Shown here one piece after another: positions 1 to 39,615 of a stretch of DNA of 39,615 bases. The notes beneath the pieces were generated by a model. That model worked only from the letters and a program-made list of their open reading frames with translations. It was not told the DNA's origin and did not search any database. The translations under genes were made by a program, and so were the position numbers. Positions within the stretch are counted from its first letter, which is position 1. The number at the start of each line of letters is the position of its first letter. The DNA comes from a virus: the IMG/VR virus record IMGVR_UViG_3300025101_000058, positions 1-39,615 of that record. One strand, written 5' to 3'.

Positions 1-1
1 A

Positions 2-409
2 GCAATTGATCCATTCGATTTCTGGCAAGGTGCTAACTTCAAGTTGAAGGCAAAGAACGTTGCTGGTTATAGAAACTATGACTCTTCTGAGTTCGCTGCT
101 ACTAGTGCATTACTAGATGATGACGATGCTATGGAAGCAATCTGGAAGAAAGAGCATTCCTTAGCAGAACTAGTTGCTAATGATCAGTTCAAAACTTATG
201 ATGAACTCAAAACTCGTTTGAGTAGTGTTCTTGGAACTAAACCAGTTCGTAACGATGCTGAAACTGTAGAGCAAGAAGAAGAACTTGTTGCACAGGTTAA
301 ATCATCTCGTCCAACCGCCACTGATAGTAAATTAGCAGAGGATGGATGGAATAAAGAAAGTGAAGATGATGATGCACTATCTTATTTCTCTAAACTTGCT
401 GAAGAATAA
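2..409 (+). CDS. 32: Single-stranded DNA-binding protein gp32, C-terminal part (5' end outside window)
   Basis: The reading frame is open from the first full codon of the window, so this is the 3' portion of a longer gene. T4 gp32 coats single-stranded DNA during replication, recombination and repair. The visible part begins AIDPFDFWQGANF and continues KNVAGYRNYDSSEF, which matches the end of the gp32 core, where DPF..G..F.LK...VAGYRNYD..EF is characteristic. It then has a linker and an acidic tail ending ESEDDDALSYFSKLAEE, the kind of tail gp32 uses to recruit other replication proteins. A TTG at 44 is not a credible start because the homology runs upstream of it. The stop overlaps the ATG of the next small ORF (TAATG). 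About 135 residues are visible. The family assignment is firm; partner contacts are inferred from T4. Confidence 0.9.
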   Translation, partial: AIDPFDFWQGANFKLKAKNVAGYRNYDSSEFAATSALLDDDDAMEAIWKKEHSLAELVANDQFKTYDELKTRLSSVLGTKPVRNDAETVEQEEELVAQVKSSRPTATDSKLAEDGWNKESEDDDALSYFSKLAEE

Positions 410-543
410 TGAAAATCAAGCCTCTTAAACATTGTAGGTTATCCCAGATGAAATTTTTCTACTGGGATCCGAAAGATGATCCAAGAGAGCCTGAATATTG
501 GGAAGACTCACCTTCGGGTGGGTCTTTTTTTATACCAAAGTAG
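409..543 (+). CDS. Small hypothetical protein (44 aa) overlapping the gp32 stop
   Basis: A 44-residue ORF starts at the ATG that shares one base with the gp32 stop codon (TAATG), an arrangement typical of translational coupling. It begins MKIKPLKHC and ends GGSFFIPK, with an aromatic and acidic middle (MKFFYWDPKDD, then EPEYWED). No family was recognised. The gp32 terminator hairpin lies inside the coding region, near its 3' end, and encodes roughly EDSPSGGSFF. The last 14 bases overlap the end of gp53 on the opposite strand. An internal Met at codon 14 could be an alternative start. It could be a real coupled small protein or a chance ORF; the perfect overlap and absence of stops favour a gene only moderately. 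Confidence 0.45.
   Translation: MKIKPLKHCRLSQMKFFYWDPKDDPREPEYWEDSPSGGSFFIPK
504..531 (+). terminator. Rho-independent terminator after gp32
   Basis: A nine-pair stem AGACTCACC / GGTGGGTCT (one G-U pair) closes a TTCG tetraloop at 513-516 and runs into seven T at 525-531. UUCG-type loops are especially stable. It would end rightward gp32 transcription just before the converging gp53 gene. It has no U-run in the opposite direction, so it should act on the plus strand only. Confidence 0.9.
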
Positions 544-1234
544 TATTTTCCGTTTGTACTAGGAAAGGATTTATATATTGAGAATTTTTAGTATATTTCA
601 TTATTCTTTGCAGATCTTCTAAGAATACTTGTAAGTATTCTGGTCTTAGGATTTCAATTTCTCTTTTTTCTTCATTCTTATTAGTTTCATGATCCCAATT
701 AGAAACACCTAAAGTAGGAGTTATTTCTGCTGTTCCAGCATATTGTATTACTTCATTTGAAGTTTTACCAGTCCATGTTGCATTTAATGGCCAAACATTT
801 CCTGGACCATCAATTTTAAAAGAACTATCAACTACTTTACCTGCTGGTAAAATTAATCTATTTTTATCATCTCTAATTTCAAAAGTTTCATAATGATGAA
901 CATCATTTATATTTGCAAGACCATATTTATTTACTGTATAATCATATAGTTGTTGATTGGACAACGGCCAATCATTGTGTATATTTCCAATATTGCCAGT
1001 AAGAACAACTACAAAATCTAAATCAGAAGATCCGTATATTTCATTTGCTACAGTATCAGGTCTTGCTCCATCTGCAATAATAAATTTATTAAAAACTGTT
1101 ACTGAATCAGATAACCAATCTAATGTTTTAGTTTTTCTGAAAAAGTTTTTAACAATAAGATATTCTCCAGATGCTGTTTTTGCAGATAATGGAGATGGAT
1201 AACTTATATTTGGTAATTTTCTGAAATAACCCAT
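530..1234 (-). CDS. 53: Baseplate wedge protein gp53
   Basis: This is a 234-residue homologue of T4 gp53, the wedge protein that binds gp6/gp25 and promotes joining of baseplate wedges around the hub. The sequence shows the family pattern: a region with RPDTVANEIYGSSDLDFVV (compare RPEELANAIYGNPQLYWVL in T4), then a DWPLSNQQLYDY segment, and a C-terminal helix ending LQVFLEDLQRIMKY, which matches the T4 ending with ..MNDLIRIME. It is somewhat longer than the T4 protein (about 196 aa). The ATG overlaps the stop of gp48 by one base (TAATG), so the two are probably cotranslated. The stop codon lies in the T-tract of the gp32 terminator. Late structural gene; high certainty. Confidence 0.88.
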   Translation of the reverse strand: MGYFRKLPNISYPSPLSAKTASGEYLIVKNFFRKTKTLDWLSDSVTVFNKFIIADGARPDTVANEIYGSSDLDFVVVLTGNIGNIHNDWPLSNQQLYDYTVNKYGLANINDVHHYETFEIRDDKNRLILPAGKVVDSSFKIDGPGNVWPLNATWTGKTSNEVIQYAGTAEITPTLGVSNWDHETNKNEEKREIEILRPEYLQVFLEDLQRIMKYTKNSQYINPFLVQTENTTLV

Positions 1235-2445
1235 TAGTAACCTACCCCCTCTATATTGTCAACATAATCTTCAGCATATATTGGATTGGTTTCTTTGAAT
1301 GTCATTTGCATTTTGATATGAACTGGTGTTCCATCATCATACGTTGCATAGTTTCCATTTCCAGTATAATTTACACTTAATGATGTTAATGCACACGGTT
1401 TGAATACATTTAAGAACTTGTGTTCTTTTCCTCCACTTAAATATTTAAGTAGGAATAAATCTGGAGCAGATATGAATATGCCACCAGTTGCTCCAGAACT
1501 TTGTGAATATTCTGTTCCAGCTTTAGCTGCCATTGCTTGTTTTAAAGATCTAATAATTTCTTTTACTCTAGCTGCTTCTTTTGGTTCTCTTGGAGTAAAT
1601 GTTACATCAAATCTAAATTCTCTTAAATTTACACCATCAAATAATAACTCTTTGTTTGAGTTTAATATTTGACCTAATCCTCTTGATATTACATTATTTG
1701 GTGTTACATTAGCACCAAATTGATTGACTGCTAAACCTGCTAATGTAGATCTTAAAGTTTGTGATAAATTTCCTGCATTTTCTAATCCTTGTATATCTAT
1801 ACCCTGAGTTAACATTTGAGTTACATCATCATAAGTATCACCTAAAGGTTGTTGCATCATTCTATTACCAACATCCATACCCATTAGAGTGAATAGATTC
1901 ATTGTACTTTCGCCCCAAGTCACTGAGGTTGTGTCACTTATTTGTTGTGGTATTGGTATTTCTATATAAAATTTTGTATCTTTTTTAAACCCTGCTGAAC
2001 CAGATGTATAACGATCATAACGGGAAGACATACTTCTTCCCATTTGGGTTTTAAATTTTAATTTTTTACCTGAAGAGATATCTTCTTTTTTATCTGCAAT
2101 GCCATCCATTCCTGCCCCAATTTTGCTATTATCTGAATTTAGAAGTTCTCCTCCTATACCATCACCAGGTGCTGGTGGTTTATATCTTACTGCTTGTATT
2201 AATAAACTATCTTCTGTAGATGATGTAGATCTTTTTAATGGGTAGGATAAAAGTTTAGGATTTCCGTAATTGCTATCTCTTTTTGCACCAACCTGTGTTG
2301 TTTGTTGGGTTGAACCAGTTGTTTCTGGAACTGCCTCAGTTGTACTATTGGTAGTAGATGTTGTATTTCTTCCTGTACTCGTTCTTGTGGATGCAAATTT
2401 CTCTCTCCATGCTGCTCTTCTCTGAGAGCCTGTCATCCTTCCCAT
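1234..2445 (-). CDS. 48: Baseplate tail-tube cap protein gp48
   Basis: A 403-residue protein fitting the T4 gp48 tube-cap role: gp48 sits on the hub and, with gp54, starts tail-tube polymerisation. The first 65 or so residues are Thr/Ser-rich and probably disordered. The core includes KFYIEIPIPQQIS and a C-terminal tube-fold segment LTSLSVNYTGNGNYATYDDG followed by PVHIKMQMTFKE, a signature shared by T4 tube-related proteins. A hydrophobic, Gly-rich middle (LGMDVGNRMM, then LAGLAVNQFG) matches the membrane-like stretch commonly seen in cap proteins. A late promoter motif lies 27 bases upstream of the start. It is cotranscribed with gp53. The choice of gp48 over gp54 rests on length and context, because another tube-initiator homologue lies at 4034. 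Confidence 0.78.
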   Translation of the reverse strand: MGRMTGSQRRAAWREKFASTRTSTGRNTTSTTNSTTEAVPETTGSTQQTTQVGAKRDSNYGNPKLLSYPLKRSTSSTEDSLLIQAVRYKPPAPGDGIGGELLNSDNSKIGAGMDGIADKKEDISSGKKLKFKTQMGRSMSSRYDRYTSGSAGFKKDTKFYIEIPIPQQISDTTSVTWGESTMNLFTLMGMDVGNRMMQQPLGDTYDDVTQMLTQGIDIQGLENAGNLSQTLRSTLAGLAVNQFGANVTPNNVISRGLGQILNSNKELLFDGVNLREFRFDVTFTPREPKEAARVKEIIRSLKQAMAAKAGTEYSQSSGATGGIFISAPDLFLLKYLSGGKEHKFLNVFKPCALTSLSVNYTGNGNYATYDDGTPVHIKMQMTFKETNPIYAEDYVDNIEGVGY

Positions 2446-2472
2446 TTCTCGACCTATTTTACTATTATCATC

Positions 2473-2480
2473 TATTTATA
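2473..2480 (-). promoter_or_regulatory. T4-type late promoter motif upstream of gp48
   Basis: The minus strand reads TATAAATA, an exact T4 late promoter consensus, 27 bases before the gp48 start and in the short gap after the 2OG oxygenase gene. In T4 such sites are read by host RNA polymerase carrying gp55 and the gp45 clamp. Confidence 0.7.
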
Positions 2481-3026
2481 CTAACTATAAGGATAAATTT
2501 TTTTATCTATATTCATAGAGATGCACATTCGTTTTCCATTGGTTGGTGGAACTTCATGATCTAGTACTGCTGGCCATATTATTAGCATACCATTTTTTGG
2601 TTTTATCTCAAAATTATTTTCAAAAATTATAGGAGAACAATTTGGTTCTACGTCCACATAATAGCAACATGCAAAATCTGATGGGAAATGGTTGTGAATT
2701 TTTGTGTTATCATTTTTTTCATACATCATACACCATAAATTCACTACATTAAAATAAACATCAGGACATTGATATTGATTTTTAGAAATAATGGAACATG
2801 CATCAAGAACTATATCAATTAGATGATTGAATTTTGGATTTTCTTTATGTGTGAGATATGAACTATGCCATGCATTTACATTACTATTATTTGATTCTGG
2901 ATTATTATTTCTATGTTCTAGAATACTTTGTTTTAAATTATTATTAAATTCTAAATTATTTTCAAAAACTGTAGTAAAAACTGGTTCTGGTTTTTGTACA
3001 TATGATGTATCAAACTGCCAAGACAT
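2481..3026 (-). CDS. 2-oxoglutarate/Fe(II)-dependent oxygenase-like protein
   Basis: A 181-residue protein that resembles small phage 2OG-Fe(II) oxygenases of the type often found in cyanomyovirus structural clusters. The supporting pattern is a histidine pair (IHNHF, H111 and H113) followed by a beta strand (ACCYYVDVEP), an FEN loop, GMLIIWPAVLDHEV with the distal histidine H157, and K165/R166 in NGKRMCISMNID, where a basic residue would bind the 2-oxoglutarate carboxylate. The N-terminal half is Asn-rich. Substrate is unknown; in this family it may be a protein residue, a nucleotide or a small molecule. It lies between gp48 and an unknown structural-cluster gene on the minus strand. The fold is likely, the reaction is not known. 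Confidence 0.75.
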   Translation of the reverse strand: MSWQFDTSYVQKPEPVFTTVFENNLEFNNNLKQSILEHRNNNPESNNSNVNAWHSSYLTHKENPKFNHLIDIVLDACSIISKNQYQCPDVYFNVVNLWCMMYEKNDNTKIHNHFPSDFACCYYVDVEPNCSPIIFENNFEIKPKNGMLIIWPAVLDHEVPPTNGKRMCISMNIDKKIYPYS

Positions 3027-3047
3027 TATATAAGTGATTCATGTATA

Positions 3048-3566
3048 TTATGTATATAAGAATTTGGCAAAAGGTACTCCATCAAGATCTTGTAATTCAT
3101 CTTGAGTTATTTCATATAATCCACCAATAATTTCATTCCAAGTATATTGCCTGTGTGTATTCCAGTGAAAATTAATTCCACGAAATCCTTTTTCATAAAC
3201 ATTAGTAACTGCAACCATTGGATGCATATCATATCTTAAGTTTGGTGTTTTTGCTCTGTATATGAATACATAATATTTTCCTTCTTCTGGAACTTTTCCA
3301 CCTGCAGTTAATGAACCTGTAATTCTACGCATTAACTCATCAGCACTTTCAGTACCAATTAGATCATTAAGTACATGTGATATTCTATTTCCACCTATTA
3401 CTTCTTCAGATTTCTCTTCTGATGTAGTAGAAGTAGTTTTTTCTCTTTCTTTTGTTGCAGTTGTTAGAGTACTTTTAGTTTTTTTTGCCTCTTCTTTAGC
3501 ATCAATTTTTGCCTTTACTTCATCATATGAAGGACCACCAATTCTTCTTTTAGCTCTTCTTGCCAT
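3048..3566 (-). CDS. Conserved T4-like structural-cluster protein, function unknown
   Basis: A 172-residue protein that I cannot tie to a named T4 gene. Residues 1-60 are highly charged and Lys/Thr/Glu-rich (EEAKKTKSTLTTATKERE), probably helical or disordered. Residues 70-172 look like a compact domain: GKYYVFIYRAKTPNLRYD, MHPMVAVTNVYEKGFRGINF, then HRQYTWNEIIGGLYEI and DLDGVPFAKFLYT. Its start shares one base with the gp4 stop, so it is in the gp4 operon. In T4, genes 2, 4 and 53 are adjacent, so a role as a gp2-like DNA-end protein or a head-tail joining factor is possible, but no sequence evidence for gp2 was seen. Confidence 0.75.
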   Translation of the reverse strand: MARRAKRRIGGPSYDEVKAKIDAKEEAKKTKSTLTTATKEREKTTSTTSEEKSEEVIGGNRISHVLNDLIGTESADELMRRITGSLTAGGKVPEEGKYYVFIYRAKTPNLRYDMHPMVAVTNVYEKGFRGINFHWNTHRQYTWNEIIGGLYEITQDELQDLDGVPFAKFLYT

Positions 3567-4000
3567 TACTTAATACCTAGTTCTTTTTCAGTAACAACTT
3601 TAAATTCCCATTGTCTATTATCACAGAATTCTCTTGCAGCTTCCCATTTTGCTTGGTTCTTTACATATTCATATGCTTCACGCATATACCCTTTAGTTTG
3701 TCTTTTTGGTTTTTTTGGTGGAGAACATTGCTTTAATGGTTTTATTTCTATAATGTATTTTTTAATAATACCATTAGATTCTTTTACCTTCATATAGAAG
3801 TCAGGAAAATATCGATGTTGTTTCCCATCAGGACCACGATATGGTAATGCTATTTCTTCACTTGCCCATTCTAGTACATTTGCATTTTGATCGCAGTAAA
3901 CCATGAATTTTCTTTCCCACAAAGACCTGAAAATTATACCTGTAGGATCACCTTTATACTTTTTTGGGTGAGATGGTCGATATTTTCCTTTATAAGCCAT
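3566..4000 (-). CDS. 4: Head completion protein gp4 (TnsA/PD-(D/E)XK nuclease fold)
   Basis: A 144-residue homologue of T4 gp4 (also called gp50/gp65), which acts after DNA packaging to finish the head before tail attachment. The opening YKGKYRPSHPKKYKGDPT and FRSLWERKF closely follow the family. The nuclease-type core is visible: E29 in WERK, acidic residues in EWASEE, D67 in RYFPDFYM and E85-x-K87 in YIIEIKP, the order seen in TnsA-like endonucleases. The end KNQAKWEAAREFCDNR..F is also typical. It is the first gene of the minus-strand cluster, 25 bases downstream of a CTAAATA late motif. Length matches the family. Whether it cuts DNA in this phage is not shown. Confidence 0.9.
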   Translation of the reverse strand: MAYKGKYRPSHPKKYKGDPTGIIFRSLWERKFMVYCDQNANVLEWASEEIALPYRGPDGKQHRYFPDFYMKVKESNGIIKKYIIEIKPLKQCSPPKKPKRQTKGYMREAYEYVKNQAKWEAAREFCDNRQWEFKVVTEKELGIK

Positions 4001-4008
4001 CTAAATAG
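4001..4008 (+). promoter_or_regulatory. Late promoter motif for the gp54 cluster
   Basis: CTAAATAG lies directly after the gp4 start codon (minus strand) and 26 bases before the GTG start of gp54 on the plus strand. CTAAATA is close to the T4 late element TATAAATA. It forms the left arm of an inverted repeat with the motif at 4025-4032. Confidence 0.55.
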
Positions 4009-4024
4009 AAATGATATAGTAGAA

Positions 4025-4032
4025 CTATTTAG
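4025..4032 (-). promoter_or_regulatory. Late promoter motif for the gp4-gp53 cluster
   Basis: The minus strand reads CTAAATAG, 25 bases before the gp4 start. It mirrors the plus-strand motif at 4001-4008, so the two promoters face each other across 16 bases. Confidence 0.55.
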
Positions 4033-4033
4033 A

Positions 4034-4861
4034 GTGGCAGTACCGATTCCAAAGAAAATATCTCAGATATTACCTACTTTTCAGAATGTAGCACAATCAT
4101 CTCATTACATAGTTGATTTTGGTCTACCTGCTGAAGTATCTTCACATTTAAGAAGTAAGGGTGTTGATAGTAGATTTGATCTTGATAAGATAGGATTATT
4201 ATGTAGTAAGGCAGTTTTGCCTGGAAGTGCTTTTGCTACAATAGATGCTGTAGGTGAATATCAAGGATTAGTTGAGAGATTTCCTCATACTAAAAAGTTT
4301 GTACAGATGCAATTAGAATTTTATGTTGATAATGAATATAAAGCACTTAAGTTTTTAGAACATTGGATGGAGTATATTAGTGATGGTTCTAATTCTGATT
4401 CTTTAGAAGATACCTATCACTATAGAATGAATTATCCTATAACATATAAATCTCAAACTACTACAATTACAAAATTTGAAAAAAATTACAGACAAAATAT
4501 TGAATATAGTTTTCGTGGATTATATCCAATTGAATTAAATTCAACTGTAGTTCAATATCAGAACTCTCAAGTTCTGAAGGCAACTGCTGCATTTAATTAT
4601 GATCGCTATGTTTGTGGTAAAACAAAGTCGTGGGATAGGGAAAGAGGTGTAGATAGAAATTATGGTAGTGTGGAATCGCAATTAGGCAATAATCTTAAAG
4701 GTCCTATTGGTGGTGAAGGGTATCTTCTTTTAAATCCTGGTGCAGAATCCTCAACAGGTGCAGGAAATAAAGATCTTTTCGCTGGTAAAAAACCATATGA
4801 TATATACACTCCAAAAGGACAAATAACTGATACTTCCACTGTTAGGACATTTTTTAACTAA
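4034..4861 (+). CDS. 54: Baseplate tail-tube initiator gp54-like protein
   Basis: A 275-residue protein of the T4 tube family, best fitting gp54, which together with gp48 forms the platform on which gp19 tube rings assemble. Signatures: a first half with FPHTKKFVQMQLEFYVDNEY and LKFLEHWMEYI, then YHYRMNYPITYKSQTTT, and the tube-fold beta strands IEYSFRGLYPIELNSTVVQY and VLKATAAFNYDRYV. The open frame runs back to 3887 inside gp4, but there is no good start there. The GTG at 4034 sits just after a late promoter motif and yields AVPIPKKISQILPTF, so I choose it. No strong Shine-Dalgarno is visible. Unlike in T4, gp54 heads the hub cluster here. gp48 and gp54 could be swapped, as both share the fold. 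Confidence 0.72.
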   Translation: MAVPIPKKISQILPTFQNVAQSSHYIVDFGLPAEVSSHLRSKGVDSRFDLDKIGLLCSKAVLPGSAFATIDAVGEYQGLVERFPHTKKFVQMQLEFYVDNEYKALKFLEHWMEYISDGSNSDSLEDTYHYRMNYPITYKSQTTTITKFEKNYRQNIEYSFRGLYPIELNSTVVQYQNSQVLKATAAFNYDRYVCGKTKSWDRERGVDRNYGSVESQLGNNLKGPIGGEGYLLLNPGAESSTGAGNKDLFAGKKPYDIYTPKGQITDTSTVRTFFN

Positions 4862-4870
4862 ATAATCCCC

Positions 4871-4878
4871 TATAAATA
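4871..4878 (+). promoter_or_regulatory. T4-type late promoter upstream of gp26
   Basis: An exact TATAAATA lies 23 bases before the gp26 ATG. A second CTAAATA at 4858-4864 overlaps the gp54 stop codon, so the 40-base gap holds tandem late motifs. Confidence 0.75.
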
Positions 4879-4901
4879 AAAATAATTGAATTGAGCATAT
4901 T

Positions 4902-5621
4902 ATGCCTTTACCAAAGATTTCGACTCCTTCTTATGAGTTGGTAATACCTTCCACAAAAAAGAAAATTAAATTTAGACCTTTCTTAGTTAAGGAAGAGAAG
5001 ATTTTAATCCTTGCAATGGAAAGTCAAGATAATAAACAGATTGCAAGTGCAGTTAAAGATGTGATTGCAGCATGTATTCTTACAAGAGGAATAAAGGTAG
5101 AAACTTTATCAACATTTGATATTGAATATTTGTTTTTGAATATTCGTGGAAAATCTGTTGGAGAAGAAGTAGAGGTTACTATTACTTGTCCAGATGATAA
5201 TGAAACTAAGGTTCCTTCAGTAATTAATCTTGATGAGATAAAAGTTCAAATAGATGATGATCATTCTCCAGATATTAAATTGGATGATGAATATGTTTTA
5301 AGGATGAAATATCCATCAATGGATGAATTTATAAAAACTAATTTTGCTGTTGAAGGTGATATTAATGTTGATGATACTTTTAAATTGATTGCGTCATGTG
5401 TAGACCAAGTTTATTCTGAAGAGGAATCTTGGGCTGCTTCTGATTGTACAAAGAAGGAATTATCTCAATTTATAGAATCACTTAATTCAAAACAATTCAA
5501 GGAAATTGAAAAGTTTTTTGATACTATGCCAAAACTTTCACATACTGTTAAAGTAACAAATCCTAATACTAAGGTTGAAAGTGAAGTTATACTGGAGGGA
5601 CTGCAAAGTTTTTTCGGGTGA
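4902..5621 (+). CDS. 26: Baseplate hub assembly protein gp26
   Basis: A 239-residue member of the T4 gp26 baseplate hub family. In T4 it acts in building the central hub. Recognisable parts are the opening LPKISTPSYELVIPSTKKKI, then FRPFLVKEEKILILAMES, the helix TFDIEYLFLNIRGKSVGE, ITCPDDNE and the later KYPSMDEFI. The C-terminal half (IASCVDQVYSEEE, then LSQFIESLNSKQFKEIEKFF) is helical. The last codons are AGT TTT TTC GGG TGA, which place a T TTT TTC slip site in the correct phase to enter the next ORF. Normal termination gives 239 aa and a -1 shift gives 301 aa. The promoter at 4871 is immediately upstream. The family call is strong. Confidence 0.85.
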   Translation: MPLPKISTPSYELVIPSTKKKIKFRPFLVKEEKILILAMESQDNKQIASAVKDVIAACILTRGIKVETLSTFDIEYLFLNIRGKSVGEEVEVTITCPDDNETKVPSVINLDEIKVQIDDDHSPDIKLDDEYVLRMKYPSMDEFIKTNFAVEGDINVDDTFKLIASCVDQVYSEEESWAASDCTKKELSQFIESLNSKQFKEIEKFFDTMPKLSHTVKVTNPNTKVESEVILEGLQSFFG

Positions 5622-5650
5622 GTATGGCACATGAAGATCTTGCGTCATAC
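5594..5650 (+). other. Candidate programmed -1 ribosomal frameshift signal joining gp26 and gp51
   Basis: Three elements line up. A Shine-Dalgarno-like GGAGGGA sits at 5594-5600. A heptamer T TTT TTC at 5609-5615 is in the gp26 frame as X XXY YYZ. A possible 7-pair stem, GTATGGC (5622-5628) with GTCATAC (5644-5650), begins 6 bases after the heptamer. The purine block ends about 9 bases before the slip site, as in the dnaX frameshift, and is too far from the gp51 start for normal initiation. Slippage yields FFRVSMAHEDL and a 301-residue fusion. The stem is modest, with one G-U pair and a 15-base loop. Confidence 0.65.
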
Positions 5651-5806
5651 TACAAAATTAATTTTGCCTTAATGCAACATCATAAATATAGCTTGACAGA
5701 GTTAGAAAATATGATACCTTGGGAAAGAGAAATTTATCTTTCACTTTTACAACAGCATATTGAAGAAGAAAACTTAAAAGCACAACAAGAATCGGGACTT
5801 AATTAA
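5618..5806 (+). CDS. 51: Baseplate hub assembly catalyst gp51-like small protein
   Basis: A short ORF of 62 codons from the GTG at 5618, or 60 from the ATG at 5624. It lies in the -1 frame relative to gp26 and overlaps it by 4 bases (GTGA). The protein is helical: HEDLASYYKINFALMQHHKY, then LTELENMIPWEREIYLSLL and a Glu/Gln-rich tail. The position after gp26 and the WEREIYLSLL pattern resemble the tail-assembly chaperone extensions of many tailed phages and the gp51-type gene that follows gp26 in T4. The upstream purine block suits frameshift stimulation better than initiation here, so the product may be made mostly as a gp26-gp51 fusion. Its stop shares one base with the next ATG (TAATG). 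Confidence 0.68.
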   Translation: MSMAHEDLASYYKINFALMQHHKYSLTELENMIPWEREIYLSLLQQHIEEENLKAQQESGLN

Positions 5807-7308
5807 TGGCTCCAGCATCGCCACTTACAGGAGGAATACAGGCAGTAAGAAGGTCTGTTCCTGCTGCTGCGTTTACGGGTAGAGCTGTAGCACCTTCTAC
5901 TGTCCAACCTGATAGTGTAACTACTAATTTATTAACTAGGAATAATTCAGCATTAGGTGATGTATCACTTCGTCTTTCTTCACTAACACAACAGATTCAG
6001 GGAATGAATCAAGGATTGAATGCGATACAGAATAATCTAGCAATAAAGGATGATTTAGATAGACAAAGAGCTGCTGCAGAGGCAAAAAGGCAAAGGCAAT
6101 TATCGCAAATAAAATTAAGAGAGGGAAAAGAAGGAGCGATAGAGAAGAAAATTCAAGCAGCATTATTTACTCCAGTTAGGAAAATTGGTGCAAAGTTACA
6201 ATTTGGTTTAGGTAGATTAGCTAATTTCTTTACTATTCTTTTAACGGGATGGCTTACGTTACAAACGATTGATTTATTTAAAGCAACGGCAGATGGTAAT
6301 ACAGAGAAAATAAAAGAAATTCAGAAGACAATATTAGGAAACCTTGCTTTTGTTGGAGGAGCTATATTCCTAATACAGGGTGGATTAACTTTATTAGCAG
6401 CAAAAATAGCAGGACTTGGATTTAAATTTTTAAAGTTTGGTGCAAGTAGGCTTCTTGGAAAACCATTAAGAGCATTAACTACTTTATTAGCAGGAAAATT
6501 TGCTCAAGCATTAGGAAATAAAACTATACAGACAGGAGCAACTAAAGTTGTTAGTAAGGGAATAACTGGTAGTGTTACTAAGGGTCTTACTGGTGCTAAT
6601 ACAAGACCTAATGTTAAAGTAGCAGGAAATCTTTTAGCACCAGGTATTCAAGTTGGAATGGATGTTGCTGGTGGAAAGGATGTAAGAGAATCTGTTAAGG
6701 ATACTACTGTTGCTGCTACATCTGCAGCTGTTACAACCAGTAGTTTGAGAAAAGTATTGCCTAAGAAATTTAAATTATTAGCTGATCTTGGTGGGATAAT
6801 TAGTTGGATAGGAACTTATGCAATATCTGATTTATGGAATCCTTTTGAAGAAAGTGGTAAGAAACAACAAGAAAATCTAGAAGGTAATATTATGCCTTCA
6901 GTGATGGTTCCTATAACTGATGAGATGCTTGAAGCTGAACGTCAAATCTCTATGGAGGATGTTCAAGGTTTACAGCAACCTAAGAGAGAGGATTTTGGTT
7001 CGGGAAGAGGTGGTGCTAAGGCATTTCAAAAAGCTAAAAAAGAATTTAATGCCCAGAAAGTAGAGTTAGCAAAGAATATTACACCAGTTAATAAGCAAAG
7101 GAGTATTGCTACAAATGTAGATACTGATGTAGATGATGGACCACAGTTTATACCAATGCCTATGGGTTCTGGTAGAAGTAATCAATCAGGATCGAATGCT
7201 TCTGGATCTCCAGCAGGTGGTGATTCTGGTATTCCAACTGTAGCAGCATCTAATCCTATGTTTAGAAGTTATCAGTTAGTTGCTAAAAAGCATTTTCAGG
7301 TAGTGTAG
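5806..7308 (+). CDS. Tape-measure-like structural protein, copy 1
   Basis: A 500-residue protein in the position where T4-like phages keep hub and tape-measure genes. Residues 40-120 form a coiled-coil-like region (LSSLTQQIQGMNQGLNAI, then DRQRAAAEAKRQRQLSQ). Residues 138-160 (LANFFTILLTGWLTLQTIDL) and 177-212 are strongly hydrophobic, as in tape measures that contact the host membrane during DNA entry. A Gly/Ala/Thr-rich stretch follows, and the C-terminus carries IPMPMGSG and GSPAGGDSG motifs. The next protein has the same plan and the same two motifs in swapped order, so the two are probably ancient duplicates. I infer a tape-measure or hub role; specific assignment to T4 gp29 or gp28 is not supported. 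Confidence 0.6.
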   Translation: MAPASPLTGGIQAVRRSVPAAAFTGRAVAPSTVQPDSVTTNLLTRNNSALGDVSLRLSSLTQQIQGMNQGLNAIQNNLAIKDDLDRQRAAAEAKRQRQLSQIKLREGKEGAIEKKIQAALFTPVRKIGAKLQFGLGRLANFFTILLTGWLTLQTIDLFKATADGNTEKIKEIQKTILGNLAFVGGAIFLIQGGLTLLAAKIAGLGFKFLKFGASRLLGKPLRALTTLLAGKFAQALGNKTIQTGATKVVSKGITGSVTKGLTGANTRPNVKVAGNLLAPGIQVGMDVAGGKDVRESVKDTTVAATSAAVTTSSLRKVLPKKFKLLADLGGIISWIGTYAISDLWNPFEESGKKQQENLEGNIMPSVMVPITDEMLEAERQISMEDVQGLQQPKREDFGSGRGGAKAFQKAKKEFNAQKVELAKNITPVNKQRSIATNVDTDVDDGPQFIPMPMGSGRSNQSGSNASGSPAGGDSGIPTVAASNPMFRSYQLVAKKHFQVV

Positions 7309-7309
7309 T

Positions 7310-8890
7310 ATGGCAAATAATACACAGACAACTAGAAAATCTTTATTAAAATCTTCTATTAGTGTTAAAACTATACAGGATTCTGTATCTGGGTTATCCA
7401 AGACATTTTCTGATACTACAAAAACAGTTAAGAAAATTATAAAGAATACTGGTGAAAATAATAAATTTATGAGGAAGTTGATAGGTGATGAAGCAACCTT
7501 TTTCCAAAGAAGACGAGAGCAAGTATTGAGAAGAGAGAAGGAAGATGTTACTGAAGCATCTTCAGTTGGTGGTGCTATTAAGAGAAGGGGAAAGGTAATG
7601 TCATCTAGTACTAAAGGATTCTTAGGTAGAATATTAGATTTCTTTGGTATAATAATGTTAGGTTGGTTAATTAATAATATACCTCCTATAATTAAAGGTG
7701 TAACAGCATTAATAGATCTTATCAGTAAAGTTGTTGGTGTTTTTAGTGGATTTTTTAGTGGTATGTTTGGTGTATTTAATATGATTGGAGAAGGATTTAG
7801 TGAAGTTATCCAATCTCTAACACCAATTTCTTTTGATACTGATAAAAAAACTATTCAGAAAGGATTTGATGATGCACGAACTGGTTTAGTTAAATTTGAT
7901 GATGGTGTTGATGCGGATATACGAAATTATTTAAATCCTGCATCTTATCAATTAGAAACTTTTGACTTTGCTGAAGAAGGTGAGGGGGAAGAAGATACTG
8001 ATGTTGAAGAAGAATTAGAGGAAGACAAAGATAATGATAATAAAGAAGAAGATACTGAAAAAGTAGAAGAAGAAAAACAACCAGAAAAAATAGAGGTTAA
8101 AGTAGAACCAAAAGAAAATTTGGTTAAAGGTACTAAGAAAAAGGGAGAAGAAAGAGTTCCTGATGATGATCCTAAGATAGCAAATGATACGAATGCAAAT
8201 CTAGAAGATAGGTTTGATAATGGTTATATACCTCAAAGAATGATCAATGGAAAAGAAAATCCAGAATATGCTGAATATAAAGATTGGTTAAATGCACCAG
8301 GTGGACTTGAAATGTTTAAGGATGGTGGAATAATAAAAGGAAAATCACATGCAGATGGTGGGGAAGATGTTAATGTTGAAGGTGGTGAAGCCATCATACC
8401 TAAGAAGAGTGTAGATGAATTAGGACCAGAGTTTATTAATAGAATTATTGAAGGTAATGCAGATAAAATTACTAAATTGAGAGCAGGAAGAAGTTTATTA
8501 GAAAAACTTGTTGAGCAGCATAAAGAAGAAAATGACGGTCTTATAACATATGATGAATATAATGAATTAAAGGCAGCAACAATAGGTAAATTAAAAGAAC
8601 ATCTTAGAAGTTTAAATTTTGATTCTACTAAGAAACAACCTCAACAATTAACACCTAAGAAACAAGATCCACCTAAAATTGAAGTTAAAAAATCTAAAAT
8701 AAATTCAGAATTATCAACTACTCCTAAAAAGAAGAGGAAGAAGGTCATTACTATTCCAATAGGATCTCCAGCAGGAGGAGGATCGGGTGCAATACCAATA
8801 CCTATGGGTGGTGGTAAATCTAAAAAAACTATTGTTAATACAGGACTATCAATCGGTGATTTGCAGTCACTAATGTTATCAGAAACTTAA
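7310..8890 (+). CDS. Tape-measure-like structural protein, copy 2
   Basis: A 526-residue protein starting one base after the previous stop. It has an N-terminal helical part (SVSGLSKTFSDTTKTVKKI), an Arg/Glu-rich stretch (QRRREQVLRREKEDV), and a hydrophobic block at about 104-164 (LDFFGIIMLGWLINNIPPII, then VFSGFFSGMFGVFNMIG). A long acidic and Lys-rich spacer covers about 220-300. Residues around 340-370 read MFKDGGIIKGKSHADGG and EGGEAIIPKKS, a GGI..G.SH..GG..v..EGGEaI pattern familiar from many tape-measure and tail proteins. The end holds IPIGSPAGGGSGAIPIPMGG, matching the motifs of copy 1. A role in setting tail length or membrane penetration is inferred from context and hydrophobicity. 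Confidence 0.6.
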   Translation: MANNTQTTRKSLLKSSISVKTIQDSVSGLSKTFSDTTKTVKKIIKNTGENNKFMRKLIGDEATFFQRRREQVLRREKEDVTEASSVGGAIKRRGKVMSSSTKGFLGRILDFFGIIMLGWLINNIPPIIKGVTALIDLISKVVGVFSGFFSGMFGVFNMIGEGFSEVIQSLTPISFDTDKKTIQKGFDDARTGLVKFDDGVDADIRNYLNPASYQLETFDFAEEGEGEEDTDVEEELEEDKDNDNKEEDTEKVEEEKQPEKIEVKVEPKENLVKGTKKKGEERVPDDDPKIANDTNANLEDRFDNGYIPQRMINGKENPEYAEYKDWLNAPGGLEMFKDGGIIKGKSHADGGEDVNVEGGEAIIPKKSVDELGPEFINRIIEGNADKITKLRAGRSLLEKLVEQHKEENDGLITYDEYNELKAATIGKLKEHLRSLNFDSTKKQPQQLTPKKQDPPKIEVKKSKINSELSTTPKKKRKKVITIPIGSPAGGGSGAIPIPMGGGKSKKTIVNTGLSIGDLQSLMLSET

Positions 8891-8894
8891 TAAA

Positions 8895-10208
8895 ATGTCA
8901 TTAAATAAGTCAATATACGAAGAAATTATTGTAGAATCTAGAGATGGTCAAAGAACCGTTGATATAGCACCAGGTGTTGTTATGTTGGATTATTATGAGG
9001 ATATTTTTTCACCGACAATCACCGCTAGATTGGTTGTTGTTAATACTGGTAATACAATTAGAGGTCAAGATGGTAAATTGCAGTCAATATATCATGGACT
9101 TCCATTGAGAGGTGGTGAAAGAGTTAGTTTAAAGGTGGGTGGTAATAGTGATGAAAATCCAGGTTTAGATTTTGCAAGTGATGAAACTAGATATCTTTAT
9201 GTCTCTAGTATTACCACTATATTACAATCTACAGAACAAGAATCATTTGTTTTAAATTTAGTTTCTCGTGAGTCATTGACAAATGAAACTGTGAGGGTTG
9301 GTAAAAGATATCCAACTTCACTTAAAATATCAGATTCTGTTCAAAGTATTATAAAAGAAAAATTAAAAACTAATAAACCTATTTTTGCGGATGAAACTCA
9401 GAATAAGTATGGATTTATTTCCAATATGAGAAAACCATTTACATTATTAACATGGTTAGCGTCAAAGTCAGTTCCTTCAATTGGAGGTGGTAAAGATGCT
9501 ACTGCTGGATATGTTTTCTATGAAACTAAGAGTGGATATAATTTTAGATCTATTGATAAATTAATTGCGTCTGAACCATTTGAAAAGAAATATATTTACA
9601 CTCAGGTCAAGAAAATGGATCCTAATAATGCTTATAGGATTTTAAAATATACTACTGCTAAAAATGAAGATTTAATGCAAAAATTGCAAAGGGGAGCATA
9701 TTGTAGTCAAAGAACATTTTTTAACCCATTAACTTTTACTTATACTGCACCTCCTGATGGAAAATTTGAATTAAAAGATTATCAAGATAAGACTGAAAAT
9801 CTTGGAAGTGATATTCAATTACCTTCTCTAGATGATAATAGTGCAGATACTTTAGGAACTGTTCCTAGTAGAAATATAACTGCAATTTTAGATATTGGTG
9901 CAATGGAAACGGGGGTATCAACTGAAGAGAATGCAGATCCTGCGAAAGTACAATCTCAATCAATGATGAGATATAATTCAATATTTACTCAGACAATATC
10001 AATGACAATACCATCAAATACAAATTTAGAAGCAGGAATGTTAATTGAATGTAAATTTCCAAAAGTAAATAAGGATGATGCAAAGAGTAATGATCTTGAG
10101 CAAAGTGGTCTATATATGATTAAGGAACTATGTCACCATTTTGACTCTACAGTTTCTCTTACTTCTATGACATTAATAAAAGATACCTTCGGACAACCAG
10201 AGAGATAA
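8895..10208 (+). CDS. 27: Baseplate hub subunit gp27-like protein
   Basis: A 437-residue protein placed directly before the gp5-like gene, as T4 gp27 partners gp5 in the central hub that joins the spike to the tube. The N-terminus resembles hub proteins that bridge three- and six-fold symmetry: YEEIIVESRDGQRTVDIAPG, VMLDYYEDIFSPTITARLVV and the strand YLYVSSITTILQSTEQESFV, followed by LVSRESLTNE. The middle contains ISNMRKPFTLLTWLASKSVP and a tail-protein-like GYVFYETKSGYNFRSIDKLI. The C-terminal half has a beta domain with IPSNTNLEAGMLIECKFPK and GLYMIKELCHHF, the usual 'flow-through' end of such hubs. Length is slightly above T4 gp27 (391 aa). Assignment rests on position and pattern. Confidence 0.75.
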   Translation: MSLNKSIYEEIIVESRDGQRTVDIAPGVVMLDYYEDIFSPTITARLVVVNTGNTIRGQDGKLQSIYHGLPLRGGERVSLKVGGNSDENPGLDFASDETRYLYVSSITTILQSTEQESFVLNLVSRESLTNETVRVGKRYPTSLKISDSVQSIIKEKLKTNKPIFADETQNKYGFISNMRKPFTLLTWLASKSVPSIGGGKDATAGYVFYETKSGYNFRSIDKLIASEPFEKKYIYTQVKKMDPNNAYRILKYTTAKNEDLMQKLQRGAYCSQRTFFNPLTFTYTAPPDGKFELKDYQDKTENLGSDIQLPSLDDNSADTLGTVPSRNITAILDIGAMETGVSTEENADPAKVQSQSMMRYNSIFTQTISMTIPSNTNLEAGMLIECKFPKVNKDDAKSNDLEQSGLYMIKELCHHFDSTVSLTSMTLIKDTFGQPER

Positions 10209-10212
10209 GAAA

Positions 10213-12300
10213 ATGATAGAAGAATCGCTGTTAAAAAGTAATTTTGTAGGAAGAGATGGTTTCATCTGGTGGGTAGGACAAGTAGCACCAGAGAAAGCAC
10301 AAGGTGATCAGGTAAATGGTGCTGGTTGGGGAAATAGACGTAAAGTTCGTATTATGGGATATCATCCTTTTAGTACGATTGAATTGGAGGATGAAGAATT
10401 ACCTTGGGCACAAGTATTATTACCGTCAACTGGTGGATCTGGAAAAGGTAACAAGGCAACAACAATATCATTATCACCTGGTGATAATGTATTTGGATTT
10501 TTCTTAGATGGTGATGATGCACAATTACCAGTAATTATGGGTGTATTTGGCAATACCTTATACGCTGGTAGTGATGAATATTCCTCTCCATTTGTACCAT
10601 TTACTGGATATACTAGTAAAGTTAAAAACGATGGTGCAGCACATCCTAAGAATGAAACTAACGAAGAGAACTCACAATCTCAAAAATCACCAAGACATGT
10701 TTCTCCTAAATTAGCAAAACAAATTGGTGAAACTGAGAGAGCAGTTTCTAGAATGGTTGGAGAAACTGTTGTATTTGGTAGTGCTAGTCCTACTGCAACT
10801 ATAAGTAAGATAACCAGTGAAGTTGATAGTATGGTTAATGCTATCGGAGATTTAAAAGGTAGTTTACAAGTTCCATCTGATGCTGTTGGTGTAGTAAAGG
10901 GTAAGATGGATAAATTGCTCAGTGATAAAACTGATAAAATTGCTGGATTAGCATCTGGTCTTGTTGGTAACATGACTAATAGTTTGTATAAAGGTATGGC
11001 TCCATCATTGAATGGTGGGTTAAATGCTTTATATGATAAGGTATTTGCTACAACATTTGCTGCTACTAAAAAACGTTCTATTGCAAAGCAAGCTGGTGCA
11101 GCAGCACAAGCAGCGATGATGTTACCTGTTCAAGCAATTCAAAACTTCTTACCTTGTGCTGTCGGTAATGTTATTAGTTCTATAGGTGATGCTGTTAAAG
11201 GATTGCTTCGTGGAATAATGGATAATGTCCAGAACTTTGTGTCTTGTATAGGTGAACAATTTGTTGCTGGATTGATGAATCAGATTATTGGAGGATTAAC
11301 TAAAGGATTAGGACCACTTATGGGAGGAGTTTCTAAAATATTAGGTGGGTTTAGTTTGGGTGGTTTCCTTAGATCTAAAGCAGAGGGTTTGATGGCAATT
11401 GCTAATGCACTTTCTTGTAATGATACAACACCTGATTTTGATGCACCAACAAATGAGTGGGTAATTGGTAAAGGTCCTAAAAGTGCAGTTGGAGTTGCTG
11501 TTGATAGTATTTTAGATGCTGCTAATGCTGCTGATAAGTTAACAGAATCATTAGTTGGTGGTATTCAAGATCTTAGTGTTGCCTCTGGATCTTTGGGAAT
11601 GTTTGATTTCTTGAATCCAAGTGTGTCTGTTCCTAGTATGGGTAGTAGTCTTGGAAAATGTTATGCAGGTCCACCATTAAAATGTGCTGGATTGAAAGTT
11701 AATATTTTTGGTAGTAGAGGTAAAGGTGCTATTGGTAAAGCAATTGTTGGTTCTATTGTAGGAGAAGGTAATACTGCAGTGGGAAGTATAATTGGTGTTG
11801 ATTTGGTTAGTGGCGGTTCTGGATATAATAGTCCACCATTTATTGAGATAACTGATGAATGTAAGAAGGGATATGGTGCAATTGCTAGAGCAGTAATTGA
11901 TTATGATGAAAATTCTCCTACTTACCAACAGGTAACTGATATTTACATCGTATCTGAAGGTGAGAATTATCCAGTCCCTGAAGATCAGGGAATTGAACCG
12001 TTTGTACCTGATCATGTTATTCCTATAAATCCTGGTGAAAATTATGATGATGATACTGTAGTGACTGATCAGTGGGATAATGTTTATCCAGTTTATATTG
12101 ATGATGATGGTAGAATTGTTAAAGTTTCTGTTCCAGATAGTGCAGTTGCGAATATATCTACTAATCCTAATGGTATGGATGAATTACCTGAACTTGAAAT
12201 TGCAAGTAGAACTGGATTTGGTGCAATATTAAAACTAGCGTTGAAACCAAGACCTCCATATCAAGGTGAAATCAAGCAAGTTATTGATTGTGTGAACTAA
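10213..12300 (+). CDS. 5: Baseplate hub protein gp5-like with N-terminal OB fold, no visible lysozyme
   Basis: A 695-residue protein. Residues 1-120 match the OB-fold domain of T4 gp5: GFIWWVGQVAPEKA, RRKVRIMGYHPFST, LPWAQVLLPSTGG, then SPGDNVFGFFLDGDDAQLPV and IMGVFGNT. T4 gp5 then carries a lysozyme domain and a beta-helix spike; neither is apparent here. Residues 160-440 are instead helical and rich in Gly, Ala and hydrophobics (MMLPVQAIQNFLPCAVGNVI, later GGLTKGLGPLMGGVSKILGG). Near residue 531 there is a LVSGGSGYNSPPFIEI unit followed by GYGAIARAVI, a beta module also present in two fibre proteins of this window. The spike is supplied by the next gene. The hub role is secure; the function of the helical middle is unknown. 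Confidence 0.78.
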   Translation: MIEESLLKSNFVGRDGFIWWVGQVAPEKAQGDQVNGAGWGNRRKVRIMGYHPFSTIELEDEELPWAQVLLPSTGGSGKGNKATTISLSPGDNVFGFFLDGDDAQLPVIMGVFGNTLYAGSDEYSSPFVPFTGYTSKVKNDGAAHPKNETNEENSQSQKSPRHVSPKLAKQIGETERAVSRMVGETVVFGSASPTATISKITSEVDSMVNAIGDLKGSLQVPSDAVGVVKGKMDKLLSDKTDKIAGLASGLVGNMTNSLYKGMAPSLNGGLNALYDKVFATTFAATKKRSIAKQAGAAAQAAMMLPVQAIQNFLPCAVGNVISSIGDAVKGLLRGIMDNVQNFVSCIGEQFVAGLMNQIIGGLTKGLGPLMGGVSKILGGFSLGGFLRSKAEGLMAIANALSCNDTTPDFDAPTNEWVIGKGPKSAVGVAVDSILDAANAADKLTESLVGGIQDLSVASGSLGMFDFLNPSVSVPSMGSSLGKCYAGPPLKCAGLKVNIFGSRGKGAIGKAIVGSIVGEGNTAVGSIIGVDLVSGGSGYNSPPFIEITDECKKGYGAIARAVIDYDENSPTYQQVTDIYIVSEGENYPVPEDQGIEPFVPDHVIPINPGENYDDDTVVTDQWDNVYPVYIDDDGRIVKVSVPDSAVANISTNPNGMDELPELEIASRTGFGAILKLALKPRPPYQGEIKQVIDCVN

Positions 12301-12308
12301 GATAAATA
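12301..12308 (+). promoter_or_regulatory. Late promoter motif upstream of the spike gene
   Basis: GATAAATA begins immediately after the gp5-like stop codon and ends 20 bases before the spike ATG. It differs from the T4 late consensus TATAAATA at one position. Confidence 0.65.
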
Positions 12309-12328
12309 CTTAACACTAGGCATTAACT

Positions 12329-12874
12329 ATGGCAGAAAGACCAGCTAGTAAACAAAATTGGCAACAAAGGGAGTATATCAATCTTGGTCCTAAATTTAGG
12401 ATTGATATGGGTAATCCTCAAATGGGGTTGAATGGTACTACTACCTATGATTTGCTTGGAGTAGCTGATGATGGGAATACTAGTGCTGTTGGAATGACAG
12501 ATGCTGGTTTATATCACATTTATAACGACCAGTGTATTGATATTATTGGTGGGGAGAAGGCAGATAGTGGATGTTGTGTTAATATTGTTGGTAGAAACGG
12601 TGATATCACGATCACTGCACAATCAAATGGTGAGGTGAAAATAACTGCTAAGAATATTACTATTGATGCTGATGAAAATATAACACTAGATGCAGGGCAA
12701 GATCTTAAATTAAAAGCTGGTAATAGGATTGATCTTGAGAGTAATATTGCAAATTGTGATGCTTTAGTAGGAAATCTAGCACCGAGAGATATTTCTTTTG
12801 GTGGATTAGTTTTTAGTGGCACTAAGATAGGACTTGATGCTGCTCAAGGACTAAAAACTAGAGGTATATTATAA
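12329..12874 (+). CDS. Baseplate central spike, gp5 C-terminal-type beta-helix
   Basis: A 181-residue protein whose second half is a regular run of short beta repeats: DITITAQSNGEVKITAKN, ITIDADENITLDAGQDL, KLKAGNRIDLES. This alternation of hydrophobic and polar residues with Gly/Asp turns is the pattern of the triple-stranded beta-helix needle at the end of T4 gp5 and VgrG proteins. The N-terminal 80 residues (KFRIDMGNPQMGLNGTTTYD, then DAGLYHIYNDQCIDIIGG) probably form the trimer base that docks on the gp5-like protein. In T4 these are one polypeptide; here they are two genes separated by a late promoter. The stop overlaps the next ATG by one base (TAATG). Confidence 0.75.
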   Translation: MAERPASKQNWQQREYINLGPKFRIDMGNPQMGLNGTTTYDLLGVADDGNTSAVGMTDAGLYHIYNDQCIDIIGGEKADSGCCVNIVGRNGDITITAQSNGEVKITAKNITIDADENITLDAGQDLKLKAGNRIDLESNIANCDALVGNLAPRDISFGGLVFSGTKIGLDAAQGLKTRGIL

Positions 12875-15800
12875 TGGCAGAATCTGATAATTATTTTAGT
12901 TTAGATAATAATACAATAGGTAACGTAACAGAGTTTAACAACGATGTTTATGTTTATGGAACTCTTTATGCTGATTTATTTGGTAATACAACAGTTGAGC
13001 AAGGTTTAAATTTAGATGTTAATAATTTATATGTAACTGGTATTGCTACTTTTACTAAAGATGTATTCATCTTAGGTGCAGAAGCATACTCTGATTATCT
13101 AACGGTAAAGCATAGATTTAATGTTGGTCTTGGTGGAACAGTTCTTACTGCAATATCACAACAAAAAGGTGCTGATGATGGACAAGTAGATGGTCGGGTA
13201 GGAATTGGCACTACACAACCTGACGCAAGATTCCAGGTAGGCGAAAGGGGTGATGGTAAGAATACATCCTTCGTGGTTACTGAAGATGGTTCGGTTGGTA
13301 TAGGAACTACAGTTCCCACTGAGAAATTCCAAGTTGGGGATAAATGCTTAACTGTTAGTGTAGATCCATGTAGGGTCGGTATTGGAACAACCATGCCTGA
13401 AGGTAGGTTGCAGGTAGGTGTAAGAGAGAAATCGGTAATTTTTACAGACCCTGTTTCTGGTATAACCTCAGTTGGTATTGGAAGCACAAATCCGTGGCAG
13501 ATATTCCAAGTGAATGCTGCAGAAGAGACATTTGTAGTTACGCAAACAGGTAGAGTTGGAATAGGTAGTACATTTCCTGGTACTATACCTGGATATAATG
13601 AGGGTGCTGATGGTGAAATAAAACTAGATGTAGAGGGATCTGTAAAAATTGACAGGAATATTGTCGATTCTGCCGATTCATCTGGTGCGAATGGATATTA
13701 TTTAAATCAAGATACAAATGGTATACGATGGGTTCAAGCATCTCCTGTATCATTGGATGGAATGTATGTTCAGGATGAAGGAGTTGATTTACCTTTAAGT
13801 GGTACTGCACAATTATTCCAGTGGTTAAACTTTACTCAAATAAACAGTTTAGGTCTTGGAGTAGATACTTTATTACCAATACCTGATCCAGCAAACCCAA
13901 CTGCGATTGCAAGGATTCAAACTCAGGACTTATGGGGTCATACTAATACTAATAATGATTCTCCAATCTATAGGATGACGAATATTGGTATTAAGAATAA
14001 TAATCCAGCAGTAGAGTTAGATGTTGATGGACAACTTCATGTAACTGGAGATGTTGATTTTGACTCTAAGTTAAATGTAGATGGTGATACTGATTTACAA
14101 GCAAAGTTAGATGTTGATGGAGATACAACACTTAATTCGATACTAGATGTAGATGGTGATACTGATCTTCATTCTAAACTTACAGTAGATGGTGATACTC
14201 GGTTAAAGCAAAGGCTTGATGTAAATGGAGATACATTTTTAGATGGGCAATTAGATGTTGATGGATTAACAACCTTTAATAATACTTCAGATGCTAGTAG
14301 TACTACTGCTGCTTCTGTGCAAATGGATGGTGGTCTAGGTATTGTTAAGAAATTATTCGTTGGTGGAGATACTAAGGTTGAATCTACAACACAATCAGCT
14401 AATAGTTCAAGTGGTTCTCTTGTTACTTTAGGTGGTGCTGGAATTGGAAAGAACTTAAATGTTGAAGGAAATACAAAATTAATTGGTACATTAGAATTAG
14501 AAAACCAGTTAATTGATAAATTAAATACAACAGGATATGATGGTTCTCGTAGTAAAAATGATTATAGATTATCTGCTACATCAAGTGGTGTAAAGTGGAG
14601 ACCATCTGGTGTAGAAACTACCAATACTTATTGGGTAACAAAAGATGGAAATGATAGTAATACTGGTTTATTGGAAGGTGATGCTAAAGCATCTGTAGGT
14701 GCTGCAGCAGCAATAGCACAACCAGGCGATACAATTAAAGTTCGTTCTGGTGTTTACACTGAGAATAATCCCATTGGATTGCAGAGAGATGTTACTATAA
14801 CTGGTGAAGATCTTAGATTAGTTACTATTACACCTTCTAATGTCAATAAGGATGTTTTCCATGTTAGACGAGGATGTTTGATTGAGAATATAAGTTTTCA
14901 TGGAACATCAGCAGCACAAGAATTTATTAATTGTGCTGTTGTAGCATTCCCACCAACACAAACTTATATTGATGCTGGAGTATCATATGGTGCTATAACT
15001 GGATATACTTCTGCTGGACCTGCTAATGAAGGTCCAACAGGAAGATGGAAATCTCCATACGTTAGAAACTGTACTAACTTCTTGAATAGTAGTATCGGTA
15101 TGAAATTAAATGGACATCATGTTGATGCTGCATATACTGGAACTAATGATTTGGGACAAGATTTGAAGAGTATGGTTTGTGATTCGTTTACACAATATAA
15201 TGAGGCAGGTATTGGTGTTTCTATTTCAAATAATGCTTATGCTCAGTTAGTTTCTATATTCACTATTGGATGTGAGATTGCTATTGGATGTACATCTGGT
15301 GGACAGTGTGATCTTACAAACTCTAACTCATCATTTGGTACATTTGGTTTAGTTGCTGATGGTACTAGTGTTGTTGAGTTTGATGGAACATTACATGAAG
15401 CAATAAATGGAGAATCTGATAAGTTAACTCTTTCTGATTGTAGAGATTTTGATAGTGGTGGAAGAAGATATAGAACTCCTTTTGATGGACAAGGTGCATA
15501 CTTCCATTTAGATATGAATGATTATGCAGATACTCCTTCAACTGCATCAATAACTGAACCAATGCAGTTAATTAGATCTATTACTGTTGTCAATGGTGGT
15601 AATGCTGGTGATTATACTGCATCTGCTCCACCAATAATAACTGCAACTTTCCCTGAAGGACCAGAAGCAATATTTGCTGAGTTTTCTCCTAATATAAGTG
15701 ATGATGGTATAATAACTTCGGTTGATGTTATCGCTAGTGGTAGAAACTACTTACCTACACAAAATATTGTAGTGAGTGTATCTGGTACTGGTAGTGCTCA

Positions 15801-16230
15801 ATTAACTGCAGATATGGATCCTATTTTATATACTGTTGATGAGGCAACTGAAACACCTACATCTGGAGCACTTCAAGGTAGAACTACAATAACCTTTAAT
15901 GAGTTTATTCCATTTCCTGTTAAAGCAGGTGTAAAAATGGAACTTGTTAGGTTGAGTAGAATTATAACCAGTTCACATTCATTTGAATATGTGGGTGCAG
16001 GTACAAATATAAATACAGCTAACCCATTCCAGGCTGGAAAACCTATACCTGAATATGAAGTTGTTGCTAAAAATGGTGGTCAAGTACCATTTACCAGCAC
16101 GGATCAAAAAGGTAACTTTAAAATTGGTGATGGTTTGACAATTGATCAAACTACGTCTACAATACGTGGAAGGGATTTCAATAGAGCTATACAAGCACAA
16201 TTAACACCACTGATATTAGCGTTAAGATAA
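12874..16230 (+). CDS. Large tail fibre / baseplate beta-helix protein (1118 aa)
   Basis: A modular virion protein. Residues 109-235 hold five VGIG(T/S)T.P repeats about 30 residues apart (at 109, 140, 168, 199 and 228), each followed by a Phe/Leu-Gln-Val strand, a common phage fibre repeat. Residues 400-471 hold six perfect 12-residue units of the form LDVDGDT.L..K. Residues 585-830 form a pectate-lyase-like right-handed beta-helix (TYWVTKDGNDSNTG, IKVRSGVYTENNPI, CLIENISFHG). Near 903 lies a NGG..GDY...APP module, and near 1034 SHSFEYVGAGTN with TSTDQKGNFKIGDG. The same last two modules recur in the 1874-aa protein. Likely host-recognition or wedge-connector fibre; a specific T4 counterpart such as gp10 cannot be claimed from sequence alone. 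Confidence 0.75.
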   Translation: MAESDNYFSLDNNTIGNVTEFNNDVYVYGTLYADLFGNTTVEQGLNLDVNNLYVTGIATFTKDVFILGAEAYSDYLTVKHRFNVGLGGTVLTAISQQKGADDGQVDGRVGIGTTQPDARFQVGERGDGKNTSFVVTEDGSVGIGTTVPTEKFQVGDKCLTVSVDPCRVGIGTTMPEGRLQVGVREKSVIFTDPVSGITSVGIGSTNPWQIFQVNAAEETFVVTQTGRVGIGSTFPGTIPGYNEGADGEIKLDVEGSVKIDRNIVDSADSSGANGYYLNQDTNGIRWVQASPVSLDGMYVQDEGVDLPLSGTAQLFQWLNFTQINSLGLGVDTLLPIPDPANPTAIARIQTQDLWGHTNTNNDSPIYRMTNIGIKNNNPAVELDVDGQLHVTGDVDFDSKLNVDGDTDLQAKLDVDGDTTLNSILDVDGDTDLHSKLTVDGDTRLKQRLDVNGDTFLDGQLDVDGLTTFNNTSDASSTTAASVQMDGGLGIVKKLFVGGDTKVESTTQSANSSSGSLVTLGGAGIGKNLNVEGNTKLIGTLELENQLIDKLNTTGYDGSRSKNDYRLSATSSGVKWRPSGVETTNTYWVTKDGNDSNTGLLEGDAKASVGAAAAIAQPGDTIKVRSGVYTENNPIGLQRDVTITGEDLRLVTITPSNVNKDVFHVRRGCLIENISFHGTSAAQEFINCAVVAFPPTQTYIDAGVSYGAITGYTSAGPANEGPTGRWKSPYVRNCTNFLNSSIGMKLNGHHVDAAYTGTNDLGQDLKSMVCDSFTQYNEAGIGVSISNNAYAQLVSIFTIGCEIAIGCTSGGQCDLTNSNSSFGTFGLVADGTSVVEFDGTLHEAINGESDKLTLSDCRDFDSGGRRYRTPFDGQGAYFHLDMNDYADTPSTASITEPMQLIRSITVVNGGNAGDYTASAPPIITATFPEGPEAIFAEFSPNISDDGIITSVDVIASGRNYLPTQNIVVSVSGTGSAQLTADMDPILYTVDEATETPTSGALQGRTTITFNEFIPFPVKAGVKMELVRLSRIITSSHSFEYVGAGTNINTANPFQAGKPIPEYEVVAKNGGQVPFTSTDQKGNFKIGDGLTIDQTTSTIRGRDFNRAIQAQLTPLILALR
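14071..14286 (+). repeat. Six in-frame 36-bp tandem repeats in the 1118-aa fibre gene
   Basis: Six consecutive 36-bp units encode 12-residue repeats such as LNVDGDTDLQAK, LDVDGDTTLNSI and LDVDGLTTFNNT. The amino-acid pattern is kept but the DNA is diverged between units, so this is an old protein repeat and not a fresh slippage array. Confidence 0.9.
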
Positions 16231-16231
16231 T

Positions 16232-17210
16232 ATGGCAATAGCACCCGTTAATAAGTTTTTAAATGTTTCTGTTCCTGTAGCACCAGGATTACAGAAACTT
16301 TATGAGGTTCCTACAGGAACTTCATCTTTATTGCTATATGCACAAGTATCTAATGTTGCGGTAGGAACTACATACCCAACAGTTACATTCATTCAAAGAA
16401 GAGAGCAAAGAAGTACAGGAAATTCGAGAGATATAAGAGTCATAAAAGATGCTGAGATACCACCAAATGATGCATTGATAATGGTGGATGGTAGAATAGT
16501 ATTGGAGAAAACTCCATTAGTAATTGATAAAGTTTATATTTCAGGAACACAGAGTGGAGTTAATACAGTTACCAATGCTGCATATGATGAACCAACTGGA
16601 ATTGTTACTGTAACTACAATGTCTGATCATGGATATAATGCATCAGAACAGATTACAATGGGTGGATTATATTTTACATGTTCTGGTAGTACAGGAATTA
16701 CAACAAATATTTTCCCTGATCCACAACAAGCATATGTCATAGATACTGTTCCTAGTACAACATCATTTTCTGCTGATATTGGTAGATCTAAGGGATATAC
16801 TCACATATATGAACCAGCAGTTCATACATTTGTTCGTGGTACTCCACAATGTGTTGAAGTAGTTGATGGATCTGGTAGTGGACATACTGCTGGTACTAAA
16901 TTTAGTGTATGGAAATGTACTTATAATCCAACTAGTGGTGAATTGACTTTAACCATCGGTGCTAATAGTCTTGTTAATGGAAATACTATTAAAATAGCAG
17001 ATAATTCTCTGGTATTTACTTGCACTATGGATAACGATTATACAGAACATTCTTATCCAAGATCAACTGATCCTGCTTCAGGATCAAATTTAACTCTTGC
17101 GGTTGCTTCTGCTAATGAATCTATTCGAGTCAATGTAGGAACAACAGATGCAGGTGGTATGGTTGCTCCATTACAAATGGAATTCATTGCAAGTATTCTA
17201 GAGAATAGTA

Positions 17211-17218
<8 letters not shown>
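16232..17218 (+). CDS. Virion/tail fibre-associated structural protein (328 aa)
   Basis: A 328-residue beta-rich protein between two fibre genes. The N-terminus (VNKFLNVSVPVAPGLQKLYE, VPTGTSSLLLYAQVSNVA) resembles a small beta-sandwich found in marine T4-like tail proteins. The C-terminal part has GNTIKIADNSLVFTC, a histidine-tyrosine-proline element EHSYPRSTDP and LTLAVASANESIRVNVG, a pattern I recognise from marine phage tail fibre-like proteins. The middle contains VTTMSDHGYNASEQITMGG, a typical turn-rich fibre strand unit that also appears in the 1874-aa fibre as TTSIPHELTGGTPIKIEG. Probably a virion component. It starts one base after the previous stop, and its own end overlaps the next gene by 8 bases. 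Confidence 0.6.
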
Positions 17219-19562
<2,344 letters not shown>

Positions 19563-19567
19563 TCTAT

Positions 19568-19574
19568 CTAAATA
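19568..19574 (+). promoter_or_regulatory. Possible late promoter motif before the 201-aa gene
   Basis: CTAAATA lies in the 23-base gap, but ends only 11 bases before the ATG. That leaves a very short leader, so this may be chance in AT-rich DNA. Confidence 0.3.
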
Positions 19575-19585
19575 TCTAAAAAATT

Positions 19586-20191
19586 ATGGCAATAGGACTC
19601 ACTCAAACAGTAGAATATGGGAATCAGCAAAAAGCTGCTCAATTGAGTGAATTTCTTGCGTCTTTAACCTCTACTGAAACTACTGCATTTAATTCTGGTG
19701 CTGATGGATCTAAGAACACTCTTGTTAAGTTTAAAGATTGGCAAAATAAAATATATGCTCAAGAAGTAGAGGCTACTAAAAGTGTTGCTGGTATTACTTC
19801 AAGATGTGCCATAGTTAATGATAGTGATGGAATACTTTTTGGTGTATATCCTCAGAATGTTTCAATATCTGATTTTAATCATCCACCAGGAACGACTGTT
19901 GTTGGTATAGCAAGTACATATTTTAGTGGATCAGAATGTAATGTACATGCTGGATGGAAATATACAACATCTGCTGGATTCTTTAATCCTAATCTACCTA
20001 GTAATGATGATTATCTTAAAATACTTAGAGAAACTAGAGATCTACTTCTTACTCAATCCGATTGGACTCAGAGTAGAGATGTAACTCTATCAAATGATAA
20101 TGACTGGAAAACTTATAGGCAAACTTTAAGAGATCTTCCTGCAAATACTGCTGATCCTAGCAACCCAACTTGGCCTACTAAACCATCATGA
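19586..20191 (+). CDS. Virion-associated protein with tail assembly chaperone-like C-terminus (201 aa)
   Basis: A 201-residue protein. Its last 60 residues carry ILRETRDLLLTQSDWTQSRD, WKTYRQTLRDLPANT and WPTKP, the R..LL..sDWTQ..D...WK.YRQ.LRDLP...WPt.P signature of small phage tail assembly chaperone-like domains that accompany fibre genes. The N-terminal 130 residues (TQTVEYGNQQKAAQLSEFL, HAGWKYTTSAGFFNP) are specific to marine phage proteins I cannot name. It sits between the two collagen-like fibres and overlaps the second by 4 bases (ATGA), suggesting a role in fibre folding or attachment. A second gene with the same ending lies at 23287. Confidence 0.65.
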   Translation: MAIGLTQTVEYGNQQKAAQLSEFLASLTSTETTAFNSGADGSKNTLVKFKDWQNKIYAQEVEATKSVAGITSRCAIVNDSDGILFGVYPQNVSISDFNHPPGTTVVGIASTYFSGSECNVHAGWKYTTSAGFFNPNLPSNDDYLKILRETRDLLLTQSDWTQSRDVTLSNDNDWKTYRQTLRDLPANTADPSNPTWPTKPS

Positions 20192-22953
20192 GCGTTATAT
20201 CCTTTCCCATAAATCCTAATGTAGGTGATACATATTCTTTCGGTAGTTCTACTTGGAAGTGGAATGGTTATGCTTGGACTAGAATACCTGATCCTGGTGC
20301 AAAAGGTGAATCGGGTGGACCTGGTGGTGATGGAGATAAGGGTGAAATTGGTACTAAAGGTGATAAAGGTGCTCAAGGACCTACTGGTGAAAAAGGTGAT
20401 GCATCTGTTGTTCCTGGACCTATAGGACCTAAAGGTGAGGTAGGTGATAAAGGACAGAAAGGAGATGTAGAAGCAAAAGGTAACAAGGGTGAAGTAGGTG
20501 ATAAGGGACAAAAAGGTGAAATAGGACCAAAAGGTGATAAAGGTGCTGATGGTGCTGATGGTCAAAAAGGTGAGGTTGGTTCCCAAGGTTTAGTAGGTGA
20601 TAAGGGTGATGTAGGACAAAAAGGTGAACTGGGTATAGGTCAAAAGGGTCAAAAGGGTGAATTAGGTGCTGATGGAAATAAAGGTGATCTAGGTCAAAAG
20701 GGTGAAGTTGGTGTAGGACAAAAAGGGCAGAAAGGTGAACTTGGTCTTACTGGTGATAAAGGTACTAAAGGTGAAGTAGGATCACAGGGTACTGTAGGTG
20801 ATAAAGGTTCTACTGGAGATAAGGGAGATACTGGAGATAAAGGAGATAAAGGTGAACAATCTAATGTAGCAGGACCACAAGGTGAAAAAGGTGCTACTGG
20901 ATCAAAGGGTGATGATGGATCTGCAGGACCTCCAGGACCTTCAGGTGGACCTGTAGGACCAGGAGGAGATAAAGGTGATAAGGGTGATAAAGGAGATTTA
21001 GGATCTCAGGGTGGTACAGGTAATGAAGGTCAGAAGGGTGATCAAGGTATAAAAGGTGATGAAGGTCCTATTGGTCCTGGTGGTGGTCAAAAAGGAGAGA
21101 AAGGTGAGGTAGGTTCTCAAGGTATTCAAGGTCCTATAGGAAATACTGGTGATAAGGGTGAAAAAGGTGAAGTAGGATCTCAAGGTACTGTAGGGGATAA
21201 GGGACAGAAAGGAGAAATTGCTGAGAAAGGTCAGAAGGGTGAAGTAGGACAAAAAGGTGATACTGGTTCTCAAGGATCACAAGGTGTTCAAGGAGATAAG
21301 GGTGATAAAGGTGTTACTGGTAGTCAAGGTACTGTAGGTGATAAAGGAGACAAAGGAGATACTGGATCACAAGGTAGTGCTGGTGATAAAGGTGCTACTG
21401 GATCACAAGGTGTTCAAGGAGATAAGGGAGATAAAGGTGCTACTGGATCACAAGGTGATGTAGGAAACACTGGAGATAAGGGAGATAAAGGAGATACGGG
21501 TTCTCAAGGTATTACTGGAGATAAGGGAGACACAGGTTCTCAAGGTCCTGGTGGGGATAAGGGTGATGCATCTGTTGTTCCTGGACCTCAAGGAACTAAA
21601 GGTGAAGTTGGTCTTACTGGAGACAAAGGACAGAAGGGAGAAGTTGGTTCTCAAGGAATTCAAGGTCAGAAAGGTGAAGTAGGATCTCAAGGTATTCAAG
21701 GAGATAAAGGAGATAAAGGTGAAGTAGGAACTAAAGGAGAAGTTGGTGATAAGGGTGATAAAGGTGATCTAGGAACTAAAGGAGAAACTGGAGCAAGGGG
21801 ATTTACTGTAACAAATAGTGGTGCAAGTGATTATATTATCGATGGTGCTAATGATCCAGATCTTACTTTATTGAGAGGATTTACTTATATCTTTAATGTA
21901 AATGCAAGTGGACATCCTTTCTGGATTAAAACTTCTGCAACTACTGGAACTGGTAATGCATATAGTTCAGGAGTAACTAACAATGGTACTGCGTCAGGAT
22001 CTATAACATTTGCAGTTCCGTATAATGCACCTAATACTTTGTATTATATTTGCCAATATCATAGTGGTATGGTAGGTACTATTAATATTAGTGATGCTGG
22101 TCCGAAAGGTGAGGTTGGTGATAAAGGTGCTAAAGGTGAAGTAGGATCTCAAGGTATTCAAGGTGAAAAAGGTGTTAAAGGTGATGTAGAAGCAGCAGGT
22201 AATAAGGGTGAACCAGGTGATAAAGGTAATAAAGGTGATCTGAATGATAAGGGTCAAAAAGGTGAGATAGGTTCTGGTTCAGTTCCTTCAGGAGCTGTGA
22301 TGTTATTCTATCAAGCATCTGCTCCTACTGGATGGACTCAAGTAACAAGTGGTGTAAGTAATAAGGCACTTAGAGTGGTAGATGGAACTGGTGGTGGATC
22401 TGGCGGTAGTAATTCATTTACTAGTACTTTTGAGAATAAGAGTATAAGTGTAAGTGGATCTGGAAGTGCTAGTGGAAGTACAGGAAGTAGTGTTTCTGGA
22501 TCTACAAGTAGTGAAAATGCTGGATCTGTTAGTGTTAGTGGATCTGTTAGTGGTAATTGTAGTGGTAGTCAATACATTTACGCTAGTACCAGTCAAGTAA
22601 CATTAGCAACTAGTCAGATACCATCTCACGCTCACCAATATCATGCAAAAATTGGTACTTCTGGTGGTAATTATGGTTTTCTTGATCATTTAAATGCTGG
22701 TTCTTCAGGACAACCTAATACTAATAGTACTGGTGGAAGTGGAGCTCACAATCACTCATTAGTTAATTACCAAATATCTGGTTCCAACTTTAGTTTTAGT
22801 GATAGTTTTAGTGCTTCTGGTTCCCCTAGTAATCATAGTCACGATATAGGCAATCACTCTCACAGTTTCAGTGATAGTGTTAGTGTTAGTAGTTCTGGTA
22901 GTGTTGACTTGCGTGTTCAGTATGTTGATGTTATAATATGTTCAAAGGATTAA
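20188..22953 (+). CDS. Collagen-like tail fibre with embedded cupredoxin-like domain and HxH tip
   Basis: A 921-residue fibre. Residues 1-36 contain FPINPNVGDTYSFGSSTWKW, a short cap domain. Residues 37-537 are Gly-X-Y collagen repeats rich in GDK, GQK, GEV and GSQ. Residues 542-637 are a separate beta domain (LTLLRGFTYIFNVNASGHPF, then LYYICQYHSGMVGTI) with H576, C622, H625 and M628, the spacing of type-1 copper proteins. Residues 638-698 resume collagen repeats. From about 700 there is a tail-collar-like tip: SGAVMLFYQASAPTGWTQV, then Ser/Gly repeats and histidine pairs H814/H816, H854/H856, H883/H885 and H890/H892, ending LRVQYVDVIICSKD. HxH motifs in T4-type fibre tips bind metal. This is very likely a receptor-binding fibre. 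Confidence 0.82.
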   Translation: MSVISFPINPNVGDTYSFGSSTWKWNGYAWTRIPDPGAKGESGGPGGDGDKGEIGTKGDKGAQGPTGEKGDASVVPGPIGPKGEVGDKGQKGDVEAKGNKGEVGDKGQKGEIGPKGDKGADGADGQKGEVGSQGLVGDKGDVGQKGELGIGQKGQKGELGADGNKGDLGQKGEVGVGQKGQKGELGLTGDKGTKGEVGSQGTVGDKGSTGDKGDTGDKGDKGEQSNVAGPQGEKGATGSKGDDGSAGPPGPSGGPVGPGGDKGDKGDKGDLGSQGGTGNEGQKGDQGIKGDEGPIGPGGGQKGEKGEVGSQGIQGPIGNTGDKGEKGEVGSQGTVGDKGQKGEIAEKGQKGEVGQKGDTGSQGSQGVQGDKGDKGVTGSQGTVGDKGDKGDTGSQGSAGDKGATGSQGVQGDKGDKGATGSQGDVGNTGDKGDKGDTGSQGITGDKGDTGSQGPGGDKGDASVVPGPQGTKGEVGLTGDKGQKGEVGSQGIQGQKGEVGSQGIQGDKGDKGEVGTKGEVGDKGDKGDLGTKGETGARGFTVTNSGASDYIIDGANDPDLTLLRGFTYIFNVNASGHPFWIKTSATTGTGNAYSSGVTNNGTASGSITFAVPYNAPNTLYYICQYHSGMVGTINISDAGPKGEVGDKGAKGEVGSQGIQGEKGVKGDVEAAGNKGEPGDKGNKGDLNDKGQKGEIGSGSVPSGAVMLFYQASAPTGWTQVTSGVSNKALRVVDGTGGGSGGSNSFTSTFENKSISVSGSGSASGSTGSSVSGSTSSENAGSVSVSGSVSGNCSGSQYIYASTSQVTLATSQIPSHAHQYHAKIGTSGGNYGFLDHLNAGSSGQPNTNSTGGSGAHNHSLVNYQISGSNFSFSDSFSASGSPSNHSHDIGNHSHSFSDSVSVSSSGSVDLRVQYVDVIICSKD
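20296..21801 (+). repeat. Collagen-type 9-bp periodic repeat region, fibre 2
   Basis: About 500 codons of Gly-X-Y triplets with recurring longer blocks such as GEVGSQGIQG and GDASVVPGP. A second short block at about 22099-22275 follows the cupredoxin-like domain. Near-identical short DNA runs are shared with 17704-18576. Confidence 0.9.
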
Positions 22954-22957
22954 TATA

Positions 22958-23290
22958 ATGAAACTTGAGCAGGGTAAGTTCTGCCCTTTAATTGGTAAAG
23001 ATTGTATTCAAATGCAGTGTGCTTGGTTTACTCATGTTCGTGGTATGAATCCTAATACAGGAGAGGAAACTGATGAATATGGATGTGCAGTTACTTGGTT
23101 GCCTATGATGATGATTGAAAATTCTGGACAACAGAGAGCAACTTGTGCTTCTATTGAATCCTTTAGAAATGAAACTGTGAGATCAACTATGAAAGCACAA
23201 GAAATATATCAAAGAGAATTGGAATTAAAAGCTCAAGAGAGATTACAACAATCTAAGCAAATAAAAAATGTAACGGAGATAGAAGAATGA
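22958..23290 (+). CDS. Conserved Cys-containing small protein (110 aa), function unknown
   Basis: A 110-residue protein with a compact N-terminal half holding C9, C16, C21 and C43 (KFCPLIGKDCIQMQCAWF, DEYGCAVTWLPMM) plus C62, and a helical Lys/Glu/Gln-rich C-terminal half. The four closely placed cysteines suggest a metal or Fe-S site, or disulphides, but none is proven. I do not recognise a named family. It starts 4 bases after the collagen fibre stop and overlaps the next gene by 4 bases (ATGA), so it belongs to the fibre operon and may help assemble or attach the fibre. Confidence 0.65.
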   Translation: MKLEQGKFCPLIGKDCIQMQCAWFTHVRGMNPNTGEETDEYGCAVTWLPMMMIENSGQQRATCASIESFRNETVRSTMKAQEIYQRELELKAQERLQQSKQIKNVTEIEE

Positions 23291-23772
23291 AATTAACAGT
23301 CGTTCCATCTGATAAAACAATAATTATTGATACTGAAGGAGTGGTATGTAGTAATGTTGATCTTTCTTGGATTCCTACAGATGTTCATGCGATGCATTGG
23401 GATAGTTCAACAAACAAAGGTCACGTTGAATATACTACTGAAGGTAAATGGAATGAGGATATTACTGCAATAGGTATTTGGCAACAAGCAGTAACAGATC
23501 ATGCTAATGAAAAAACTGCTCAAGCAAATATAATAGAGGCAGCAAGAGATCATTTAGCAGAAGTAAAACAATATAGAAATGCTTTATTATCTTGGTCTGA
23601 TTGGACTCAAGGTAATGATTCTCCATTAGGTTCTAGTAAGAAAACTGAGTGGCAAACATATAGACAAGCATTAAGAGATATTCCAGCAACTATAGCAGCA
23701 GATAGTGGTTTAACTGCGAAGGCGATGGCAGATGACTTTACACATTCCAGTTGGCCGACAAAACCTACATAA
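23287..23772 (+). CDS. Second protein with tail assembly chaperone-like C-terminus (161 aa)
   Basis: A 161-residue protein. The first 75 residues (KLTVVPSDKTIIIDTEGVVC, HAMHWDSSTNKGHVEY) form a beta-rich domain resembling small proteins found beside phage fibres. The C-terminal part repeats the signature seen at 19586: VKQYRNALLSWSDWTQGND, WQTYRQALRDIP and WPTKP. It overlaps the preceding gene by 4 bases and sits just upstream of the hydroxylase gene. The repeated fibre-then-chaperone order suggests each collagen-like fibre has its own helper. The function is inferred from the domain and context. Confidence 0.65.
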   Translation: MKLTVVPSDKTIIIDTEGVVCSNVDLSWIPTDVHAMHWDSSTNKGHVEYTTEGKWNEDITAIGIWQQAVTDHANEKTAQANIIEAARDHLAEVKQYRNALLSWSDWTQGNDSPLGSSKKTEWQTYRQALRDIPATIAADSGLTAKAMADDFTHSSWPTKPT

Positions 23773-23786
23773 GTTAAAATTTTATT

Positions 23787-24422
23787 ATGGAAGAATTGAT
23801 TCAAACTATTAAATTTTTAGATTTTGATCAGTTAAAGGAAATAAATGATTATATTGATACATTAGAATTATTTCAGAGTAAAGTTTTTGATCACTCTGAT
23901 GGAAAGAAAGATGCGTGTAAACAAGATTCTGATGTTAGAACAAGTGTAAGTGCTTCATTAAAGGAATCGCATGAAGTAACTAAGATAATACACAAAAGTA
24001 TGAATGATGCGTTACTTGTTTATAGAGATAGAGTAAGTAAAATATGTTCAACATTTAAGTATTATCCTGTTCCTGGTGGATATTCGACAACATCTAATCG
24101 AGAAAGTATTCAAATTCTTCAATATACTGATAATCAGGAATATAAATTTCATACTGATCAAAGTCCAGATAAAAGAGCATATGAATTTGATAGAAAAATA
24201 TCAATAGTTCTTTATTTGACTGGTGGTTTTGAAGGTGGTGGAACTGAATTTCCACATTTAACACTCAAACCAAAACCAGGATATGGTTTAATATTTCCTT
24301 CAAATTGGTGTTATCCTCATTCTGGACAGAAAGTAACTAAAGGATGTAAAAGAGTTGCAGTTAGTTGGTATTATGTGGATAGACAACTTGAAGTTATTAA
24401 GGATGAGAGTGTGAAAGGTTGA
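23787..24422 (+). CDS. Prolyl 4-hydroxylase-type 2OG/Fe(II) oxygenase
   Basis: A 211-residue protein with a full 2OG-Fe(II) oxygenase core of the P4H type: H122 and D124 in YKFHTDQS, a GGFEGGGTEFPHLTLKP segment, GYGLIFPSNWCYPHSG with the distal iron ligand H178, and K188 in TKGCKRVAVSWYY for the 2-oxoglutarate carboxylate. P4H enzymes hydroxylate prolines in proteins, and some relatives act on other residues or nucleic acids. Length is typical for phage P4H-like proteins. It lies in the fibre cluster right after the two collagen-like fibre genes, so a fibre substrate is plausible but unproven; such oxygenases also occur in phages without collagen genes. Probably expressed late with its neighbours. 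Confidence 0.85.
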   Translation: MEELIQTIKFLDFDQLKEINDYIDTLELFQSKVFDHSDGKKDACKQDSDVRTSVSASLKESHEVTKIIHKSMNDALLVYRDRVSKICSTFKYYPVPGGYSTTSNRESIQILQYTDNQEYKFHTDQSPDKRAYEFDRKISIVLYLTGGFEGGGTEFPHLTLKPKPGYGLIFPSNWCYPHSGQKVTKGCKRVAVSWYYVDRQLEVIKDESVKG

Positions 24423-24468
24423 CAGATTACACACTACATAGTATCATATTAGAAATCGGAGTATTTGA

Positions 24469-24669
24469 ATGGATACTGAGGAAACAGTACAGGATATTAT
24501 AGTCGATGTCTGTAAAAAAAGAATTACCTTAATTAGTAATGAGGGTGAAACTAGATTTGTTAAGTGTGAAAGTGGCGATCAGTTCTTAGCAGTAATGGAA
24601 GTTATTAAGAGAAGTGCTGAACCTGAAATGATTACTTACGTTGATCCTGTCTCACAAAAAGATGACTAA
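24469..24669 (+). CDS. Small hypothetical protein (66 aa)
   Basis: A 66-residue acidic protein, EETVQDIIVDVCKKRITLIS then NEGETRFVKCESGDQFLAVM, with two cysteines and predicted beta-beta-alpha character. No family was recognised. A GGAG Shine-Dalgarno-like element lies a few bases before the ATG, in a 46-base gap after the hydroxylase. The reading frame looks coding (no stop, balanced composition), and it is followed by a late promoter motif overlapping its stop codon. Confidence 0.65.
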   Translation: MDTEETVQDIIVDVCKKRITLISNEGETRFVKCESGDQFLAVMEVIKRSAEPEMITYVDPVSQKDD

Positions 24670-24672
24670 ATA
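24666..24672 (+). promoter_or_regulatory. Late promoter motif before the 1874-aa fibre
   Basis: CTAAATA overlaps the stop codon of the 66-aa gene and lies 33 bases before the ATG of the giant fibre. The rest of the gap holds no other signal I can name. Confidence 0.55.
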
Positions 24673-24705
24673 GAAACATAGAAATATTTTGGCCAATATT
24701 CTCCA

Positions 24706-27700
24706 ATGCCTTTAAATAAGTTAGAAAATTTTATAAAGAATAGTGAAGGGCGTATTCTTTATGTAAATCCAAATGACCTTGATGCTACTGATGGTATTGA
24801 AAATCAAGGAAACTCATTAACAAAACCTTTTAAGACCCTACAAAGAGCACTTATTGAATCTGCTAGGTTTTCGTACCTAAGAGGTAATGATAATGATATA
24901 GTAGAGAAAACAACTATATTACTATTTCCTGGTGAGCACCTTGTAGATAATAGACCAGGATTTGGTATTAAAAATGAAAGTGGTGTAGCAAAAGCAATAA
25001 GTCCTGGTGGAACAGAAACTGGAGCACAAAATACTCTTACATTAACATTAAATTCTAACTTTGATTTAACACAAGAAGATAATTTACTTTATAAGTTCAA
25101 TAGTACAGAAGGTGGAGTTATAATTCCAAGGGGAACCTCTGTCGTTGGACTAGATTTAAGAAAGACGAAAATAAGACCTAAGTATGTTCCTAATCCTACT
25201 GATGATAATGTAAAAGGTAGTGCAATCTTTAGGGTTACTGGTGCTTGTTATTTCTGGCAATTCTCTGTCTTTGATGGAGATGAAAATACTCTAGTATATA
25301 CTGATCCAACTACTTTTGATGATACCAATCAATCTAAACCAATATTCTCTCACCATAAACTAACAGTATTTGAATATGCTGATGGTGTTAATAAGTTAGA
25401 TGCTTTTGGTGGATTAACTGATTTAGATGTTTATTATAGTAAGTTATCTAATGCTTATAATAGGGCATCTGGTAGAGAAGTTGATCAAAAGTTCCCACAG
25501 GAGGGAGATTCTTTTGCCAAGCAAAGACCTGAGTATGAAATAGTTGGTGCTTTTAATTCTGATCGTATTCAGATTACAAGTATTATTTCAGGTGATGGTG
25601 CAACACCAGGACAAGTTGTTACTGTAACTACATCAATTCCACATGAACTAACAGGTGGTACTCCAATTAAGATTGAAGGAGTAAATGCACCTGAATATAA
25701 TATATCAACAAAGGTATCAAGCGTATTAAGTGATAATCAGTTTACATATTTACTACCATTTGTTAAACCATCATTACCTGCTGGTCCTGCAGGTGGACTG
25801 AGTGCTGGTAGTGCAGAAGTTAGTGTAGAAGTTGATACTGTTACTGGTGCATCTCCTTATATCTTTAACTGTTCTTTGAGATCAGTTTATGGTATGCAAG
25901 GTATGAAGGCTGATGGTGCAAAGGCAACTGGATTTAAATCTATGGTTGTTGCCCAGTTCACTGGTGTTTCCTTGCAGAAAGATGATAGGGCATTTGTACA
26001 ATATAATCCTAATAGTAGAAAATATAATGGTATTACATATACCAAACAGGTTGGAGAGAAATTAGCGTCAGAATCATCATCAACTAACCCTGCTCAAGTA
26101 TTCCATTTAAATAAGGATGCTGTTTATAGGGAAGGGTGGAAAACAGCACACGTTACTTTAGCAAACGATGCTGTATTGCAGATCGTTTCTGTATTCGCTA
26201 TTGGTTATCATATTCACTTCTTAATGAAGTCAGGTGGTGACGCATCAATTACAAACTCTAACTCTAACTTCGGTCAGTTTGCTCTTGCTGCTGATGGATT
26301 TAAGAAAGAAGCGTTTGATAAGGATGATAAAGGATTTATTACATCCGTTGTTACTCCAAGGTCAATTGTATCAACTGATCAAAAAGTTGAGTTAGCACAG
26401 TTAGATAAAGCTAAGATTGTTGCTGCTGCAAATGCTGGACGTTTATATCTTTTAGGACAGACAAACCAAACTGTACCTCCATCTGAGATAGCACAGGGAT
26501 TTAGAATTGGTGCTAGAGTTGGTGAGAAAATTTACTTACCAATAGGAGCATCAACTTATAGTACAGAAATTGTAATGGGTTATGATAATGCCCAAGGTAC
26601 TTTATCTGCTACAACATTTACTTCAGAGAAACAATATGAGGCAACTCATAATGATACAACTAGTGGATCATCTACATTAATTCATAAATTAACTTGTTCT
26701 CTTGCACACACCTTTAAGAATGGTGAGTCAATTAGAATTATAAAAGAGAATGGAGATCTTCCAGAAGGGTTAGATCCACATACAGTTTATTATGCAATTA
26801 CTGGAGATAAGAACGCTACAAGACAAGATGGTATTGGTCTAAGTCAGTATGAGATACAGATTGCATCATCAAAAACTAATGCTGATAGAACGACTCCTGT
26901 TTATGTTAAAACGATTAGTAGTCCTGCTGATGGATCTTTAAAAGTTATTAGTAGAGTTTCTGATAAGGAACCAGGAGAATATGGTCATCCAATGCAGTAT
27001 GATTCTGTTCAGGGTGGATGGTTTATTCATGTTAATGGATCTGATATCTATGATCAGAGAACAAATATATCTGATACAAATGATGAGATACCTTATATTC
27101 TTAGACAAACTGATAATAGAAGTTTAGATGATAAACTTTATAAGTTTAGATATGTTGTTCCTAAAGAATTAAAGAACGCTAGAGATCCTCAAGATAGCTT
27201 TGTTATTCAGGAATCAAGTTCTACTAACGTAAGGGAAGATGCTGATCATACTAGAACTGTAATATCAACAACAGATTATGATTTCGCTAGGAATCATAAA
27301 TTTATTTCTTATATTGATTTTAATATTAGTACTAAGATAGTTACAATTAGATCTGATAAATCTCATAATTTAAATGCTGGTGATCAGATTATTGTTAAGA
27401 ATGTTATTAGTAACACCAATCAAAATGGTGCAGTGGGTCGAGGATATAATGGAACCTTTACAGTAACTAGTGTTACTAATGATAAGATATTCTCTTATTC
27501 AACTACTGATATTTTGGGTAATGTGCATGATGTAGGAACTTGGACTAATAATACTGGTACTAGAAATACCGCACTTCCTAGATTTGAAAGAAATAATAAC
27601 TCAGATAACTTATTTGTTTATAGAACAGAAACAATAAACAAGTATGTTGAAGGATCTCAGGATGGTGTATATCATCTATATGTTCTGAATAGTAGTAATA

Positions 27701-30330
27701 CTCTTGAGGAAGAATTTTCTGATGCAAAGTATAATCAAAATGTTGTTAATCTTTATCCTGAATTAGATAGAGATAATATTAATGACAACCCACAAGAAGC
27801 AAAGAGTTATGCAAAGAGATTCCCTCTTGGTGATGTGGTTACTAATGATCTTAAGAAGAGTATTACTAGAGAAACTGCTAATAAATTATTTGCTAACTTC
27901 AATATAAGTGATACTATTTCTAGTATATCTGGTAATACAGGAGCAAATCCATCTTTAACATTATCAAAAGAGCATAAGTTTAATGGATTAAGAAACATTG
28001 GTACTCTTACTGCTGGTTCTGGTCATACTGATGGAACATATTACAACATAAAAATCTTTAATAGTGCAAGTGCTCCATCAAGTGCTGTTTGGTATGGTGC
28101 AACTGCAAAGGTTGTTGTAGCAAGTGGATCTGTTACTTCTGTTGAGATTAGTGAACCAGGATCTGGTTATAAAACTGGTGGAGTTGTAGCACAGAATGAT
28201 AGGTATTACTTAGATTCTTCATTACCTGCACAAGGTGGTATTGGTGGAGCTCCTTCTGCATATCTTACTATTACTGATGATGATATTAGTTCTGCAGTAG
28301 CAATTACTAATAAGGCACATGGTGATTATGTACAAATAACTGGTATTACTACTGGTACTGATGCTTATTATAGAATTTCGGATGTAACTAGCAACACTCA
28401 AATTGCAGTTAACAAACCATCTGCAGATAGAATACTTGAAGGACAGCAAGTAATTACTTTAGGATCAGTTGTTGAAGTTAGTACTTCTACTGGTACTGAT
28501 GTAACTACATTTAATTGTAGTTCTTCACATGGATTAACCAAGGGAAATTCAATTAGAGTATTAAATGCTTCTGATGCTAATCTTGGTGATTTAATTGTTA
28601 CTGAAGTTGTGGATGTTGATACGTTTACTGCATCAACTCCTGGTGGATTAACAAGTCCTAAGTATATTCTTAAGCATGGTTTATCTGCTAATAATGCTGC
28701 TAGTGGTAAGAATGGAGAGAACATAGGTGTAAGAGCGTTACCATTCTTTGATAGTAGTACATTAAATTTAACTTCTGATATTACAACTACTGATGAGATA
28801 CCTGTTACATTAACTCTTAATACTGGATTAAGTTCAGCACAAATTGAAACTGGAATTAAATCTAAGTTCCCATTAGGTTCTTATATTCAAATTGACAGTG
28901 AGATGATGAGAATTATCGATGCTGATATAAAAACTGGAACTAAGTTAAAAGTTATTCGTGGTGCTTTAGGTACGATTGTTGATAATCATATTAACAATTC
29001 TGTAGTTAGAAAGATTCAACCAATCTCTATTGAATTAAGAAGACCATCTATACTTCGTGCATCTGGTCATACATTTGAATATCTTGGTTATGGTCCAGGT
29101 AACTATTCAACTGGTCTTCCACAAGTTCAGTTAAAGACACCTACTGAAAGGGAAGAGTTCTTATCACAATCACAAGAAACCTCTTGTGGTACTGTTGTTT
29201 ACACAGGTATGAATGACAAGGGTGATTTCTATATTGGAAACACTAAGATTTCATCTGACTCTGGTGAACAGATAACATTTGATATTCCAGTTCCAACTGT
29301 AACAGGTGAAGATCCAAGTGCGTTAAGTGTTGTATTTGATGAAGTAATTATCAAAGATAGATTACTTGTTGAGGGTGGAGCATCTAAACAGATTCTATCT
29401 CAGTTCGATGGTCCTGTTACCTTTAACGGTAATATAAGATTTAACAAAGCACTTAGATTAACTGAAAGTTTAACTGTTGATGGTGTAACTAAGATTACAA
29501 ATGAAACAGAATCTACTTCAGATTGTACTGCTGGAACTTTAGTTGGTGCATTTACTGTAGATGGTGGTGCTGCAATTCGTAAGAGATTGAATGTTTGTGG
29601 TGATGTTAAGATCTTCTCTACAACTCCTTCAACTAGTTCTACTACAGGTGCTTTATATGTTGCAGGTGGAGTTGGAGTTGCTGGTGATACATTCTTAGGT
29701 GGTGAATTAACAATTACAGGATCATCTAACTTTAATGGTGGAATTAAGTTACCTGACAACGCTAAGGTCATTTTCGGGACTGGATTGGACATGGAAATAT
29801 TCCATGATTCTACAGATTCGATTATCAAAAATGATACTGGTACGTTAAAGATTCAAGGTGGTACTGATGCTGGTGAGAATGTTGAAATACATGCTGGTGG
29901 AAATGTCGTCTTCAAAGGATTGAATACTGTAGGTGTATCCGCAGCACAGTTGTTATATAATGGTGCAACTAAATTACAAACTTCAAATAATGGAATTACC
30001 ATTACGGGTGACTTAGTTGTTTCAGGTGATATTACTGCTTTCTCAACTTCTGATAGTGCATTAAAAGATAATGTTACTGCTATTCCAAATGCTCTAGATA
30101 AAGTTAAGGCAATTACAGGTAATACATTTACTTGGAAGGGATATAGAGATCAGTATCCAGAGGGAGAACAAGATACTGGTGTAATCGCACAAGAGATTGA
30201 AGCATTAGGTCTTCCAGGTATAACTACTACAAGAGATGGTGGTTATAAAGCAGTTCGTTATGAAAAAATAGTCCCAATTTTAATTGAGGCAATCAAAGAA
30301 CTATCAGCTAAGGTTGATGCTCTGTCCTGA
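24706..30330 (+). CDS. Giant tail fibre with beta-helix modules and C-terminal S74 self-cleaving chaperone (1874 aa)
   Basis: The largest gene in the window. The start region GRILYVNPNDLDATDG with LTKPFKTLQRALIESARF is a beta-helix entry seen in marine T4-like fibres. Around 492 it has QIVSVFAIGYHIHFL and ASITNSNSNFGQFALAADG, homologous to the helix end of the 1118-aa fibre. Near 1149 is SEPGSGYKTGG and near 1455 GHTFEYLGYGPGNY with GMNDKGDFYIGN, both shared modules. After fibre repeats (LTVDGVTKI, GALYVAGGVGVAGDTFLGG), residues 1780-1874 are an intramolecular chaperone of the peptidase S74 family: TSDSALKDNV with S1782 and K1787 as the catalytic pair, then GVIAQEIEAL and YEKIVPILIEAIKEL. This domain guides trimer folding and then cuts itself off just before the serine. 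Likely a major host-recognition fibre. Confidence 0.82.
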   Translation: MPLNKLENFIKNSEGRILYVNPNDLDATDGIENQGNSLTKPFKTLQRALIESARFSYLRGNDNDIVEKTTILLFPGEHLVDNRPGFGIKNESGVAKAISPGGTETGAQNTLTLTLNSNFDLTQEDNLLYKFNSTEGGVIIPRGTSVVGLDLRKTKIRPKYVPNPTDDNVKGSAIFRVTGACYFWQFSVFDGDENTLVYTDPTTFDDTNQSKPIFSHHKLTVFEYADGVNKLDAFGGLTDLDVYYSKLSNAYNRASGREVDQKFPQEGDSFAKQRPEYEIVGAFNSDRIQITSIISGDGATPGQVVTVTTSIPHELTGGTPIKIEGVNAPEYNISTKVSSVLSDNQFTYLLPFVKPSLPAGPAGGLSAGSAEVSVEVDTVTGASPYIFNCSLRSVYGMQGMKADGAKATGFKSMVVAQFTGVSLQKDDRAFVQYNPNSRKYNGITYTKQVGEKLASESSSTNPAQVFHLNKDAVYREGWKTAHVTLANDAVLQIVSVFAIGYHIHFLMKSGGDASITNSNSNFGQFALAADGFKKEAFDKDDKGFITSVVTPRSIVSTDQKVELAQLDKAKIVAAANAGRLYLLGQTNQTVPPSEIAQGFRIGARVGEKIYLPIGASTYSTEIVMGYDNAQGTLSATTFTSEKQYEATHNDTTSGSSTLIHKLTCSLAHTFKNGESIRIIKENGDLPEGLDPHTVYYAITGDKNATRQDGIGLSQYEIQIASSKTNADRTTPVYVKTISSPADGSLKVISRVSDKEPGEYGHPMQYDSVQGGWFIHVNGSDIYDQRTNISDTNDEIPYILRQTDNRSLDDKLYKFRYVVPKELKNARDPQDSFVIQESSSTNVREDADHTRTVISTTDYDFARNHKFISYIDFNISTKIVTIRSDKSHNLNAGDQIIVKNVISNTNQNGAVGRGYNGTFTVTSVTNDKIFSYSTTDILGNVHDVGTWTNNTGTRNTALPRFERNNNSDNLFVYRTETINKYVEGSQDGVYHLYVLNSSNTLEEEFSDAKYNQNVVNLYPELDRDNINDNPQEAKSYAKRFPLGDVVTNDLKKSITRETANKLFANFNISDTISSISGNTGANPSLTLSKEHKFNGLRNIGTLTAGSGHTDGTYYNIKIFNSASAPSSAVWYGATAKVVVASGSVTSVEISEPGSGYKTGGVVAQNDRYYLDSSLPAQGGIGGAPSAYLTITDDDISSAVAITNKAHGDYVQITGITTGTDAYYRISDVTSNTQIAVNKPSADRILEGQQVITLGSVVEVSTSTGTDVTTFNCSSSHGLTKGNSIRVLNASDANLGDLIVTEVVDVDTFTASTPGGLTSPKYILKHGLSANNAASGKNGENIGVRALPFFDSSTLNLTSDITTTDEIPVTLTLNTGLSSAQIETGIKSKFPLGSYIQIDSEMMRIIDADIKTGTKLKVIRGALGTIVDNHINNSVVRKIQPISIELRRPSILRASGHTFEYLGYGPGNYSTGLPQVQLKTPTEREEFLSQSQETSCGTVVYTGMNDKGDFYIGNTKISSDSGEQITFDIPVPTVTGEDPSALSVVFDEVIIKDRLLVEGGASKQILSQFDGPVTFNGNIRFNKALRLTESLTVDGVTKITNETESTSDCTAGTLVGAFTVDGGAAIRKRLNVCGDVKIFSTTPSTSSTTGALYVAGGVGVAGDTFLGGELTITGSSNFNGGIKLPDNAKVIFGTGLDMEIFHDSTDSIIKNDTGTLKIQGGTDAGENVEIHAGGNVVFKGLNTVGVSAAQLLYNGATKLQTSNNGITITGDLVVSGDITAFSTSDSALKDNVTAIPNALDKVKAITGNTFTWKGYRDQYPEGEQDTGVIAQEIEALGLPGITTTRDGGYKAVRYEKIVPILIEAIKELSAKVDALS

Positions 30331-30336
30331 TAAATA
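30329..30336 (+). promoter_or_regulatory. Late promoter motif before the 659-aa fibre
   Basis: GATAAATA overlaps the stop codon of the giant fibre gene and ends 17 bases before the next ATG, matching the arrangement at 12301. Confidence 0.6.
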
Positions 30337-30353
30337 ACTAAAAATTAATATAA

Positions 30354-32333
30354 ATGGCTAATATTAAGAAGTCCTTTAGTTTTCGTAATGGTGTTCAGGT
30401 TGATGATGACAATTTTCTCGTTAATCAAACGGGTCTGGTAGGTATTGGAACAACCGTTCCTACTGAGGCACTTGATGTTCGAGGAAAAGTCAAAGTTATT
30501 GGTGAAGTAAATGCTACTTCAGGACTTATTACAAGTTTAGTCATAAGTGATACATTAACAGTTAACAGTTTAGATTTTGCTGCTGGTGAGATTGGTGCTG
30601 GTATTAGTGTTGGTACTGCTGGTATTATAACCGCAACAGACCCAACTGGTCTTGTTACTTACTTTGGTGATGGTAAGAATCTATTGAATCTACCAACATC
30701 ACAGTGGTTAGATAAGGACGTTGGTTTAGGATATACAAGTATATACTCTCAAGGTGCAGTTGGTATTGCAACTGTTGATCCAAGATTCTTCTTACAGATT
30801 GGTGGTAATAATGATCTAGGAACATTTAATGAAGGTGTAGGAATAAACTCTACAGGTAATGTTGTAGCAACAGGTATAGTAACTGCTGGAATAGGATTTA
30901 CTGGAGATTTAAGAGGTAATATTGTTAGTGGTTTATCTACATTTACTCAGGTAGAAGCATCTAACGTTAATGTAACAGGTATTATAACTGCTATTGAAGG
31001 TGAGAACTTAATACCATTCTACTATCTCAATCAAAGTAATTTACCTAGTCCACTTACAAGTAAAGGTGCTTTTGCTCAAGTTTTTGCAACTAATAGAGCA
31101 TATTTTGCAGATGATGGAAGTTGGAAAGAGATTGTTAATAGAGAAACAAACGGAACTGTTGGAACAGGAACAGATACTTACAATATTGATAGTTTAACTT
31201 CTAATACAATTACAGGAACCGTAAGTGGTAATATAACTGGTAATATTAATTCTTCTGGAATTTCAACCTTTAATGAAATCAAAGTAACTGGAAGTATTTC
31301 TGGAGATACGGTTTCTGGTGTTCTTACAACAGGTTCTTTAAATTCTACTAATTCTAATATTGGTATAGCAACTGCTGGATCTTTAGATATTCAGAATAAG
31401 TTAGCTGTTGGTAAGATTAATCCTGCAAAGAATGTAGAAATCTTTAGTGTTGGTATTACTACTGTTGATGTATTAGGTGCAAAGGCAGCAGTTCTACAGT
31501 TGGGTCAAAAAGCATCAATTGGAATTGGTGAAAGTACAGCACAATTTAAGTTTGGTGAATCAAGTAAAACTCTTGAAATATTTAATGGAGATACTGGAGA
31601 TTTTACTCAAGCACTTCACGCTGGTAATTTTGTTGGTGTAAATACTGGATCATTTAATTGGCTTTATGGTCAAACAAATGAAACATTAATGACTCTTGAT
31701 TATAAGGGTAATTTGGGTATTGGTAAAACGGTTGCTGAATATCCATTAGATGTTGCTGGAATAGCAACATTCTCAGACGATGTTTTTGTTAAGAGTACTT
31801 TAGATGTTGGTGCTAGTTTAACAGTTGGTGGTAATTTACAAGTTGATGGTGTATTTAATTATCCATTACCTTCAGTAATAAGTGGATCAAATGTTAATAA
31901 TAGTACAGGTATTTCAACCTTCTTGAATATTCAAGTTTCTGAAACTATATCAGGTGTGAGTACGATTGGTATTGGAACTGCTAATATTGCTAAGAATGTT
32001 GCTATAGATGCTCCATTTGGTACAGCAATATTTAATAAGGTAGGTATTGGAACCACTGTACCAGTTGCTCAATTGGAAGTAGATGGTGCAACTCATATTA
32101 AGAAGTTCTTTGCAGTTGGTAGTCAAGGTGCGAGTGCTGCTGTTGACTTCTCTAATGCTGGTAGAGGAGATTTATTAGTACCACAACAGAATAAAATGTT
32201 TATGATTCCTCCAAAAGTTACTTCAACTGAAAGAGGTAATTTGACTGATTTGCAAGCAGGTGCAATTATATACAATACATCTACTAATAAACTACAAGTT
32301 TATAATGGTAGTAGTTGGGCAAACCTTCACTAA
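30354..32333 (+). CDS. Tail fibre protein (659 aa)
   Basis: A beta-repeat fibre protein. It opens with KKSFSFRNGVQVDDDNFLVN and a VGIGTTVPTEALDVRG unit (residues 29-44) nearly identical to one in the 1118-aa protein. The shaft alternates short strands such as VSGLSTFTQVEASNVNVTG, GIATAGSLDIQNKLAVG and NKVGIGTTVPVAQLEVDG. The C-terminal 60 residues (RGDLLVPQQNKMFMIPPKV, AGAIIYNTSTNKLQVYNGSS) match the common trimeric end domain of phage fibres. It has no S74 chaperone of its own. A late motif lies upstream, and the next gene follows after 10 bases. Confidence 0.72.
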   Translation: MANIKKSFSFRNGVQVDDDNFLVNQTGLVGIGTTVPTEALDVRGKVKVIGEVNATSGLITSLVISDTLTVNSLDFAAGEIGAGISVGTAGIITATDPTGLVTYFGDGKNLLNLPTSQWLDKDVGLGYTSIYSQGAVGIATVDPRFFLQIGGNNDLGTFNEGVGINSTGNVVATGIVTAGIGFTGDLRGNIVSGLSTFTQVEASNVNVTGIITAIEGENLIPFYYLNQSNLPSPLTSKGAFAQVFATNRAYFADDGSWKEIVNRETNGTVGTGTDTYNIDSLTSNTITGTVSGNITGNINSSGISTFNEIKVTGSISGDTVSGVLTTGSLNSTNSNIGIATAGSLDIQNKLAVGKINPAKNVEIFSVGITTVDVLGAKAAVLQLGQKASIGIGESTAQFKFGESSKTLEIFNGDTGDFTQALHAGNFVGVNTGSFNWLYGQTNETLMTLDYKGNLGIGKTVAEYPLDVAGIATFSDDVFVKSTLDVGASLTVGGNLQVDGVFNYPLPSVISGSNVNNSTGISTFLNIQVSETISGVSTIGIGTANIAKNVAIDAPFGTAIFNKVGIGTTVPVAQLEVDGATHIKKFFAVGSQGASAAVDFSNAGRGDLLVPQQNKMFMIPPKVTSTERGNLTDLQAGAIIYNTSTNKLQVYNGSSWANLH

Positions 32334-32343
32334 CGTATAGTTA

Positions 32344-35046
32344 ATGAGTATTAGTGTAACAAAGGCAGGACCATATTTCGCTTCAGGTGAAATTAAGTGG
32401 AGTCAACTTAGATCAAATTTTAAAGAAACTTCTAGTGGATCTATTTCTGCCTCTGAGTTGTTTAGGAATACTAGAAAGGAAGAAAGAAATCCTGTAGTCC
32501 CTGATTCTACTGAAAATACTTCTATACCCGAAGATACCTATGCAAATGGAACATTTGATGGAGTAGGTACTGATTGGAAAGCATCTTTGATGCGAAATTC
32601 TATTAAGAGATATACTGCAAATCAATCTGGTAATGATAAATTCTTGGATATGGGTCTAAAGAATGGTTCAGATGGAATTGATTGGGATGGTAATAATAAC
32701 TTAGATGCCTCTGGTGCAACAACTGGAAATTATCAAAGAAATGTACAAAAGATAATTAATATAACTGGACAGGCATATTCTGACGATACTGGTACTAATG
32801 GATTAACTGGTGATGGTGGAGTAGGAAGTGGTAAAAAACCAGGTGCTAAATTGGTATTGCCATCACCATTAAAAGCATTGAATACAAGGATTCATGTTAG
32901 TGGTGGAATATACGGTTCTGCTGGAAGGGCAGGATTTTTTAATTTTAATACTCAGGCAGATAAAACATTAAGTGATCCTGGTAAAGATGCAGGAGCAGCA
33001 TTAACAATTAGACACGAAGGATCTGAGAGTAGAACTACAATTCATATTGAAGGTAGTGGTAAGATTTATGGTGGTGGTGGAGGAGGAGAACAAGGACAAA
33101 TGGGTGCATTACCTGTCCAAGCAGGTCTTTGTGACAGAGGATATTCAACATCTTGTAGTACATCACTATCAATGGGTGGATTTACTGATGGATGTTCAGG
33201 TGGTGGCGATCCATGTCCTGGTGGTTCAGTATATGCTACACTCTTTATTGCAACATTACCCTGTTCTCCAGGAACTTGGGCAAATCCTACTAATGGATTT
33301 GGTACAATTTATGGTCACATGTGCCAATATACTTCATGTTCTACCGTATATCTAGGATCTTATACTTCAACTACACCCGAACAAGGTAGAGGTGGTGCTG
33401 GTGGTGAAGGTGCTGGATGGGGATTTAGAAATTTTGTTGGTGGTGGTCCACAAGAAAGGCAATCAGGTTCTGCTGGAATACCGAATGTCCCTGCTAAATG
33501 TTCTGGTGGAGAAAATCCTGATGGTGCTGCAAACTCAACTCCTGGTGGTGCAGGTGGAGATGGTGGTGATTATGGTCAACCAGGTGGAAGCACTCTTGGT
33601 AAAAGTCCTCTTGCTACTGGTCTAGATCAGGGAGAAGGTGGTGGTAAAGGTGGTGCTGCAATATGTGGTAAGTTTTTTGATCCAAACATTCAAGGATCTC
33701 AAGGTGCTGCTAGTGTAAAAGGTAGTGTTGGACTAGAATGTGATGGATCTGCTGGAACCCCAGTTCCTCCTGGTCAAGTTCCTGTTGTATCAGTAGAACA
33801 TACTCAACATATTAGATTTAACTTTCCAGAAAATGATGCAACAGGTAAGCAAACATTAAACGTAACTAGTGCTTCTGACGGAACACAAGTTCAATGTAAA
33901 TTCTATCAAACACAAGATGATTATTCTGATGTTGGTGGAGTAGCATTTGACAAGATCGAGATTAAGAATTCCTCTGGAACTGTCGTATATTCATATACCA
34001 GATCTGTTAATAGAATTAATACTTATCTATCTCCTGTTTTAACTTTACCTGAAGGATTGTATGATGTAGAGTTTACTAATCTATCTCAAGCTGGAAATAG
34101 ACCAGCAAACGGTGGTAATTATTTGAGAAACGAGAGAATAAAAGAATACGGACAGAAACTAGTTTTCCATGATGATGGAAATAATCCTAATAAGAGAAAT
34201 GGTGATCTTACAATAGTTCCTGCTAACTGGTCTCCTGCTACTACAACAACATGGGTTAATTCATATGATTCTGCATTACATAGTGGTAAAGATTCTAATG
34301 GAGATTGGGAATATATTGCAATGAAGCAATATTGGTCACAGTTTATGCGTGATTATGCTGCTTGGGAAAATAGCACTGATCCAAAAACACAGAATGGAGA
34401 TGTTTCATTTACTAACACTTGGGTTTGGAAGATAACTGATACTGCTAAAGTTGGACAATACACGTTCGAGATTCAGTCAGATAATAGATGTGAGTGGAAT
34501 ATAGATGCTATTCCAAAAGGAGCTACTACTGACTATGATAGTCATTACCCTGCCAATTCCAATACCAGTCAAATGGGTAAATGGGAAACTACAGGTACTT
34601 CTGGTGGAATAAGTTATACTGATGGTACACCATATACACAAGGATTTGGTTTAGGAGATCATACAATAACAATTAAATGTTTTAATAGAAAATTTGTTTC
34701 AGGTAATGATCCTGAAGATTGGCAACATAACCCTGCTGGAGTGGCATTTACTCTGAAAGATCCTCAAGGAAATATTGTATTAACATCTTCTGATTTGGAT
34801 CAAACTGAAGGAACTACTTTTGGTAGAGGAACTATTTCATGGAGTGCTACGAATGTAGATCCTGCTGGTAATGCTACTGATTCTGTTTATGCAGTAATGA
34901 ATCCTTTTGATGGTAATTTCATTATTACACCTAATGTAACATCTGGACAGTCAACATTTGCACCTACCTTTGGTCAGCAAAGATATGAGATATATGCTTC
35001 CAATACTAATGGAACATCATTCCCTGCGGTAGTAACCATTAAATAA
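32344..35046 (+). CDS. Glycine-rich adhesin-like virion protein (900 aa)
   Basis: A 900-residue protein closing the late cluster. Residues 1-110 form a head conserved in marine T4-like fibres (VTKAGPYFASGEIKWSQLR, DWKASLMRNSIKRY). From about 240 to 480 it is very Gly-rich (IYGGGGGGEQGQMG, GRGGAGGEGAGWGF, GGGKGGAAICGKFF) with many Cys at about 260-345 (LCDRGYSTSCSTS, DGCSGGGDPCPGG), recalling polyglycine adhesin tips that bind host receptors. The C-terminal 400 residues are beta-sandwich-like: VGQYTFEIQSDNRCEWNID and GLGDHTITIKCFNRKF suggest a PA14-like carbohydrate-binding fold, but this is tentative. It is followed by the strong terminator at 35134. Confidence 0.65.
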   Translation: MSISVTKAGPYFASGEIKWSQLRSNFKETSSGSISASELFRNTRKEERNPVVPDSTENTSIPEDTYANGTFDGVGTDWKASLMRNSIKRYTANQSGNDKFLDMGLKNGSDGIDWDGNNNLDASGATTGNYQRNVQKIINITGQAYSDDTGTNGLTGDGGVGSGKKPGAKLVLPSPLKALNTRIHVSGGIYGSAGRAGFFNFNTQADKTLSDPGKDAGAALTIRHEGSESRTTIHIEGSGKIYGGGGGGEQGQMGALPVQAGLCDRGYSTSCSTSLSMGGFTDGCSGGGDPCPGGSVYATLFIATLPCSPGTWANPTNGFGTIYGHMCQYTSCSTVYLGSYTSTTPEQGRGGAGGEGAGWGFRNFVGGGPQERQSGSAGIPNVPAKCSGGENPDGAANSTPGGAGGDGGDYGQPGGSTLGKSPLATGLDQGEGGGKGGAAICGKFFDPNIQGSQGAASVKGSVGLECDGSAGTPVPPGQVPVVSVEHTQHIRFNFPENDATGKQTLNVTSASDGTQVQCKFYQTQDDYSDVGGVAFDKIEIKNSSGTVVYSYTRSVNRINTYLSPVLTLPEGLYDVEFTNLSQAGNRPANGGNYLRNERIKEYGQKLVFHDDGNNPNKRNGDLTIVPANWSPATTTTWVNSYDSALHSGKDSNGDWEYIAMKQYWSQFMRDYAAWENSTDPKTQNGDVSFTNTWVWKITDTAKVGQYTFEIQSDNRCEWNIDAIPKGATTDYDSHYPANSNTSQMGKWETTGTSGGISYTDGTPYTQGFGLGDHTITIKCFNRKFVSGNDPEDWQHNPAGVAFTLKDPQGNIVLTSSDLDQTEGTTFGRGTISWSATNVDPAGNATDSVYAVMNPFDGNFIITPNVTSGQSTFAPTFGQQRYEIYASNTNGTSFPAVVTIK

Positions 35047-35133
35047 GTCAAACTTACGATCATCATACATACCTTTGTATGGTTTGTAGGACAAGCTTTA
35101 TATTTTTTTAAGAACCAGTGGCAGATCTGGCAC

Positions 35134-35157
35134 AAAAACCCCCACAGGGGTTTTTTT
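35134..35157 (+). terminator. Strong terminator ending the fibre cluster
   Basis: AAAAACCCC (35134-35142), a CACA loop and GGGGTTTTT (35147-35155) form a nine-pair hairpin followed by more T. The A-run on the left means it could also stop transcription coming from the right. It lies in the 143-base gap after the adhesin gene, 3 bases before an extended -10 promoter. Confidence 0.9.
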
Positions 35158-35159
35158 AT

Positions 35160-35168
35160 TGCTATAAT
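35160..35168 (+). promoter_or_regulatory. Extended -10 host-type promoter for the nuclease island
   Basis: TGCTATAAT is a perfect TGn-TATAAT extended -10 element, 21 bases before the ATG of the endonuclease VII-like gene. The -35 position falls in the terminator hairpin and shows no TTGACA, as expected for an extended -10 promoter. This differs from the late motifs used upstream and suggests early or middle expression by host sigma factor. Confidence 0.65.
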
Positions 35169-35189
35169 AGAAATAACAAATAAAGGTAA

Positions 35190-35714
35190 ATGGCTTTCAA
35201 CTGTCCCTGTTGCAATAAAACCAAACCATCTGATGCCTTTGTCATGTCAGAAATGGGGTTCCCTCTCGTTTCAGTATGTAATGAGTGTTCTGATGAGCAT
35301 TTGATTGAGATCATTGACTGCACATGTTCTGTATGTAAGAGGAAATTACCTTCTACATATTTTCAACACTATCGCACTCGTTTCAAAAGAAATGGAATGA
35401 GATTGAGAGTTAATACTAATTGTAGAGATTGTTCTCGAAAAGAATCTGCTATTCTATCGAAGATAAAGAAAGATAATCCACCTCCAGATTACTTGACACC
35501 TTGCACACAATGTGGTAAGGTTGTTTATGAGAAAGTAGAGGATATTCCAGAGGGTGTCGATGGTACTAATGGCCCATGGCAATGTGACCATGACCACAAA
35601 TCTAAGACCTTTAGAGGATATTTGTGTAAGAGATGTAATACTGGTACTGGTCTTATTGGTGATAACCTTGAATACTTCACAAACGCTGTAAAGAGAAAAG
35701 CATTACATGAATGA
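35190..35714 (+). CDS. Recombination endonuclease VII-like zinc protein (gp49 type)
   Basis: A 174-residue protein. The C-terminal third is the endonuclease VII signature: CDHDHKSKTFRGYLCKRCNT followed by GTGLIGDN (C132, D133-H136, C146, C149, N150, D158, N159). T4 endonuclease VII (gp49) resolves Holliday junctions and branched DNA before packaging; related HNH proteins are free-standing homing-type nucleases. Upstream are several extra Cys pairs (C5/C8, C30/C33, C46/C49, C78/C81, C105/C108), suggesting two N-terminal zinc ribbons ahead of the catalytic domain. An AAGG Shine-Dalgarno is visible before the ATG. It overlaps the methyltransferase by 8 bases. It could be the resolvase or an accessory HNH enzyme; position away from T4-like replication genes favours accessory. 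Confidence 0.82.
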   Translation: MAFNCPCCNKTKPSDAFVMSEMGFPLVSVCNECSDEHLIEIIDCTCSVCKRKLPSTYFQHYRTRFKRNGMRLRVNTNCRDCSRKESAILSKIKKDNPPPDYLTPCTQCGKVVYEKVEDIPEGVDGTNGPWQCDHDHKSKTFRGYLCKRCNTGTGLIGDNLEYFTNAVKRKALHE

Positions 35715-36543
35715 GATAATTACATCTGATAATATATCTTATCTCAAAACATTACCTGATGAGTGCATTGATATGGTGGTTACATCTCCACCTTATGATG
35801 CACTAAGAGATTACAATGGTTATACTTTGGATCTGCATGGATTGGGTGAGCAGTTGTTGAGAGTTTTAAGGGATGGTGGAATATGTGTAATGGTAATACA
35901 GGACTCTACTAAAGATTTTGCTAAGTCACTTACATCATTCAGAACTATTATTGATTGGTGTGATAATATTGGTTTTAGGTTATTTGAATGTAATATCTAC
36001 AACAGGCAAGGCACAGAAGGTGCATGGTGGAAGAAAAGATTTAGAGTAGACCATGAATATATGCCCATATTCTTGAAAGGTAGAAGACCACAATATTTTG
36101 ATAAGGAGAATATAAAGATACCATCAAAGCATGGTGGAAAGGTAATGACAGGTGCAAATATTAGGACTAAGAGTGGTAGAACAGGTTCTCGTAAAGTTAA
36201 GATTAATCCTACCAAATGTCCAGGCACAGTAATGACTTTCGGCAATACTTGTGGTGGTGAAAGTAAATTAAAGAGTAAACATCCAGCAGTATTTCCTAAC
36301 ATGTTGGCATACGATATGATTGAATGTTTTTGTCCTACGGATGGTGTAGTGCTTGATCCTTTTAATGGGAGTGGAACTACTACGTTAGCAGCAAAATGTT
36401 TAGGTAGAAATTATATTGGTATAGATGTATCTGAAGAATATAATCAAATTGCTAGGCAGAGAATGGAGACAGAAGTTATTCATAGAAAGACAGATGTAAC
36501 ATTGTCACAAGCACCTTCCAATCCATTGAGTGATCTGCTATAA
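35707..36543 (+). CDS. DNA methyltransferase, beta class (N4-cytosine or N6-adenine)
   Basis: A 278-residue SAM-dependent DNA methyltransferase. The catalytic motif IV TSPPYDALRDY is at 26-36, near the N-terminus. A variable middle (about 100-190) would recognise the target, and the SAM-binding motif I DPFNGSGTT is at 217-225, followed by YIGIDVS. Catalytic motif before SAM motif is the beta-class order. The SPPY form is commonest in N4-cytosine enzymes but also occurs in adenine enzymes, so the modified base is uncertain. It starts inside the end of the endonuclease gene and is 22 bases from an SF2 helicase that is itself joined to a candidate nuclease. It could protect phage DNA from host restriction or be the modification arm of a phage-borne system. 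Confidence 0.9.
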   Translation: MNEIITSDNISYLKTLPDECIDMVVTSPPYDALRDYNGYTLDLHGLGEQLLRVLRDGGICVMVIQDSTKDFAKSLTSFRTIIDWCDNIGFRLFECNIYNRQGTEGAWWKKRFRVDHEYMPIFLKGRRPQYFDKENIKIPSKHGGKVMTGANIRTKSGRTGSRKVKINPTKCPGTVMTFGNTCGGESKLKSKHPAVFPNMLAYDMIECFCPTDGVVLDPFNGSGTTTLAAKCLGRNYIGIDVSEEYNQIARQRMETEVIHRKTDVTLSQAPSNPLSDLL

Positions 36544-36565
36544 TAAGTTCATCTGAAAAACACTG

Positions 36566-37720
36566 ATGCCATTACGTCCACACCAAACTGATGCTCTGGA
36601 TGCTATGGCAAAGTATGACAAGGGGCAAATCATCGTTCCTACAGGCGGTGGTAAAACTATGTGTATGATTGAGGATGCCAAGAGAGGAGGTACTATTGTT
36701 GTAGTTGCTCCTCGTATTCTATTGGCAGAACAGTTATCATCCGAGTTCCTTGAGGTTCTTGATGATGTATCTGTGATGCACGTTCATAGTGGTGAGACAC
36801 CACACTATTCTTCAACCAAAGTTGAGGATATTTACTTTTGGCACAAGTACACAAGAGGAAATAAGATTATATTTACTACCTATCATTCACTTGATAAGGT
36901 CAAAAGATCTACCATTGATGTAGATACAATTTACTTTGATGAGGCACACAATAGTGTTCAACGAAACTTTTTCCCTGCTGTTAGACATTTTGCAACTGAT
37001 TGGGCTAACAGGTGCTTTTTCTTTACTGCTACTCCTAAGCATAGTCGTACTGTCCAAAAAGCTGGAATGAATGATACTAAGGTGTATGGTCAGGTAATTG
37101 TTAATGTACCAGCACCTAAGTTAGTTAAAGAAGGTTATATCCTACCACCTAAAGTTGAGGTATATAAGAGTCGTTTACTAAGAAAGGATGAGATCTATTC
37201 TGAGGTAGAGTCAGAACACATGATTAGTGCTATTGATAAATTGGAGGTAGACAAGATTCTTATCTGTGCAAAATCTACCAAACAGATTACTAATCTTTTA
37301 TATGCCTCTAAGTTTCAGGATGAACTTGCTTGGCGTGGTTATTCATGGATGACTATTACATCAAAGACAGGTGCTATCATTGATGGTGAGAAGGTAGGTA
37401 GAGATGAGTTCTTTAATGTTCTCAATGCGTGGGGTAAGGATGATGATAAGAAGTTTGTAGTATTACATCACAGCATATTGGCAGAAGGAATCAATGTCAA
37501 GGGTCTTGAGGCAGCAGTGTTTATGCGTAATATGGATTATATCACTATCAGTCAAACGATTGGTAGAGTGATCCGATTGGGTAACTGTCACAAGACACAT
37601 GGTAAGGTATGTGTCCCAGTGTATAATAATGTTGGAGTCAGCACCGCACGTAAAGTCGAGGCAGTTGTTGACACCGTATTCAACAGGGGTGAACCCGCTA
37701 TTTCTGTTATCACAAGATGA
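36566..37720 (+). CDS. SF2 DEAD/DEAH-box DNA helicase
   Basis: A 384-residue superfamily 2 helicase of the restriction/UvsW-like group. Visible motifs: a Q-like entry LRPHQTDALDAM, Walker A PTGGGKT (25-31), motif Ia VVVAPRILLAEQ, DEAH (125-128), motif III FTATP (153-157), LHHSILAEGINVKGLEAAVF and motif VI QTIGRVIRLGN (330-340). It is short for T4 UvsW (503 aa) and has no extra domain, so it holds just the two RecA-like lobes. Its stop overlaps the start of the PD-(D/E)XK candidate by 4 bases (ATGA). Possible roles are branch migration, as in UvsW, or DNA translocation for a split type III-like restriction complex with its neighbours. Confidence 0.88.
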   Translation: MPLRPHQTDALDAMAKYDKGQIIVPTGGGKTMCMIEDAKRGGTIVVVAPRILLAEQLSSEFLEVLDDVSVMHVHSGETPHYSSTKVEDIYFWHKYTRGNKIIFTTYHSLDKVKRSTIDVDTIYFDEAHNSVQRNFFPAVRHFATDWANRCFFFTATPKHSRTVQKAGMNDTKVYGQVIVNVPAPKLVKEGYILPPKVEVYKSRLLRKDEIYSEVESEHMISAIDKLEVDKILICAKSTKQITNLLYASKFQDELAWRGYSWMTITSKTGAIIDGEKVGRDEFFNVLNAWGKDDDKKFVVLHHSILAEGINVKGLEAAVFMRNMDYITISQTIGRVIRLGNCHKTHGKVCVPVYNNVGVSTARKVEAVVDTVFNRGEPAISVITR

Positions 37721-38235
37721 TTGATTTTAAAACTTTCCAATTAGATCGTTTATCTAAACTTCTATATGCAATTAGAGGTTATACTGATAACAATCTACGC
37801 TTTCCAAAAGCAGGTGAAATGGTTGAAAAAGCACTTGCTGAGTATAGTAATGATTTACTTGAAAGAGTAAATTTACCTGGTATTGACTTGGTTACTAAGG
37901 ATAAAATTTCCTATGAGTCAAAAGTAACACAATTCAAAAACAAATCAGGCATTGCAGTTAGAGGTTTGATTATTAAAAACCGTAGAGCAGCAAAAGATTA
38001 TGATGACAAACTTGCTGATTACTTTATCATATCTGATGTGAAGAGTGGTAAGGCATGTTGTGTATCATCTGATAAACTCTACAACTTTAAAGATACTGGT
38101 GCAGTATATACAGCATCATGTGATCCTGATCCTGCAGATTTTTTCCTAACAGGTTATAATGACTTAAATGAGTCAAGAGATTATTTTGAGGAATCAGAAG
38201 ATTATGATCTACAGTTCATTAAATCCATTAATTAA
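37717..38235 (+). CDS. Putative PD-(D/E)XK nuclease coupled to the SF2 helicase
   Basis: A 172-residue protein of no family I can name. Residues 53-70 read LPGIDLVTKDKISYESKV: an acidic D57 in a G-I-D turn, then E67-S68-K69 ten residues later. This is the spacing of the PD-(D/E)XK active site of restriction-type nucleases. It is followed by a Lys/Arg-rich strand (FKNKSGIAVRGLIIKNRRAA) and LADYFIISDVKSGKACCVSS, a layout common in restriction-like folds. The C-terminus is acidic. The 4-base overlap with the helicase suggests coupled translation and a common complex. Nuclease activity is an inference from the motif. Confidence 0.55.
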   Translation: MIDFKTFQLDRLSKLLYAIRGYTDNNLRFPKAGEMVEKALAEYSNDLLERVNLPGIDLVTKDKISYESKVTQFKNKSGIAVRGLIIKNRRAAKDYDDKLADYFIISDVKSGKACCVSSDKLYNFKDTGAVYTASCDPDPADFFLTGYNDLNESRDYFEESEDYDLQFIKSIN

Positions 38236-38240
38236 TCATT

Positions 38241-38528
38241 ATGAAGTACAACGCTGACATCGTTAAAGGGTGGATTCAATTCCAAATTGCCAAACCAGAG
38301 GGTGACACTACTAAAGTACAATCTTGGTATAAATATGCAAAATCAACCTCATATTGGGATCTATCTCAAGGAGATGCAATGCCATTTTGCCGACTTGCTA
38401 AAATTGCAGGGCAAAGAATTAATGAGGAGTATGGTGGTAATGATATAATAAAGTTACATTTTCCTGGAATTTATCTTCATTCAAAACAAAAATGGGAAAG
38501 AACAGGTTACAGTAAAATCACAGGTTAA
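38241..38528 (+). CDS. Small hypothetical protein (95 aa) in the nuclease island
   Basis: A 95-residue protein, basic and aromatic: ADIVKGWIQFQIAKPEGD, VQSWYKYAKSTSYWDLSQ, GIYLHSKQKWERTGYSK. No catalytic motif or recognised domain. It is 5 bases downstream of the putative nuclease and 5 bases upstream of the HNH gene, so it is in the same operon. The high Trp/Tyr/Lys content would fit a small DNA- or protein-binding subunit, but that is only a guess. Confidence 0.65.
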   Translation: MKYNADIVKGWIQFQIAKPEGDTTKVQSWYKYAKSTSYWDLSQGDAMPFCRLAKIAGQRINEEYGGNDIIKLHFPGIYLHSKQKWERTGYSKITG

Positions 38529-38533
38529 TTATT

Positions 38534-39031
38534 ATGGAAACTATTATCATTGAAGGTATTGAACTTCGTGTTCTAAAAAGATTTGGATTAGTAATACCTG
38601 ATTACTATGTGAGTAAATGTGGTAAGATATGGAGTTCAAAGACAAACAAATGGAAGGCAGTATTTGAAAACTGGAGACAGAAGAAAGGTGTTGGAAAACC
38701 AAAGTGTTATGATTTTAGTGTTACAACTCTAGCACAACCATTTCGTGACTTAGGTATGAAATATACAAAAAAGACCTCTACCAGAGACACAGCAGAGTTT
38801 AGAGTTAAACTTCATCAAGCAGTAAAAACTGTATGGCATCCTCTTGAAGATTATTCTCACGAAATAGGAATAACAAGAGAGCAATGGGATCAAGCACCTC
38901 AACCATTTAAACAACTTGCATACGATACTGTTTTAATAGATCATATTGATGATGACATATCAAATAACAGTTTAGATAACTTACAGTATTCTACACCATT
39001 AAGAAACTCAAATTATAGGAAGAAGTGGTAA
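38534..39031 (+). CDS. HNH homing-type endonuclease with NUMOD4-like N-terminus
   Basis: A 165-residue protein. Residues 20-40 (VIPDYYVSKCGKIWSSKTNK) resemble the NUMOD4 motif Y.VS..G.iwS often found before HNH domains. The C-terminal part holds LHQAVKTVWHPL, then LIDHIDDDISNNSLDNLQY and STPLRNSNYRKKW, the H..aV...., DHID.D..NN...NL....... N pattern of HNH_3 endonucleases. Such enzymes are common free-standing homing endonucleases in T4-like phages, cutting related genomes to spread themselves and linked DNA. The spacing between the first His and the DHID block is longer than usual. The stop shares one base with the next ATG (TAATG). Confidence 0.8.
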   Translation: METIIIEGIELRVLKRFGLVIPDYYVSKCGKIWSSKTNKWKAVFENWRQKKGVGKPKCYDFSVTTLAQPFRDLGMKYTKKTSTRDTAEFRVKLHQAVKTVWHPLEDYSHEIGITREQWDQAPQPFKQLAYDTVLIDHIDDDISNNSLDNLQYSTPLRNSNYRKKW

Positions 39032-39477
39032 TGACTGTAAAAGGAACAAAAAGTAGAAACTTTAATCCTATTGGTATATTTGATTGGTGTACCAGTAGAG
39101 ATCAAGTTGTTGACTATTCTATCATTAAAGCACAAGAAGTCTTTATTAAAATGGGTTATAGAGTATTCGTGCCAAATAATCCTGATACAGGTGGGGATGG
39201 TGATTTTATTGTTGAGAAATACCCAGAAGTATCAATAGTATCTTGTAAGTCAACAACTCAAACAACCAGAGCAAAAAATCCAAAACCAGAGATTAATATT
39301 AGAACAAATAGTAAAGCAAAGAATAATTATGGTAAGGTGTGTACTCCTGATAACTATCATTATATGATAGGAATATCACATCTTGGAACATATTGTATAT
39401 GGAATAAGGCAGATTTAATGTTTACTAAAAGTACGGTTTCTTTTGGCAGTAAAAATGGAGAAGTAGGATTATTATGA
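39031..39477 (+). CDS. Putative restriction-like nuclease, degenerate PD-(D/E)XK motif (148 aa)
   Basis: I start this at the ATG overlapping the HNH stop; an upstream GTG at 39025 is less likely. The protein has VVDYSIIKAQEVFIKMGYRV, a helix-then-strand entry common to restriction-like folds, followed by PDTGGDGDFIVEKYPEVSIV and SCKSTTQ. The order D56/D58, strand, then x-x-K (S71-C72-K73 with T75) mimics PD-(D/E)XK, but the usual E is Ser, so it may be inactive, use a shifted acidic residue, or belong to another fold. It overlaps the second methyltransferase by 4 bases (ATGA), a classic pairing of endonuclease and modification genes. The nuclease call is an inference. Confidence 0.5.
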   Translation: MTVKGTKSRNFNPIGIFDWCTSRDQVVDYSIIKAQEVFIKMGYRVFVPNNPDTGGDGDFIVEKYPEVSIVSCKSTTQTTRAKNPKPEINIRTNSKAKNNYGKVCTPDNYHYMIGISHLGTYCIWNKADLMFTKSTVSFGSKNGEVGLL

Positions 39478-39615
39478 GAGACACAATTCTATTTGGAGAT
39501 TGTAGAGATACACTCAAAGAGTTTGATGAGAAGGCAAGGATGTGTGTTACATCCCCACCTTACTATGGATTGAGAGATTATGGTGGAGAAGATTCACAGA
39601 TAGGACAAGAGCAAA
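39474..39615 (+). CDS. Second DNA methyltransferase, N-terminal part (runs off window)
   Basis: An ORF open to the window edge (47 codons visible). It begins MRDTILFGDCRDTLKEF and reaches CVTSPPYYGLRDYGG by residue 39, then DSQIGQEQ. The (D/S)PPY..LRDYG...QIG pattern is typical of beta-type site-specific DNA methyltransferases (N4-cytosine or N6-adenine). It is distinct from the methyltransferase at 35707, which lacks the QIG element, so it probably recognises another sequence. It overlaps the 148-aa putative nuclease by 4 bases. Confidence 0.85.
   Translation, partial: MRDTILFGDCRDTLKEFDEKARMCVTSPPYYGLRDYGGEDSQIGQEQ

Follow-up and report, generated by a model that had tools for sequence, protein, structure and literature searches.

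Does gene 26 of this marine T4-like phage end in a signal that moves a share of the ribosomes into the -1 frame, so that the small downstream ORF known as gp51 is made as an extension of gp26, or is gp51 a protein in its own right? The question was raised by a first-pass annotation of IMG/VR record IMGVR_UViG_3300025101_000058, of which the whole 39,615-nucleotide stretch (hereafter, the window) was analysed. The junction was examined in the window itself, in its relatives and in comparison with genes 26 and 51 of T4-type phages.

The gene 26 junction

Gene 26 (4902..5621; plus strand, as are all features of the gene cluster) specifies a 239-amino acid protein, the putative short chaperone form (TAC-N). 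It is a member of the PF12322 (T4_baseplate / gp26) family [E=2e-75; 253.7 bits against a gathering cut-off of 24.5] and matches phrog_150, baseplate hub [E=8.6e-83]. The genes follow one another as tail tube, gp26, gp51, tape-measure-like ORFs (weak profile matches) and hub proteins. The tail tube gene (4007..4861) was recognized by PF23849 [E=1.7e-20], and the -1 frame extension, gp51 or putative TAC-C (5616..5806), by phrog_634 [E=3.3e-28] and by positions 239-280 of phrog_150 [E=8.7e-8]. A 500-amino acid ORF (5806..7308), which lies in the tape measure position and had no confident family match that would show its identity, is followed by a 526-amino acid ORF (7310..8890) that is weakly tape-measure-like [phrog_1535 tape measure, E=7e-4; phrog_3547, E=1.7e-3]. 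Upstream, on the minus strand, the ORF at 3048-3566 matches the DNA end protector gp2 [phrog_429; E=8e-21].

The 3' end of gene 26 reads CTG GAG GGA CTG CAA AGT TTT TTC GGG TGA. It contains a slippery heptamer of the tandem-slip X XXY YYZ type, T TTT TTC (5609..5615), in the zero frame and one codon before the TGA stop (5619..5621). The Leu-Glu-Gly codons include a Shine-Dalgarno-like purine block, GGAGGG (5594..5599), nine nucleotides 5' of the heptamer. Reading in the -1 frame from the heptamer meets no stop before that of gp51 at 5806, which gives a predicted fusion of 301 amino acids with the junction FFRVSMAHED. The candidate independent starts for gp51 are GTG 5618 and ATG 5624, neither of which has a well-spaced Shine-Dalgarno sequence. 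On all of these points the first-pass annotation was borne out. It had also described a downstream stem of seven pairs after a 6-base spacing; a stem-loop is present (5621..5651) but begins 5 nt past the heptamer and has eight consecutive pairs (5621-5628/5644-5651), followed by an A.C mismatch (5629/5643) and two further pairs (5630-5631/5641-5642). Against synonymous codon randomisation the window stem scores z = -4.2.

The bare heptamer is not rare, with 10 occurrences in the window and 15 expected. The 30 ORFs of the window contain 71 in-frame X XXY YYZ heptamers, and that of gp26 is the sole one that lies where a gene ends and is followed by a conserved -1 extension. Near the 3' end of a small conserved ORF (22958-23290) lies a second candidate, A AAA AAT. 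It was dismissed because the junction is an ordinary ATGA overlap that has an SD-like GGAG of its own; the gene overlapped downstream is tail-fibre-assembly-like (23287-23772).

Conservation, codon choice and the downstream stem

Among 173 relatives with distinct gp26 sequences, 170 have an in-frame T TTT TTN heptamer at the junction, a count that includes T TTT TTT, T TTT TTG and two heptamers shifted by one codon, and leaves out one locus (L148, discussed below). The carriers comprise phages of the Kyanoviridae, Aeromonas and Vibrio Straboviridae, and phages of Stenotrophomonas, Rhizobium and Nitratidesulfovibrio. T TTT TTC itself is found in P-SSM2, P-SSM4, P-SSM7, S-PRM1, S-CAM4, S-H34 and Aeromonas phage Aeh1, as well as in Vibrio phage V09 (KVP40 species), Stenotrophomonas phage BUCT608, Nitratidesulfovibrio phage SRB7757 and Synechococcus phage BUCT-ZZ01; Rhizobium phage RHph_I1_9 has T TTT TTG. 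The first-pass proposal would have been undermined by close relatives that lack the heptamer or carry gp51 in another frame. The near loci, collected in a scan with the window gp26, have T TTT TTC at the corresponding position in 80 of 80 cases, and gp51 lies in the -1 frame at every locus where it could be placed. Scans with the gp26 proteins of P-SSM4, Aeh1 and a KVP40-like phage added 89 loci, 88 of them with the in-frame heptamer (three as T TTT TTT, one codon-shifted). In the records of Aeh1, S-PRM1, DSL-LC03 and S-CAM4 the gp51 extension is present and unannotated (L087:3717-3884, L082:3028-3213, L083:3013-3182 and L094:3714-3893, respectively).

The three exceptions are the T4-type phage RB18 and two Vibrio Ackermannviridae (L088, L096), which have TAATG instead of a heptamer. 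Scans of viral contigs with the gp26 of SRB7757 and that of Vibrio phage 1.244.A found no relatives, and the Ackermannviridae exception thus rests on two records. Ahead of TAATG these two carry CTTTTTCGC/GTTTTTCGC (L088:3650-3720, L096:3690-3750), which resemble the GTTTTT motif of the Vandenendeviridae (PMC12846349).

The codons at the junction are as constant as the frame. When the sequences were clustered at 85% DNA identity without selection, 93 of 100 clusters had exactly TTTTTTC at the exact position, and TTT TTC is expected for approximately 18% of Phe-Phe pairs. This is the fair figure, since a second set of 91 clusters (85% DNA identity) was preselected for the heptamer, which fixes Phe-Phe as TTT TTC. 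The codon before the heptamer ends in T whether it specifies Ser, Asn, Ala, Asp or Thr. Upstream, the Glu of Glu-Gly is GAG in 72/81 clusters, as compared with a GAG share of 28% across these genes (binomial p 5e-30 were the sequences independent; they are related, so that nominal probabilities are overstated, while the direction is not in doubt).

The stem was assessed in the 64 relatives with an ATG five bases on from the first base of the stop codon. In the alignment 92.9% of cells pair, versus 24-47% with the partner slid. Stem pair 38/52 covaries (UA 27, GC 15, AU 12); its two bases are the third position of the MAH Ala codon and the middle position of a Glu, Ala or Val codon. The window itself is mismatched at this pair. 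The fold energy at the stem site is in the lowest 0.3% of the folding windows of each locus (median of 63), and under synonymous randomisation 91% of the 64 near loci gave p <= 0.01, with a mean z of -4.5. The 29 more distant loci for the most part lack the stem and show no consistent 3' structure, which means that the stimulators are not universal. RNAalifold likewise returned no structure common to all loci, the stem being specific to those with the ATG at +5. Many of the stem-less distant loci are also those without a start codon near the junction. As far as sequence comparison can tell, the codon choice and the covarying stem argue against chance and against coding constraint.

Fusion or separate protein

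T4 gp26 and gp51 are listed as hub assembly chaperones, with gp51 required and yet absent from the particle (review, PMC3004832). The first-pass annotation had labelled the two genes as the T4-like hub genes 26 and 51, which holds for gp26, a counterpart of T4 gp26. It holds in part for marine gp51, which corresponds to the C-terminal domain only of the T4-type protein and matches phrog_634 at positions 60-116 only. While T4-type gp26 contains PF12322 only, T4-type gp51 (that of RB18) has a full PF12322 gp26 domain (residues 1-201) together with a phrog_634 match over its C-terminal part. Since T4-type gp51 is composed of a gp26-like and a C-terminal domain, its counterpart is the 301-amino acid fusion and not the 60-amino acid ORF. 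Phrog_150 must itself include such two-part members, because marine gp51 matches its positions 239-280. RB18 differs from the marine arrangement in that gene 51 is full, separate and on the opposite strand, gene 25 comes after 26, and there is no heptamer.

One locus encodes the two parts directly. In L148:1501-2391 (record G001) gp26 and gp51 are in one frame as a single 297-amino acid ORF; the junction is two bases shorter than that of its neighbour L156, and no second gp26 was found in the 236-kb record. The fusion may be natural, or it may come from an error in assembly. Alignment with hhalign of a profile led by L148 against RB18 gp51 gave a probability of 97.1% [E=7e-11] over columns 13-282, which span the junction.

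These data bear on the best of the alternatives, that a separate small gp51 is made by termination-reinitiation, or from an independent start at the GTG or ATG named above, and that the heptamer is incidental. Close to the junction, no more than about nine codons away, 142 of 169 distinct loci have an ATG; TAATG or TGATG overlaps of stop and start occur in KVP40-like phages, in phages of Stenotrophomonas and Rhizobium and in Vibrio Ackermannviridae; and the databases list gp51 as its own gene. Nor does the missing Shine-Dalgarno site count for much, being weak evidence in cyanobacterial hosts. Against this, 23 of the 169 loci, including those of Aeh1, S-CAM4, P-SSM7 and DSL-LC03, lack any ATG, GTG or TTG close to the junction from which a -1 ORF could begin, and the ATG would be buried by the stem. 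A separate protein would also leave the fixed synonymous codons and the stem unexplained, and in T4-type gp51 the C-terminal domain is joined to a gp26 domain. We consider independent synthesis of gp51 very unlikely.

Still less probable is transcriptional slippage on the T6 run, which would yield mRNAs of altered length and the same fusion. The homopolymer of six T and the rare seven-T variants (L181-L183) are in keeping with it, but six bases are short for slippage by bacterial RNA polymerase, and the fixed codon register, the GAGGG and the 3' stem are marks of slippage by ribosomes. Hardly any credence can be given to the conservation being due to amino acid constraint only, on Leu-Glu-Gly-x-x-x-Phe-Phe and the gp51 N-terminus, for, though the protein motif itself is conserved, the codons are far off their backgrounds of 18% (TTT TTC) and 28% (GAG) and the stem exceeds synonymous randomisation, so that the synonymous-site tests contradict it within the limits of non-independent sequences.

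Frameshift model and known systems

We regard it as very probable, from comparative data, that a programmed -1 frameshift in gene 26 yields a short gp26 and a long gp26-51 as tail assembly chaperones, in the manner of lambda G/GT. Ribosomes would pause at T TTT TTC, held by the SD-like block about 9 nt upstream and the stem-loop 5 nt downstream. The tRNA-Phe molecules in the P and A sites would slip one base back, and reading would continue in the gp51 frame. The majority of ribosomes would stop at the TGA to give gp26 (TAC-N, 239 amino acids), and a minority would go on to the 301-amino acid gp26-51 fusion (TAC-NC); both forms would coat the tape measure protein while the tail or hub is assembled. 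The basis in hand consists of the conserved sequence, the frame, the codon bias, the covariation of the stem and the collinearity of the fusion with T4-type gp51, and from these we infer the occurrence and efficiency of slippage and the chaperone function. The mechanistic part of the first-pass annotation, a dnaX-like cassette serving a G/GT-like pair, is strongly supported by the comparison of block, heptamer, stem and -1 extension. The stem presumably stimulates slippage, and may also hide the gp51 ATG.

The predicted structure (pLDDT 87.8) has good confidence over the gp26 part and poor confidence around the junction. Among the 50 PDB matches listed in a structure search the most probable were 3fgx and the HK97 tail assembly chaperone 2ob9, neither significant (E ~1.8), and a sequence search of solved structures gave no relative. 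The chaperone role is consequently drawn from the order of the genes, the genetics of T4 and published work, and not from fold.

A more extended scheme is possible, if rather doubtful. In it, marine T4-like phages would carry a full dnaX-type signal whose covarying stem has two tasks, to promote slippage and to bury the gp51 ATG, making the C-terminal domain available in the fusion only; the sister lineages without a start codon would mostly be without the stem too; and T4 and L148 would have exchanged the frameshift for a directly encoded fusion.

The frameshift reading corrects the usual annotation of many cyanophage genomes, in which the "gp51 baseplate hub assembly catalyst" is given as a separate protein of ~60 amino acids or is missed. 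It also links marine gp51 to the essential T4 gp51, whose function has long been obscure, by casting it as the longer version of a likely tape measure chaperone. The conserved signal is a simple finder for the gp26/gp51 pair in divergent phages, and the relatives form a natural set in which stem-dependent and stem-free frameshifting can be compared.

In E. coli dnaX an SD-like block ~10 nt upstream, a heptamer and a stem-loop ~5 nt downstream make up the same three-part signal as seen here, where GGAGGG is 9 nt upstream and the stem 5 nt downstream. The two differ in that dnaX has an A-type heptamer and produces a shorter polymerase subunit, whereas the marine locus has a U-type heptamer and would produce a longer chaperone. 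Phage lambda has a short gpG and a frameshifted long gpGT chaperone encoded between the tail tube and tape measure genes, the ribosome slipping into the -1 frame shortly before the short gene ends. The predicted short/long pair and the predicted site of the slip are alike in the marine phages, the heptamer being T TTT TTC rather than the G GGA AAG of lambda. Closer still are the T4-like phages: Vladimirov and colleagues have reportedly found frameshifting to be conserved in several of their groups, T4 itself being said to use separate genes 26 and 51, a picture with which the present sequence comparison agrees.

That paper, on T4-like tail assembly chaperones (Vladimirov, Gautam & Davidson 2022, Virology 566:9-15), is cited in PMC10885494 and PMC12846349; our literature search on gp26, gp51 and frameshift retrieved nothing direct and reached it through the PRFect paper (PMC10885494). 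To judge by its title and the papers citing it, its TAC-N/TAC-NC chaperones belong to the same gene family as gp26/gp26-51. Poly-T -1 frameshift signals in the TAC-N genes of T4-like phages are recorded in PMC12846349, on which ground the suggestion of the first-pass annotation that a frameshifted gp26/gp51 pair was undescribed is not supported. The chaperone genes of the Vandenendeviridae and Andersonviridae (phage Adele; PMC12846349) share the conserved -1 extension and a slippery poly-T motif ahead of the tape measure gene, the motif being GTTTTT there and T TTT TTC at the marine locus. The locus is thus a new, well-supported example of a mechanism and gene pair already known in T4-like phages; new detail may lie in the SD-like block and in the stem, which covaries and is limited to some lineages.

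Follow-up and report, generated by a model that had tools for sequence, protein, structure and literature searches.

A collagen-like tail fibre encoded on a 39,615-base virus fragment from IMG/VR (the window, i.e., the whole stretch analysed) carries within its shaft a cupredoxin domain, residues 542–637, with a complete set of type-1 copper ligands, an assignment that is well supported by a structural model, fold searches, profile comparison and ligand conservation. The domain is not peculiar to this fibre and is widespread in tail and baseplate proteins of marine phages and in secreted bacterial proteins. Residues 542–637 are likely to bind copper and, given binding, their role is probably structural or at the virion surface. 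On balance, and with moderate confidence, we read the domain as a copper-binding, type-1-like cupredoxin that is used as an optional beta-sandwich cassette, serving virion fibres in a stabilising or surface role.

A cupredoxin domain interrupts a collagen-like tail fibre

The nearest named relatives of the window are the Prochlorococcus myoviruses P-SSM2 and P-SSM5 (78.6–78.8% identity, with 23% of a 24-kb query covered). Its fibre gene is set within a run of baseplate and fibre genes (Table 1). An earlier note on this DNA had described a cupredoxin-like insert with four type-1 ligands in the Gly-X-Y shaft of a 921-aa fibre. The reading frame is confirmed at this length, Gly-X-Y blocks precede the insert and the repeat resumes at residue 638, and H576, C622, H625 and M628 lie inside the insert as claimed; they are the only His, Cys and Met residues between positions 535 and 645. 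The boundaries proposed at the time, 21811–22100, hold at the start, whereas the end lies 2 bases beyond the last codon of the domain, which closes at 22098.

Contamination or assembly error is ruled out by the presence of an identical domain in four further IMG/VR contigs and by the syntenic P-SSM2 gene PSSM2_028, whose product also has the domain, with every ligand, within a collagen shaft of its own. Erroneous fusion of a free plastocyanin gene is likewise ruled out, as collagen lies on both flanks and annotated carriers are mostly structural genes. A PDB search with the fibre tip of the window yielded no convincing relative, the two nanobodies found scoring at E 0.4 and 0.47.

Table 1. Features of the fibre gene and its immediate neighbours in the window.
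Feature	Position	Strand	Evidence
Tail fibre assembly-like gene, directly upstream of fibre	19586..20191	+	PHROG 8716, 4912
Collagen-like tail fibre gene, 921 aa	20188..22953	+	ORF; Pfam Collagen 5.1e-67; PHROG tail fibre families
N-terminal Gly-X-Y shaft, residues 37–540, ten blocks with short breaks between	20296..21807	+	Gly-X-Y run analysis
Cupredoxin domain, residues 542–637	21811..22098	+	AF2 pLDDT 96.7; Foldseek/VIA cupredoxin matches; family HMM E 4e-41 in window
H576, predicted first His ligand, G-H-P-F motif	21913..21915	+	His in 243/247 distinct spanning homologues
C622, predicted thiolate ligand, sole Cys of domain	22051..22053	+	Cys in 242/247; ends seventh strand of model
H625, predicted second His ligand	22060..22062	+	His in 245/247
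M628, predicted axial ligand	22069..22071	+	Met in 228/247, Gln in 11
C-terminal Gly-X-Y shaft, residues 638 to ~685	22099..22242	+	Gly-X-Y run analysis
Fibre tip, residues 686–921, His-rich, HxH motifs	22243..22950	+	Sequence; tail-fibre PHROGs over 22105–22950; relatives
Second tail fibre assembly-like gene, close downstream of fibre	23287..23772	+	PHROG 4912

The predicted fold is that of a cupredoxin

An alignment of the window domain and 34 relatives (A1, 35 members) served as input for structural modelling and for profile searches. The resulting AlphaFold2 model comprises eight strands, as does the Greek-key beta sandwich of cupredoxins, at a mean pLDDT of 96.7 and a pTM of 0.88. In model numbering, C83 (C622) closes the seventh strand (78–83), H86 and M89 (H625 and M628) are located in the loop leading to the eighth (90–96), and H37 (H576) immediately precedes strand 39–42. 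As modelled, this placement of the ligands across strands and loops is the layout of a cupredoxin copper site, and from the secondary-structure positions, the structural match and the profile alignment taken together we infer that the four residues cluster in space. All ten Foldseek matches in the PDB at E <= 1e-3 are cupredoxins, including rusticyanin, AcoP and plastocyanin, with a titin domain, dystroglycan and other beta sandwiches lower in the list. The best Z score on re-alignment with VIA was 10.2, to rusticyanin (2cal), at an rmsd of 2.0 over 88 residues. The 50 matches listed are all cupredoxin-fold, nearly all of them copper proteins or multicopper oxidases. Structure prediction, which the earlier note had suggested as a check, returns the expected fold. 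A model of a full-length gp9-like protein (alignment A2) reached a pLDDT of 34.8 and was left out of the analysis.

The evidence for kinship with copper proteins from the window sequence alone is weak, with the Pfam model Copper-bind (PF00127) scoring 14.8 bits on the domain, below its gathering cut-off of 21.2 bits. Ten of the 35 A1 members match this model at E <= 1 (best E 0.0027). Searched against the PDB, the A1 profile retrieved 43 sequences at E <= 10, mostly blue copper proteins, headed by copper nitrite reductase (6.6e-4) and followed by plastocyanins from 0.0054, with azurin and amicyanins also present and six weak-scoring antibody chains among the 43. In the plastocyanin alignments printed, the Cys, the second His and the Met are aligned in four of four and the first His in two of four. 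A single hhalign comparison with six proteins passing the Copper-bind cut-off gave a probability of 94.5% (E 7.4e-8), the His, Cys, His and Met columns being superposed. The PROSITE type-1 copper pattern PS00196, as given in the excerpt of PMC517927, matches none of the 247 domains spanning every ligand column, since they lack the Pro/Gly that precedes the second His; amicyanin is likewise without an entry for this pattern in the table of that paper. Among the NCBIfam models, that of amicyanin (TIGR02657) is matched by most A1 members, weakly and in six of 35 (best E 0.0056), and not by the window at 0.1, while the halocyanin, plastocyanin, rusticyanin and pseudoazurin models each weakly match some members. 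Judged by these profiles, the domain belongs with the cupredoxins, outside every named subfamily tested.

Among the closest known systems, amicyanin is a free periplasmic electron carrier, and rusticyanin and AcoP are respiratory electron carriers, in contrast to a domain of a virion fibre. Amicyanin (PDB 1aac, 3ply) appears in both the PDB profile search and the Foldseek list, and its C92/H95/M98 loop has the identical C-x2-H-x2-M spacing, as the earlier note had held; its H-to-C spacing differs, however, being 39 (H53/C92; excerpt of PMC517927) rather than 46, and identity is ~17% (3ply). Plastocyanin (2plt, 2pcy) shares the fold, the four ligands H37/C84/H87/M92, a Y-x-C-x2-H motif followed by M-x-G and, again in line with the note, a nearly equal H-to-C distance of 47 (same excerpt), but its His-Met loop is two residues longer, and its photosynthetic role is not implied for the phage domain. 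Rusticyanin and AcoP are the best Foldseek and Z matches, with 20% identity in the best row; the ligand loop is longer, as in rusticyanin with C138/H143/M148 (PMC517927).

The predicted copper ligands are kept or lost together

To follow the ligands across homologues, an iterated profile was run over the window and 263 loci, yielding 462 domain rows, of which 314 are distinct; the rows are related to each other, and their counts do not represent independent events. All ligand columns are spanned by 247 distinct rows, and 44 more are scorable at the Cys column, giving 291 scorable domains; the 23 half-hits left out comprise 15 N-terminal halves with the His, six C-terminal halves with C-H-M and two others. 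The spanning domains read HCHM in 228 cases, HCHQ in 11, HCHH in two and HCHA in one, with the site lost in five, a tally that undercounts ligand-less copies because most of them do not span; the count of 291 includes them. There, H-C-H is intact in 243 domains and not in 48. Forty of these 48 keep none of the three residues and the rest keep one, two being kept in 0 of 291. Every one of the 48 shares its ORF with an intact copy, and nearly all are extra copies in a ~996-aa protein adjoining gp9. The free loss of ligands among homologues that would have spoken against the earlier note is therefore not what is seen, and the axial residue of the 243 intact domains is confined to Met (229), Gln (11), His (two) and Ala (one).

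As the IMG/VR scans used peptide patterns of which one or two of six contain ligands, other ligand-less relatives could be under-sampled in these counts. The 23 fetched phage records come from tblastn, free of ligand-containing peptide patterns, and in 22 of them the best domain of the region has all four ligands; the remaining one, S-CAM3, has an axial Ala and retains H, C and H. The loop C-x2-H-x2-[axial] is found in 242 of 242 domains measured. A single Cys in 236 of 242 domains leaves no disulfide partner, ruling out a disulfide Cys, and a chance grouping of the four residues is ruled out by their conservation across homologues, with the ligand columns ranking 2, 3, 4 and 14 of 91. Both synonymous codons are in use at the H, C and H positions. 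Stellacyanin, umecyanin and auracyanin naturally use Gln as their axial ligand (PMC517927), and amicyanin M98A was solved with Cu(II) according to its entry title (PDB 2idq).

Since the fold withstands disappearance of the site, folding does not depend on these residues; they are nevertheless not lost singly, and the site, where present, is kept as a unit. This all-or-none pattern among homologous sequences is our main argument that the domain would bind a metal.

The domain is widespread in marine phages and recurs in bacteria

By tblastn (E <= 0.01), the domain was found in 364 of 50,697 phage records, at 376 places. Carriers are nearly all Synechococcus or Prochlorococcus phages, joined by three Pelagibacter phages, one actinobacterial phage and a few others; the plasmid collection searched for the domain gave no match. 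In each of the 23 fetched records the A1 profile locates the domain at 1 to 4 places. Relatives are encoded by 475, 484 and at least 594 stretches in three IMG/VR scans, with 80 loci kept from each. One type of carrier is the gp9-like baseplate protein, in which the domain is C-terminal, the N-terminus matches T4 gp9/gp10 and no collagen lies beside the domain. PHROG 677, the gp9-like baseplate wedge tail fibre connector of T4-type cyanophages, ends in the same domain (5.7e-27, profile positions 311–410), and the gp9-annotated examples read have the complete set of four ligands; unlike in the window, its domain is joined to a T4 gp9/gp10-like N-terminus and not to a collagen shaft. Further carriers include a pelagiphage putative tail fibre, a podophage protein, S8 peptidase proteins and other P-SSM2 tail fibres.

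In the Synechococcus phage S-SCSM2R, a gene annotated as 'PetE' clusters with the S-SSM7 gp9-like protein (SH-aLRT 99 in a 100-column tree) and is preceded by an S8 peptidase gene, like its S-SSM7 counterpart. Based on this grouping and neighbourhood, the phage probably encodes a structural protein here rather than a plastocyanin acquired for photosynthesis, which corrects the annotation. Background on gene 9 and petE is given in PMC2984593 (excerpt). In the portions of the virion proteome papers PMC10665884 and PMC9602691 that were covered, no domain-bearing gene is tied to a detected protein.

Searching a set of 84,980 species genomes with the window query revealed 25 loci in Acidobacteriota, Myxococcota, Verrucomicrobiota, Bacteroidota, Pseudomonadota and others. 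Many bacterial relatives appear secreted or lipoprotein-like, their N-termini being judged by eye, and two that were tested are fused to Lipoprotein_15 repeats. C-x2-H-x2-M is present in 38 of 40 bacterial domains; of the other two, one has Gln and one is cut off. Bacterial domains are interspersed among phage ones in a 125-row tree (100 columns, many unresolved forks), the starred branches of which require the bacterial label to have been gained or lost at least twice; this intermixing fits an exchange of the module.

An optional cassette that accompanies long shafts

Scanning with the fibre tip identified 33 loci, 27 with complete and six with cut ORFs, in a sample that holds near copies (four of the window's own fibre type and four identical short ones). 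The domain is present in 11 complete ORFs of 592–1323 aa (stop to stop) and absent from 16 of 305–452 aa, the distant short ones matching the tip only partly; three of the six cut ORFs carry it. As far as these reading frames tell, a fibre built in this way does not require the domain, which among these loci accompanies long shafts. In the first set of loci, strict Gly-X-Y repeats flank 29 of 88 domains on both sides and 21 of 88 on the N-terminal side only, with a strict cut-off that missed some collagen flanks.

Proposed role in the virion

In the preferred reading, H576, C622 and H625 with the axial M628, set in a short amicyanin-like loop, would hold copper in a type-1-like manner, and the domain would act as an interchangeable beta-sandwich cassette in the virion. 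Swappable beta-sandwich domains are in general use in phage tails, a use that this reading would extend. Collagen-like fibres being trimeric, the three copies of the domain should come together at the same height along the shaft and may form a knot there; the metal would lock the fold so that unfolding is resisted, and the long flexible shaft would be stiffened or spaced and its register fixed. On baseplate proteins, the same module would form an exposed stable knob, and the cassette possibly contacts the host surface too. Since gp9-like carriers lack collagen beside the domain, a pure shaft-stiffening role leaves some carriers uncovered. The cytosol, where phage proteins assemble, is thought to hold almost no free copper, so that copper loading would take place late, after release.

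A redox-active site in infection, exchanging electrons with the host envelope or signalling contact through a change in copper or redox state, would suit a fold whose known members are mostly electron-transfer proteins (PMC4059628, excerpt), and the presence of the domain in gp9/gp10-like baseplate proteins and host-meeting tail fibres, as well as the fusion of some bacterial relatives to secreted Lipoprotein_15 repeats, point the same way. Yet neither a redox partner nor an electron path is visible and the window fibre showed no other redox domain; fibres with related tips may have or lack the domain, and the axial residue is free to vary, which would shift the potential; we therefore consider this role unlikely. 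Somewhat less probable still is copper as an infection cofactor of marine phages, loaded not in the cytosol but from lysing hosts or seawater, with a change in redox state or occupancy aiding adsorption or triggering.

Copper capture, in which the metal is stripped from lysing hosts or seawater to the protection of progeny, or is delivered to the host surface in the manner of the Ferrojan horse idea for iron, seems very unlikely. Cys-containing type-1 sites bind copper tightly, the hosts hold a copper pool in plastocyanin and the iron analogy is already in print, but copies per phage genome are few (each of 23 records has 1 to 4 matches) and no link to a copper receptor is known. Zinc or iron might be the native metal, as in other phage tail tips; cupredoxins can take up other metals in vitro. 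The iron-bearing tips with HxH sites do place a metal in a host-contacting phage fibre, but with another fold, other ligands and another metal, and the ligand set, the loop and the Met/Gln axial exchange seen here correspond to type-1 copper rather than to zinc or to HxH iron sites. Even with a tail fibre with potential iron-binding domains on record (PMC11705849, excerpt), we give a native metal other than copper very little credence. A rigid scaffold with four structural residues and no metal is equally hard to credit: recognisable ligand-less domains in the ~996-aa proteins adjoining gp9 make the fold independent of the site, but purely structural residues should decay singly, whereas exactly two of H-C-H are kept in 0 of 291 domains, and a conserved Cys with no partner in its own domain is hard to explain metal-free in secreted or virion proteins.

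In the open-licence literature, to which our search was confined, we encountered no account of phage-tail cupredoxins. Fold and site are already known; their place, spread and optional use in virions appear undescribed in the literature searched. That hundreds of sequenced phages have the domain in their tail and baseplate proteins suggests that these virus particles bind copper. Were copper bound, copper proteins would be present in the tail, where the virus meets the host, in many T4-type cyanophages and some pelagiphages, and copper would join iron in the discussion of marine virus particles. Colour, EPR and ICP-MS would then provide a visible handle on the fibre domain, and a role of the metal in adsorption would become testable by chelation and point mutation. 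Should the copper-cofactor reading be true, abundant cyanophage and pelagiphage virions would be multi-copper particles whose infectivity depends on copper.

Matches to the cupredoxin domain outside phage tails

The Pfam family PF25489 (At5g54830-like) was weakly matched by 7 of the 35 members of the alignment of the window domain and its relatives (best E value 2.6e-4), sequence matches hinting at a eukaryotic relative. Pithovirus and Marseillevirus genomes encode small "beta-sandwich proteins" that matched the domain model when BFVD was searched by fold, with TM scores of 0.76–0.79 on the query. Lipoprotein_15 repeats (PF03640) are fused to one or two copies of the cupredoxin domain in flavobacterial lipoprotein-like proteins (loci L281 and L286).

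Fibre tip and neighboring genes

HxH motifs (SHAHQYH, AHNHS, and NHSHDIGNHSHS) are abundant in the tip of the window tail fibre. Iron-binding motifs of this kind have been reported from other tail fibres, and those of the window fibre resemble them. This one fibre may carry two kinds of metal site. A 2OG-Fe(II) oxygenase gene is located amid the fibre genes, and PHROG comparison at E ≤ 0.001 yielded no match for a 900-aa ORF.

Coordinates of the features discussed
Feature	Source	Position	Annotation
PetE-annotated protein (L085)	Synechococcus phage S-SCSM2R, PQ898602.1	170926-171432	PetE
Fibre tip with HxH motifs	window	22243-22950	
2OG-Fe(II) oxygenase	window	23787-24422	PHROG 61; piuC in P-SSM2
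900-aa ORF	window	32344-35046	

Cupredoxins in and beside gp9-like proteins

The PetE-annotated protein of S-SCSM2R clusters with the gp9-like protein of S-SSM7, and an S8 peptidase gene precedes it, an order shared by S-SSM7. This "PetE" is probably a mis-annotated structural cupredoxin, a case that calls for caution when calling plastocyanin as a phage metabolic gene. Downstream of gp9, in the baseplate region, an ORF of ~996 aa (L106, L133, and others) encodes several divergent cupredoxin copies, one intact and the others with an axial Gln or devoid of any ligand. Its mixed copies constitute a natural experiment on the predicted copper site.

What the first reader, a model, noticed from the sequence alone, without database searches (positions are those of the whole stretch)
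35707..38235. Methyltransferase-SF2 helicase-PD-(D/E)XK triad resembling a split, miniature type III-like system
Seen: a beta-class methyltransferase, a minimal two-lobe SF2 helicase and a 172-aa protein with D57...E67-S-K69 are consecutive, the last two overlapping by 4 bases. Known: type III Mod is a beta-class methyltransferase, and Res combines an SF2 helicase and a PD-(D/E)XK nuclease in one large chain. Inference: here the Res parts are separate small proteins in a phage, which could restrict competing phage or host DNA while phage DNA is methylated.
Basis: partly seen in the sequence, partly recalled or inferred. Interest (0 to 1): 0.78.

Follow-up and report, generated by a model that had tools for sequence, protein, structure and literature searches.

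The report
Cyanophage helicase-linked PD-(D/E)XK nuclease
A phage of marine cyanobacteria carries, translationally coupled to a common phage helicase gene, a small DNA-cutting enzyme with the fold of bacterial restriction enzymes; it belongs to an undescribed, swappable nuclease family, but the three genes flagged do not form a miniature type III restriction system.

Summary
The three genes are real and correctly named by class. The 172-aa protein (p172) is very probably a PD-(D/E)XK nuclease: D57, E67, S68 and K69 are invariant in 43 diverse relatives, an AlphaFold2 model is confident (pLDDT 90.5), and nearly all its best structural matches are type II restriction enzymes (R.ThaI Z 9.6, NaeI, NhoI, DpnI). 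It has no Pfam, PHROG, NCBIfam or PADLOC match.

The 'type III-like triad' is not supported. p172 pairs with the helicase (65 of 71 loci). The helicase is a common cyanophage gene that usually occurs without p172. The upstream methyltransferase is next to both only in this phage and near-identical contigs; its conserved partner is the EndoVII-motif nuclease upstream (28 of 32 loci). The region is two back-to-back units: EndoVII nuclease + methyltransferase, and helicase + p172, with a second methyltransferase cut off by the window's end.

The place after the helicase is a plug-in slot: other phages carry there a remote p172 homologue, other nucleases, a methyltransferase, or nothing; p172 presence changes at least 17 times on the helicase tree. 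Most likely p172 is a type II-like site-specific endonuclease used against host or rival DNA. A free-standing homing endonuclease is the main rival. Target and partner are untested.

The parts
37717..38235 (+). p172: PD-(D/E)XK nuclease, catalytic D57, E67, K69 (helix Glu E34/E37 nearby)
   Evidence: invariant residues; model pLDDT 90.5; type II REase matches; purifying selection
36566..37720 (+). SF2 helicase core, cyanomyovirus T4-GC 36 family; second UvsW-like paralogue, not UvsW
37717..37720 (+). ATGA overlap of helicase stop and p172 start (translational coupling); same junction used by other genes found in this slot
35707..36543 (+). beta-class DNA methyltransferase; partner of the upstream EndoVII-motif gene, not of the helicase
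35190..35714 (+). Nuclease with C-terminal Endonuclease VII (DHDH) motif; F-CphI/Hpy99I-like architecture; overlaps the methyltransferase by 8 bases
39474..39615 (+). Start of a second beta-class methyltransferase (P-SSM2 'dam', T4-GC 38 family), cut by the window end; often downstream of the helicase in related phages, with or without p172
38241..38528 (+). 95-aa protein of unknown function; occupies the slot itself in some relatives (L013, L150, L152)
38534..39031 (+). HNH_3 endonuclease-like protein
39025..39477 (+). 150-aa protein, possible further PD-(D/E)XK nuclease (GGDGDFIV ... SIVSCKS); phrog_5018, unknown function
   Evidence: motif read by eye

Best explanation
p172 is a small type II-restriction-fold endonuclease of a new family, made together with the cyanophage helicase by stop-start (ATGA) translational coupling. 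It probably works as a homodimeric, metal-dependent, site-specific double-strand endonuclease. Its most likely role is to cut DNA other than the phage's own (host chromosome or a competing phage), while the phage is spared by its own methyltransferases or by lacking the site. It is an exchangeable cargo gene in a slot behind a common helicase, not the nuclease half of a type III Res. Shown: gene structure, family conservation, slot behaviour; predicted: the fold. Inferred: dimer, target, biological role, and whether the helicase takes part.
For: Invariant D57/E67/S68/K69 in 43 homologues. Model pLDDT 90.5, pTM 0.86. R.ThaI Z 9.6 over 162 of 172 residues; NaeI 8.7; NhoI 8.5; DpnI 8.4; Eco15I 8.3; EcoRV about 7. 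Foldseek's best PDB hits are NhoI (probability up to 0.95, but E-values only 0.01-0.06). dN/dS 0.03-0.28. Helicase directly upstream in 65 of 71 loci, 39 with the same overlap. A methyltransferase directly follows p172 in 8 loci of three kinds: D12 in L038/L039/L043 and L129/L133/L136, beta-class in L077/L079. Presence changes at least 17 times on the helicase tree, at least 14 forced by well-supported branches. The slot also takes n172b, a remote homologue (hhalign 96%, E 1.9e-9; profile E about 1e-9).
Against: No dedicated methyltransferase always accompanies p172: 34 of 56 loci with 1.5 kb or more downstream show none of the queried kinds within 3 kb, and a 153-kb p172 contig (G003) has none by three Pfam families (the contig may be incomplete). 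The D12 neighbour is a methyltransferase found in most cyanophages (498 phage records), so that pairing may be incidental. Site-avoidance tests found no short palindrome missing from p172-bearing phages as a group. The S-SM1-like hint (GTAC 0 of 491) is not shared by the relative L090. No activity data exist.
Confidence: 0.45

Rival explanations
1. p172 is a free-standing homing endonuclease with the PD-(D/E)XK fold (like I-Ssp6803I) that spreads by cutting phage genomes lacking it at the helicase 3' end and being copied in by recombination.
For: Fixed insertion point behind a common phage gene, patchy presence with at least 17 changes on the helicase tree, no steady methyltransferase partner, a diverged homologue in the same site in near-identical phages (L144 and L151 against the window and L013). 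I-Ssp6803I is a structural match, Z 7.1. p172 can be more similar than the helicases it sits behind, e.g. 94% against 70%. Free-standing homing endonucleases are known in cyanophages (PMC6083498).
Against: Broad co-inheritance with the helicase (r 0.85 over 61 loci). No copy has lost its catalytic residues among 43 representatives, whereas homing genes often decay. A second home next to D12 between gp44 and gp62. The best whole-length match is a restriction enzyme, R.ThaI. The rise in identity at the helicase 3' end is not specific to p172 carriers.
Confidence: 0.28
2. Helicase and p172 form one enzyme: an ATP-dependent nuclease, either a split restriction machine (works like CglI/NgoAVII or type ISP) or a recombination and repair complex.
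For: Stop-start coupled pair in 65 of 71 loci. The slot repeatedly holds different restriction-fold nucleases (n172b, the L217 protein, P-TIM40 gp59 nearby). The helicase profile matches type ISP enzymes LlaGI (8e-16) and LlaBIII (2e-15) best among solved structures. Separate helicase and nuclease subunits are known in CglI (PMC5737866).
Against: The helicase exists alone in most phages. p172 lives about 75 kb from the helicase in the L039 phage. The LlaGI match covers only about the first motor lobe and SF2 motors resemble one another. No complex was modelled.
Confidence: 0.17
3. A type III-like split system made of the methyltransferase at 35707, the helicase and p172, as first proposed.
For: The gene order exists in the window and in near-identical contigs.
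Against: The three are not consecutive in any more distant relative; the methyltransferase pairs with the EndoVII-motif gene in 28 of 32 loci; its best PADLOC matches are type II or orphan, not type III; the helicase is a common cyanophage gene.
Confidence: 0.03

Closest known systems
Type IIP restriction endonucleases with PD-(D/E)XK fold (R.ThaI 3ndh, NaeI 1iaw, NhoI 8q5n, DpnI 4kyw)
   Same: Predicted fold and catalytic D...ExK; R.ThaI aligns over almost the whole chain
   Different: No detectable sequence similarity in a PDB profile search; no fixed methyltransferase partner; coupled to a helicase gene in a phage
PD-(D/E)XK homing endonuclease I-Ssp6803I (2ost)
   Same: Fold (Z 7.1), mobile gene at a fixed site
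   Different: I-Ssp6803I lies in a tRNA intron (own knowledge); p172 is free-standing, co-inherited with the helicase, and aligns better to R.ThaI
CglI / NgoAVII ATP-dependent restriction enzymes
   Same: Separate nuclease and SF2 helicase proteins
   Different: R.CglI has a PLD nuclease and a B3 DNA-binding domain, H.CglI has extra Z1 and C-terminal domains (PMC5737866); p172 is PD-(D/E)XK, and the helicase is a bare core
Type III restriction-modification (EcoP15I Mod/Res)
   Same: Same three activities are encoded near one another
   Different: No fused Res, no large Mod, gene order not conserved
Hpy99I / F-CphI EndoVII-motif endonucleases (for 35190-35714 plus the methyltransferase)
   Same: EndoVII motif at the C-terminus; neighbouring methylase as for Hpy99I (PMC6083498)
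   Different: Only this phage group; activity untested

Membership tests
PD-(D/E)XK nuclease superfamily | Conserved D...(D/E)xK catalytic residues | tested here: met
   D57, E67, K69 invariant in 43 of 43
PD-(D/E)XK nuclease superfamily | Restriction-endonuclease-like core fold | tested here: met
   Predicted model only: pLDDT 90.5; top structural rows are type II REases, Z up to 9.6
PD-(D/E)XK nuclease superfamily | Metal-dependent DNA cleavage | not testable with these tools
   Needs biochemistry
Type II restriction-modification system | Cognate methyltransferase in the same genome | tested here: inconclusive
   Directly adjacent in 8 loci; none of the queried kinds within 3 kb in 34 of 56; a D12 methyltransferase elsewhere in S-SM1 and the L044 phage; none found in the partial L048 phage
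Type II restriction-modification system | Sequence-specific cleavage blocked by methylation | not testable with these tools
   Site-avoidance test gave no shared site
Type III restriction-modification system | Res: SF2 helicase and nuclease in one chain | tested here: not met
   Separate ORFs, and the helicase usually occurs without p172
Type III restriction-modification system | Mod subunit encoded next to Res, conserved | tested here: not met
   Methyltransferase adjacent to helicase plus p172 only in the window and near-identical contigs; 28 of 32 loci pair it with the EndoVII-motif gene
Type III restriction-modification system | Mod-type methyltransferase (large, with long target-recognition region) | tested here: not met
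   278 aa; the 25 best PADLOC families shown are all type II or orphan methyltransferases
Free-standing homing endonuclease | Patchy presence at a fixed insertion site | tested here: met
   At least 17 changes on the helicase tree; same junction in 39 loci
Free-standing homing endonuclease | Cuts the unoccupied allele near its insertion site and is copied in | not testable with these tools
   Needs a cleavage or co-infection assay
Type ISP / CglI-like ATP-dependent restriction | Motor related to the LlaGI-type SF2 ATPase | tested here: inconclusive
   Best PDB profile hit LlaGI, 8e-16, over profile positions 7-219 of 392
Type ISP / CglI-like ATP-dependent restriction | Physical complex of motor and nuclease | not testable with these tools
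   No complex prediction was available
UvsW helicase | Orthologue of T4-type UvsW | tested here: not met
   A separate, much better phrog_16 match exists in the same genomes; 22% identity to that P-SSM2 protein

The most novel reading that the evidence does not exclude
The cyanophage helicase is a fixed motor subunit with an exchangeable nuclease plugged in by ATGA coupling: p172, n172b and other restriction-fold nucleases are alternative cutting subunits of one ATP-dependent phage-borne restriction machine whose specificity is changed by swapping the downstream gene.
Probability: 0.14. Interest if true: 0.78.

Novelty: new member of a known kind. Interest (0 to 1): 0.43.

Why it matters
It gives a predicted fold and catalytic residues to an unnamed cyanophage protein family (75 distinct loci here, none recognised by Pfam, PHROGs, NCBIfam or PADLOC) and shows that a common cyanomyovirus helicase is followed by a swap site for nucleases and methyltransferases. 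If p172 acts on host or rival DNA, it would be a restriction weapon in abundant marine phages; if it is a homing enzyme, it would explain the patchy slot. Both are directly testable.

Tried and rejected
A first AlphaFold2 run with 25 close homologues gave pLDDT 52 and meaningless structural matches; it was replaced by the 43-sequence run.

Bacterial relatives: none in 84,980 genomes. That scan is limited by its short peptide patterns.

The Enterococcus phage hit (E 0.6) has stops throughout the matched frame, and the Aeromonas CC2 protein does not match the profile; both were dismissed as chance.

p172 plus D12 as a dedicated type II R-M pair: weakened when D12 proved to be a methyltransferase of most cyanophages, between gp44 and gp62.

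Palindrome avoidance as a route to the target site: CCGG and GCGC are missing from the window and its kin with or without p172. GTAC is missing from S-SM1 (0 of 491; Syn19 278 of 576) and from the 5.4-kb L089 contig (0), but L090, whose p172 is 84% identical to S-SM1's, has 22. Not decisive.

Gene-conversion tract at the helicase 3' end: identity is also high in lineages without p172, so not usable.

Full report
WHAT IS THERE. The window is a 39.6-kb virus record from a T4-like cyanomyovirus (baseplate, tube-cap, hub and tail lysozyme genes; best relatives P-SSM2 and marine cyanophages). The three ORFs exist as described. The methyltransferase is PF01555 with beta-class motif order, the second protein is a bare SF2 helicase core, and the third, p172, overlaps the helicase stop codon by ATGA. 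At 39474 a second beta-class methyltransferase begins (P-SSM2 'dam', T4-GC 38 family) and is cut by the window end.

p172 IS VERY PROBABLY A RESTRICTION-FOLD NUCLEASE. It matches no Pfam, PHROG, NCBIfam or PADLOC family at a meaningful level. Homologues occur in many IMG/VR contigs and in one isolate, S-SM1 (35.5%). In 43 non-redundant sequences D57, E67, S68 and K69 are invariant. The alignment gave a confident AlphaFold2 model (pLDDT 90.5, pTM 0.86). Structural comparison returned type II restriction enzymes almost exclusively at the top: R.ThaI Z 9.6 (162 residues, rmsd 3.9), NaeI 8.7, NhoI 8.5, DpnI 8.4, Eco15I 8.3, then EcoRV, Hjc resolvases and I-Ssp6803I. Foldseek alone gave E-values of only 0.01-0.06, though with probability up to 0.95 for NhoI. 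Selection is purifying (dN/dS 0.03-0.28; some dS values are saturated). The fold is predicted, not solved, and activity is unproven.

THE TRIAD DISSOLVES. Of 71 distinct p172 loci with upstream sequence, 65 have the helicase directly before it, 39 with the same overlap. The methyltransferase at 35707 stands before helicase plus p172 only in the window and near-identical contigs. Across 32 methyltransferase loci it follows the EndoVII-motif gene in 28. That gene carries its motif at the C-terminus, the arrangement of the F-CphI homing endonuclease and the Hpy99I restriction enzyme; in the cited phylogeny, Hpy99I-type genes sit beside a methylase (PMC6083498). The natural reading is two back-to-back units: EndoVII nuclease + methyltransferase, then helicase + p172.

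THE HELICASE. It is the T4-GC 36 'helicase' of cyanomyoviruses, present in over 400 phage records of which only the two S-SM1 records have a detectable p172. It is not UvsW: each complete genome has a separate, better phrog_16 match, and the P-SSM2 protein at that place is 22% identical to the window helicase. Its profile best matches the type ISP restriction enzymes LlaGI (8e-16) and LlaBIII (2e-15) among solved structures, over the first half of the motor only. This is a lead, not membership. The Pfam name 'Type III restriction enzyme, res subunit' is generic for such motors and has already led to the same gene being annotated 'Type III restriction enzyme' in phage RB11-B.

A PLUG-IN SLOT. 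In 80 helicase loci the gene after the helicase varies: p172; n172b, a remote p172 homologue (hhalign 96%, E 1.9e-9, D and E-S-K aligned; recovered by the p172 profile at about 1e-9); another possible PD-(D/E)XK protein (L217, also in S-SCSM1; weak profile match); the 95-aa gene; or the methyltransferase itself. On a 149-row helicase tree p172 presence changes at least 17 times, at least 14 forced by well-supported branches (sampling was enriched for p172 carriers and window-like helicases). Near-identical helicases (L013, L150, L151) carry different contents. Still, where p172 is present its divergence follows the helicase (r 0.85). In a second setting p172 sits before a D12 methyltransferase between gp44 and gp62 (L038, L039, L043, L129, L133, L136); that D12 is itself common in cyanophages.

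HOW IT PROBABLY WORKS. Shown: gene structure, family conservation, slot behaviour. Predicted: the restriction fold. Inferred: a homodimeric metal-dependent endonuclease cutting a specific site in DNA that is not the phage's own. Protection could come from a methyltransferase (one lies within 3 kb in 22 of 56 loci) or from lacking the site. The S-SM1 genome has no GTAC at all (0 of 491 expected, Syn19 278 of 576), but a relative with an 84% identical p172 has 22, so this is only a lead. The lack of a constant methyltransferase, the fixed site and the patchy presence keep the homing endonuclease reading alive at about 0.28. A helicase-nuclease machine (works like CglI or type ISP) is given 0.17, and the original type III idea 0.03.

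NOVELTY. A new, unannotated family of a known fold and kind. The exchangeable, ATGA-coupled nuclease slot behind the cyanophage helicase appears undescribed in the papers I could search, but the literature search was limited to open-licence papers.

Noticed in passing
window 35190-36543: EndoVII-motif (C-terminal) nuclease overlapping a beta-class methyltransferase by 8 bases; the pair is conserved in 28 of 32 loci and resembles Hpy99I-type restriction-modification or an F-CphI-like homing gene with a passenger methyltransferase.
   Followed up: partly
window 39025-39477: 150-aa protein with GGDGDFIV...SIVSCKS, a possible further PD-(D/E)XK nuclease (phrog_5018, unknown function), directly before the second methyltransferase; an 81% homologue lies near the helicase in L218.
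   Followed up: no
L144 2171-2686, L145 4155-4670, L151 4185-4700, L167 1568-2083: n172b: remote homologue of p172 in the same slot in otherwise near-identical phages, suggesting replacement of one nuclease by another.
   Followed up: partly
S-SM1 (L238-L246), Syn19 (L298-L306), P-SSM2 (L278-L285), S-SM2 (L324-L329), P-TIM40 (L318-L323): Whole tetranucleotide palindromes are completely absent from cyanophage sequence: GTAC 0 of 491 in S-SM1; CCGG 0 of 140 in S-SM1, 0 of 147 in Syn19, 0 of 52 in P-SSM2, 0 of 66 in P-TIM40; CTAG 0 of 190 in S-SM2; GCGC 0 in P-SSM2 and P-TIM40. The window has no CCGG or GCGC (7 expected each). Cause unknown.
   Followed up: partly
L232 3943-5389 (P-TIM40 gp59-gp60): Near the helicase, a protein with GYDAILLEQEIENKMS (PD-(D/E)XK-like, read by eye) overlapping a DNA methyltransferase; homologues in Syn9, S-MbCM6 and others. 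Looks like another phage-borne restriction-modification pair.
   Followed up: partly
L039 8307-9564 and Syn19 (L304 16007-16519): By eye, L039 has a relative of Syn19's R.RsaI-like endonuclease next to a beta-class methyltransferase: a possible RsaI-type (GTAC) pair; the Syn19 protein has no tblastn match in S-SM1, which lacks all GTAC.
   Followed up: partly
L083 2100-3486: 187-aa protein (VEVKGKQRQID) followed by a D12 methyltransferase just downstream of helicase plus p172; possibly yet another restriction-modification pair in the same island.
   Followed up: no
L013 4348-5156: The 95-aa gene and p172 are in swapped order relative to the window, with the 95-aa gene directly behind the helicase.
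   Followed up: no
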